42,560 bases of DNA, taken from Oscillospiraceae bacterium (GTDB lineage Bacteria; Bacillota; Clostridia; Oscillospirales; WRJC01). Both the position numbers and the translations under genes were made by a program. Location of the stretch: positions 1 through 42,560 of the forward strand of contig WRMA01000006.1 of NCBI GenBank assembly GCA_009777355.1. The letters are read 5' to 3'. The notes under the pieces were generated by a model. It was not told where the DNA came from. It ran no database searches and saw only the letters and a list, made by a program, of their open reading frames with translations. Shown piece by piece: positions 1-42,560 of this stretch; the first letter of the stretch is position 1; every line of letters begins with the position of its first letter.

Positions 1-10
1 GCGCCAAAGC

Positions 11-135
11 CCTGTTTTTAAAAGAGGGTGGCAGCCGCGTAAGCGGCGGACGGGTGTTTTTGAAATTTGACGCCGCGTACGGGGAGACGAAAACACCCGC
101 CGTCTGCGGACGGCACCCTCTTTAAAAAAGAGGGC
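11..135. repeat. Palindromic intergenic repeat (family B-like)
   Basis: Two long arms are imperfect reverse complements: one at about 18-61 and one at 89-133. Both carry a GAGGGTG / CACCCTC core, a GC-rich CCGTCTGCGGACGG-type segment and a GGGTGTTTT / AAAACACCC segment. The element shares the core CGCCGTCTGCGGACGGCACCC with the repeat at 2375-2504, so the two look like members of one dispersed, non-coding palindromic family. It lies just upstream of the PBP2 gene and could form a large hairpin in RNA. Confidence 0.7.
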
Positions 136-138
136 AAA

Positions 139-176
139 GTTGATTTTGCGGACGCGCAATGCGCGCCCCTACAAAT
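139..176 (+). repeat. Half copy of the 81-bp GTAGGGGC palindromic repeat
   Basis: This stretch matches the right half of the 81-bp element at 23453-23533, from the TTTTGCGGACGCGC part to the CGCCCCTACA end, with about one mismatch. The left half (the GGCCATTGGCC part) is missing. It directly abuts the family B-like palindrome, so the region is a nest of repeats. Confidence 0.75.
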
Positions 177-201
177 TAATATTTATGAGGTCGAAAACAA
201 A

Positions 202-2355
202 ATGCCCAAGAAAAAATTTTTTATCAGATATTTTTTAATACTCGCCGTTTTTATACTGGCGGCGGTCGTTTACGGCGCGGCTCTCCTTAATCTTCAGTTC
301 GCCAGAGCGGAAGAGTTTCTGCGCAGAATCCGCTCGACTTATTCCGTGACTTTTGTTATTCCGGCGGCGAGGGGAGAAATCTTCGACAGGAACGGGGAGC
401 CTCTCGTCACGAATAAAATAAGCTATGATATAATTATCGACGGAACGAAAATGTCCGGCAGGAATATAAGAGACCACGCGGGAAAAATTATCGGGCTGGT
501 CGAAAAAATCGAGTTGTTCGGAGGCCGGACGGAGCCGGATTCTTTCCCCGTTATTTTAATAGAGAAAAACGGCGCGGCAGAATATTCCTATTCTATGGAG
601 CTCGCGTCTAATCCCAACGAAAGGGTAAGACTCGACAGATTTCTCGCGAGAGAGGAAAATAAGCTGAGCCCTAATATCTCGGCTGAGGAGCTCGCCGCTT
701 TCCTTACGGCTAAATACAGACTCGACGAACATATGCCTCCCGAAACGAGAGACCCCGCGATATTCAGAAAAATACTGGGCATATGCTATGATTTCGACAG
801 GCTTAATATTCTTGCGGGGGATAATAAATATAAAATAAGTTCGGATATAAACGAATCGCTGAGGACTCTCATCGCGGAGAACGCGGCAAACTATCCCGGG
901 GCTGAAATACGCAGGACTTACGAACGCGTATATCACTATCCGGAATCTATGCCGCATATTCTGGGGACAATCGGACAAATCCCCGCGGGCCGCCAGGACT
1001 GGTATCTCGAACGGGGCTACGAGCTCGACGCGATAGTCGGCAGAGACGGCGCGGAGAGGGCGTTCGAAGAATATCTCCGTGGAGAGGACGGTATTATAGA
1101 GAGAACCTACGACCAGGATAACAATATAGTAAACGAAAGATTTATAAAAGAGCCAGTCGCGGGCAAAAATATATTCCTGACAATCGATATAAAGCTTCAG
1201 CGGGTCGCGGAATATTCCCTTGGAAAGACAATCGGAAGAATACATGAGCTTGCGTACACGAGAGACGACCCGAGGAGAAACGGTCTGGACGCGAACGCGG
1301 GGGCCGCCGCCGTAACCGACCCGAACACGGGGGAAGTCCTGGCTCTCGCGACTTACCCTTCTTACGACATATCTCTCTACGGCGAAAAATACGGCGAACT
1401 CGAGGCGGACCCCGACAAGCCCCTGTTCAACAGGGCGACGATGGGTTTGTACGCTCCCGGTTCGGTTTTCAAAATCGCGACGTCCGTCGCCGCTCTTTGC
1501 AGCGGGGATATAAATCCCAATACGCATATACTCGACAGGGGAAAATACACTGAATATCAGGACTATCAGCCCGAGTGCTGGCGTTATTCTATGTACGGGG
1601 TGACGCACGGATATATAAACGTCGGTCACGCCCTGGAAGTATCGTGCAATTATTTTTATTATACGGTAGGGCAGAGAATGGGAATAAATACGCTCACCCG
1701 GTATTCGCGCTTATTGGGCTTGGGAGAATTAACCGGCATAGAAATAGGCGAAACTGCCGGGGTTCTGGCTTCAAGAGAGGCAAAGGAAGCGTCGGGCGGG
1801 GTATGGGTCGGGGGAGACCTGCTGCAGGCGTCGATAGGTCAGTCAATAAACCAGTTCTCGCCCCTTCAGACCGCGAATATGCTCGCTACCGTCGTAAACG
1901 GGGGAGACAGATATAAATGCAGGTTGTTATCAAGCGTAAAAGAATACGGGACGGATAATATATATTATTCTCCGGGAAGCGAGATAATTAACTCGGTCGA
2001 TATAAGCGCCGCGAATTTAGACGCGGTCGCAAGCGGAATGAGAAACGCGATCGCAACCGGTACCGGAGCGATTCTGTTCAACAGAATCCCGGTTCAGGTC
2101 GGGGGAAAAACGGGGACTGTCCAGGTTGCGGCGGGAAGAAGCAACGACGCGACGTTCGTCGCGTTCGCGCCGTATAATAACCCCCGATTATCTGTGTCCG
2201 TCGTAATAGAAAAAGGCGCGCACGGTTCATGGGCGGGATTTGCGGCTGAGGATATAATCGAATATTATTTCGGCTACAAAACGTTCGAGGAAGCTATGGA
2301 CATGGATATTGGTATTGATATTGATTTGGATATAGAAGATATGGATTTAGAATAA
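202..2355 (+). CDS. mrdA: Penicillin-binding protein 2 (class B transpeptidase)
   Basis: This is a peptidoglycan DD-transpeptidase that cross-links cell-wall peptides outside the membrane, probably with the elongation machinery. The protein of about 717 residues starts with a basic stretch and one membrane anchor. A PBP-dimerisation region follows, including RGEIFDRNG and a conserved GxxGxxP-like segment. The transpeptidase domain then shows all three active-site motifs: SVFK (Ser421), SCN (Ser481) and KTG (Lys636). The reading frame is open back to base 67, but that part runs through repeat DNA. I chose the ATG at 202 because it follows a GAGG and directly precedes the membrane anchor. The last 20 or so residues are an odd acidic low-complexity tail of Met, Asp, Ile and Leu. 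Family assignment is firm; the gene symbol is by analogy. Confidence 0.9.
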   Translation: MPKKKFFIRYFLILAVFILAAVVYGAALLNLQFARAEEFLRRIRSTYSVTFVIPAARGEIFDRNGEPLVTNKISYDIIIDGTKMSGRNIRDHAGKIIGLVEKIELFGGRTEPDSFPVILIEKNGAAEYSYSMELASNPNERVRLDRFLAREENKLSPNISAEELAAFLTAKYRLDEHMPPETRDPAIFRKILGICYDFDRLNILAGDNKYKISSDINESLRTLIAENAANYPGAEIRRTYERVYHYPESMPHILGTIGQIPAGRQDWYLERGYELDAIVGRDGAERAFEEYLRGEDGIIERTYDQDNNIVNERFIKEPVAGKNIFLTIDIKLQRVAEYSLGKTIGRIHELAYTRDDPRRNGLDANAGAAAVTDPNTGEVLALATYPSYDISLYGEKYGELEADPDKPLFNRATMGLYAPGSVFKIATSVAALCSGDINPNTHILDRGKYTEYQDYQPECWRYSMYGVTHGYINVGHALEVSCNYFYYTVGQRMGINTLTRYSRLLGLGELTGIEIGETAGVLASREAKEASGGVWVGGDLLQASIGQSINQFSPLQTANMLATVVNGGDRYKCRLLSSVKEYGTDNIYYSPGSEIINSVDISAANLDAVASGMRNAIATGTGAILFNRIPVQVGGKTGTVQVAAGRSNDATFVAFAPYNNPRLSVSVVIEKGAHGSWAGFAAEDIIEYYFGYKTFEEAMDMDIGIDIDLDIEDMDLE

Positions 2356-2374
2356 TATGGGTATATAAGTTAGG

Positions 2375-2504
2375 AACAGACCACCCCGCCGTCTGCGGAC
2401 GGCACCCCTCCACGGAGGGGAATGGGTAAAAAACGTCCGAATTTACAGAAAAATTCCCCTCTGTGGAGGGGTGGCAACACGAAGTGTTGACGGGGTGGTC
2501 TGTT
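2375..2504. repeat. Palindromic intergenic repeat, family B
   Basis: The ends are perfect inverted repeats (AACAGACCACCCCG and CGGGGTGGTCTGTT). Inside are nested arms: CCCCTCC with GGAGGGG, and a short ACACGAAGTGT hairpin. There is no reading frame of note. It fills the gap between PBP2 and the nitrilase-like gene and shares its core with the element at 11-135. It is probably a miniature dispersed element that could act as a weak terminator for PBP2. Confidence 0.85.
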
Positions 2505-2541
2505 TTCAATTAGAAGAATAACGTAAGGAGAGAATTTTTTT

Positions 2542-3900
2542 ATGGAAGACAGAATAATTTTTGAATGGGAATCAGGAAATAATATTGATAATATTGATAA
2601 CGGGGAAAAATGGCGGAGATGGACTCCGCGGGAAAAAAGCGCTCCGGCGTTCGGCGAAAACCCCGGAGGTCTGAAAGTGACGGGGAGAAGTACGGCAATC
2701 GGCGGCTATGAAACGGGTAATATCCCTGTGACCGGAGGAAAAACCTATCGTCTCGACGTCGAATTTAAAGCTGATAACGTCGGCGATATAAATTTAAATA
2801 TACTTAATATAATCAGGGGTAATATCGACCCGGACGATTCGAAAAGTTCGCGGAACAGCATGGACGGAATAAGCGATTTCAAATATACAGACAATAATAA
2901 AAATATAATCGCGGGAACTCTGACCGTTAAATTAAGCGAGAGGCTTAACTCCGTTTCGATTATGCTCGGACTGCGCTATTCGGACGGGGGAACGGTCGAA
3001 TGGAGCAGGGTCAAGCTGTCCGAAACAAAGCCGCCGCCGTCAAGAAAAGCCGTCGTTTCAGTCACTAAATATAACCCCCAGTCGCTTGGAAGCGCCGATA
3101 ATTATATAAGCTTCACAAATAAAATCTGCGGAAAAGCCGCGGCTTGCGAAACTGATTTGTTATTATTCACAGAGTTCGCTAATATATATTCGGCAAATAA
3201 TAAATTAGAGGATTTATCAGAAGAAATATCGCCGGAAAGTTTAACTTATAAGTTGATTTCTGAAAACGCGGCGAAATATAAAATGTATATCTGTACGGCA
3301 ATAATGGAAAAACGCGGAGACGATTTATATAACACCGCCGTGATTTTCGGCAGGAACGGCGAACTTATCGGGCAGTACAGCAAAGTCCATTTATATTTCC
3401 CCGAAGAAATTCTCGACGGAACTACTCCCGGAGACGAACACCCCGTGTTTGATTTGGATTTCGGACGAATCGGCGTCGTAATATGCTATGATAACTGGTT
3501 TGCGGAATCTTACAGGATACTCGGGCTTAAAGGCGCGGAGTTGATTTTACTGCCTAACGCCGGTTACGGAACGAGAACCCTCCCCGCGAGAGCGATAGAC
3601 AACGGCGTTTATATCGCGGTTTCAAGCATACACGACCCCGCCTGCGTCGCGAATACTACGGGAGAAATACTGACTGAAATCTCAGGCTATAACGACTGCG
3701 ATGTAAATAAAGCGTTCGCGCCGGCAGAAATAGACTTATCCCAAAAACCCCTGCCCCACGCGAACTCCGGAGGAAACCTGAACGGTTCGTCCGGAGGAAA
3801 ACGCCTCATGCGCCATTCCCGTTCGTCAAAGCTTTACGAAGAGATATTAAAAGAAGTGAAAACATGGGAAAACAAAGGGTCAGTTTACACATGGCTGTGA
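2542..3900 (+). CDS. Nitrilase-superfamily carbon-nitrogen hydrolase with N-terminal beta-rich domain
   Basis: The protein is predicted to hydrolyse a non-peptide C-N bond (amide or nitrile); the substrate is unknown. Residues from about 175 to 410 carry the nitrilase fold with a complete Glu-Lys-Cys triad: E211 in FTEF, K281 in YSKVH and C315 in VICYDNW. The first 170 or so residues look like a beta-sandwich of carbohydrate-binding type. This is inferred from alternating hydrophobic strands and phrases such as YRLDVEFKADN and NSVSIMLGLRY; I recognise no named family. No signal peptide is seen, so it is probably cytoplasmic. A good GGAG ribosome site precedes the ATG. The 3' end overlaps the convergent XRE gene by 21 bases. 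The start codon is followed by an AATATTGAT microsatellite encoding Asn-Ile-Asp repeats. Confidence 0.75.
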   Translation: MEDRIIFEWESGNNIDNIDNGEKWRRWTPREKSAPAFGENPGGLKVTGRSTAIGGYETGNIPVTGGKTYRLDVEFKADNVGDINLNILNIIRGNIDPDDSKSSRNSMDGISDFKYTDNNKNIIAGTLTVKLSERLNSVSIMLGLRYSDGGTVEWSRVKLSETKPPPSRKAVVSVTKYNPQSLGSADNYISFTNKICGKAAACETDLLLFTEFANIYSANNKLEDLSEEISPESLTYKLISENAAKYKMYICTAIMEKRGDDLYNTAVIFGRNGELIGQYSKVHLYFPEEILDGTTPGDEHPVFDLDFGRIGVVICYDNWFAESYRILGLKGAELILLPNAGYGTRTLPARAIDNGVYIAVSSIHDPACVANTTGEILTEISGYNDCDVNKAFAPAEIDLSQKPLPHANSGGNLNGSSGGKRLMRHSRSSKLYEEILKEVKTWENKGSVYTWL

Positions 3901-4683
3901 TGATTGATATTTTTCGCTTTGCAAAAAATCAACGATTTTATTAATTCTGTCAATACTCAAATCATCGTTTTTTCCGCCGAGCACAAGCAAATCCACTACG
4001 CTAAGTCTTTTAGACATATCCTTTACGCCTTCTATTTTCTGGGCAAATATATTTAATATTATTCGGAGCGAATCTCGTAAATAGGCGGCATATTCATCCC
4101 AGTCAACCATTTCGGCGTAAAGAATTTCGCGGCTTTCCCAAACGTGCGGCAAATTTCGCGCCAATTCCCTGCCTTTTTGGAAGTCGCCTGTAAAATCATA
4201 TAAGAAACATAAAATGGATTTCGCGTAGCTTCGCTGTTTCTCGCCTATAATTCCGTCAAGTCTGCGTTCGCATAGTATAATGGCTTTTTTTGCTATATCT
4301 ACGCCTTCGTCGCGCTTACCGGCAGTAATTAACAAAATCGCTAATTTCGCCATAACGTCATATTGATTGGGAGATTTTTTCAACGTTTCCCGCAGCAAAT
4401 CTATCGCTTTTCCGACTTCGCCGGCGATTTCGTATTCGCGCGCCCGTTTATACAAGTCATATAAATCGCCGCCGGAAACTCTGCCCGCGCCTATTAAATC
4501 ATCAACGGAAATGTTGAAAAAGTCCGCCAAATCAGGCAGCATCGTAATATCGGGAAACCCCTCTCCCCTCTCCCATTTGCTTACCGATTGAAAAGATATG
4601 CCTAAATATTCGGCTAAATCTTCTTGTGTAAGATTTTTTCCTTTTCGTAAAATTTTAATGTTTTCCCCGATATTGATATTCAT
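3880..4683 (-). CDS. XRE-family transcriptional regulator with TPR-like C-terminal region
   Basis: This is a DNA-binding regulator. The N-terminal 60 or so residues are a Cro/C1-type helix-turn-helix, with NLTQEDLAEYLGISFQSVSKWERG giving the two recognition helices. The rest is all-helical with paired repeats (EIAGEVGKAIDLLRETLKKSP, AKLAILLITAGKRDEGVDIAKKA) typical of TPR sensor domains. The frame is open to 4770, but the ATG at 4683 has GGAGG nine bases upstream and starts right at the HTH domain. The upstream open frame runs into the Mrr remnant. Partner ligand and target genes are unknown. It is convergent with the nitrilase-like gene. Confidence 0.85.
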   Translation of the reverse strand: MNINIGENIKILRKGKNLTQEDLAEYLGISFQSVSKWERGEGFPDITMLPDLADFFNISVDDLIGAGRVSGGDLYDLYKRAREYEIAGEVGKAIDLLRETLKKSPNQYDVMAKLAILLITAGKRDEGVDIAKKAIILCERRLDGIIGEKQRSYAKSILCFLYDFTGDFQKGRELARNLPHVWESREILYAEMVDWDEYAAYLRDSLRIILNIFAQKIEGVKDMSKRLSVVDLLVLGGKNDDLSIDRINKIVDFLQSEKYQSSQPCVN

Positions 4684-4784
4684 AAAAATCCTCCGGTTAT
4701 AATATTTTTTAGTTTTATTTGCGTTTAAAAATATTATAACATAAAAGGACAGTCGTATCAATAACCGCATTATTGAAAAAAATT

Positions 4785-4966
4785 CGCTTTTTAGTAGAGA
4801 TTCAAAACCGTCAACTCCGCCAACTTCTGAAAATCCAATCTCTCGCAGTAAGTGTTGAGTAAGCCGCTCAAAAGAATACGGGTCTATATTAATTAGAATT
4901 TCAAGCAGCTTAATTCGCCACGGTTTTATTTCTTCTGCGGAGCGATATTGAAAACGGTTTTGTAAA
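4785..4966 (-). pseudogene. Remnant of an Mrr-type restriction endonuclease
   Basis: Reading the minus strand from about 4966 downward gives an uninterrupted stretch without a start codon: QYRSAEEIKPW, then IKLLEIL, then PYSFERLTQHLLREIGF, then SEVGGVDG. This is the hallmark entry into the Mrr catalytic domain (FExLxxxLLxxxGF followed by GGxDG). The winged-helix N-terminus and the catalytic core with its ExK motif are gone. After the GVDG the frame runs on into the XRE upstream region. A frameshift is needed to join residues before QYRS. It is therefore a decayed fragment of a type IV (modified-DNA-directed) restriction gene. Confidence 0.65.
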
Positions 4967-4994
4967 AACGGTCATAGTCAAGGATTTAAGCCAA

Positions 4995-5213
4995 TTATGA
5001 CGTTTTGAAAATGCATTTAATAAATCGTAAATCCAAGCCTTGAAGAACCAAAACTCCCTCTCCCTGTCCGAATTGTCTACCCTCTAATTGGTCTTTGAAG
5101 TCTGGGATAAGCATTTCGTAAATGCTTTTGACAGCCGCTCCCATAATTACGATAATGCCATTCCACATATCAAGGTCATATCCAAGTGTCAAAATATTTT
5201 TTAAGTTTGCCAT
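4995..5213 (-). CDS. Small hypothetical protein (72 aa)
   Basis: I do not recognise this protein. It begins MANLKNILTLGYDLDMWNG, has one hydrophobic patch (IIVIMGAAV) and ends in a Leu/Gly-rich stretch. It starts four bases after the stop of the 75-aa gene upstream, so the two are probably cotranscribed; a GAGG lies about 11 bases before the ATG. It ends right next to the Mrr remnant, so its C-terminus may have been created by a deletion junction. Confidence 0.45.
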   Translation of the reverse strand: MANLKNILTLGYDLDMWNGIIVIMGAAVKSIYEMLIPDFKDQLEGRQFGQGEGVLVLQGLDLRFIKCIFKTS

Positions 5214-5216
5214 AAA

Positions 5217-5444
5217 TTAACTAACCTCGCCTAAATTTTTTGCTATTTCTTCTGCTTCGGCGCAATCGACAAATAATATTGTAAAGGCAATCTTGTTATC
5301 ACTTTCTGATATTTTATACAGTCTCGCGCTCCATTCCGGCGAATAATAAACGCTGTTTTTTATGACGTTTATGAGTTCCGTGTCAATAATTTTTCTCAAC
5401 TGCTCTATGAATGAATCGCCTTGGTTTTTGGAGTTTTTATCCAT
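5217..5444 (-). CDS. Small hypothetical protein (75 aa)
   Basis: I do not recognise this one. It is a soluble alpha/beta-looking protein (SFIEQLRKIIDTELINVIKN, then KIAFTILFVDCAEAEEIAKNLG). AAGGA lies about ten bases before the ATG, a convincing ribosome site. It is the first gene of a two-gene unit with the 72-aa gene. Both are AT-rich and sit in a region with gene remnants, which suggests acquired DNA. Confidence 0.5.
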   Translation of the reverse strand: MDKNSKNQGDSFIEQLRKIIDTELINVIKNSVYYSPEWSARLYKISESDNKIAFTILFVDCAEAEEIAKNLGEVS

Positions 5445-5491
5445 AAGCTCAAATCCTTTCTATTAAATTTTAATAATTGTTTTCCGGTTGC

Positions 5492-5519
5492 CCCCCTGCC
5501 ATTTAAAACAGGCAGGGGG
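5492..5519. other. GC-rich hairpin, possible terminator
   Basis: CCCCCTGCC and GGCAGGGGG form a perfect stem with a 9-base loop. On the plus strand it is followed by a broken T-rich run (ATTTTAATTT), but no upstream plus-strand gene is visible. On the minus strand there is no U-run. It may be a terminator left over from lost DNA. Confidence 0.4.
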
Positions 5520-5538
5520 ATTTTAATTTCCGGCACTG

Positions 5539-5712
5539 TTAATTAGTCGAGGACGCTTTTGTCTGTGCTTCGGGGGTAAGTGTTATCGGACAACTCATTA
5601 TCGTTCCTACTGCGTAAGTACCGTCGTATATCATCGTACTGTAAGTATTTACTATTTGATATGCTTTCCCGTTTTTGTTTACGCCCTCTTCTTTGGTAGT
5701 TTTATACCACCG
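5539..5712 (-). pseudogene. Gene fragment, open 57-codon tail without a good start
   Basis: On the minus strand the frame is open from 5712 to a TAA at 5539. It includes GKAYQIVNTYSTMIYDGTYAV and a TPEAQTKASSTN end, which reads like real protein. There is no start codon with a ribosome site at its beginning, and the nearest ATG is internal. On the opposite strand, 5703-5750 holds another protein tail (PPSDILDEEENE, stop). Both look like ends of deleted genes meeting at a junction. The product is unknown. Confidence 0.3.
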
Positions 5713-5761
5713 TCAGATATTTTAGATGAGGAAGAAAATGAGTAGAAAATAACACCAACAT

Positions 5762-5800
5762 AAAAAAACCGCCCCTCCGGTTTACCGAGAGGGGCGGTTT
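5762..5800 (-). terminator. Rho-independent terminator of the membrane-protein gene
   Basis: AAACCGCCCCTC and GAGGGGCGGTTT form a 12-bp stem with an 11-base loop. Read on the minus strand it is followed by TTTTTTT, the correct side for the gene at 5867-6994 that ends 67 bases earlier. Confidence 0.85.
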
Positions 5801-5866
5801 ACTGATTCCTATAATATTCCTATAATCCTTGATTTCGGCGTTGTTTATAAAACACGCGCCGGTTTA

Positions 5867-6994
5867 TCAGTCTATTCTTTCAACTTTTTTACCGCCTTTT
5901 TTAATAACCACTTTGCCTGTATCAAATTCTTCCTGCGAACATACTTTGAACGTTCCGTAACCGCGGTCTCCTTGAATATGTTTATATCCGGAAAAATCTT
6001 CGGCTCTTTTAAGTTTTACGTCGCTCTCCACTTCCTTAACTCTAATAATTTTTTCTTTAGGTTTAGGCGTAGTTCGTTCATTAATTTTATTATTTACAAC
6101 GTTATTTTTAAGAGGCGTACTTTTTGTCGTTTTATCCGTAACCGGAGAACCTCTGCCGCTGACCGCTTCGGTATTTCCAATAATTGCCGTGAATATGCCA
6201 ATAATTACCAATATAACGATAACTATTATAATAAATATAATAAACGCGATAATATTTTCAATAAACCATAATATCAGCGGCATTACTATAAAAGCCGCGT
6301 TAAGAGCAATCAGCCATTTTTTGAATAAATATCCGATTTCTGATTTTAACATCATAATCAAGCTCGCTATAAAGCAAACTATCGTCACTACAGACACAGA
6401 AATCAACGCTATTATAACTGTCTTCATATTACTCGCTATATTTTGTAAAAAGTGAACATAAATGACCGTTGTAAAATAGTTATTTGATATAAAATCGTAT
6501 ATTTCCGCCGCTTCGTTTAAATTTGTAAGGTCACGGGTTCTTGTAAAAATAAATATGCCCGTTACGAACAGCGCGATTACTATCACAAGGTCTATTAACG
6601 TTAAAACGATAAAAACTTTTTTCTTTTTTCCCGTTGAATTTGCTATACACGAAACATACATAATTATCAAAGCCAACGGGAACATTATGCCGCAAAAACC
6701 GGAAACATAGTTATAGTATAACGGCAATGTTCCCGATGTGAACATCTGTCCGAAATTTTCTTTAGCGGCGTTTATCTGAGTTCCGTAACCGCCGCCGACA
6801 ATAAACAGAATAAAGGCTATTAAAAATACGGCAGAAATAAAAATCGTAATCGAAACTATAATTATTTGAATTATCGTCTTTAACGGCGCGGATTTAAAAT
6901 TTTTTATTCTGTCAGTCAAACCCTCGAACGGCTCGATAATAAAAGAGTAAAAGAAAGATTTCATTATGGTAAATATGCTGATAATTTTATCCAT
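5867..6994 (-). CDS. Hypothetical multi-pass membrane protein (375 aa)
   Basis: I do not recognise the family. The protein has about six or seven hydrophobic helices in residues 35-270, for example TIIQIIIVSITIFISAVF and FIIFIIIVIVILVIIGIFTA. A hydrophilic, proline/lysine-rich linker follows, and then a C-terminal segment (EDFSGYKHIQGDRGYGTFKV, GKVVIKKGGKKVERI) that looks like a short conserved cytoplasmic tail. The ATG has AAGGGA seven bases upstream. It lies 11 bases after the copper-amine-oxidase-N-type gene and is followed by a strong terminator, so the two form an operon and may act at the envelope together. Confidence 0.55.
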   Translation of the reverse strand: MDKIISIFTIMKSFFYSFIIEPFEGLTDRIKNFKSAPLKTIIQIIIVSITIFISAVFLIAFILFIVGGGYGTQINAAKENFGQMFTSGTLPLYYNYVSGFCGIMFPLALIIMYVSCIANSTGKKKKVFIVLTLIDLVIVIALFVTGIFIFTRTRDLTNLNEAAEIYDFISNNYFTTVIYVHFLQNIASNMKTVIIALISVSVVTIVCFIASLIMMLKSEIGYLFKKWLIALNAAFIVMPLILWFIENIIAFIIFIIIVIVILVIIGIFTAIIGNTEAVSGRGSPVTDKTTKSTPLKNNVVNNKINERTTPKPKEKIIRVKEVESDVKLKRAEDFSGYKHIQGDRGYGTFKVCSQEEFDTGKVVIKKGGKKVERID

Positions 6995-7005
6995 TTTTTA
7001 TTCCC

Positions 7006-7809
7006 TTAATAATCCGTCGTAACTATACGCGGATTTTCTAACCCTCTGTATCCATTCGCGCTCTCTAACGCTTTTCTTGCGTCATTTCTGCCAATAGTTG
7101 CAGAAAGACCAGTTCCGCTGCCGCCGCTGCTTGAGGTGAATTCAATTTCGATTTTAAGCGTTATAAATCCGGCAATATCAACTTCCGCCGATATCGGGGT
7201 GACGTTATGGGTCATAATCGGCGAAGTATAAATCAACGTATCGTCTCCGTAAATTTTATAAGTCAGTTCGGGCGAAGAATAATTAGCCGGCGGGTTTAAA
7301 ACGGCTCTGAATTGTGTCGCCGCCATATTTATCGGATAAACAACATGATTCTTATACAAATATCTGCTTCCGGCAATACTGCTGTTTGCATCGATTCCAA
7401 ACCATACAAAACCCACTCCGTCGCTTTGTCTTGACGATACGTTAAAATAGTTACGGTTTCCTACTTCCAGATAAGCCTTGTTATGCAAAGATACTTCTAT
7501 CGCGGGTTTATCAGGACGCTCGCCTATATAAACGGTCTGCGTATCGCCATCCCAGCCTATTTCTTTGCCGAACGCCGCTCCGACTGCGCGTACAGGCAAA
7601 AATGTTGTTCCGTTGTATATAAACGGTTCAACGACGTTGCCGCTTGCGTCTTTCGGGGTTATTAACTCCCCGTCTATGACAATCTTAATATCGTTGTAAT
7701 TTAGATTTGCCGCTACTGTTCTTGCGGCGGCGCTGACAAGACTAATGCTCGAAATGACAATAACCGTGATTAAAACCCCGATGATAATTCCCTGGATACG
7801 CTGTTTCAT
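7006..7809 (-). CDS. Secreted protein with copper-amine-oxidase N-terminal-like (stalk) domain
   Basis: Residues 1-28 form a signal peptide or signal anchor (GIIIGVLITVIVISSISLVSA). Residues 40-100 carry the repeat unit known from many clostridial surface proteins: IKIVIDGELITP, NGTTFLPVRAVGAAFG, WDGDTQTVYIGE. The family name is historical; no amine-oxidase active site is present. The rest (105-267) is beta-rich and unrecognised, with a Ser/Gly linker near the end. AGGAGG sits seven bases before the ATG. A near-perfect promoter about 360 bases upstream (8172-8200) would give it a long, structured leader. It is cotranscribed with the membrane protein at 5867-6994. Confidence 0.75.
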   Translation of the reverse strand: MKQRIQGIIIGVLITVIVISSISLVSAAARTVAANLNYNDIKIVIDGELITPKDASGNVVEPFIYNGTTFLPVRAVGAAFGKEIGWDGDTQTVYIGERPDKPAIEVSLHNKAYLEVGNRNYFNVSSRQSDGVGFVWFGIDANSSIAGSRYLYKNHVVYPINMAATQFRAVLNPPANYSSPELTYKIYGDDTLIYTSPIMTHNVTPISAEVDIAGFITLKIEIEFTSSSGGSGTGLSATIGRNDARKALESANGYRGLENPRIVTTDY

Positions 7810-8010
7810 ATTTTTTTCCTCCTGAAAATTAAAAAAATTTATTTATATATATAAAAAATATATATTTCCCCGAACGTTTTATCTTCGAGGGGCAGACAAA
7901 ATATCCGCTCCCTCAAAGATTTTACGCCGAAAAACAACAAAGCCGAGAATGGCGATTACCATACCCGACCGCAAAACGCGAAAATAACAGATTAAAATAT
8001 ATTATTTCTC

Positions 8011-8039
8011 TTGACTATAACAGAACAATAATATATAAT
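8011..8039 (+). promoter_or_regulatory. Sigma-A promoter for the structured RNA
   Basis: TTGACT (8011-8016), a 17-base spacer and TATAAT (8034-8039). No protein frame begins downstream before 8485. The transcript would start near 8046, run through a folded segment and stop at the terminator at 8245-8286. Confidence 0.75.
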
Positions 8040-8171
8040 AATACTTGCGACGTGCGGAAATTATCCGCTGTGTATGGTGTTTGGATTAAACGTTTCTCAC
8101 CTAATGCAGACCGTGGGGAGATTGGTCCCTCCCTGCGGTTGCTCGCTTGTATTGTTTCTCTTATGTATGCT

Positions 8172-8200
8172 ATTATAACGCTAAAAACAGTTGTTGTCAA
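8172..8200 (-). promoter_or_regulatory. Consensus sigma-A promoter reading toward the surface-protein operon
   Basis: On the minus strand TTGACA (8200-8195), 17 bases, TATAAT (8177-8172), an exact consensus. Transcription would begin near 8165 and pass through the folded element to the gene starting at 7809. A small open frame starting at this -35 box is an artefact. Confidence 0.8.
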
Positions 8201-8244
8201 GTAGTATTTTTAATTTTGCGCGAATAAATATATTTTTATGATAT

Positions 8245-8286
8245 AAGGCTTGTTCAAGTTTCGATTTGAACGGCTTTTTTTCTTTT
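8245..8286 (+). terminator. Rho-independent terminator of the candidate RNA
   Basis: AAGGCTTGTTCAA pairs, with small bulges, to TTTGAACGGCTT, then a run of seven T. It is the first terminator after the promoter at 8011-8039. Confidence 0.65.
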
Positions 8287-8484
8287 GGCGGGGCTTTTGA
8301 GTATATCGAATTTTAAAAAAATATCAAGGGTAAAAAACTTTACAAAAGTGTCTGATAAACTTTTTTACTTCTTTCTTGACATTTTTTGAAAATTCGATTT
8401 TTTTTGTTTTTGCCCGCCGCCGAAAAAATAAAATAAACATATGCCCAAAATTTAATTAAAATTATAAAGAGAGGTAAAAAAATC

Positions 8485-8993
8485 ATGAAAAATTCAGCTT
8501 ATTTCAGCAATCCAAGAACCCTTGAAGAACTCAAAAAGCAATACAGAGAACTCGCAATGAAGCACCACTCCGACAAAGGCGGCGACACCGAAACTATGAA
8601 AAAATCAATGCAGAATATGACAATTTATTTGCGAAACTCAAAGACGTACATCAAACCAAAGACGGCGAAACCTACACAGCGAAACAGACCACAGCAGAAA
8701 CTCCCGAATATTTCAAGAAAATCATAGACGAATTAATGCGAATGGACGACGTTATAATCGAAATTATCGGCTGTTTTATCTGGCTAACTGGTAATACAAG
8801 GCAGTATAAAGACAAAATAAAATCGTTAAAATTTAACTGGCATAGTAAAAAAATAGCGTGGTATTTGAAGCCCGACGATTACAAAAAACGCAGTCATAAA
8901 GATTATGATTTAGAAGAAATTAGAAATATGTACGGCACATCAGGCGAGGTCAAAAGCACGGGTACAATCAAACTTGACGAAGAAACAGCGTAA
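8485..8993 (+). pseudogene. J-domain protein, split by a -1 frameshift
   Basis: The first frame (8485-8727) starts with a short J domain: NPRTLEELKKQYRELAMKHH, then HSDKGGD. The invariant HPD is HSD here, at residues 28-30. At the six-A run 8599-8604 the sensible reading moves back one base. It then continues as INAEYDNLFAKLKDVHQTKDGE, YTAKQ, TPEYFKKIIDELMRMDD, VIIEIIGCFIWLTGNTR and FNWHSKKIAWYLKPDDY to the stop at 8993. The repaired protein is about 169 residues and resembles J-domain-plus-C-terminal-domain proteins of phages and integrative elements. Either one A was lost or a programmed -1 slip occurs at G-AAA-AAA. A GAGAGG ribosome site precedes the start. Confidence 0.7.
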
Positions 8994-9077
8994 AATTTCA
9001 GCAACATAAAACCGAAAGGGGGAGCGGTTAAACTCCCCGATAAATTAATTAAAAATTATGAGAGAGGTTTGAAAATT

Positions 9078-9373
9078 ATGAAAAAATTAACAAGAAAAAT
9101 GAAGTTAGAACTGGTTATGCAGTATGCAAAAGACACATGGGAAAAATCCGAACTGCACGAAAGACAGCAGTACACATTTAAAGTTGTGAGTGTTTCGCTC
9201 ATAGCACCCGACACTTTTAGAATCGTCAATGGGAAGCCGAAAGTTATGTTGACAGCGTTTGTTATTTTACATTCCGTAAAGAAATAGACGAAAACGGCGA
9301 TTATACGGGAAATTATGAAGCTGACACGAACTATTATTACACAAACAACGATAAAAATATTCTATGGGCATAG
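9078..9373 (+). pseudogene. Small element protein, split by a -1 frameshift
   Basis: The first frame (ATG 9078, GAGAGG ten bases before) reads KKLTRKMKLELVMQYAKDTW and TFKVVSVSLIAPDTFRIVNGKPK. After the AAA at 9240-9242 the coding-like sequence lies one base back: YVDSVCYFTFRKEIDENGDYTGNYE and YYYTNNDKNILW, ending at 9373. The joined protein would be about 99 residues, of a type I associate with conjugative or integrative elements; the function is unknown. It is downstream of the J-domain gene, with a GGGGGA/TCCCC hairpin between them (9018-9038), and is followed by a terminator. Confidence 0.6.
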
Positions 9374-9398
9374 GCGAAATCAGTATTTATATTAAAGA

Positions 9399-9430
9399 AA
9401 TCGGGAGCTTTAAAACTCCCGATTATTTTT
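9399..9430 (+). terminator. Rho-independent terminator
   Basis: AATCGGGAG (9399-9407) pairs with CTCCCGATT (9416-9424), followed by ATTTTTATTT. It closes the two-gene J-domain unit. Confidence 0.85.
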
Positions 9431-9556
9431 ATTTATGTAATACATTGTAAAAAAATTTTCGGTCAATCGGTGATTTTAAGCTAATATATTTATCAGCTTA
9501 AAATTCTTGATTTTGTTTATTGCCTCTGGCAGAGGGTCTATTTTTCATGGGTGTTT

Positions 9557-11098
9557 TTATTCTTCTTCGATGTTGGTTAAATCCTTTGAATGATGATAAC
9601 AAAATTTAGTAAATCGTTCGCCTTTTCCACCAAAGGGTTTTTCTATGCTTATACCCGACCTATTTAAAGCAGTCGTAAGCTCGTTAATCTGACGACTCAA
9701 AGCAGACGGACTATTGGGATATTTTGTGATTTTTTCATTTTTGGATTTCAAAAATGAATTTAACTCTCTATAAAGCTGCGTCATTGTTCCTATCCATTCA
9801 GGATTTTCATAAACAAATCGCTTGATAACATCACAAATTGGATTTTCCATTAAAATCTCATCTTCTGCGACATTAATATTATTTCCATATATTTCGAGAA
9901 ATCTTTTCCCGCCGTTTGTCTCTAATATTTCGCCGATAGCATAACCATATTTTGCGAAATCAGCCATTCTCGGTAACTCGAAGTCCGGCAATTTATCAAA
10001 ATCATATTTTAAAACTTGTCTTAATATTTGGAATATACTCCCTATTATTTCCGGCAAATCTCTATTAAAATCCTCTTTTATTGATTCTTCGGTTTTTCGC
10101 TCTTTTCCGTTTAGTTGGTCGAGTCCGATTAATATACTTCGATCTAACAAATCGGCTTTTGTTATTGCAATATTTATACTTGTTATAATAACGCAAGACT
10201 TTATCTCTATAATCTTTTTGTCGTTGTCGGTATAATTTTTTCTTTTCTTAACTTTGCCGCCATAGACCACAGTACAAAGCGTGTCGCTTATTTCTTCGCT
10301 TATTTTGCTGACATTATCAAATATAGTCATATAGGTATTCGACAGTGTCGCTGTTAAATCTACTTTCGTAAGCGGTATTAAGTCAGCTTGCACGGGGGCG
10401 ACAATGGATTGAATTTTTAAAGCAGTGGTTGATTTTGAGCTTCCCTGCGTCCCATACAAATTTAGTACAGGGTGAGGAATGTGCTGTATAAAACAAGCTA
10501 TAATGTAAACGGCAAGTAAAAATAAATCGTCATTTTTCAATTTAAAGTGCCGCTTTAGCATTTCAAGATATTTATCTGGTTTTGCTTCCAGATTCGGTTG
10601 TACTTGCTCGCACATATTTTCATTTACCTCTAACAATATCGAAGTATTGCCTTTATTTAAAGTTGTTATTACGTTATCAGATATAACAATAACTTCGTTT
10701 TTTCTGTTACACAAGTCGTAAAAAATACTTCTATCTTTATAAGCGATTCTATTATTTAAATAGCAATATTCCGATTCTATATCTGCTAAAGCGTAATATT
10801 GTTCTGTTATTTCCTTGCAATCTTTTTCATTTAAAATAATATTACTACTCTTGTATAATAGCGACCGAATCAAGCTTTTAAATTGCTTACTTTGAATTAC
10901 ATAGATACCATAAATCCCTAAATCAATAGCATTTACCATAATACAATATTCGGCATTTTGCGATTTAAAAAATTTGATATTTGCTTTTTTATTAATTAAG
11001 TCGAAAAGCGTCTCAACTTTTTGATTTTCGCTTTGTAAGTTGACATCTTGCGATTGCCTGTGTTCCTGTGTTTTTTCTGGTGCTGTGTAATTGTTCAT
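9557..11098 (-). CDS. Replication-type ATPase/helicase of a mobile element
   Basis: A P-loop ATPase domain lies in residues 175-400. Walker A is GTQGSSKST (216-224, Lys222) and the likely Walker B is MTIFDNV. This is followed by a sensor-type region (VVYGGKVKKRKNYTDNDKKI, SCVIITSINIAI, LLDRSILIGLD). The arrangement resembles the phage/plasmid primase-helicase group seen in integrative elements. No primase catalytic domain is visible in the first 170 residues. The last 100 residues look like a winged-helix end (PSALSRQINELTTALNRSGI). GAGAGG precedes the ATG. The frame is intact, unlike the two element genes next to it. No integrase or relaxase accompanies it, so the element looks incomplete. 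Confidence 0.7.
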   Translation of the reverse strand: MNNYTAPEKTQEHRQSQDVNLQSENQKVETLFDLINKKANIKFFKSQNAEYCIMVNAIDLGIYGIYVIQSKQFKSLIRSLLYKSSNIILNEKDCKEITEQYYALADIESEYCYLNNRIAYKDRSIFYDLCNRKNEVIVISDNVITTLNKGNTSILLEVNENMCEQVQPNLEAKPDKYLEMLKRHFKLKNDDLFLLAVYIIACFIQHIPHPVLNLYGTQGSSKSTTALKIQSIVAPVQADLIPLTKVDLTATLSNTYMTIFDNVSKISEEISDTLCTVVYGGKVKKRKNYTDNDKKIIEIKSCVIITSINIAITKADLLDRSILIGLDQLNGKERKTEESIKEDFNRDLPEIIGSIFQILRQVLKYDFDKLPDFELPRMADFAKYGYAIGEILETNGGKRFLEIYGNNINVAEDEILMENPICDVIKRFVYENPEWIGTMTQLYRELNSFLKSKNEKITKYPNSPSALSRQINELTTALNRSGISIEKPFGGKGERFTKFCYHHSKDLTNIEEE

Positions 11099-11387
11099 AA
11101 TTCTTTTTTTCCTCTCTTGTTTTAATAATAAATATATTTTAAAATTTTTCTATAACTTAATTTTATCATACTTTATATCTGAACATCTTGTAATTAATAT
11201 TTTAAATGCGATGAACTTTTCAGCATATTCTTACAAAATTTCTCTTAAAACTGTGAAAACAAAAGAAAAAAATAATTATAAAAAAATGCCTACAGTGCCT
11301 CCAGTGCCGTCAAATGACCCATTTTATCAACGAAATTTCACTGTAGTTATTTGCCGAACTGTAGGCATTTTCACCCCAAAACATAAA

Positions 11388-11440
11388 AAATCCCGCTTTT
11401 GTCTGCCTATTTTGACATTCAGAAGCGGGTTTTGTCCGGA
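11388..11440. terminator. Long hairpin, probable bidirectional terminator
   Basis: CCCGCTTTTGTCTG and CATTCAGAAGCGGG form a stem with T-rich flanks on both strands (TTTT on plus; ATTTTTTATG on minus). No complete gene now ends here, so it may have belonged to a lost element gene such as an integrase. The stretch 11100-11385 before it is AT-rich. It holds only a short inverted repeat (ATGCCTACAGT about 11286, ACTGTAGGCAT about 11360) and no convincing gene. Confidence 0.45.
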
Positions 11441-11495
11441 GCGTTCTTACTAATTTGATTGTTTGTAGTCTGCCTATCGTCTGCCTATGAGACGA

Positions 11496-11525
11496 TTTTA
11501 GGGGGTTTTAGACGGTTTTAGGCGG
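11496..11525. repeat. Three 10-bp direct repeats, attachment-region-like
   Basis: TTTTA followed by GGGGG, GACGG and GGCGG gives three exact-period 10-mers. Just before them TCTGCCTAT occurs three times (about 11400, 11469 and 11480). Clusters of short direct repeats beside a tRNA 3' end are typical of tyrosine-integrase arm sites. No integrase gene and no duplicated tRNA end was found, so this is inference. Confidence 0.35.
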
Positions 11526-11560
11526 TCAGCCAAAGAAAAAATACACGCTCGCTAAATCAT

Positions 11561-11603
11561 GAAAAAAGTACGGTATAATGGGTTTTTACCGATTATACCG
11601 TAC
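11561..11603 (-). terminator. Terminator of tRNA-Pro
   Basis: GTACGGTATAAT and ATTATACCGTAC are perfect 12-bp inverted arms with a 12-base loop. Read on the minus strand they are followed by TTTTTT, nine bases after the tRNA 3' end. Confidence 0.85.
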
Positions 11604-11611
11604 AAAATTTT

Positions 11612-11688
11612 TGGTCGGAGTGATGTGATTCGAACACACGGCCTCTTGGTCCCAAACCAAGCGCTCTACCAAACTGAGCCACACCCCG
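11612..11688 (-). tRNA. tRNA-Pro (anticodon TGG)
   Basis: The minus strand gives a full cloverleaf. The acceptor CGGGGTG/CACTCCG has one G-U pair, the D arm has GCTC/GAGC, and the anticodon stem is CTTGG/CCAAG with loop TTTGGGA, hence TGG. The T arm carries TTCGAAT, and the ACCA end is encoded. It is 77 bases long. Confidence 0.95.
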
Positions 11689-11741
11689 TCTGCGCCGGGA
11701 ACGCCGGGAAAACGGCGCTCCCCGCAAAATCTAATTTAACG

Positions 11742-12764
11742 CTAATCTAAATCATACGCCGCCGATAACATCGCGAGATAATTCTCAACCGGTATGTACT
11801 CCGGAACGCTGTTCCCCGTACCCAGAGCGTATCCCCCGCGCGACGACGTTCTCTCGAGCATTTTCTTTGAACGCTCTTTGATTTCTTCAGGTTTCGCCGT
11901 CGTTATGAAATTAACGTCGATTCCTCCGATTACCGCGATTTTATCATGAAACCTCTCGTAGAAATCTTCTACCGGAATTATATTGTCCTCGTATGAATGT
12001 CTTCCGTCGTATTTTATATCCCCGGCTATATCGTCCATTATCTCAAGCGGATTGCCGCACGAGTGAAGTATGCACGGCTTGTTTCTGCTGTGCATCGCCT
12101 CGACTATTTTTTTGTGCCACGGGAATATATATTCCCTCATGTGCTTCGGCGAGAGCATAGTCTGCGTGTTGAATCCCCAGTCGTCGTTGCCGAACGCCGC
12201 CCCGACTAAATCGTTTTCAGCCCCGAGAGTATAAAATTTCACGAGGCATCTGCCGACGTTTTCCGTAACGTCGCTGACAAGCTGCGGGTCTTCGTAAAGC
12301 TTCTCGCATAAATTATCATAGCCCATTATCGCGATTGTATTCTCGAGAACCCCGCTCGGACCTATCATAACGGCTTTCATTCCCTCGGGGATATACGGCG
12401 CGGCTTTGGTAAGCTGCTCGAAATTATGCGGCTGCGCGTCGGGCCACTGATATTCGTCGAAACTCTTTCTGTCGTAAATCGCCGGTTCGTGATTCAGCGT
12501 CGTCGTCTGTTTTGAATCTCTGGCTTTCTGCGGGAATCCGAACCCCGCAATCGAAGCCGTAAAATAATCGTAGCCTAGATTTGCGAACGAAGACGCGGTC
12601 GTAACCAGTCCGTCGAATCCGTTTCCGTACTGATATTCCGGGTCGCAGAACCTATTATAAATCACTCCGTTCATAAACAGTTCCATAAGTACCGGACGAG
12701 AGGGCGTTTCCCTGCGCAGGACTTTCAGCAGATTCTCAAAATTCGGTTTGCGTTTAGTTACCAT
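11742..12764 (-). CDS. Uroporphyrinogen decarboxylase (URO-D) superfamily protein
   Basis: This is a 340-residue TIM-barrel protein of the URO-D/MtaA-like superfamily, in which most members move methyl groups between corrinoid proteins and thiols rather than make haem. The motif CILHSCG (His234, Cys236) near the start of the C-terminal third matches the zinc-binding HxC of the methyltransferase branch. VIGGIDV and the GGYALGTGNSVPEYIPVENYLAM end are also typical. No corrinoid-protein gene lies beside it. GGGGAG lies about eight bases before the ATG. It is one of three diverged paralogues in this window. Superfamily is sure; substrate is unknown. Confidence 0.8.
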   Translation of the reverse strand: MVTKRKPNFENLLKVLRRETPSRPVLMELFMNGVIYNRFCDPEYQYGNGFDGLVTTASSFANLGYDYFTASIAGFGFPQKARDSKQTTTLNHEPAIYDRKSFDEYQWPDAQPHNFEQLTKAAPYIPEGMKAVMIGPSGVLENTIAIMGYDNLCEKLYEDPQLVSDVTENVGRCLVKFYTLGAENDLVGAAFGNDDWGFNTQTMLSPKHMREYIFPWHKKIVEAMHSRNKPCILHSCGNPLEIMDDIAGDIKYDGRHSYEDNIIPVEDFYERFHDKIAVIGGIDVNFITTAKPEEIKERSKKMLERTSSRGGYALGTGNSVPEYIPVENYLAMLSAAYDLD

Positions 12765-12809
12765 CTTGTTTTCTCCCCTAAAATAATTTAAAAATTTCCG
12801 GATTTATTA

Positions 12810-12838
12810 TTGACAAAATATATTTTATGTGTTATACT
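12810..12838 (+). promoter_or_regulatory. Sigma-A promoter of the candidate antitoxin RNA
   Basis: TTGACA (12810-12815), 17 bases, TATACT (12833-12838). It reads toward the 3' end of the convergent small toxin gene. Confidence 0.75.
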
Positions 12839-12844
12839 GTAATC

Positions 12845-12945
12845 AGAAGGACGGCTCCTTGGGTTGGACGGTCGTTCCTCAAAATGGGTTTTCTTGTAGG
12901 AAACGCCGTACCGAACCATTCAGGTACGGTTATTTCTTTTTATTT
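12845..12945 (+). ncRNA. Candidate antitoxin small RNA
   Basis: A roughly 100-base transcript would run from the promoter at 12810-12838 to an intrinsic terminator. The terminator is CCGTACC (12906-12912) with GGTACGG (12923-12929), then TTATTTCTTTTTATTTT. Its 3' end meets the 3' end of the toxin gene on the opposite strand, so the two RNAs can pair there, as in known convergent type I toxin-antitoxin loci. No protein frame of note is present. Its role is inferred from arrangement. Confidence 0.5.
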
Positions 12946-13044
12946 TCTTTTATTTCTAATCAGAAACAATCCGATAATGCCGATAATCACAAGCGTATAC
13001 TGAAACAATTCAGGATATGTAACGTATGTAACTATAAGTATCAC
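12940..13044 (-). CDS. Putative holin-like small toxin (type I toxin-antitoxin)
   Basis: This is a 30-34-residue hydrophobic peptide: VTYPELFQYT, then LVIIGIIGLFL, then a basic end RNKRK. It is one membrane helix with a charged tail, the pattern of the small proteins annotated as holin-like toxins in Firmicutes. The likely start is the GTG at 13044, or a non-standard ATA at 13035 better placed for the AGGAGG; no ATG is present. The ribosome site is hidden in a perfect hairpin, CCTCC-GTATA-GGAGG, a common way to keep such toxins silent. It has its own consensus promoter. Too short for routine gene finders. Confidence 0.5.
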   Translation of the reverse strand: MILIVTYVTYPELFQYTLVIIGIIGLFLIRNKRK

Positions 13045-13094
13045 CTCCTATACGGAGGAACAACCATGCCGCCGCAACTGATTACACAACGTAT

Positions 13095-13123
13095 ATTATA
13101 CCATTGTTTGCGCCTGATGTCAA
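13095..13123 (-). promoter_or_regulatory. Sigma-A promoter of the small toxin
   Basis: On the minus strand TTGACA (13123-13118), exactly 17 bases, TATAAT (13100-13095). The start point would be near 13088, giving a leader of about 45 bases that contains the ribosome-site hairpin. Confidence 0.8.
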
Positions 13124-13136
13124 TTACTATTTCTTA

Positions 13137-15977
13137 TTATTTTTTATTATTTCTGTTATTTTTATTATTTTTGTCTCTGTCCGCAAAATTCGGGTTCTGT
13201 CTCCGGTGAGGCGACGGCGTTCCCAGCCTCTGACCTCCGGGAGTCTGCCCTCTCTGTTTCTGCCTTGCCATCTGTATCCTTCTGCGTTCCCGCATTTCCC
13301 TGCGCCTTCTGCTTATTATTCTCGCCCTGGCATATAATACCCCGTAAGCCGAAGCGGCGGCGGCCGCCGTTATAAAAATCACAAGAAAAATAACCTGGAT
13401 TGCCGACATTCTCGAAATCCTTGCGGACACGATAGAATCGACGTACAAATTAAAATCATACTCTCCCGGCGCTCCCCCGCGTAAATAATCCGAACGGCCG
13501 TCCGAATACGGATTAACGAGAAGCTTGATTTTTTTTATATTTGTTCTCTCGGTCCATGAGCTTATATCGAAATATACGGCTTCGTCCCGGTTCAGCGTTA
13601 TATTTGCGAGCCCCTCGAATATGCTTACGCCCGGGGCCTGCCCGGATTCAGTTCCGCCGGTTTCGCTTTCCATTACCAAAAACATCTGGATTTTTCTGTC
13701 CGGCGGAAAATCTATCTTCGTGTCTATCCTGAGATTTACGCCGACGTATCTCTGACCTTCGAGAGTGAGAGGCGTTTCGTCCGGCGTGAAAATTTTAAAA
13801 ATACCCCCGAAATCTCCTTTTACCGGTTCTGAAAATCCCGCGGAAAGCATTCTCCCCCCGTTGAAATCCTTCGACTCCGGATTGTCGTACGAGACCATTA
13901 CGGGGCTTCGTATATTCGACGTTCCCGTAAATCCCGAAAGGCTCGCGCCGTTGAACCTGCCTATATACGTCCTGTTCGGCCTCGATTTAAGAACCTCTCC
14001 GGTGACCTCCTTTAATATAACCGAAGGCGTAAAATCAGCCGGATAAAGCGGCGAAATTTCAGAAAAGTCCGAGATACCCAGAATCGCTCCGGCGAAATTT
14101 ATCTTTTCGCTCTCTCTGTTCGTGTCCATATATTTGAAAACGTCGCGTATTATTTTTTTCTCGCCCGGCTCGCTTATCGTGTCCGCGGCGTTCGTCCACA
14201 GTCCGAAAGAACCCCCGGTTATTTCGTTTCTGCTGTCTACGTGACCGTCGTATATAAAAGCCGTTATATCCGGCAGATATCTCGCTTTAATATACGCGTA
14301 TATAAAAGCCGCCGCCTGCAGCTCCTGATTTTCCTTCGAATTGTCTCCGGAAGAAAAACCCTGACCCGCGAGCATGACTTTTCTCGTCTCGCCGCCGGGC
14401 AGATAATCCCTTTTTTCAAGATTTAGATAGTCGCATAAAATATTAATATTTTTCATGGTTATCACCGGAGTCGAATAATTATTCTCCGGCATATTCTCTT
14501 TCCAAACCTCAGGGTTAGACCTGTCGGCGTTATATGCGTGAAACGCGATATTCCAGATAAAATTGCCTTCCCTGACAGAATAATCGCACATGATGTCTAT
14601 TATGTCTTTGTTTATAAAATCCCCGTCCGTCTGGGGTTTCGCGGCAAACCAGTTGTCGAACGGCGCGTAGACCCTCGCCCCCCCGAAGCTCGAACGCATC
14701 GCCGCGTCGCATATTCTCAGGGCTCTGATATAATCCCTGACGTAACTTACCATATCTATTCTGCCGCAGTTATTATAAAGCGTCGTGACGCCTATATTAG
14801 AGCCCAGTATTATATTATATATCCTGCCGAAGCCCGCGTCCTCTTTAACGTATCTTTCCGCGATAAAAGACATAACCGCCTCAAAATATCTTACCCCGGA
14901 ATCGTCGGTCGAATTAATCCCGTAATAAATCGCGGCTCCGCCCTGATTCGGCGCGAGAGCGTTCGGGTGTATCAAATGCTGGAGCGGGTCGATTATCAAA
15001 TCTGAATTTAAATCTGAATCCCCGGAACTTTCCGGATTCTCCGGGTCTTCAGAACTTTCCGGATTTTCAGAGACTTCGGCGGGAGTAAATCTCTTCGCGT
15101 CTATTAATAAAACCGCGGTTACGTTTATCCCCTCGTTCGTGAAATATTTTATGATTCTGTCATATTCTGATATTCTTTCCCTGTTGAAATAATAATCCCG
15201 GTTCGCGTAAGTGAAAATTTCCGTGTTCGAGTTTTGCTCGGCGTCTAAAAAATCGTTCAGATATAAATTAACGGTCGTGTGTTCGACTCCCAGAAGCCCC
15301 GCCTCTCCCGGCATCTGGATTGCGAGTCCTTTTTTTGTGTTTGAAACGGGAGGAACGGCGCGCCTGTCAGACAGGGCGTTTATGTTGTCTATATAACGAG
15401 CGTCGGTAACGGGAACGTAAATACCGTCCTCTCTCACCCCCGCGACGAATTTATTATATATCTCGCCGCTTTTGAAATTCGCCAAATCCGGGGAAAGCAG
15501 AGAGACGTTATAAGAGAAACCGTCCGAATTATTATCGTTGCGCGCTATGTCGAAGCTCGTAGCGGGCTGCGCGTCCGCTATATCCGTGATTTCCTCGTGC
15601 GGACGCAGTTTAAAAATATATATCTGGGAATATTTCAGCATATCTTCAGGCTCTATATAAATCTGGAGTCTGAGCGATACCGAATGGGGATTTGCGGTTA
15701 TATCCTCTCTCGATTCGACCGGAACGTAACGCGAAACGCCGTTCTCTATTTTCGTGACGTACGGGATAACCGAAATTATCCGGCTCGCTTCGTCCGAATA
15801 CTGAACCCTCGAAAAAGTTTCGATACTGTCCGAATCTTCCGGATTGTCAGAAAAAACGCTCGCATAAACAAAGCCGGGAAAAATAACCCCCGGCAAAACG
15901 GCGGCGACGGCAAGATAAAGCGCGGCATATTTCAGCGCCTTTGCTTTTATTCCGTTTAAAATTTTAAAAATTTTCAT
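13137..15977 (-). CDS. Large membrane-anchored surface protein, DUF5722-like
   Basis: A signal peptide starts the protein (MKIFKILNGI..., hydrophobic core AALYLAVAAVLPGVIFPGFV). An extracellular part of about 850 residues follows, then one membrane helix (AIQVIFLVIFITAAAAASAYG) and a highly basic cytoplasmic tail ending in an Asn/Lys-rich stretch. The middle section (FTYANRDYYFNRERISEYDR, VTAVLLIDAKRF, ARVYAPFDNWF, MLAGQGFSS, YIYAYIKARYLPDITAFIYDG) matches my memory of DUF5722, a glycoside-hydrolase-like TIM barrel. A beta-sandwich region follows. A Glu/Asp/Ser/Pro repeat (SSEDPENPESSGDS) interrupts the barrel. The frame is open to 16088; I chose the start at 15977 because it begins the signal peptide. 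The ribosome site is weak. Sugar-binding or hydrolytic function is inference. Confidence 0.7.
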   Translation of the reverse strand: MKIFKILNGIKAKALKYAALYLAVAAVLPGVIFPGFVYASVFSDNPEDSDSIETFSRVQYSDEASRIISVIPYVTKIENGVSRYVPVESREDITANPHSVSLRLQIYIEPEDMLKYSQIYIFKLRPHEEITDIADAQPATSFDIARNDNNSDGFSYNVSLLSPDLANFKSGEIYNKFVAGVREDGIYVPVTDARYIDNINALSDRRAVPPVSNTKKGLAIQMPGEAGLLGVEHTTVNLYLNDFLDAEQNSNTEIFTYANRDYYFNRERISEYDRIIKYFTNEGINVTAVLLIDAKRFTPAEVSENPESSEDPENPESSGDSDLNSDLIIDPLQHLIHPNALAPNQGGAAIYYGINSTDDSGVRYFEAVMSFIAERYVKEDAGFGRIYNIILGSNIGVTTLYNNCGRIDMVSYVRDYIRALRICDAAMRSSFGGARVYAPFDNWFAAKPQTDGDFINKDIIDIMCDYSVREGNFIWNIAFHAYNADRSNPEVWKENMPENNYSTPVITMKNINILCDYLNLEKRDYLPGGETRKVMLAGQGFSSGDNSKENQELQAAAFIYAYIKARYLPDITAFIYDGHVDSRNEITGGSFGLWTNAADTISEPGEKKIIRDVFKYMDTNRESEKINFAGAILGISDFSEISPLYPADFTPSVILKEVTGEVLKSRPNRTYIGRFNGASLSGFTGTSNIRSPVMVSYDNPESKDFNGGRMLSAGFSEPVKGDFGGIFKIFTPDETPLTLEGQRYVGVNLRIDTKIDFPPDRKIQMFLVMESETGGTESGQAPGVSIFEGLANITLNRDEAVYFDISSWTERTNIKKIKLLVNPYSDGRSDYLRGGAPGEYDFNLYVDSIVSARISRMSAIQVIFLVIFITAAAAASAYGVLYARARIISRRRREMRERRRIQMARQKQRGQTPGGQRLGTPSPHRRQNPNFADRDKNNKNNRNNKK

Positions 15978-16082
15978 AAAATTAATCTCTGTAATTATCA
16001 TACGAATATAATATTTTATCAGAATTTTATAAAATATTAATGTAAAACGTATTGACTTTATGTTAATATTTAATTTTTTTAC

Positions 16083-16111
16083 TTGCAAAATTATATTTTT
16101 CGGTATAAAAT
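16083..16111 (+). promoter_or_regulatory. Promoter of the glmU-like/pth unit
   Basis: TTGCAA (16083-16088), 17 bases, TAAAAT (16106-16111), about 50 bases upstream of the first gene. Confidence 0.55.
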
Positions 16112-16160
16112 ATAATATATAAATATAAATTTTATAATTTTTTGGAGGGAAATATATTCT

Positions 16161-16862
16161 ATGACCGGTAATTTAAAAGAAATGAGAGAAAAAAAATCAA
16201 GGGCGAATCTGGAGATAATAGAAAAACTCGAGGAGAACGGGGTGATATTCGAATCGCTCGACGGCGTATTGATTTCGCCGAACGCGAAAATAGCCGCGGG
16301 AGTCGTTATTTATCCGGGAACTATAATAAAAGGCAAAACTGAAATCGGGGAGAATACTATTATCGGACCGAACTCTCTAATTCAGGATTCTAAAATCGGC
16401 GTAAACTGCGTAATTAACTCTTCGCAGATATATTCTTCGGATATAAGAAACGACGTGACGATGGGTCCGTTCGCGCATATAAGACCGAACTGCGTCATAA
16501 AAGACGGCGTTCACATAGGAAATTTCGTCGAGGTCAAAAATTCTGTCGTGGGCGAAAACACAAAAGCGGGGCATTTGACTTATATCGGCGATTCCGACGT
16601 CGGCGAAGACGTAAACTTCGGCTGCGGCTCAATCACGGCGAATTACGACGGGGTGAAAAAAGCCCGCTGTAAAATCGGAGACAGGGCGTTTATCGGCAGC
16701 AACGTCAATTTAATCGCCCCGGTAAATATCGGAGACGACGCTTTCACCGCCGCGGGCTCTACAATCGCCAAAGACGTTCCCGCGGGTTCTCTCGCGATAT
16801 CGAGACAGAGAGAACAGAAAATCGCCGAAGGCTGGACGGCAAAACACAGGAGTAAAAAATAA
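16161..16862 (+). CDS. Stand-alone C-terminal half of GlmU (left-handed beta-helix acetyltransferase)
   Basis: The 233 residues align by eye with the C-terminal domain of GlmU, which acetylates glucosamine-1-phosphate for UDP-GlcNAc synthesis. Hexapeptide repeats run from about residue 40. Conserved GlmU phrases follow: GPFAHIRPNC, IGNFVEVKNSVVG, AGHLTYIGDSDVG with the catalytic His, GCGSITANYDG, and AAGSTIAKDVPAGSLAISRQRE. Even the linker before the helix (EENGVIFESLDGVLISPNAKI) matches GlmU. The N-terminal uridylyltransferase half is absent, and there is no upstream frame for it. GGAGG precedes the ATG. It is followed six bases later by pth; glmU-pth neighbourhood is common in Firmicutes. 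Confidence 0.85.
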   Translation: MTGNLKEMREKKSRANLEIIEKLEENGVIFESLDGVLISPNAKIAAGVVIYPGTIIKGKTEIGENTIIGPNSLIQDSKIGVNCVINSSQIYSSDIRNDVTMGPFAHIRPNCVIKDGVHIGNFVEVKNSVVGENTKAGHLTYIGDSDVGEDVNFGCGSITANYDGVKKARCKIGDRAFIGSNVNLIAPVNIGDDAFTAAGSTIAKDVPAGSLAISRQREQKIAEGWTAKHRSKK

Positions 16863-16868
16863 TTAGAA

Positions 16869-17474
16869 ATGTTTTTCAGATTTAACAAAAATAAAAAAGA
16901 ATTTGACAGTCAGAATAAAATAAAATATATAGTAGCGGGGCTGGGAAATCCCGGGAATAAATATTTACAAACCCGGCATAACGCGGGTTTTCTCGCCCTG
17001 GATTATATATCGGGCAAATATAATTTTAAAATAAATATAATAAAATTTAAGTCGCTTTGCGCGGCCGGGCCGAACGTCCTGTATATGAAACCCCAGACTT
17101 ATATGAATAACTCGGGCGAAGCGGTGTCTGAAGCGGCGAGGTTCTATAAAATCCCGGCTGAAAATATACTCGTGATTTCAGACGACGCGAGTCTGCCGAC
17201 CGGAAAAATCAGGATAAGAAAAAGCGGCTCGGACGGAGGACAAAAAGGACTCAGGAGTATAATATATAATTTATCATGCGACGAATTTCCCAGAATCAAA
17301 ATCGGGGTGGGAGAGAAACCTCATCCCGACTTTGAAATGTCCGACTGGGTGACGTCTGAATTTACGAAACCCGAACAGAAAATAATATTTGAAGCGTTAG
17401 AGAAAGTCTCGGACTGCGTGGATTTATTTCTGAAAGATACGCCGGTCGAACAAATACAGAACAAATATAATTAA
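16869..17474 (+). CDS. pth: Peptidyl-tRNA hydrolase
   Basis: The enzyme releases peptides from peptidyl-tRNA that drops off ribosomes. It is 201 residues long, the usual size plus about 15 extra N-terminal residues. VAGLGNPG carries the conserved Asn, TRHNAGF the catalytic His, MKPQTYMNNSG the Met-Asn pair, and ISDDASLP the conserved Asp. The usual GGHNG loop reads GGQKG here, so the His and Asn that commonly contact the substrate are replaced. The ATG lacks a close ribosome site (GGAG is about 16 bases away), so it may be translated by coupling with the gene ahead, whose stop is six bases upstream. Confidence 0.9.
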   Translation: MFFRFNKNKKEFDSQNKIKYIVAGLGNPGNKYLQTRHNAGFLALDYISGKYNFKINIIKFKSLCAAGPNVLYMKPQTYMNNSGEAVSEAARFYKIPAENILVISDDASLPTGKIRIRKSGSDGGQKGLRSIIYNLSCDEFPRIKIGVGEKPHPDFEMSDWVTSEFTKPEQKIIFEALEKVSDCVDLFLKDTPVEQIQNKYN

Positions 17475-17498
17475 AATTGCAGACGGGAGAAAAAAATC

Positions 17499-17975
17499 AT
17501 GCCGAACGAATACGAATTTATGAAAAGCGCGAAAGAAAAGCAGATGTCCGACGAAGAATATAAAGCCCTGCGCGAACAGTACGACAAAAAAGCCGAAGAA
17601 GCGGCGGGACGGGTGAAAAAAACCCTTGCCGTATTTCTCGTTATATTCTGCGCGTCTTTTGTTCTGCTGCATATCGTCGGGATATTCAACAGCGGAGCGA
17701 ACAGAGGGGCGGGAACGGGTAATTACACGTGGCTCGCCGTACAGTTTCTGCTTGCCGTATTTTTATACGGACTCAAACCCGAAGAGGGCAGACAAAACGA
17801 ATACGAAACCGACAGGAAAATTTTGATTAACTATACTAAAAGCAGAATAACGGCGTATAAAATCAGACTTGGACTTGTTATAGGCATAGGCGTCGTTTTC
17901 GTTATGGTAAATATAATATGCTGGTGGTTAGTTCTCGAGTCTTTGTCGGTTCCGGCTACCGGTTACGCCCTATAA
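17499..17975 (+). CDS. Hypothetical membrane protein (158 aa)
   Basis: I do not recognise the family. The first 35 residues are charged and helical (SDEEYKALREQYDKKAEEAA). Three hydrophobic helices follow: TLAVFLVIFCASFVLLHIVG, WLAVQFLLAVFLYG, and LGLVIGIGVVFVMVNIICWW. A loop of about 40 charged residues separates the second and third. A GGGAG ribosome site precedes the ATG. It lies 25 bases after pth, so it is probably in the same transcript. Its end overlaps the convergent coiled-coil gene by six bases. Confidence 0.6.
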   Translation: MPNEYEFMKSAKEKQMSDEEYKALREQYDKKAEEAAGRVKKTLAVFLVIFCASFVLLHIVGIFNSGANRGAGTGNYTWLAVQFLLAVFLYGLKPEEGRQNEYETDRKILINYTKSRITAYKIRLGLVIGIGVVFVMVNIICWWLVLESLSVPATGYAL

Positions 17976-18521
17976 ATTATTCGGGTTCGGGTTATATAAT
18001 ACTTCGGGAGTCTGCATTTCCGTTTCTATATTCTTGATTTCTTCTTCGATTTCGCAGATAAACCGGCTGAACTGTTCTTCGGAAGTCCGCCTGATTTCTT
18101 CCCCGCAGTTTCCGCCTTCTTCGAGAAGCTCGTTTATTTCGTCGATTTTCTCGTCTATAATATAAATATTCTCGTCGATTTTCTCGGTTTGTTCGTCTAA
18201 AGCGTCGTATAGTTCGCTGATTTTTTCCCCGGTTTTGCAAATTTTCGTTTCGAGTTCGGAACGGATTTCTCCGAGACGTTTCGACGACGACGACGACGGC
18301 GATATTTCCGCGCTTTTTTGTTTCTGTTTTATTACAGTCAGATTCTGCTTCAGTTTTTCGCCGTAATCTTCGAGTTTTTCTTTGCGTTCTTCAGCGATTC
18401 GGGTTAGTTTTTCTTTTTCTTGTTCGAGTTCGGTCTTGATTTTTACATGACGGTTTATTTCCTCCCTGAGAAAATAACTTATGTACGCATGAACTTTTTT
18501 GAGATAGTTAATATTAAGCAT
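17970..18521 (-). CDS. Hypothetical coiled-coil protein (183 aa)
   Basis: I do not recognise the family. Residues 20-75 and 85-170 are heptad-rich (KTELEQEKEKLTRIAEERKE, EIRSELETKICKTGEKISEL, ENIYIIDEKIDEINELLEEG), broken by a run of five serines from a CGA-type microsatellite. It has no signal peptide or membrane helix and is strongly acidic. The ATG has GGAGG about nine bases upstream. It is a single gene, convergent with the membrane protein. Confidence 0.55.
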   Translation of the reverse strand: MLNINYLKKVHAYISYFLREEINRHVKIKTELEQEKEKLTRIAEERKEKLEDYGEKLKQNLTVIKQKQKSAEISPSSSSSKRLGEIRSELETKICKTGEKISELYDALDEQTEKIDENIYIIDEKIDEINELLEEGGNCGEEIRRTSEEQFSRFICEIEEEIKNIETEMQTPEVLYNPNPNNL

Positions 18522-18629
18522 AAAAAATAATCCTCCGGTAAATTTATATAAATCAATATATAAATTATATAAAAACCCGTCGGATTATAATATCGGATTT
18601 TGTCGATGAAAATAATATTTTACAAAAAT

Positions 18630-19880
18630 TTATCGCCAGAATTTTTCTATGCAGTCCATGATTATGTTATACGCTTTTTTCCCCCTGTAAAGCTCGCCCT
18701 GAAGAGAATAGACGTCTCTGTACGAAATCTCGAAGAAGCAGCCTTTCGCGGCTTTGAGCGATTTTTCTATGTGGGAAGCGAAGGTTTTTTCGTCGAATAT
18801 TTTGTCAATCGAAAGATGATTCGGGAACGGTTTTCTGTGATAGGTTATGTTTGTGTTTTTTAATTTGTCGCCGATATATTCTTCGTCGCACCACGGCGAA
18901 ACCGAAAGCTTGCGCAGATTCGAATAGTTTGACGCGCTTTTTTCCCAAATCGCGCTGACGCTCTCGCAGCAGCCGTAGCCGAGTCTGCCGAATTTTTCCG
19001 TGACTTTTTTATAGTACGGGAAGAAAAATTCATGATACATATCCGGGGATATTTCGGACGTTTCCTGCGATTCGGCGTATCCCCACGTATCGCCTAAATT
19101 AAAGCCGCTTTGTTTTTGACTTGAAACAATATCCCGGGAGAAGCCGTAACTTCCCTGAGTCGTTCCGGTATTAAAATTATTGGGATATATATAATTATTT
19201 TTTTCCGCCCAATCCCAGAGTTCGAGATAATCGTCCGTAAGCATTTGCATCATTTTGTGAAACAGTTCGGGATAATCGTACATAGATATCATCATCGTTT
19301 CGAGACCCATTAGACAGTTTATGTTAGCGGCGAGACCGACGTAAGGTCCGAAAGAGAGACGAACCGGCATGATATCCCCGATAATATCCTCGACTGTTTT
19401 TTTATAGTTTTCTGAATTTTCGAAATTGCAGTAGCGCGGCGATTTTTTAAGCCTGTGAAAATCTTCCTCCAAATCTTTTAACGGATAATCGAGTTTATAC
19501 GCGAAAGTCTCGTTTATTCTTTTCTCTTGTTTTACGTCGATATCGAAAGGCTTTAGCCCCGCCCATATGCCGATTGCAAATTCTTTCGGCATAACCGTGT
19601 CGTCGCAAATATATTCGTACTGTATATAATTAGAATGAAAGTAATATTCTATGTTTCTTGCCGTTTCGCTTTCGCACACAGGTTTCCATAAATGCTCAAA
19701 TTCCCGGTTAAACGTTCCCCGTTCGAGCGTAATCATAGGGCGTTTGTTCGACTTGCAGTCGTTGTGGGTATACCAGAGGGCTTCTTTTTCGAGCATTTCT
19801 TTGCCGTTTGCGGTTTCAAGCTGTTTTTTCGCGAGTTCTCTAATATAATCCCGTTCTTTCCGCGATATTATTTCAGACAT
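18630..19880 (-). CDS. Diverged URO-D superfamily protein (416 aa)
   Basis: This is a long, diverged relative of the URO-D barrel. LSFGPYVGLAANINCLMGLETMM, then SMYDYPELFHKMMQMLTDDYL, then PDMYHEFFFPYYKKVTEKFG show the usual barrel order. The metal-site motif HSCG is replaced by YGCCES. KLSVSPWCDEEYIG and FFEISYRDVYSLQG fill the C-terminal sheet. Whether it is an enzyme, and on what, is unknown. It has its own promoter (19919-19947) and is divergent from the MutS-like pair across 135 bases, which hints at shared control. Confidence 0.65.
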   Translation of the reverse strand: MSEIISRKERDYIRELAKKQLETANGKEMLEKEALWYTHNDCKSNKRPMITLERGTFNREFEHLWKPVCESETARNIEYYFHSNYIQYEYICDDTVMPKEFAIGIWAGLKPFDIDVKQEKRINETFAYKLDYPLKDLEEDFHRLKKSPRYCNFENSENYKKTVEDIIGDIMPVRLSFGPYVGLAANINCLMGLETMMISMYDYPELFHKMMQMLTDDYLELWDWAEKNNYIYPNNFNTGTTQGSYGFSRDIVSSQKQSGFNLGDTWGYAESQETSEISPDMYHEFFFPYYKKVTEKFGRLGYGCCESVSAIWEKSASNYSNLRKLSVSPWCDEEYIGDKLKNTNITYHRKPFPNHLSIDKIFDEKTFASHIEKSLKAAKGCFFEISYRDVYSLQGELYRGKKAYNIIMDCIEKFWR

Positions 19881-19918
19881 AATAACAAATCCTCACTAAA
19901 ATTTATAAATTTTTATAT

Positions 19919-19947
19919 ATTATATCATATTCACAAAAATATAACAA
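19919..19947 (-). promoter_or_regulatory. Promoter of the 416-aa URO-D-like gene
   Basis: On the minus strand TTGTTA (19947-19942), 17 bases, TATAAT (19924-19919). A plus-strand TATAAT at 19968-19973 may serve the divergent MutS-like pair, but it lacks a clear -35 box. Confidence 0.5.
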
Positions 19948-20015
19948 CAAAAATCTAAATTTTATGTTATAATAATTAATAATTATTAATTTCAGCAATT
20001 CGGGGGAGTAAATTT

Positions 20016-21800
20016 ATGTTCAGAGCGAATCTTTTATACAAAGACGAAGAGTATGTATATAAAAAAGCGAGAATAATAGACGAAAACGTTCTTGACGATT
20101 TAAAAATATCGGGAGTTTTTGATTTTTGCGCCCCTCTCGGATTCGACCGGATTAAAAGGGACGACGTAAAATATACGCTTAACGAACTCAGGAATCCGTG
20201 CGCCTTAAAAAAAGATATTTTGTTCAGACAGGAGATTTTCAGGTCTTTTCTGGATTTAAAATACGAAGGTCTCGCAAACGATTTATACAAAGCTCTCGAG
20301 GATATAAATATTTTATATAAAATAAAGGAAAATTACGATTTCGATTACGGCGGCGACCCGAACGGCATGGAATATTTAAAAGCGGTTAATTATATATTTT
20401 TTCTCAAAAGCTATAAATTATTTTTGAATAATATATATGCTTCGCTTGAAAAAATATCGGGGGATTTACGCGGAGAGGAACACGGGTTATACAGGCTGTT
20501 TGAGCAAATCAAAACAGAGAAAAACAAAATGGACTCTGACGAAATCGCGAAACCCATAGAAGAATTTCTCGGATATTTCGCCGACAAAAAAAATATATCA
20601 GGAGAACTGCGTACCCAAAACGGGGTATTTGCCAAGCTTAATTTCGATACCGACTTAAATCATATAAAAACTTCGAATACAAATAAAATAAAATTTATGG
20701 ATTTAGTCCGGAGCGTCGAGGATTATCTGGGGATATATAAACCGGAGTATGAAATAAAGGCGAAAGGCAGTCCGGCTTCCGGTTCTGAATCCGGTTCGGA
20801 CGGAGACGAAACTGAAATATATCTGCCGGATAAATACACTAACTTCGAGAAGCATTTTATTTTACAGTTAATTTACGACGAGGAAGAAAATAATAATATC
20901 GATTTTTTTCCTCTGGTGAAAAAAATAGTAGAAATTCACGATAATATAGATATTTCGGGATTTCCGCAGGTTTTCGACCAGATGAAATTTTACCGGACAA
21001 TATGCAAAATAATAAAAATAATACGGGATTATTCTGAAAATAATTTGTGTTATCCCGATATTTTTGAAAGTTACGGCAATAACGCGAGGTTAAATATAAA
21101 AAATATTTTCGACCCCGTGATAATTATTCAGAAGCTCGCGGACTTTCAGGAAAAGCATAACACGAGAAATCTGCCGGACGATAAAATAACGGGCATAATC
21201 GCGAATAATTTATCTTTTGACGAAAAAAATCTTTTCGTCGTGACCGGACCGAATAACGGGGGTAAAACCGCGTTTGTGAGAGCGGCGGGGATTTCGGTCA
21301 TTTTCTCCGGCTGCGGCGCGCCGGTATTTTCTGAAACGGCGGAGATTTCGGCGGGGTTAAATATCCATTCGCATTTTACTGCAAACGAAACGCATTTAAA
21401 AGAAAGCGGCAGACTTCAGGACGAAATAAACAGACTTAATAAAGTCATAGAAAACTGCGATAATTTAAGCTTTATTATATTAAACGAGACTTTTGCCGGA
21501 ACAAATTCTATAAAAGCCCTGAGCCTGTTCGAGGATTTTTTACAGCGTCTCGAAAAGATAAATTTTCTGTGCGTATACGTAACGCATTTTCATAATATCG
21601 CGTTTTCTGTCGAGGATAAAACAGGACAGGATTTATATGATAAATGCGATAATTTAATCGCCGTTATAGATAGTTCAAGCGGGGTAAGGACATATAAAAT
21701 CCTGCCGGTTAAGCCTTCGGACACGTCGTATTCAAAAGATATTGTAATAAAGCATAATTTAAGCTGGGAACAATTAAAGGCGAATCTGGGGATAATATAA
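20016..21800 (+). CDS. MutS-family ATPase, first of a tandem pair (594 aa)
   Basis: The C-terminal 200 residues are a MutS-type ABC ATPase. Walker A is GPNNGGKT near residue 411. The LQDEINRLNKVI segment leads to a Walker B-like FIILNETFAGT (Asn490-Glu491), then VYVTHFHNIAF. In MutS the acidic pair is Asp-Glu; here the Asp is Asn. The N-terminal part is helical (ELRNPCALKKDILFRQEIFR) and resembles a degenerate MutS lever/core region. The mismatch-reading domain and the Smr nuclease domain are absent. GGGGGAG precedes the ATG. It lies 25 bases before its paralogue, so the two probably form a heterodimer. Its function is not known; mismatch repair is unlikely from the missing domain. Confidence 0.75.
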   Translation: MFRANLLYKDEEYVYKKARIIDENVLDDLKISGVFDFCAPLGFDRIKRDDVKYTLNELRNPCALKKDILFRQEIFRSFLDLKYEGLANDLYKALEDINILYKIKENYDFDYGGDPNGMEYLKAVNYIFFLKSYKLFLNNIYASLEKISGDLRGEEHGLYRLFEQIKTEKNKMDSDEIAKPIEEFLGYFADKKNISGELRTQNGVFAKLNFDTDLNHIKTSNTNKIKFMDLVRSVEDYLGIYKPEYEIKAKGSPASGSESGSDGDETEIYLPDKYTNFEKHFILQLIYDEEENNNIDFFPLVKKIVEIHDNIDISGFPQVFDQMKFYRTICKIIKIIRDYSENNLCYPDIFESYGNNARLNIKNIFDPVIIIQKLADFQEKHNTRNLPDDKITGIIANNLSFDEKNLFVVTGPNNGGKTAFVRAAGISVIFSGCGAPVFSETAEISAGLNIHSHFTANETHLKESGRLQDEINRLNKVIENCDNLSFIILNETFAGTNSIKALSLFEDFLQRLEKINFLCVYVTHFHNIAFSVEDKTGQDLYDKCDNLIAVIDSSSGVRTYKILPVKPSDTSYSKDIVIKHNLSWEQLKANLGII

Positions 21801-21825
21801 TAAATATCAGAGAGGTTTTAAATTC

Positions 21826-23457
21826 ATGAACAGATTTTCTATATTATACGGCGAGAACAGCGGACGGGAAGTTCAGGTTAAGATGGACAATAACGCTCTG
21901 CGCGACGACGGGCAGAATAAATATAGATACGATTTTAAAAATATACTGGACGATTTGAACCTGCGCGAAATCAGCGGGTTTACGAATCTTTCAAATAAAG
22001 ACATAGATTTCGTCTTAAATATCGCCTCGGATTTTAACAGCTCTGAACAGGATGTTAAAATGCGCCTCGGAATTATTAAAGACTTTTTGAATATCCGGGG
22101 ATTTTACGATATGTTCGACAGCCAAATGCGTCATTTCGTCGATTTGAGGGAAAAACTCGCGAACGCGAAACGAAACATGATGAGAGTCCACGCCGACGTA
22201 AGCGCGGAGACTTCTTTTCTTAACTATAATAAAATAGTCCACGCCTGCTCGTTTTTTTCACTGACGTACAGAACGGTTTTTAATTTATACAGAGAGTTTA
22301 AAGACCCGAAAACAGAAAGTCCGCGTTTTCTCGAACTTGCCGGATTTTTGGAAGAGCTTGTAGAGAATACGCAGTTTAAACAGTTAAACGAAGAGTGTAA
22401 AATATTCTGCGACCACATAAACGAAGGCGTTATTTTCGACGTAGATATAAAAATGAATTCTATTCTGAGAATAATTTCTTTGAGACTGACCGATTTCAGA
22501 TATGTAAAGCCGGTGCAGACGGGATTGTTCTATTCGGTTATGCGCGCTCTCGCAATCGAAGAAAAAACAGAGGAGAATAAAAAAATATATATAGATAAAA
22601 AATTTACCCGGGAGAGTTTAATTTCAAATAAGGACGACGCGTATTTAAAAGGCGGCATAGAATATCAGATTAATTTAACCGCCAGACGCCTCGCCGCGAT
22701 TTACGAAACTCTTATAGATTTGTTTTCCGATATATATCATGAGCTTGTGTTTTATAAATACGCGGTAAATATGACCGGATATATGAAAGCTTCGGGAATC
22801 CCGTATTGTCTGCCGGAGATTTCTGATACAAATAATATAAACGCCGGCGGCTGTTCGGCTGAAATAGAAGGACTATGCGATATAACTCTTGCAACTGCGT
22901 TTAAAAACGCGGAAGCAAAATTCGAAGTCGTCCAAAACGATTATATATTAAATCCGGAAGATAAAATAAATATAATAACGGGAGCGAACCAAAGCGGAAA
23001 GACGACGTTTTTGAGAGCCCTCGGGGCTGCTCTGGTTTTCGCGAGAGCGGGACTTCCCGTGCCGGCGGTAAGGGCGAAAATAAATTTATTCAGGAATTTA
23101 TATTCGCATTTCCAGAGATACGACGAAGACTTAAAAAACGAGGGTCAGCTCGACACAGAGCTTGCGGAGATGTCGGCGATTGTATATTCAGCCGGCAAAG
23201 ACAGCATAGTTTTGATGAACGAGTCTTTTTCTTCTACGGGGTTGAAAGACGCGGCGCAAATCGCGTCGGACGTTTTGTCCGCGTTTTCCCACACCGGGGT
23301 TAAAGTGATTTACGTGACGCATATCCCCGGCATGAAAAGCAAGCTGAGCCAATCCGGAAATCTCGACCCTGAATCGAAAGAAAATATAAAGTTATATAAA
23401 ACGGGGCAGAAAAACGACGGCAGCCCGTCGTTTAAGCTGGAGAGCGTTACCATGTAG
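21826..23457 (+). CDS. MutS-family ATPase, second of a tandem pair (543 aa)
   Basis: This is a paralogue of the preceding gene with the same plan: a helical N-terminus (DVKMRLGIIKDFLNIRGFYDM), then the MutS-like ATPase. Walker A is GANQSGKTT near residue 386 and Walker B is VLMNESFSST (Asn465-Glu466). TELAEMSAIV sits in the ABC-signature position, and VIYVTHIPGM is the switch-type His motif. Again Asn replaces Asp before the catalytic Glu. No DNA-mismatch domain is seen. The stop codon TAG (23455-23457) comes from the first bases of the 81-bp repeat, so repeat insertion may have trimmed or replaced the natural C-terminus. Confidence 0.75.
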   Translation: MNRFSILYGENSGREVQVKMDNNALRDDGQNKYRYDFKNILDDLNLREISGFTNLSNKDIDFVLNIASDFNSSEQDVKMRLGIIKDFLNIRGFYDMFDSQMRHFVDLREKLANAKRNMMRVHADVSAETSFLNYNKIVHACSFFSLTYRTVFNLYREFKDPKTESPRFLELAGFLEELVENTQFKQLNEECKIFCDHINEGVIFDVDIKMNSILRIISLRLTDFRYVKPVQTGLFYSVMRALAIEEKTEENKKIYIDKKFTRESLISNKDDAYLKGGIEYQINLTARRLAAIYETLIDLFSDIYHELVFYKYAVNMTGYMKASGIPYCLPEISDTNNINAGGCSAEIEGLCDITLATAFKNAEAKFEVVQNDYILNPEDKINIITGANQSGKTTFLRALGAALVFARAGLPVPAVRAKINLFRNLYSHFQRYDEDLKNEGQLDTELAEMSAIVYSAGKDSIVLMNESFSSTGLKDAAQIASDVLSAFSHTGVKVIYVTHIPGMKSKLSQSGNLDPESKENIKLYKTGQKNDGSPSFKLESVTM

Positions 23458-23533
23458 GGGCGGCCATTGGCCGTCCGTCTGAAAAACGTCAAAACTGCGT
23501 TGGTTTTGCGGACGCGCAATGCGCGCCCCTACA
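23453..23533. repeat. 81-bp GTAGGGGC repeat, copy 1
   Basis: The ends are TGTAGGGGCG and CGCCCCTACA, with inner palindromes GGCCATTGGCC and GCGCAATGCGC. Its reverse complement is identical, base for base, to the element at 27652-27732. It lies between two convergent genes and supplies the stop codon of the upstream one. Confidence 0.9.
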
Positions 23534-23590
23534 AAATCAACCCCAAATGACGTCAAAATTTTTTTTATGCGGTTGCCCTAAAATTATTTT

Positions 23591-24679
23591 TTAATATCTC
23601 CCCAACTCTAATCCCTTTTCGACAAAATATTTATACGTCTCATATTCGACCGTTTTGGGGATTGAATGGTCTGAATGGAGAAAATACGCGAAGCCTTCTT
23701 TGACTATCGGGATTTTACCCTCGAGTTCCGCGTCGATGATTTTTTTGTCGTTCGAATATAAAGCGCGTACGTCAATCCCGCCCATCAAAGATATTTTATC
23801 CCCGAAATTTTTATAGATTCTAAGTAAATCCATACCCGCCTTAACTTCGATAACTTGCAGGCCGTCTATTCCCGATTCTATTATATGCGGCAGCAGAGGC
23901 TCTATAAATCCGCACGAATGCATCATGACCTTAAAATCTTTGCTTATTGAATGGGCGTAGTCAAAAGTCGCCTTGTGGCTCGGCATTATAAATTTTCTGT
24001 ACATCGAAGGCGACATAAACGGCGCGTTCTTGAACCCCATGTCTTCGTAAATAAACATACCGTCCGGAGCGCCTTCTTTGTCGAACAATATCTCCCACAT
24101 ACCAATCATCGCTTTTGTGTAGGTCTCGCACATATCAAGCACCCATTCGGGGTCTTCAATCATTGCCGCGAGCATATGCTCGTGACCGCATACGGGATGC
24201 ATGAGTTCGAACACGTGAGCTCCCGACCACATGAAAAACTTATTGTTTTCGGCGGCGTATTTTTTCGCGTTTCCGTAAGACTCGAAGCCGATTCTTTTGG
24301 GGTCCGCGAAAATATTCGGCTTAATCAACTCTTCCCATTTTTCGCGGCAGTTCACGGTAAAATCAACGTGCTCGGGAGTTGTGTCGTGTTTTTTGTGACG
24401 GCGTAAAATCGCGTAATTCTGGTCTTTTGTAGTTATTGTGTCCTCGTCCTCGGCGACGACTTCGGGAGTGTAGTTCAAATCCCCCGCGTAATTAAACCAT
24501 CCCGCCATAGCTACGTCGTAATTAAAATGTATGTTAAAATCAGTTCCTTCGGGTATTTTGCCTTTTTCGAACCAGTCTTTGTAAGTATCGCCCCAAAAAT
24601 GCTCGTAGAGACCGATTCTGTCGGGCTTTTTGTGATTAAAAAGCAGCTCCGCGCGTTCGCGTCCTGTAAGTTCAGCCAT
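23591..24679 (-). CDS. URO-D superfamily protein, methyltransferase-like branch (362 aa)
   Basis: This is a TIM-barrel protein beginning GRERAELLFNHKKPDRI, the typical start of this family. VMMHSCGFIEPLLPHIIESG (His254, Cys256) is the presumed zinc site and DKISLMGGIDVRAL the adjacent strand. MFIYEDMGFKNAPFMSPSMY is also diagnostic. It is more canonical than the other two paralogues here. No corrinoid protein is nearby; the only small partner across the divergent promoter is the five-cysteine protein at 24926. It has a consensus promoter at 24735-24763. Confidence 0.8.
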   Translation of the reverse strand: MAELTGRERAELLFNHKKPDRIGLYEHFWGDTYKDWFEKGKIPEGTDFNIHFNYDVAMAGWFNYAGDLNYTPEVVAEDEDTITTKDQNYAILRRHKKHDTTPEHVDFTVNCREKWEELIKPNIFADPKRIGFESYGNAKKYAAENNKFFMWSGAHVFELMHPVCGHEHMLAAMIEDPEWVLDMCETYTKAMIGMWEILFDKEGAPDGMFIYEDMGFKNAPFMSPSMYRKFIMPSHKATFDYAHSISKDFKVMMHSCGFIEPLLPHIIESGIDGLQVIEVKAGMDLLRIYKNFGDKISLMGGIDVRALYSNDKKIIDAELEGKIPIVKEGFAYFLHSDHSIPKTVEYETYKYFVEKGLELGRY

Positions 24680-24734
24680 GATTTAATTTACCCCCTGCGT
24701 TATTTATTATTTTGTGTTTGTTATGTTAAATATT

Positions 24735-24763
24735 ATTATAAATCATTTGATTTATTAAGTCAA
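24735..24763 (-). promoter_or_regulatory. Promoter of the 362-aa URO-D-like gene
   Basis: On the minus strand TTGACT (24763-24758), 17 bases, TATAAT (24740-24735), about 60 bases before the ATG. Confidence 0.75.
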
Positions 24764-24807
24764 GGATTTATTTTTTTGTTTTTAATAAAATTAACAAACT
24801 GTTCGGG

Positions 24808-24849
24808 AGTTAATATGACGTCCTGTTGTCATATTAACTGTGATATAAT
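24808..24849 (+). promoter_or_regulatory. Perfect palindromic operator next to a -10 box
   Basis: AGTTAATATGAC (24808-24819) and GTCATATTAACT (24828-24839) are perfect 12-bp arms with an 8-base centre. TATAAT follows at 24844-24849. There is no normal -35 box; the palindrome occupies that place. A dimeric regulator therefore probably binds here and controls the gene at 24926, and possibly the divergent URO-D gene. Confidence 0.6.
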
Positions 24850-24925
24850 TATAGTTACGCGGACAAAACATATGTTTGCGCAATAACAAACACATAATTT
24901 TAAAAAAGAAAGAGAGGAATTTAAA

Positions 24926-25156
24926 ATGCCGAGAGCTCCCGCAAAATTAAAAGTAAGAATGTGTCAGAGATGCAACGGAGGATTTATCGAACGGTTTGAA
25001 AAACTGCTCGAGGACAAAAACGTGAAACTGGAGAAAAAATGCGTCGGAAACGGTAAATGCGGACAAACCACCCCGTTCTGCCGAATCGACAAAAAAGAAG
25101 GGAATGTTATTCTCGAAGCGGCTACGGTCGAAGAACTCGCGGCTTTGGTCGGATAG
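24926..25156 (+). CDS. Small five-cysteine protein, possible iron-sulfur or thioredoxin-fold protein
   Basis: This is a 76-residue protein with Cys13-x2-Cys16, Cys39-x5-Cys45 and Cys52. The layout (VRMCQRC at the first strand, then a helix FIERFEKLLEDK, then KKCVGNGKCG and FCRI) is like small thioredoxin-fold [2Fe-2S] proteins and the DUF1450 type, but I cannot name the family. GAGAGG precedes the ATG. Its promoter carries a perfect palindrome, so it is tightly regulated. It is divergent from a URO-D-family gene, so an electron-transfer or metal role with it is conceivable but unproven. Confidence 0.55.
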   Translation: MPRAPAKLKVRMCQRCNGGFIERFEKLLEDKNVKLEKKCVGNGKCGQTTPFCRIDKKEGNVILEAATVEELAALVG

Positions 25157-25171
25157 ACGATTTGACGGTTT

Positions 25172-25276
25172 AATCCCCCCGCCCTGCGGGCATCCCCCCT
25201 TTAACAAGGGGGGCTCGGGGTTAATTTACGCCCCCCTTGTTAAAGGGGGGAAAGCGACGAAGTCGCAGGGGGGATT
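25172..25276. repeat. Palindromic intergenic repeat, family C
   Basis: The ends AATCCCCCC and GGGGGGATT are inverted, with inner arms CCCCCCTTTAACAAGGGGGG and CCCCCCTTGTTAAAGGGGGG. It has the same general plan as the family B elements but a different sequence, and is a dispersed palindromic type seen in many bacteria. It immediately follows the five-cysteine gene and may terminate it. Confidence 0.8.
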
Positions 25277-25312
25277 AGAAACGTGAAAAAACGATTATAA
25301 CCGTTTTGTATC

Positions 25313-25341
25313 TTGAAAATACCCGGAGATTATGTTAAAAT
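25313..25341 (+). promoter_or_regulatory. Promoter of the subtilisin-like gene (twin promoter 1)
   Basis: TTGAAA (25313-25318), 17 bases, TAAAAT (25336-25341). The roughly 58 bases from 25284 to 25342 match 27752-27810 at about 85 percent by eye. Confidence 0.6.
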
Positions 25342-25378
25342 AACAAAAGAAAAAAGAAAGGCGGATATATAAAAATTT

Positions 25379-27067
25379 ATGCCGTTTATTTTACCGGAAG
25401 ATAATAAAAATAATAATAAAATAGATATAAAACCGTCGGGGATTTTAAAGGTTTCGCCGCGTCCCGGTTTGAACGAGGAACAGGAGAGCGTGAAAAAAAG
25501 AGTTTCCGGCAAAAAAACTCTGATACCGGCCGCGGCTGTTATAACCGTTATAATTGTTTCCGTTATAGTTTATTTTAATGTTTTTGCCGGCGCTGATAAA
25601 GAGAATCAGCCGGATATCGATAATGTTAATATTATTCCCGATATGAATACCGCGCCGCCTGAGTCTGACGTTTGCGGCTGGTGGGTATTCTTTGACCGGG
25701 TCGAATCCCGAAGCGGAATCGAAAATCCGGGCCCGAATAAAAATATGCCTCCGGCTCTGGTTTTCAGCGAACTTGAATTTTTCGAGGACAAAACGGTCCG
25801 GATAAGGCATCCAGGCGGCGAAACTGAACTCTATAACTGGAGTATGAGCGGAGATATATTCAGCGTACTTCCCGATAATATAAGCGTTTATGAAATAAAA
25901 AATATAGATAAGATTGATTATATGCTTGTAAAATGCGAGTCGCTCGATTTAAAAATATATTCTGAAACCACGGGATATTTTATTTTAAAGAGAGACAGGG
26001 AAAGATATATCGACCCGGGAGACGACGTAAGAAACAAAGATTTGAGAAATTATGATTTCTCGGTTTACGGCAATTTGTTAAATAATATTTTGTTTAACGC
26101 TTCGACGAGATTTACGTCCGACAGAAATAAAATAGGCGGAGGAGATTACAGATATCAGCCCGGGTATATAATCGAACGGGGGAAAAATCCCGGACTCGGG
26201 ATTAAATCCCTGCATGAATCCGGCATAACCGGAGAGGGAGTGACAATCGCGGTAATCGACGAGGCTTTGAATTTGGACCACCCGGAGTATAAAGGCAAAA
26301 TAATAGGCTATAAAAATTTCGGGAATGAACTTTCAAGCCTTCAGGGTCCGGCCGCCGCGAGTCTTCTCGCGGGGGAAAGCGTCGGGGTTTCCCCGGGCGT
26401 TAAGATATATTACGCCGCAGTTCCTGCATACGACGAAGAATACGACGCGAAATATTATGCCGACGCTCTCGACTGGATTGTTGAAGTAAACCAAACTTTA
26501 CCGGAAGGCGAAAAAATAAGGGCGGCGTGTATAACTCCGAATCCCCGCAATCCGACGCCTTGGATAAACGTAAGCAAATATCTCGAAAGTTTCAGGAGAG
26601 CGTCGGAGGCGGGTATTCTCGTTTTGGACTGCACGGACGAACACGGGGTTATAGTAGGAGCGTGCCGGTTTAATTTGGACGACCCCGACGACGTAAGTTT
26701 GTGCGTTCCGGTAAACGCCTACAGGATTTTCATAGCGCAGAATCACTATTACGGCGACGAATTAAGAGAAATATATAACGATAACGATAAAAGCGTCAAT
26801 GAAAATATGCTGAGAGTCCCCATAGGCTACAGAACGATGGCTCAGGCGACCGGTTCGGGAGAGTTTTCCTATCAGTACGACGGACGGGGGGTTTTAAGCT
26901 GGGCTCTGCCGTATATGACGGGGGTTCTTGCGATGGGCTGGCAGGTCAGACCCGAGCTTACTCCGGACGAAATCATAGAAATATTGTTTGACGCGGCGTA
27001 TATTGACGACAGAGGCAACAAATATATTTACCCGGCGAATTTTATAGAATCAATAGTTAATAAATAA
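25379..27067 (+). CDS. Membrane-anchored subtilisin-like protein lacking the catalytic His
   Basis: The first 45 residues are cytoplasmic and one membrane helix follows (LIPAAAVITVIIVSVIVYF, about 48-67), so the rest is outside. Residues 95-215 form a beta-rich domain. The S8 fold starts near 285: GVTIAVIDEALNLDHPEY keeps the catalytic Asp (Asp294). LQGPAAASLLAG stands where HGTxVASLLAG is expected, so His is Gln322 and Thr is Pro. VLSWALPYMTGVLAM keeps the Ser (Ser507) in the GTSxAxP position. With no His it is probably a pseudo-protease acting as a binding or sensing protein, unless another residue substitutes. Confidence 0.75.
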   Translation: MPFILPEDNKNNNKIDIKPSGILKVSPRPGLNEEQESVKKRVSGKKTLIPAAAVITVIIVSVIVYFNVFAGADKENQPDIDNVNIIPDMNTAPPESDVCGWWVFFDRVESRSGIENPGPNKNMPPALVFSELEFFEDKTVRIRHPGGETELYNWSMSGDIFSVLPDNISVYEIKNIDKIDYMLVKCESLDLKIYSETTGYFILKRDRERYIDPGDDVRNKDLRNYDFSVYGNLLNNILFNASTRFTSDRNKIGGGDYRYQPGYIIERGKNPGLGIKSLHESGITGEGVTIAVIDEALNLDHPEYKGKIIGYKNFGNELSSLQGPAAASLLAGESVGVSPGVKIYYAAVPAYDEEYDAKYYADALDWIVEVNQTLPEGEKIRAACITPNPRNPTPWINVSKYLESFRRASEAGILVLDCTDEHGVIVGACRFNLDDPDDVSLCVPVNAYRIFIAQNHYYGDELREIYNDNDKSVNENMLRVPIGYRTMAQATGSGEFSYQYDGRGVLSWALPYMTGVLAMGWQVRPELTPDEIIEILFDAAYIDDRGNKYIYPANFIESIVNK

Positions 27068-27096
27068 TAATTTAAATTAAAGAGAGGATATTAATA

Positions 27097-27609
27097 ATGG
27101 GATTTTCTATAGTTAAAGTTTACAGAGAGAGCTTGCCGAATTTAAAATTCATAGGCAAAAAATATGTCGACGCGGACAGAGTAGACGGTCTGTTCGGCGC
27201 GAGATGGGGGGAATGGTTCGAGAACGGCTGGTTTAACAAGCTTGAAAAAGAAATAGAGATGCTGCCGAAAGAAAACGAGGGAGCGGCGTATCTGGGATTT
27301 ATGCAGTTTAACGACGAAGTTTTTGAATACTGGATAGGTATGTTCGCCGCGGAAAACTCGCCCGTTCCGTTAGGGTTCGAATATATAAACCTGCCCGCCG
27401 GGGATATCGCGACCGCATGGATTCACGGAAGAGAGGACAACGGCGAGATTTACGGAATCGCTCCGCATAACGCTTGCGTCGATAAATTTGTCGAAAAAGG
27501 CTGGCGGCTTAACGAAAAATACAGCGTCGAGCGTTATCAGTGCCCGCGGTTCACAAACGCGGACAAAGACGGCAAAGTTATACTCGACTACTGCATTTAT
27601 ATAAAATAG
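27097..27609 (+). CDS. GyrI-like small-molecule-binding domain protein
   Basis: This is a 170-residue cytoplasmic protein of the GyrI/AraC effector-binding type. It shows KFIGKKY at the first strand, LFGARWGEWFENGWF, EYWIGMFAAENSPVPLGFEYI, then DIATAWIHGREDNGEIYG and KVILDYCIYIK as the last strand. There is no DNA-binding domain. Such stand-alone domains bind drugs or other small hydrophobic ligands, or act as hydrolases; the ligand is unknown. GAGAGG precedes the ATG. It lies 29 bases after the pseudo-subtilisin gene, likely in the same transcript. Confidence 0.7.
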   Translation: MGFSIVKVYRESLPNLKFIGKKYVDADRVDGLFGARWGEWFENGWFNKLEKEIEMLPKENEGAAYLGFMQFNDEVFEYWIGMFAAENSPVPLGFEYINLPAGDIATAWIHGREDNGEIYGIAPHNACVDKFVEKGWRLNEKYSVERYQCPRFTNADKDGKVILDYCIYIK

Positions 27610-27651
27610 ATTTGTTTTATATAATAGACCCCTTGCGAAATCACGTTACCG

Positions 27652-27732
27652 TGTAGGGGCGCGCATTGCGCGTCCGCAAAACCAACGCAGTTTTGACGTT
27701 TTTCAGACGGACGGCCAATGGCCGCCCCTACA
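27652..27732. repeat. 81-bp GTAGGGGC repeat, copy 2 (inverted)
   Basis: This is the exact reverse complement of 23453-23533 over all 81 bases. It lies after the GyrI-like gene. The two copies enclose about 4.1 kb with four genes. Confidence 0.9.
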
Positions 27733-27780
27733 GTCAGGATTTTAATTTCTGCGAAAAAACGATTATAATTATTTTTTATC

Positions 27781-27809
27781 TTGACAATATCAGGCGATTG
27801 TGTTAAAAT
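27781..27809 (+). promoter_or_regulatory. Promoter of the zinc-ribbon membrane protein (twin promoter 2)
   Basis: TTGACA (27781-27786), 17 bases, TAAAAT (27804-27809). The surrounding roughly 58 bases are a near duplicate of the promoter at 25284-25342. Confidence 0.7.
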
Positions 27810-27863
27810 ATTGGAATTGTGTGATTTTAAATTCAGGATTTAATAAGGAGTTTGATAAATTTT

Positions 27864-28211
27864 ATGACGAAATGCGTTAATCCGAACTGCGGCAATTATA
27901 AGCAGGAACTGGACGACGGTCTGGAAATATGCCCCGCCTGCAATCAGCCCACGGAAACAATAACAACTTCGGGCGACAGCATGAGAAAGCTCGCGCCCGT
28001 CGCGGCGATTGGGTCTGTCTTGTCTATATTACTTACGTTTTTTCTGTTTGACTGGGTGCCTAATTTTTACGTTTCGTTCGGCATAGGAGTCGTTTTAATA
28101 GCGGGCTGCATAGTCTTTGCGTTCATAACGAAAGTAAGGGGCGCGATTATCACGACGATTGCCTCGGCTCTGGGCTTTATCGGCATATTTTTCTACTACG
28201 GCGTTTTCTAG
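27864..28211 (+). CDS. Zinc-ribbon membrane protein (115 aa)
   Basis: The protein begins with a zinc ribbon (TKCVNPNCGNYKQELDDG, then CPACNQP: two CxxxxC/CxxC knuckles). Three hydrophobic helices follow: VAAIGSVLSILLTFFLF, FYVSFGIGVVLIAGCIVFAFI and GAIITTIASALGFIGIFFYYG. The family is not recognised; similar small proteins are common in Clostridia. The frame is open from a TTG at 27852, but that lies one base after AAGGAG. I prefer the ATG at 27864, which starts right before the first Cys. Confidence 0.65.
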   Translation: MTKCVNPNCGNYKQELDDGLEICPACNQPTETITTSGDSMRKLAPVAAIGSVLSILLTFFLFDWVPNFYVSFGIGVVLIAGCIVFAFITKVRGAIITTIASALGFIGIFFYYGVF

Positions 28212-28230
28212 AAAAAATAATAATTAAAAA

Positions 28231-28266
28231 AATCGGGAGATTATTTATTTAATCTCTTGATTTTTT
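28231..28266 (+). terminator. Rho-independent terminator
   Basis: AATCGGGAGATTA and TAATCTCTTGATT pair with small mismatches, then TTTTTT. It follows the zinc-ribbon gene by about 20 bases. Confidence 0.7.
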
Positions 28267-28331
28267 ATGTCGTTTATATTAGAATATATATATAGTTAAA
28301 AATATTATTTAATTTAAAAGGAGAAAAAATC

Positions 28332-28736
28332 ATGGCAAATAAAAAAATACCCAATATAGGCGTTCATCATTTAGCTTTATCGGCGGCCGATTTGGACAAA
28401 TCGGTAAAATTCTATACCGAAGGTCTCGGGTTTGAGCTTGCAGCGAAATGGGGCGAGGGAACGAGCGGCGCGGTTCTGCTTGACATAGGCGACGGCAGTC
28501 ATCTTGAAATTTTCGCGAACGGAAACCCGAACGAACAAAAGGACGCGAAGTTTTCGCATTACGCATTCGCGACGAGCAATCCCGATATCGCCTACGAAAA
28601 CGCTCTTAAAGCGGGCGCGGTATCGCAAATGCCGCCTAAAAACGTCGATATTCCGTCCGACCCGGTAATGCCCGTAAGAATCGCGTTCGTAAGAGGTCCG
28701 GACGGAGAGGTCATAGAATTTTTTAAAGTTTTGTAA
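28332..28736 (+). CDS. VOC (glyoxalase/bleomycin-resistance) superfamily protein
   Basis: This is a 134-residue vicinal-oxygen-chelate fold with two beta-alpha-beta-beta-beta modules. GVHHLALSAADLDKSVKFYTE gives the first metal His and GDGSHLEIFANG the first Glu. SHYAFATSNPDIAYENALKAG starts module two, and RGPDGEVIEFFKVL gives the terminal Glu. All four presumed metal ligands are present. The reaction cannot be told from sequence; glyoxalase I, an isomerase or a dioxygenase are possible. AGGAGA precedes the ATG. It is followed 29 bases later by the ABM gene. Confidence 0.85.
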   Translation: MANKKIPNIGVHHLALSAADLDKSVKFYTEGLGFELAAKWGEGTSGAVLLDIGDGSHLEIFANGNPNEQKDAKFSHYAFATSNPDIAYENALKAGAVSQMPPKNVDIPSDPVMPVRIAFVRGPDGEVIEFFKVL

Positions 28737-28765
28737 AATTTTTATAAGAGGATAAGTAAATATTT

Positions 28766-29080
28766 ATGAAAGCTATAATAGTGAAAATTTTTGTTAAAGA
28801 AGACTGCATAGAAAAATTCAAAGAAATCAGTTTTTATAATTCCGAAAATTCACGCAAAGAATCGGGCTGTTTAAGATTCGACGTTATTCAGGCGGAGGAG
28901 AATCCCGCGTTGTTTTTTCTCTATGAGATTTATAAATCGGACGAAGCAATAGAAGAACACAGAAAAACCGCGCATTATAAAAAATGGCGCGAAACAGTCG
29001 CAGACATGTCGCCTGAGGATAACCCGCGGGTAAGCGTACGGGGAATCCCGCTATGCCCAAGCGAAGAAGAAGACTATTAA
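28766..29080 (+). CDS. Antibiotic-biosynthesis-monooxygenase (ABM) family protein
   Basis: This is a 104-residue dimeric ferredoxin-like fold. IIVKIFVKEDCIEKFKEI, then SRKESGCLRFDVIQAEENPALFFLYEIYKSDEAIEEH and RKTAHYKKW are the family hallmarks. Members are cofactor-free monooxygenases or isomerases (YgiN and LsrG types) acting on quinones or small sugars. It is paired with the VOC gene, suggesting a small catabolic or detoxifying unit. The last 20 residues are an acidic extension. Confidence 0.8.
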   Translation: MKAIIVKIFVKEDCIEKFKEISFYNSENSRKESGCLRFDVIQAEENPALFFLYEIYKSDEAIEEHRKTAHYKKWRETVADMSPEDNPRVSVRGIPLCPSEEEDY

Positions 29081-29122
29081 ATCAAAAATTACAGGCTTAA
29101 TATAGTAATATTTTAGTTATTG

Positions 29123-29527
29123 TCAGCTATGCATCTGTAAATATTCTTTGACTCCGTTTTGAAGAATTTGGGAGAAATTAGCTTGTTTTTTCTCGCCCGC
29201 TTCTTTAAGCCACAACGGAATAGTTACGTTTAATTTTACTGATTTGTTCGCGAAAAATTTCACGTAAAATTCAGTATCGCACGCGACTAAATTTACTATA
29301 TTGCCTTCCTCCGTTTTAATATCGCTCGCTTTACTTGGTCTGGGAATTGCCTGACCGTCTTTTTCCATGTCATATAATACGTAACACAGTACGTCTTCCG
29401 CCATCGCCATTGCGTCTTGAAAATCGTTTCCCTGTGTGAAAGCGCTTTCCAAATCAGGAAAAAACACGCAGTAACCACCTAATTCTTCATCTGGTTCAAA
29501 TATCGCCGGAAATACATATTTCGCCAT
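29123..29527 (-). CDS. hicB: HicB-type antitoxin
   Basis: This 134-residue protein neutralises HicA and represses the operon. The N-terminal part is the partial RNase H-like HicB fold (AIFEPDEELGGYCVFFPDLE, FTQGNDFQDAMAMAEDVL). The C-terminal part is a ribbon-helix-helix DNA-binding domain (LNVTIPLWLKEAGE, then SQILQNGVKEYL). GGAG lies eight bases before the ATG. It follows hicA by ten bases on the same strand, the usual toxin-first order. Confidence 0.9.
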   Translation of the reverse strand: MAKYVFPAIFEPDEELGGYCVFFPDLESAFTQGNDFQDAMAMAEDVLCYVLYDMEKDGQAIPRPSKASDIKTEEGNIVNLVACDTEFYVKFFANKSVKLNVTIPLWLKEAGEKKQANFSQILQNGVKEYLQMHS

Positions 29528-29537
29528 AATTTCACTC

Positions 29538-29726
29538 CTATCTTTTCAAGCCTGATTGTTTTAATATTGCGTGATAAGTTCCTTTTTTCACATCTTGAAT
29601 GTCATGTCTGCCTACGCGGAAAGAATCGTTCGTTATCGGGCTGAACCATTTTTCGTGACCGGAACCTTCTTCGATTTTATAACAGCCGTATTGTTTCAAC
29701 AACTTTTTCAATTCTGAATATTTCAT
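29538..29726 (-). CDS. hicA: HicA-type mRNA interferase toxin
   Basis: This is a 62-residue double-stranded-RNA-binding-like fold that cuts mRNA. KYSELKKLLKQYGCYKIEEG starts the family, and GHEKWFSP carries the catalytic His24. The end reads GTYHAILKQSGL. An AAAGGA ribosome site and a consensus promoter (29750-29778) precede it. All key residues are intact, so the toxin looks active. Confidence 0.9.
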   Translation of the reverse strand: MKYSELKKLLKQYGCYKIEEGSGHEKWFSPITNDSFRVGRHDIQDVKKGTYHAILKQSGLKR

Positions 29727-29749
29727 TATTATTATCCTTTCCCATATAT

Positions 29750-29778
29750 ATTATACTCCTTTTTATGCGTATTGTCAA
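29750..29778 (-). promoter_or_regulatory. Promoter of hicAB
   Basis: On the minus strand TTGACA (29778-29773), 17 bases, TATAAT (29755-29750), followed by hicA. HicB probably binds here to autoregulate. Confidence 0.8.
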
Positions 29779-29807
29779 GGTTTGTTTTTGAGGTTTTGTT
29801 GGCATGG

Positions 29808-30503
29808 TTAAACCTCCTCTTGAACGAGCTTTGGATTTACATGAACGGGGGGGTGGTTTATAAGATACATTGTATCAACCATGTTAATGAATATCTGCAC
29901 GTATTGTAGCAGGACATCAAACCCAATATCTTCATGCTTATTTTTATAATGGGTGTAGTTGTTTCCTAATACTCTGATAACATCTGCCGGTATTTGCGCT
30001 TCAAAGAATGATAAATAGCTTTTTATTGCTTCGGCTAACTTTACCCCAGATACTTCCTCGGCAGTTTTCCCGTGTTCTGCAATAGCATAATCTTTGACGA
30101 GAATTTCTATTGAGTTACGGTAACCAGTTCCCGCTAATTCTATAAAACCGTTTTCTTCTGCCCATTTCGCCTGCTTAAATAATTCTGCAAAACGAGGTGA
30201 TACATTGGATATGGACTCAGGCAGTTGATGCTGCACATTAGGTGGATACGTTGAAATCAACTTCGCGTTGATAAATTCTTTATCAACGGTATATGTAGAG
30301 TAGAATTGTTTATTGCAACATTTTACTTGAAAAGTAATTAAAACAACAAATCCATTGTTAAAATTACACTCTTGATGCTGTTCCTGTTTTGGTTCAACAT
30401 ATGCTCCGCAATAGGGACAAATAACAGGCGTTTCAACTTCCCTATAAATTGGGTCTCCCCCTCTATGATATAATAGCATCCTCATTACATCTGTTTTTTT
30501 CAT
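29808..30503 (-). CDS. DUF4145-like protein with zinc ribbon (231 aa)
   Basis: Residues 29-32 give CPYCG, and CNNG, CC and related Cys positions near 46-68 make a likely zinc ribbon. The second half matches the DUF4145 pattern: SPRFAELFKQAKWAEENGFIELAGTGYRNSIEILVKDY, then a helix-rich end with LGNNYTHYKNKHEDIGF. DUF4145 domains are often found near or fused to restriction and other defence proteins, but no molecular role is known to me. Codon use is AT-rich like hicAB and unlike addA. It sits between hicAB and addA, all on the minus strand, 43 bases after the addA stop is passed in reverse. Confidence 0.65.
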   Translation of the reverse strand: MKKTDVMRMLLYHRGGDPIYREVETPVICPYCGAYVEPKQEQHQECNFNNGFVVLITFQVKCCNKQFYSTYTVDKEFINAKLISTYPPNVQHQLPESISNVSPRFAELFKQAKWAEENGFIELAGTGYRNSIEILVKDYAIAEHGKTAEEVSGVKLAEAIKSYLSFFEAQIPADVIRVLGNNYTHYKNKHEDIGFDVLLQYVQIFINMVDTMYLINHPPVHVNPKLVQEEV

Positions 30504-30546
30504 TCCTCTAATTCCTCCTTAGTTTCAATATTGATTTAAATCTCTT

Positions 30547-33500
30547 CTAACCCACTTCAATCGCCTGATTCAGCGCGAACGAATATATATAAGCTTTGTC
30601 GACAGGCTTGCCCAGAATCTCTCCGACCGCTATGCAGTAATATTTAATCTGCCGTTTATGCCGTCTTATCAAAATCTTTTCGCCGTCCGGACGGTGAACC
30701 TGGTCGGTCTTGAAATCCACGACGTATACCCGCCCGGCTTTGTCCTCGAAAAATAAATCTATCGCTCCCTGAACCAGTATATATTCCCCAACGAAGCCTT
30801 TTTCTTCATGATAATTGCCGTAATTATCGCCGTAATAATCGTTTGCCGATACTTTTAAATTGAACGGGGTCTCCCTGTAAACTCTCTTCGCGGATTTTAT
30901 TTCCGTATATAAATCGGACGCGAAAAATTGATTAAGCGGATAAAATTTTATTCTCGAAAACTGCGCCTCGCTCAGAAAACCTTTGCTTAATAAATTTTCG
31001 GCTTCGTTTTCGGCGCCGAAAATTTCCGCGTACTCGAAATCCGCGAACTGCATAAACATATGCGCCGCCGTTCCCGCAAGCGCGGGGGCGTCTTTTATGT
31101 TTTTATTGTTATACAGGCTTGATAAATTCGAGTCCGTTCCCGTTTCTTCGAGAAATCTCGGCAAGGGAGACATCTCCGTTTCTTTTAACGCCTGCAGCGC
31201 GTACTCGTCCTCGAAATTATTCAGAACCCCCGGCTTTAATTTCGTCACGAGGACTTTTGCCGGAATTTTCGACAAATCCAGCCTGTTATTTTTTTTATAC
31301 TCAAAATCATACATACGCCGGAGCTGCCGGGAGTATCCGTCGAAATCCCCCGTCTGCGAACGGTCAGGCAAAACATCCCCGGATATTATAACGGGGGTCG
31401 AATCCGCAATCATTTCGCGCAGTCTTCCCGAATACGCCAAATCGACTTCGAAATCTATATCGGTTTTGTTTTTGCCGTTTTTGTCAAGCAATACGGCCGT
31501 AAGCCATTTTAACATATTGTTCATTCCCGAAAAACCCGCCGGGGTAAGATTTACTTCTGAATTTTTCTCCAGAAATTGATTGATATTATCCGCGCCGCCC
31601 GTTATTATAAGCCTGTCGGCGGCCCTCGTCAGGGCGACGTATAATATTCTCGCTTCCTCGCCTATTATGCCGCTCTTGATTTTCTCCGAAAATAATTTTT
31701 TAAAAGGCGTTTTTTCTATGCCGATTTCGTCGCCGTATTTCAAGTCGAAATATACCCCCTCGTCGCTCATGACCGGATTTCCCTGATAATCGATTCTGTT
31801 AAAGAGTCCGCCCGTATCGGCAAGTATGCAGACGGGAAACTCGAGACCTTTTGACTTGTGTATACTCATGATTTTTACTACGTCGCTGTTTTCGGATATG
31901 ATTTTCGCTTTCTCAAAATCGTCCCTGCCGTTCTGAACGTCGTTAAGATAATTCAAAAACCCATATAAACCTCTGAACGTCGTTTCCTCGAATTTTCTCG
32001 CGTATTCGTATAAAAGCATAAGATTCGCCTTGCGTTCGGCGGCGAAATTTTCAAGCGCGATTTTCGCCGTTATATCTGTCTGCCTGTAAAGATACCAGAT
32101 TAATTTGTCGACTGGTAAAATTCTCGATTTAGCCCGCCATAAATTCAGCTTTTCCGTGAAATCCAGGCATTTTTTCCTCAGTTCGGGAAACTCCCCCGAT
32201 TCCGAATATAATTTAATATATTTATATAACGGCTCCTGATATATTTCAGATATATCGGGTTTAGGCGGAAATTTCTTGATATAAATCAAGTCGTCCAGAG
32301 AAAAATCAAACAGGGGGCTTCTTAAAACCGCGGCGAGGTCGATATCTCTCGTCGGGTTGTCAATCGTTTTAAGCAGAGAGACAATAAGCATAATTTCAGC
32401 GCTCGATAAAAACCCCTGCGACTTGTCAGTATAACACGCGACGCCGTATTTTTTTAAAGCGTCCGCGTAAATACCGCTCTTTTTATATCCGCGCATTAAT
32501 ATAGTTATATGCCTGGGCAGTATTTTCTGCCCGTTTCTTAATTTATTATCGCCGTTCAGTAAATCTCTTATAATAAGCGCGACGTATTCGGCCTCCGTCG
32601 ATACTACGGATTCTAATATATCAGAATCGCCGCCGTTATTATTATCAGTCTCATAACTCACGGGATAATTTTCAGAATCAAAAATTTCAGCGTCGTCCGA
32701 GTAATCCCCGGGATTTTCTTCGCTTTCTCTTATATTTTCTCCGCGGCTCTTCTCAACCAGCGCGAATTTTACTGCAGGATTATAAAATTCTTCTGTCTGC
32801 GTTCCCGCTTCCAGAACCTCGCCGCCTTTGTATTCTATGCCGCCTAACTTTTCAGAAAATAATCTCGTAAAAATATAATTTATAAAATCTATAATATTCC
32901 CGGCGCTTCTGAAATTCTTTCTTAAATATATTTTCCGCGGACTTTTTTTATGAGATTCTTCGCCGTTATATTCTTCGAACGCTTTTGAATACCCCGCGAA
33001 TATATCGGGTTTCGCTCCCCTGAACGCATATATGCTCTGCTTTATATCGCCGACCATAAATCTGTTGCCGCCGCCGTTTTTCCCCGTAATATCTATATAG
33101 TCCGGCTCGTTCGGTTCTTTTGATATTGCCCGGAATATTATATCCTGCATTTTATTCGTGTCCTGATATTCGTCGATATATATCTCTTTAAAATTATTCT
33201 TAACCCGTTTTGCCAGTTCGGTCTCGTATATCTCTCCGTTTCCGCCGATTCTCTCAACTAATAATTTTACCGCGAATCTTTCGAGGTCAGAAAATTCGAA
33301 AGATTTAAGCCGTATTTTTTCGTTTGACAGTTCGGCGTCGAATACCCCGATAAAATCTTTCAGAACGATAAGAGATTTTTCATAGCTTCCGGCGAATCTT
33401 TTTATATCCGAAAAATCATGCGAGAATAATTTCTGTATATAATTTATATAATCTCTTATATATTTATTTTTTTTATCTATAGTCTCTTTAAGCGCGAGGG

Positions 33501-34440
33501 ACTCAATATCGTCTTTGTTTATTCTGTTTGACCCGACTTTTATATTTTCGTAATTGCGGCATAAATTATAAGCGTCGTTATAACTGTAGGGATAACCGGG
33601 TTCAATAATTTCAGAAAGACGCAGAAAAAACTCCCGGGAGTTTTCAAGCGTTCCCGAGTATTTTTTGTCCAGGATTTCAAATCTGACCGAGCTTATATGA
33701 GACGTTATTTTCTTGATTTCAGTTAAAGCGTCCGAAATCCCGTCCTTTAATAAATCCCTGATATTCTCTCCGAATTTCGTCGAGAAAAACCCGGATATAT
33801 TATCTGTGATTTCTCTCATGATTTCGATTTGAGAGTCGAATAATTTAAAATTCTCCGTCTGCGAAATGATTTTCTCGCGCATTTTTAAGATAACGCCGTA
33901 AATATTCTCGTCGTTTCTCGCTCCCAGGAAATTTTCGATTGCCGTAATAAAATCTTCGTGGGTAAAATTCTTATTTTCATAGATTTGACTGCCGCGGGTA
34001 TAATATTTATCGAGAAGAGCGTCCAGTAAATTTCGTTTTATTATAGACATTTCGTTCTGGTCGGCGAGCCTGAATTTCGCGGGGATTCCCAGCTTCTCAA
34101 AATTCGATTTGATTAAATCGAGACAAAACGAATGGATTGTGCTGATATTCGCCCTGCCGAGTAAAATCTGCTGTCTTTTAAGATGCGCGTTATTTATATC
34201 TTCCGCGAGTTTTTTATTTATCGCGTTCGAAATTTTATTTTTCAAATCGTTTGCCGAAGCTCTCGTAAAAGTCACGACTAAAAAATCAGTGACGTTCGAA
34301 TAATCATTTTCGCCGCCGCTGATTTTTTGTATTATTCTCTCGGTTAAAACGGACGTTTTCCCCGAGCCCGCTCCCGCCGAAACAAGTATAGTTCCGGAGT
34401 CCGATTCTATTGCGTTCCTCTGTTCTTTTGTAAACCGCAT
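30547..34440 (-). CDS. addA: AddA-type ATP-dependent helicase-nuclease
   Basis: This is the subunit of AddAB that unwinds and trims double-strand breaks for recombination. It is 1297 residues long, slightly longer than the usual 1200-1250. The UvrD-like motifs appear in order: the Q motif FTKEQRNAIE, Walker A SAGAGSGKT (21-29), YIDEYQDTNKMQ, GDIKQSIYAFRGA, MSIHKSKGLEFPV and LYVALTRAADRL. The C-terminal RecB-like nuclease shows VYVVDFKTDQV and QIKYYCIAVGEIL. AddB is not in the window; the gene before it is yhaN-like, ending 27 bases upstream. It appears to be the last gene of a long transcript. Confidence 0.9.
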   Translation of the reverse strand: MRFTKEQRNAIESDSGTILVSAGAGSGKTSVLTERIIQKISGGENDYSNVTDFLVVTFTRASANDLKNKISNAINKKLAEDINNAHLKRQQILLGRANISTIHSFCLDLIKSNFEKLGIPAKFRLADQNEMSIIKRNLLDALLDKYYTRGSQIYENKNFTHEDFITAIENFLGARNDENIYGVILKMREKIISQTENFKLFDSQIEIMREITDNISGFFSTKFGENIRDLLKDGISDALTEIKKITSHISSVRFEILDKKYSGTLENSREFFLRLSEIIEPGYPYSYNDAYNLCRNYENIKVGSNRINKDDIESLALKETIDKKNKYIRDYINYIQKLFSHDFSDIKRFAGSYEKSLIVLKDFIGVFDAELSNEKIRLKSFEFSDLERFAVKLLVERIGGNGEIYETELAKRVKNNFKEIYIDEYQDTNKMQDIIFRAISKEPNEPDYIDITGKNGGGNRFMVGDIKQSIYAFRGAKPDIFAGYSKAFEEYNGEESHKKSPRKIYLRKNFRSAGNIIDFINYIFTRLFSEKLGGIEYKGGEVLEAGTQTEEFYNPAVKFALVEKSRGENIRESEENPGDYSDDAEIFDSENYPVSYETDNNNGGDSDILESVVSTEAEYVALIIRDLLNGDNKLRNGQKILPRHITILMRGYKKSGIYADALKKYGVACYTDKSQGFLSSAEIMLIVSLLKTIDNPTRDIDLAAVLRSPLFDFSLDDLIYIKKFPPKPDISEIYQEPLYKYIKLYSESGEFPELRKKCLDFTEKLNLWRAKSRILPVDKLIWYLYRQTDITAKIALENFAAERKANLMLLYEYARKFEETTFRGLYGFLNYLNDVQNGRDDFEKAKIISENSDVVKIMSIHKSKGLEFPVCILADTGGLFNRIDYQGNPVMSDEGVYFDLKYGDEIGIEKTPFKKLFSEKIKSGIIGEEARILYVALTRAADRLIITGGADNINQFLEKNSEVNLTPAGFSGMNNMLKWLTAVLLDKNGKNKTDIDFEVDLAYSGRLREMIADSTPVIISGDVLPDRSQTGDFDGYSRQLRRMYDFEYKKNNRLDLSKIPAKVLVTKLKPGVLNNFEDEYALQALKETEMSPLPRFLEETGTDSNLSSLYNNKNIKDAPALAGTAAHMFMQFADFEYAEIFGAENEAENLLSKGFLSEAQFSRIKFYPLNQFFASDLYTEIKSAKRVYRETPFNLKVSANDYYGDNYGNYHEEKGFVGEYILVQGAIDLFFEDKAGRVYVVDFKTDQVHRPDGEKILIRRHKRQIKYYCIAVGEILGKPVDKAYIYSFALNQAIEVG

Positions 34441-34466
34441 AATATTTATAATTATTATTTATTAAT

Positions 34467-36764
34467 TTAATTAGCGTAATCTCCCGGCATATTCATGACG
34501 ACCGCGTCCGTTGCCCTGAATGCGTTGGCTTCCCTCTCGTGGCACGTGAAAATGAACACCTGCGTTTTTTTCGACATCGAGGCGATTACTTTAAGTAAAT
34601 TGTCAAGCCTGCGGGAATCGAGATTGGAGAACGATTCGTCGCATATAAGCGGCGGCATCTCGCTCTCGAACAGCAAATCCAGAAGAGCCATGCGCATACA
34701 CAGATAGGCCGCGTCCCGCGTGCCCGCGGAAAAATGCGTCAAATCCCTTTTAGCGCCGTCGGATTTAGGCTGCGTTATTTCGACGCCGAAAAATTTATCT
34801 GAAATAAAATCTTCGTATTTGTCTCCCGTGAGAAGCTTAAAAAGATTCCCCGCCGATTCGCTTAATCTGGGAGCTATGCTGTTCCTCAGTTCGTTGCACG
34901 ACAAAACGAGCGTATCCGTCGCGAGCTGCAGCGCGTTGTATCTGGCGGTCAGCTCGTCTATTCTCTCCTCCAGAAAATTAATCTGGCTCTCCAAAATAAC
35001 CGGGTCGGGCATTTTTGCCGAAATAGTCGCGATGTTTTTACCGATTTCCCCTTCTTTTTCCCTCATACTTTCAGAGGCTTTAGAGATAAAATCGAGCTCT
35101 TTCGCAATCTGCTTCTCGTCGTAATTAGGCTTTCTCGCCGCCGCCGCAAGCTTCCTGAGTTCTTTTTCGTCGCAGCCTTCGAGCATAGCGTCGAGTTTGA
35201 TTTGATTCTGTTCGCAGACTACCCTCGCTTTTTGTATCTCCTCGGCCGCCTCGGACGCGGCCTTCGCGTATTTTATAAAATCCTCCGGGGATTTATCGTC
35301 CGATTCGGGCGTTCTGTTCCATTTAAGCAGCAGCTCTCTCGCTTCCGAATATACCCCGTCGAATTCTTTTTCAGCGTCCATAACCATGCTTTCGCACTCT
35401 TCCAAATCGCTCCTTAAAATCTCAAGCTGCGCTTCGGTATCCGGATAATCGTCCAGAACATAGGCGAAATCAGTCTCGTTCTTAAAATCGAACGACGAGT
35501 AGAAAGCCTCGATTCCGTTTCTTTTATTTTTCTCCAGGAAAACAAATAGCGCCGTCATTACGGCAAACAGCGCGGAAAATCCGTAAAGCGCGATATTTTT
35601 ATATATATCGAGAAAATACAACGCCGAAATACCCGCCGCAGAAACAAACACAAGAGCCGCGCATATAAACTTAAACAGCTTAAAAATACTCTGCGACTGC
35701 TTTAATCTGTCGTATTCGTCGCCTACGCTGTCTACTCCCCCGGCGTTTTCTATTACTTTAAAATTTTTATTTTTCTCGACCGCGTCGCCGTACTTCGCGG
35801 AAGAAATATTCCTCTGTTCGGTATAGCCCTGAAGCTTGTCCTTTTTCTCCCCGACTCTCGCGGATATATCCATAAGCTCCCTCGAATAGTTCATATCGGG
35901 GATAAAATCCCCGTGCGAATTTCTCGCGATTACTTTTTTGACGTTTTCTTTTAAGCGTTCGGCTTGTTTTCTCGCGCTTTCTATTTTCTGGAGTTCCTGG
36001 CTCGCGTTATACGCCTTGTAATTTTCGAGCTCGTCGTTGAGTTCGTTCTGCTTTGCGTTATGGGTCAGCATTTTTTCTTCCAAATCTTTTATCATGCCTT
36101 CCATTCTAATCAACTCTTTCTGGTCGCTTATGGAATTTTGCAAAGATTTTTTCAAATCGTCCCTTTTTTTGGATATATTAAATATCGCTCCGGATTTAAC
36201 CCCCGTCTCTTTGTCTTCGAACAGCAAAATATCTTTCGCGTCCTGCAAACGCCGGAGCGTTTTCTGCGAATTAATATCCTCGTCCGCAGTAAATAATATA
36301 TTCTGTATCATATCGGCGAGACCCTCGCCGCCTATTTCGCTCGTGTCAAACTGTTTTAAAAACGCGGTTTTTACGAATACTTCCTCGCTCATCTTAAAGA
36401 AAAACTCTCCCGGCTCCTCTTCGTTCTGCAGAACTATATTCGTGCTTAAATCTATAAGACGGGTCCGTTCGACGGACGAATCAGAATATTCCCTCTCGAT
36501 TTTATATTTTCTGTCTTTAAAATGCACTATCATACTCCCCGCGACTTTATTTTTATCCCACGGGGTGTATAATTTCCTTTCGTTTTCAGATAATACGGGC
36601 GATTTCTCGCCGGAATATCCGAACAGCATAAATTTAATAAACGCCGCAATCATAGATTTACCGGATTCGTTCGACCCGTAAAAGACGTTTATTCTGTTAT
36701 TTATCGTGACGTGAAGATTTTTCAGCATCCCGAAGCTTTCAATATCAATTCTTTCAATCAGCAT
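34467..36764 (-). CDS. yhaN: YhaN/SbcC-like ATPase with central membrane helices
   Basis: This is an SMC/Rad50-type ATPase of 765 residues, probably the partner of the YhaO-like nuclease. Walker A is YGSNESGKS (29-37). Long coiled coils follow, interrupted near the middle by two hydrophobic helices (FKFICAALVFVSAAGISALYFL and ALYGFSALFAVMTALFVFL) as in Bacillus YhaN. The C-terminus has an ABC signature FSAGTRDAAYL, Walker B PPLICDESFSNLD and FIFTCHEREA. Its start overlaps the stop of the PD-(D/E)XK gene by seven bases, so it depends on that transcript. The symbol is by family analogy. Confidence 0.8.
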   Translation of the reverse strand: MLIERIDIESFGMLKNLHVTINNRINVFYGSNESGKSMIAAFIKFMLFGYSGEKSPVLSENERKLYTPWDKNKVAGSMIVHFKDRKYKIEREYSDSSVERTRLIDLSTNIVLQNEEEPGEFFFKMSEEVFVKTAFLKQFDTSEIGGEGLADMIQNILFTADEDINSQKTLRRLQDAKDILLFEDKETGVKSGAIFNISKKRDDLKKSLQNSISDQKELIRMEGMIKDLEEKMLTHNAKQNELNDELENYKAYNASQELQKIESARKQAERLKENVKKVIARNSHGDFIPDMNYSRELMDISARVGEKKDKLQGYTEQRNISSAKYGDAVEKNKNFKVIENAGGVDSVGDEYDRLKQSQSIFKLFKFICAALVFVSAAGISALYFLDIYKNIALYGFSALFAVMTALFVFLEKNKRNGIEAFYSSFDFKNETDFAYVLDDYPDTEAQLEILRSDLEECESMVMDAEKEFDGVYSEARELLLKWNRTPESDDKSPEDFIKYAKAASEAAEEIQKARVVCEQNQIKLDAMLEGCDEKELRKLAAAARKPNYDEKQIAKELDFISKASESMREKEGEIGKNIATISAKMPDPVILESQINFLEERIDELTARYNALQLATDTLVLSCNELRNSIAPRLSESAGNLFKLLTGDKYEDFISDKFFGVEITQPKSDGAKRDLTHFSAGTRDAAYLCMRMALLDLLFESEMPPLICDESFSNLDSRRLDNLLKVIASMSKKTQVFIFTCHEREANAFRATDAVVMNMPGDYAN

Positions 36765-37345
36765 AATTTATTTTCCCATTTATTTATATTTATGTAATCT
36801 TCAAATTCTTCTTTATTTAAAGTAAAAACTTCTTTGAAGTAAAAATTTTTAAACCTCCTGAACGCAAACCGTACAAAATATTCCTCCGCTTTTGACGAAA
36901 GTCGCACGGTCAAAGGATTTAATCGCGACATTATCCCGTCTAATTCTTTTAGTTCTTGGTCAGTAAGCGGATAACCTTCTTCATTATATACTAATATATA
37001 GCTTAAATTTTCTCTGATAAAACATAAATCTTTTTTGGTTATGTCCATAAACATCAATAAACTTTCGCATATTTTCAATTTTAATTCAAGTTTTACCTCC
37101 TTACCGATTCTGCCGTTTTTAAATTCTATAAAATACATTTTTCCATCATCGGCTATGTACAGAGCGTCGTTTGACGCCGGTCTTTCAGGACCAAATTCTT
37201 TACTGCGATTCTTTGCTACATTATCAAAATGTATTACTTGCAGTTGAGAATCGGTCATATAACATTTATTTGTTTCATCGTATGAAGTTTTTTGCAGCGA
37301 ACTAAAATTTCGTTTAAATATTTCTATTTCTTTTATATCGTTCAT
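36758..37345 (-). CDS. Predicted PD-(D/E)XK nuclease, partner of the adjacent ATPase
   Basis: The 195 residues carry a restriction-fold signature: Asp60 in ASNDALYI, then MYFIEFKNG with Glu74-x-Lys76, then a Lys/Glu-rich helix (KEVKLELKLKICESL). This D-x13-ExK spacing is typical of PD-(D/E)XK nucleases. The C-terminal 80 residues are helical (TDQELKELDGIMSRLNPLTV, RFAFRRFKNFYF) and not recognised. It lies 26 bases after an OLD/AAA-type ATPase and overlaps yhaN by seven bases. Codon use is AT-rich compared with yhaO and addA, suggesting transfer. Cutting nucleic acid as the effector of the ATPase is inference from the motif and pairing. Confidence 0.6.
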   Translation of the reverse strand: MNDIKEIEIFKRNFSSLQKTSYDETNKCYMTDSQLQVIHFDNVAKNRSKEFGPERPASNDALYIADDGKMYFIEFKNGRIGKEVKLELKLKICESLLMFMDITKKDLCFIRENLSYILVYNEEGYPLTDQELKELDGIMSRLNPLTVRLSSKAEEYFVRFAFRRFKNFYFKEVFTLNKEEFEDYININKWENKLC

Positions 37346-37371
37346 GTTTAAATTCCCTGTGATATTTAATA

Positions 37372-38430
37372 TTAATAACCTTCATCCTCTAAATCTTGAA
37401 TAGGGTCGAAAAGTTTTTTATATACTTTAGAAAGTTTATTTGTAACGTCCGAAATTTCAGACGACTTCCCGTCCTCTAAAATTTCAGCCAGATAATACCT
37501 GCATTTATCTGATACCCCGTGTTTTTTCGAATATACTTCGATTGCGTCCAAAAAATACGGGCTGTGGGTGTTGATTAAAATATGCAGGTTAAACTCTTTT
37601 TGCAGCATTACAATAACTTCAGCGAACACAAGCTGCCATTTCGGGTGGAGATGAATTTCCGGCTCGTCGAGAATCAACGGCGCGTTGTCTAATATTTTAA
37701 AATCAAGCATCAGCGTTTTAAGAATCGCGAACGTTTTAAGCCCGGTCGCCATATTCACCGTTTCGATATTAAGAATAACTTTCTTTTGTTCTTCTCTATA
37801 GAAAAAATCTTCATTTTTTTTCTGAACCATTTTACCCGGACAGGCAGTATTAATCAATCCCAAAATTTTCTCAACCCGTTTCAAATAAACCAGTTCCTCT
37901 GCGACAGATACTGTTTTATCTCTATTTAAAAGACAGCGTAATAAATGTCGATGGTCAGGAATTCGCTCTCGCCAAGGGTTGCTGGTTTTGTCTATAACAA
38001 GAGGGCTGTCAATATATATAATCTCACTTTTTAAACTAATATAATCATAGATTTCCATTTCTTCATTGTTATTTTGAATTTCCATTTTGATTTCAGAATC
38101 TTTTATTTTAAGCGTAATTTTGCTTATTTCTTCAGGAGAGTAAATATTGTTTATTTGCATATCGAACTCATTTTCTAATACTCTTCCAATTATACCATAA
38201 AATATATCAGAATCCGGAATATTCAATTCGCGCAATTTTTTTGACATATTATCTAAGCTTTTTTCGAGTAATATTTGATTTTCTATATTCATAAATCCCG
38301 TAAAAATACAAAACAACATCTTACCGACGGTGCTTTTTCCCGTGTTGTTCTCCCCCGCGATTATTGTGATTCCCGCAATCTCGACGTCCGCGCTCTTTAA
38401 TCTCCCGACGTTTTTCAGACTAATAAACAT
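37372..38430 (-). CDS. OLD/AAA15-type ATPase, first gene of a two-gene cassette
   Basis: This is a 352-residue ABC-like ATPase. Walker A is GENNTGKST (26-34). The C-terminal block carries VNMATGLKTFAILKTLML (signature region), APLILDEPEIHLHP (Walker B) and NTHSPYFLDAIEVYS (His switch). These are the hallmarks of the family used in OLD, PARIS, Septu and retron-associated defence ATPases. No TOPRIM nuclease is fused; the next gene supplies a PD-(D/E)XK domain instead. The frame is open from a TTG at 38451, but that lies inside the GGGGGGAG ribosome site, so the ATG at 38430 is the start. It sits between yhaO and yhaN, which normally adjoin, and is AT-rich. Confidence 0.75.
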   Translation of the reverse strand: MFISLKNVGRLKSADVEIAGITIIAGENNTGKSTVGKMLFCIFTGFMNIENQILLEKSLDNMSKKLRELNIPDSDIFYGIIGRVLENEFDMQINNIYSPEEISKITLKIKDSEIKMEIQNNNEEMEIYDYISLKSEIIYIDSPLVIDKTSNPWRERIPDHRHLLRCLLNRDKTVSVAEELVYLKRVEKILGLINTACPGKMVQKKNEDFFYREEQKKVILNIETVNMATGLKTFAILKTLMLDFKILDNAPLILDEPEIHLHPKWQLVFAEVIVMLQKEFNLHILINTHSPYFLDAIEVYSKKHGVSDKCRYYLAEILEDGKSSEISDVTNKLSKVYKKLFDPIQDLEDEGY

Positions 38431-38470
38431 AGTGTTTTTTTCTCCCCCCAACTAAAAAATTTTAAATCTA

Positions 38471-39583
38471 TCAGAAATCAATGATATTCAATCCCATAAA
38501 TGCGTTCGACCCGTACTGCATCGCAAGACGCGCTTCCTCGTGTTCATGTTCTTTCTGCGAATTTAACCTGCCCTCAAGCCTACGGAAAAATATTCCCTTG
38601 ACCGTCTTATCGTGACGCAGAGCGGCCGAATCTATATACGGCGACGTTTTGTTCTTTACCTGAATAAAATTAAACCCCGTGAACTTCTCCTCAATCGAAC
38701 GGGTGTTAAATATAAATCCCGGACGGATTATCCCCGTAAGCTCGACCCTTAACGCCGTGTCCTCTTTGAAATTCGCCGCCGCAAGACGTATAGCGTCGAT
38801 AATCTGCGGCTCCGTTACGTGCTGCGATATATCGACCTGTATCGTCTCGTATTTCCCACGGGAAAACCTGACGGCTTTCATGCCGCATACTTCTTTGCTT
38901 ATCTCGCCGCACATCGCCCCCCTCGCTCCCGGCTCGTGAAATCCCCGGCCCTCCAGACACCCCGGATATGAAAAATTCGTCTCGCCGACTTTTATCACTC
39001 CCGTTCCGTTGTGAACGTGACCAAGGGCTATATAGTCAAACCCGCTTTTTGTTATGTCTGTCTTTGTCACCGGACAAAACTGCGAATCGACCGTCGCCAT
39101 ATCCCCGTGACCGATTAATATATTAATCCTGCCCGTATTCTGCGGCTTTTTGTTCGCGAACGGATTCACCTGCAAAGTCTTGTCTGTGAACGCATAGCCG
39201 TAAATATCGACGTTCAACTCGGGGATTTCGATTTTGGTTAAATCGCTCGACTTGAATATATGGACGTTCTCGGGCCATCTCATATATTTATACGGACTCT
39301 GCGAGTGATACGGGTCCGCTTCGCCCGGTGAAATAAAAAACCGGCAGTCCGGATAGGACGCGATTTCCCTCGCGATTAAATTCGCGGTGTCCTTCGATAT
39401 ATACTTCTCGTCGAACAAATCGCCCGAAATCAAAAAGATTTTCGCGCCGTACTCTTTGGCGTACATGACCAGCGCCGTGAACGCGCTCCTCGACTCCATA
39501 CGCCTGAGCTCCGCGTTCCTCGGGTCGTCGAGCGTAAACGGCGAATCGAAATGAACGTCCGCGCAATGAACCATCTTTACCAT
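38471..39583 (-). CDS. yhaO: YhaO-like metallophosphoesterase (SbcD/Mre11 family) with altered GNHD motif
   Basis: This is a DNA-repair nuclease-type phosphoesterase of 370 residues that pairs with YhaN. Metal-site motifs are HCADVHFDSPF (Asp9, His11), ISGDLFDEKY (Asp55), LIGHGDM and LGHVHNG. The fourth motif, GNHD in active Mre11/SbcD enzymes, reads PGEADPYH (Glu88-Ala89). So the metal-binding Asn is Glu and the catalytic His is Ala. The context after it (SPYKYMRWPENVHIF) aligns well with YhaO, so the alignment is secure. The nuclease may be weak or inactive. It lies 32 bases after the S41 protease gene. Confidence 0.8.
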   Translation of the reverse strand: MVKMVHCADVHFDSPFTLDDPRNAELRRMESRSAFTALVMYAKEYGAKIFLISGDLFDEKYISKDTANLIAREIASYPDCRFFISPGEADPYHSQSPYKYMRWPENVHIFKSSDLTKIEIPELNVDIYGYAFTDKTLQVNPFANKKPQNTGRINILIGHGDMATVDSQFCPVTKTDITKSGFDYIALGHVHNGTGVIKVGETNFSYPGCLEGRGFHEPGARGAMCGEISKEVCGMKAVRFSRGKYETIQVDISQHVTEPQIIDAIRLAAANFKEDTALRVELTGIIRPGFIFNTRSIEEKFTGFNFIQVKNKTSPYIDSAALRHDKTVKGIFFRRLEGRLNSQKEHEHEEARLAMQYGSNAFMGLNIIDF

Positions 39584-39615
39584 ATCAGTTTATTTAAACC
39601 TCCCCGTTTTTTATA

Positions 39616-41199
39616 TTATTGCCCCGAAAATTCCGCGGCAAACGCCTCCGCCGCTTCTTTTCCCGAATTTATATAAATCTCCGCGCACTCCAGAACGACG
39701 TCTCTGCCGATATAACGGTCGCGGTTCAGCGCCGAAACGTATTCCTCCAGATATTCCAGGAACAAATAATCTATATTTCCCGTTCCGTCCGCCAAATTAT
39801 TATACCTCCGGAAAATTTCGGCGGCAAATTCCGTTGTGTCCGTAAATTCGCCCGTTATATCTTCCGGCAGAATATAGCCGATTGCCGAAAGTCTCTGATT
39901 CAGGGCCGAGACGGCGGGATTGTCCGCGCCTTTTTTGATTGTCCGGCAGTTTACGAAATTAAGCTGACCGAAATCTTGCCTTTCAGCCTGTAGAAACTCG
40001 TCCGCTATTTTTATATCCGGTTCAATCCCGGTTTTATTATAATCTACTCCGTTTGACGATAATAATCTGAAAGTGGTGAACAGTAACGAATCCCCGCCCG
40101 ATAATTCAAATTCCGCCTGACCTACGGCTTTGCCGACCGTCGTTTCGCCTATAATTACGGCTCCCGTCATATCGCTGAGCGACTGCGCGAAAATCTCCGC
40201 CGCGCTCGCGCTCCCTGAATTTACGAGCAGGCATATCTGACTAAACACAAAACCGTCTCCGTAATGACTTAATATATCGTCCCCCTCAACAACGTCTTTG
40301 TCTATATACTTCGCTAAAACGACGTCCTCCGCCGTAGAAAATAAGGCGAGACAGTCAAGAACGGCGCCGAAATACCCGCCAGGATTATCCCGCAGGTCTA
40401 TTATAATATTATCCGTTCCGTTCCCTTTAAGTTCAGAGAGGATTAAATATAAATCATACGCCATATCAGAATCGCTGAAATCCAGTATTTTTATTACTGC
40501 GGCGTCTTCGCTTTCCGGAATTTTAAACCCGTCGATATACAGAGTCGGAGCGACAACGAGAGCTTTACTCATAGAAACGGTTACATATTCCCCGTCTCTT
40601 TTAACCGTGATTTCGACGCTGTCGCTGTAGGACAGTAAATGCGAAACCAGGTTCACGCCGAGACTTTCGACGTTTATATCCCCGATTTTTATAAATTCGT
40701 CTCCCGGTTTAAGACCCGCCTTCTCCGCGGGCGATTCCGTAAACACCTGTATTATCCTTGTATTATATAAATGCCCGTTAGACCCGGGCGTTCCGGTTAT
40801 TCTTATCCCGTAGCCGCTGAATAAATTACCTGAACCGATTCTTCCTCCCGGCCCCGGAGACGCGCCCGACGCGCTGTAATACGCTCCGTAACTATCGTAC
40901 GCCGAAACGAGGGAATAACCGAGACGCGGCAGCAGCTCGGGATAATTCGCCAGAAAATTTTCAAGCATCGCGTCGATTGCCTCTTCCCGGGTCACTCCGT
41001 ACAGACTGTGTTCGACGAACAAATCTATAATTTCGTCAAGATGAGGATGTATGTCGTAATCTATATTTATATTTATATCTGCGTCTTTGTCTTCGGCGTA
41101 AACGTCAAAAGACAAAGCCTGTCCGGAAAAAATACCGGACAAAAGTAAAACGCATAATATAATCTCAATAAATTTTATTTTTTTGATTCTTCTTTTCAT
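39616..41199 (-). CDS. S41-family C-terminal processing protease with PDZ and peptidoglycan-binding domains
   Basis: The signal sequence (IEIILCVLLLSGIFSGQALS) sends it outside. A PDZ domain (about 125-210; ESPAEKAGLKPGDEFIKIG) selects C-terminal tails. The S41 protease core shows NIIIDLRDNPGGYF, NSGSASAAEIFAQSL with Ser332, and GETTVGKAVGQ with Lys357, a full Ser-Lys dyad. Residues 418-480 look like a peptidoglycan-binding domain (RTIKKGADNPAVSALNQRLSAIGY). The order is that of the CtpA/CtpB group, which cleaves envelope or signalling proteins in Gram-positives. GGGAG precedes the ATG. It is in line with yhaO downstream. Confidence 0.9.
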   Translation of the reverse strand: MKRRIKKIKFIEIILCVLLLSGIFSGQALSFDVYAEDKDADININIDYDIHPHLDEIIDLFVEHSLYGVTREEAIDAMLENFLANYPELLPRLGYSLVSAYDSYGAYYSASGASPGPGGRIGSGNLFSGYGIRITGTPGSNGHLYNTRIIQVFTESPAEKAGLKPGDEFIKIGDINVESLGVNLVSHLLSYSDSVEITVKRDGEYVTVSMSKALVVAPTLYIDGFKIPESEDAAVIKILDFSDSDMAYDLYLILSELKGNGTDNIIIDLRDNPGGYFGAVLDCLALFSTAEDVVLAKYIDKDVVEGDDILSHYGDGFVFSQICLLVNSGSASAAEIFAQSLSDMTGAVIIGETTVGKAVGQAEFELSGGDSLLFTTFRLLSSNGVDYNKTGIEPDIKIADEFLQAERQDFGQLNFVNCRTIKKGADNPAVSALNQRLSAIGYILPEDITGEFTDTTEFAAEIFRRYNNLADGTGNIDYLFLEYLEEYVSALNRDRYIGRDVVLECAEIYINSGKEAAEAFAAEFSGQ

Positions 41200-41221
41200 T
41201 TATGTTTTTCTCCCGTTATTT

Positions 41222-42301
41222 TTAATTCCCGTATTTCGCGTTCACGTTCACGTTCACGGAAGGCTCGGCGAATATCGTGTGCGTAATCATCTCCGACGGG
41301 AAACCGTTCGTCTCCGTAACGTACACGAGATGCATCCTGCCGCCCTCCGGCGTCATGTTGTTTACGATTTCTTTCGCCGCGGCGGTCGCAAACCCGATAT
41401 CGCGCCCGTATTCAGTCGAAACCCTCCCGCCTTTTTCGAGAGTCAGCCACGTTTCAAAAAAACCCTTCCGGCTCATCGTTATTATATCTTTTTTTTCCAT
41501 ATTAAATACGAACCGGCAGTAAGAATCTTTAAACCCGGTCATTTCGCTTTCGTCGTATATTATATCGAGAGAGCCGTCGTCCGTCACTTTTATACTCCCC
41601 TCGCACGAAAAATCGTATTTGACGTCGCTCATCTTATACGTCTCGCTGTTATAATAATTGTTCAGATGCAGTATATCCCTGATTTCTTCTCCGCTCTGCG
41701 CGTAATCGTAATCCTCGAAGTCTTCGTAATAATCCTCAAATTCGTCAAACTCGCCGTCTCCGAGTCCGGAAAATACCTCCTCGCTCAGGTCTTTGAACTG
41801 CTCCGACTGGAGAAGCTCCCTAATCTCGCCGAAAATATCCTCGATTTCACTTTTGATTTCGCTTATCCTCTCCCTGATTCCGTCCGCGCTCTTTATCCGC
41901 GTATTATTATCGTCCGGTTCGGATTCGGAACGGCCGGCGCTCCCGGCAAGACTGCTGTAAAACACGTTCTGTCCGACTTCCTCGCGGTTCGCGAGGACGG
42001 TCAGCTCTTTTTTTATGCTTTTTATAATATCCGCCCCGCTCGTAATATCCGAGCTTACGAATCTCCTGTATTTTTCGGGCATATCCTCGACCCTTTCTTT
42101 CGCAAGTATACCGCCGCTTATATTATTTATGAAAAAAAGCTTGGATATATATTCCGAATTATCGTACATAATAGAATCCGGAGCGTAAGACTCGCCGGAA
42201 TAATCGTAATGATAACCGCCGCCCGACAAATCGGTCTGCGATATTTTCACCCTGAAATTAAAATTTCCCCCGTCTCTCAATTTTAAACAACCCGCCTTCA
42301 C
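41222..42301 (-). CDS. DUF1934 (YwiB-like) calycin-fold protein with a large acidic insertion
   Basis: The first strand (FRVKISQTDLSGGGYHYDYSG) and the C-terminal 145 residues (CEGSIKVTDDGSLDIIYDESEMTGF, then MSRKGFFETWLTLEKGGRVSTEYG, then IVNNMTPEGGRMHLVYV) match the DUF1934 beta-barrel. This family is normally about 140 residues. Here about 150 residues are inserted after the first strand, rich in Asp/Glu and helical (RISEIKSEIEDIFGEIRELL, FDEFEDYYEDFEDYDY). The function of the family is unknown. The start is a GTG at 42301 with no clear ribosome site; a GTG at about residue 18 is an alternative. It lies 22 bases before the S41 protease. Confidence 0.65.
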   Translation of the reverse strand: MKAGCLKLRDGGNFNFRVKISQTDLSGGGYHYDYSGESYAPDSIMYDNSEYISKLFFINNISGGILAKERVEDMPEKYRRFVSSDITSGADIIKSIKKELTVLANREEVGQNVFYSSLAGSAGRSESEPDDNNTRIKSADGIRERISEIKSEIEDIFGEIRELLQSEQFKDLSEEVFSGLGDGEFDEFEDYYEDFEDYDYAQSGEEIRDILHLNNYYNSETYKMSDVKYDFSCEGSIKVTDDGSLDIIYDESEMTGFKDSYCRFVFNMEKKDIITMSRKGFFETWLTLEKGGRVSTEYGRDIGFATAAAKEIVNNMTPEGGRMHLVYVTETNGFPSEMITHTIFAEPSVNVNVNAKYGN

Positions 42302-42376
42302 GTAATAAATATATACAACCCATATATATTAACACAAATTTTTTAAATAATCAATCCTTTATTTATTATAATATTA

Positions 42377-42559
42377 TTAATATTTTTCTATATTTATTTT
42401 TTCTGTTTCTATAACCCCGGATTTTATGTCCAAACCCAGGAAATTCGACGCCGCCCTCTCGAAATTAAGCGTTTTGTCGCTTATATAAATATCGAGGGAA
42501 CCGTTTATATTATCTATATTATTTATATTATTAAGCATATTTTTTTCTTCGAGCGCAAG
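42377..42559 (-). CDS. C-terminal part of a gene cut by the window edge
   Basis: The minus strand is open from the window edge to a TAA at 42377. It reads MLNNINNIDNINGSLDIYIS, then KTLNFERAASNFLGLDIKSGVI and KINIEKY. An Asn/Ile repeat comes from an AATATA microsatellite, like the one in the nitrilase gene start. At least 60 residues are present. I do not recognise it. It is the most upstream visible gene of the minus-strand string. Confidence 0.5.
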   Translation of the reverse strand, partial: LALEEKNMLNNINNIDNINGSLDIYISDKTLNFERAASNFLGLDIKSGVIETEKINIEKY

Positions 42560-42560
42560 C

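Follow-up and report, generated by a model that had tools for sequence, protein, structure and literature searches.

The locus described here is very probably a cis-antisense transcription attenuator, a reading made at the level of sequence, and comparison with its relatives indicates that its RNA belongs to a large family absent from Rfam. It lies in a window of 42,560 nt, this being the whole stretch of DNA that was analysed (Oscillospiraceae bacterium, GCA_009777355.1, contig WRMA01000006.1, positions 1-42,560, forward strand). Comparison among family members brings out an RNA on the plus strand, promoters on both strands, a terminator that covaries with hairpin P3 of the RNA, the placement of a gene, and the diversification of two loops; promoters and terminators throughout are predictions from matches to consensus.

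In the mechanism that we propose, the minus promoter would start an mRNA with a leader of ~350 nt, in which a region complementary to the plus RNA comes first and an intrinsic terminator second, with the gene beyond. As long as nothing is bound to this leader, the segment that complements the P3 5' arm would pair with the terminator 5' arm and block the terminator, leaving the gene on. From the plus promoter would come a small and compactly folded RNA, in which the 5' arm of P3 copies the 5' arm of the terminator. This RNA would recognise the nascent leader via the apical loops of P3 and P4 before pairing with it, and by tying up the P3-complement segment would allow the terminator to form, thus turning the gene off. 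Because both loops are hypervariable, cross-silencing among the copies of a genome would be avoided. Here, we infer that both strands are transcribed, that recognition is loop-first, and that the plus RNA acts as the off signal, the latter sign being taken from the pairing logic and from plasmid systems. Among the roles guessed for this segment in an earlier note, that of a sense/antisense regulator is now strongly supported, as the plus RNA opposes a leader that carries a matching terminator ahead of a gene.

Layout of the locus in the window

Two near-perfect promoters facing each other had been noted previously, and these scored 11/12 (plus strand, TTGACT-17-TATAAT, 8011-8039) and 12/12 (minus strand, TTGACA-17-TATAAT, 8172-8200), making them the top two sites within 3.5 kb. 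Both are kept in relatives, with the former serving as the promoter of the antisense (counter-transcribed) RNA and the latter, which reads leftwards, as that of the mRNA leader. The plus RNA is predicted, from its fold and the covariance model, to span 8046-8163 (~105 nt and a U-rich tail), with its start placed 7 nt past the -10 box at ~8046; the covariance model itself matches 8036-8169. The 5' strand of the closing stem P1 (GCGA, 8047-8050) is partnered by 8143-8146, and the three internal hairpins claimed earlier are all present in the window fold, namely P2 (8054-8068), P3 (8068-8109), and P4 (8109-8140). In P3, the 5' arm CTGTGTATGGTG (8068-8079) mimics the 5' arm of the leader terminator, and is followed by an apical loop of 18 nt (8080-8097, specificity loop 1) and the 3' arm (8098-8109), while the apical loop of P4 (~8121-8128) is specificity loop 2. 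The alignments give the P1 3' strand with the U-rich tail (8143-8163) as the conserved RNA end and presumably an intrinsic terminator. The closing stem had been drawn with 11 bp, of which the GCGA/TCGC part stands, but the outer AATAC (8040-8044) is probably absent from the plus RNA because it follows the -10 box but precedes the probable start (~8046). Likewise, the hairpin proposed as the plus-strand terminator (8246-8285) does fold (z -4.3), although the feature common to the family is instead the U-rich tail directly after the closing stem.

On the minus strand, the mRNA leader (7810-8165, start predicted) contains a stretch complementary to the entire plus RNA, and the order of leader features is the same in relatives. 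Its attenuator hairpin (7941-7970) comprises the 5' arm GGTCGGGTATGGT (7970-7958), the loop AATC, and the 3' arm GCCATTCTCGGCT, and is followed by the U-tract TTGTTGTTTTTC (7929-7940) and an AGGAGG ribosome-binding site (7818-7823). The regulated gene (7006-7809, minus strand) encodes an exported protein of 267 aa with Cu_amine_oxidN1 and NPCBM domains, in line with the long leader before a secreted-protein operon that the earlier note had suggested; that note lacked the terminator hairpin of the minus strand (7970-7941), on which the mechanism turns. The next gene downstream (5867-6994, minus strand) begins 11 nt after the first and probably forms one operon with it; its product of 375 aa is hydrophobic in the N-terminal half and gave no Pfam family.

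Judged against its relatives, the window copy is a divergent family member, departing from the others in its short P1 and its 18-nt P3 loop (5-7 nt in the other copies examined). Moreover, the best fold of its leader lacks the expected antiterminator, although a 7-bp match exists, and this copy may be weakened. A second family copy is found in the same genome (G000:C1:47530-47648). Elsewhere in the window, a DnaJ-like gene (8485-8993) is apparently split by a frameshift near 8600, and a symmetrical hairpin with T-runs on both strands (9399-9424) is probably a bidirectional terminator.

Fold, strand, and covariation of the predicted antisense RNA

The segment was claimed to be structured, and it does beat dinucleotide shuffles on both strands (-47.5 kcal/mol and z -5.3 for the plus strand; -38.2 kcal/mol and z -4.8 for the minus strand). 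The RNA forms a tight four-way junction with zero or almost zero unpaired junction nucleotides, where P1 closes the structure and P2, P3, and P4 follow directly. A check for covariation among homologues, as had been suggested, revealed it to be very strong. In an alignment of 37 members, 94.7% of paired cells are standard and 32 of the 36 pairs change on both sides, against 0/500 shuffles on all five measures and at most 60% for slid controls, though as the covariation alignments were fitted to the model these counts lean towards it. The larger alignment of 82 members gave the same picture, with 96.1% of cells paired, and RNAalifold, run independently on the first six copies as aligned by MAFFT, agrees with the fold.

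As for the strand, 94.7% of cells pair on the plus strand versus 79.2% on the minus strand, and on the plus strand G-U cells (206) far outnumber A-C cells (13), so that the plus strand is the one that folds as RNA. The consensus fold is also larger there, with 37 pairs versus 24 for the minus strand, and the minus-strand fold was accordingly ruled out as the conserved RNA by the pairing and G-U tests together with its smaller consensus. These same data bear on whether the minus-strand leader is itself a riboswitch or a protein-binding leader. A long structured leader does precede the gene, and a new riboswitch had been among the earlier guesses, but the conserved pairing fits the strand opposite the mRNA, loop sequence is hypervariable, and no metabolic theme unites the genes downstream, which makes this reading highly improbable and leaves the guess unsupported. 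Within P3, U-G pairs are kept (UGUGUA with UGCGCA in most copies). As these are mismatches on the leader strand, P3 would be weak in the leader, and its 3' arm free for other pairing.

The two promoters are conserved as well. Among 102 unique copies, the minus-strand promoter reaches at least 9/12 in 93% (20% when shuffled, 15% in a nearby control stretch), with a mean of 10.0/12 and a 17-nt spacer in 81 copies, and the plus promoter reaches at least 9/12 in 84% (11% when shuffled). Being dispersed and multi-copy, with TTGAC/GTCAA ends that resemble inverted repeats, the family might be taken for a repeat or mobile DNA element having no RNA function. This we find scarcely credible, since the compensatory changes, the asymmetry between strands, and the conserved promoters are signatures of RNA and transcription, and the end repeats are simply the two -35 boxes.

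That no known RNA family fits, as the earlier note had stated, was borne out by Rfam, which at gathering and permissive thresholds gave only chance matches for the window and 24 relatives, apart from tRNA. Thus, no confident match to a known family was obtained, and the 6S models in particular, 6S RNA having been named earlier as an example of a known family, matched neither the window nor the relatives scanned. A conserved small protein on either strand was also rejected; by eye, the reading frames differ between copies, and a type I toxin-antitoxin system was therefore set aside.

Predicted leader terminator and antiterminator

On the leader strand, a terminator hairpin is found in 99 of the 106 loci by a relaxed rule and in 87 by a strict one, versus 28-29 on control strands. 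Past the plus promoter, the hairpin and a U-tract occur in nearly every copy, usually followed by a ribosome-binding site and a gene; such a gene with its ribosome-binding site stands after the terminator in 87 of 99 loci, with 12 lacking a clear leader gene. At the sequence level, the family has both a convergent antisense promoter within the leader and an intrinsic terminator between the antisense region and the gene, as a countertranscript attenuator would. The antiterminator pairing is likewise found in the family, though it is weak in the window copy (7 bp).

The hairpin reads CACCGTGTAGG..CCTGCACGGTG in many copies from Oscillospiraceae, its 5' arm repeating the GTGTAGG of the P3 5' arm in the RNA. 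The leader segment complementary to this P3 arm is CACCTACAC in most relatives and CACCATACAC in the window. In other lineages, the hairpin changes along with P3, such that GTGTATGG occurs with GTGTATGG, GTGCTGAG with GTGTTGAG, GTATGAG with GTATGAG, and CGTAAGGT with CGTAAGGT. When each terminator arm was paired with its own P3, both being delimited automatically (P3 from the RNA alignment, hairpins by an automatic rule), the energy was -242.0 versus -183.4 ± 9.7 kcal/mol (0/50,000 permutations), and a hand-delimited set gave 0/20,000, although the permutations leave shared ancestry within a lineage in place and related genomes are not independent. The alignment-based version replaced a first automated test having noisy P3 detection (40/20,000). 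The likeness of P3 and the terminator arm could come from an old duplication, while their lineage-by-lineage co-change argues against drift alone.

Next, leaders were folded as they would be before the terminator 3' arm exists, and in six of eight cases the 5' arm settled, unconstrained, on the P3 complement; the exceptions were the window copy and L062. In the window, pairing of the P3 5' arm complement with the terminator arm amounts to -9.3 to -9.8 kcal/mol. For complete leaders, the energies with and without the terminator are similar in most cases. As modelled, then, the alternative leader folds are those of an attenuator switch. Pairing of the terminator arm with the leader P3 5' arm, rather than the 3' arm, was also considered, and is possible in some copies but does not work where a lineage has a P3 of the GCTGAGT type.

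The same antisense pair might instead act on translation or mRNA decay, through cleavage by RNase III or by changing access to the ribosome-binding site, with the hairpin being an ordinary terminator. Many cis-antisense RNAs do work in these ways, and Asr9 of ISPpu9 even activates (PMC8450116). Yet the start codon lies mostly 30-170 nt past the terminator, outside the complementarity to the plus RNA, and the co-change of the terminator arm with P3 is not required of a plain terminator, for which reasons we regard this alternative as unlikely.

Hypervariable loops

The P3 and P4 loops are hypervariable, each mostly of 6-7 nt, with 72 different P3 loops in 82 copies. Within a genome, the P3 loops are all distinct in G189 (11/11), G002 (8/8), G045 (8/8), G836 (7/7), and G294 (6/6), as are four of the five in G319, where the matching pair differs in P4. 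In fact, among the nine genomes examined, no two copies in the same genome share both loops. Nine paralogs of G189 (L170, L172, L177, L182, L187, L192, L194-L196) have a mean pairwise difference of 0.035 in stems versus 0.57 in loops, and 12 of 14 loop columns vary versus 8 of 78 elsewhere (P = 2.6e-8). Near-identical copies with differing loops are as expected for orthogonal antisense/target pairs. Several of these paralogs precede genes that have an export signal and whose products look repeat-rich.

P4 loops also occur as exact inverses of one another (TTGGCG/CGCCAA, TTGCCG/CGGCAA, and TTGCAG/CTGCAA). For instance, in two related Flavonifractor-type genomes (L081 and L099), the plus promoter and the RNA sequence are common, while the P4 tip is TTGGCG in one and CGCCAA in the other, a difference such as a hairpin flip would give.

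It could be supposed that the plus RNA acts in trans as a small RNA, or has a structural role of its own, with the opposed promoter only tuning it by collision, and its strong independent fold, own promoter, and several copies per genome would agree with this. Against it, a matched terminator, ribosome-binding site, and gene stand on the opposite strand in most copies, and the differing loops among the copies of one genome suit private targets, such that we judge it very unlikely. For the cis-antisense attenuator, paralogs with near-identical stems and unique loops would constitute a natural library of orthogonal RNA regulators. Such a set makes the avoidance of antisense cross-talk directly testable, and may offer RNA-circuit parts for anaerobes, where tools are few.

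Comparison with known antisense systems

To our knowledge, cases of transcription attenuation by antisense RNA have come from a few plasmids and some isolated genes, mainly in plasmid copy-number control. ColE1 RNA I is ~100 nt long and has UUGG-type hairpin loops that kiss its target. By general description, the new RNA resembles it in size and loop type, but RNA I acts on a replication primer instead of an attenuator and has no terminator switch.

A closer likeness is with RNAIII of the Inc18 plasmids pIP501 and pAMbeta1 acting on the repR leader, as both systems have a short antisense RNA, convergent promoters, leader attenuation, and two loops. In pIP501, the antisense RNA is 136 nt long, its promoter is convergent with that of the mRNA, and it induces termination in a leader of 329 bp, with two loop pairs and a U-turn loop being important (PMC4981023). 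Unlike RNAIII, which controls a replication protein, the new family has a four-way-junction fold and is associated with surface-protein and mobile-element genes. A search with our second covariance model, R2, in this one direction found no match in pAMbeta1 (bases 1-26000) or pRE25. The pT181 antisense RNA (RF00242) is alike in that it induces attenuation of transcription (PMC5415839). RF00242 matched neither the window nor 24 relative loci, although it matched pT181 as the positive control, and R2 gave no match in pT181. Since the mechanism is as in pT181 and pIP501 but homology was not found, we class the family as countertranscript-attenuator-like and outside the named families. By analogy with these plasmids, the antisense RNA would raise premature termination. 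RNA-OUT of IS10 and Asr9 of ISPpu9 (PMC8450116) similarly lie over the leader of a mobile-element gene, but act on translation, belong to one element each, and lack a conserved attenuator hairpin.

Distribution of the family and its downstream genes

A plain DNA search recovered one copy in the genome of the window and five in one genome of the same genus, all with both promoters. A covariance model built from these first six copies (R1) matched 20 of 295 genomes of the order Oscillospirales. Searching with a pattern from the conserved P3 then added 75 loci from named genomes, almost all of them Oscillospiraceae-type Clostridia (Flavonifractor, Oscillibacter, Agathobaculum, Pseudoflavonifractor, Evtepia, and Gemmiger), and because these loci carry P3 by selection its conservation among them is not evidence. 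R2, made from 82 sequences, was run on three overlapping draws of genomes and matched 46 of 295 at the level of the order, 14 of 341 at that of the class, and 8 of 300 at that of the phylum, although the weakest matches look false. Four weak model matches (L156, L157, L163, and L164), which do not have the family layout, were discarded, while eleven matches in other families, picked by the RNA model alone, have the same layout by eye. Altogether, the relatives number over a hundred, from gut and other Clostridia, with up to 11 copies per genome. Antisense attenuation appears to be a recurrent module in Clostridia, among them many gut species. The family is undescribed in the literature that was searched, most subscription papers being outside that search.

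Among plasmids, a DNA search using one module gave no match, and among phages the single match was an unannotated faecal record (MT836507.1). This contig, deposited as phage, carries a strong copy (L168, 7401-7519, 101 bits), with an attenuator and a small ORF after it. Two copies also lie 1-2 kb apart on one contig in L111 (534-655 and 1582-1699), L137 (1887-2003 and 4013-4129), and L171/L181.

The relatives sit mostly before genes for exported or surface proteins or for mobile elements. First genes after the attenuator, assigned for 59 loci, include Cu_amine_oxidN1 (5), NPCBM (4), HTH_17-type helix-turn-helix (5), TraX (4), SLH (3), TnpB/OrfB (2-3), integrase (2), PemK (2), and LRR_5 (2), and none of the 25 families listed is a replication family. 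Element copy control, another of the earlier guesses, thus holds for the mechanism, whose closest analogues are plasmid copy-control countertranscripts, but not for the regulated genes, which are not replication genes. With its exported Cu_amine_oxidN1/NPCBM product, the window gene (7809-7006) represents the commonest type, so the same combination of element and gene is repeated across several genera. The left neighbours of 17 loci include a recombinase family, an integrase by its sequence (by eye); no conserved right-hand neighbour was found.

More tentatively, and with the balance somewhat against it, the family could be a phylum-wide cassette that moves as a unit of promoter, private antisense RNA, and attenuator and is placed in front of genes for surface proteins and mobile elements, with both loops being actively diversified, partly by flips of the P4 tip. 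If so, each new copy would gain its own address, and a genome would hold many insulated on/off switches. In G319, a single-contig genome of 4.8 Mb, four copies (L152, L173, L178, and L189) each precede a gene for a small protein (93-99 aa), the four proteins being paralogous, and in Agathobaculum relatives (L054, L068, L122, and L124) the element is directly before TnpB/OrfB-like genes.
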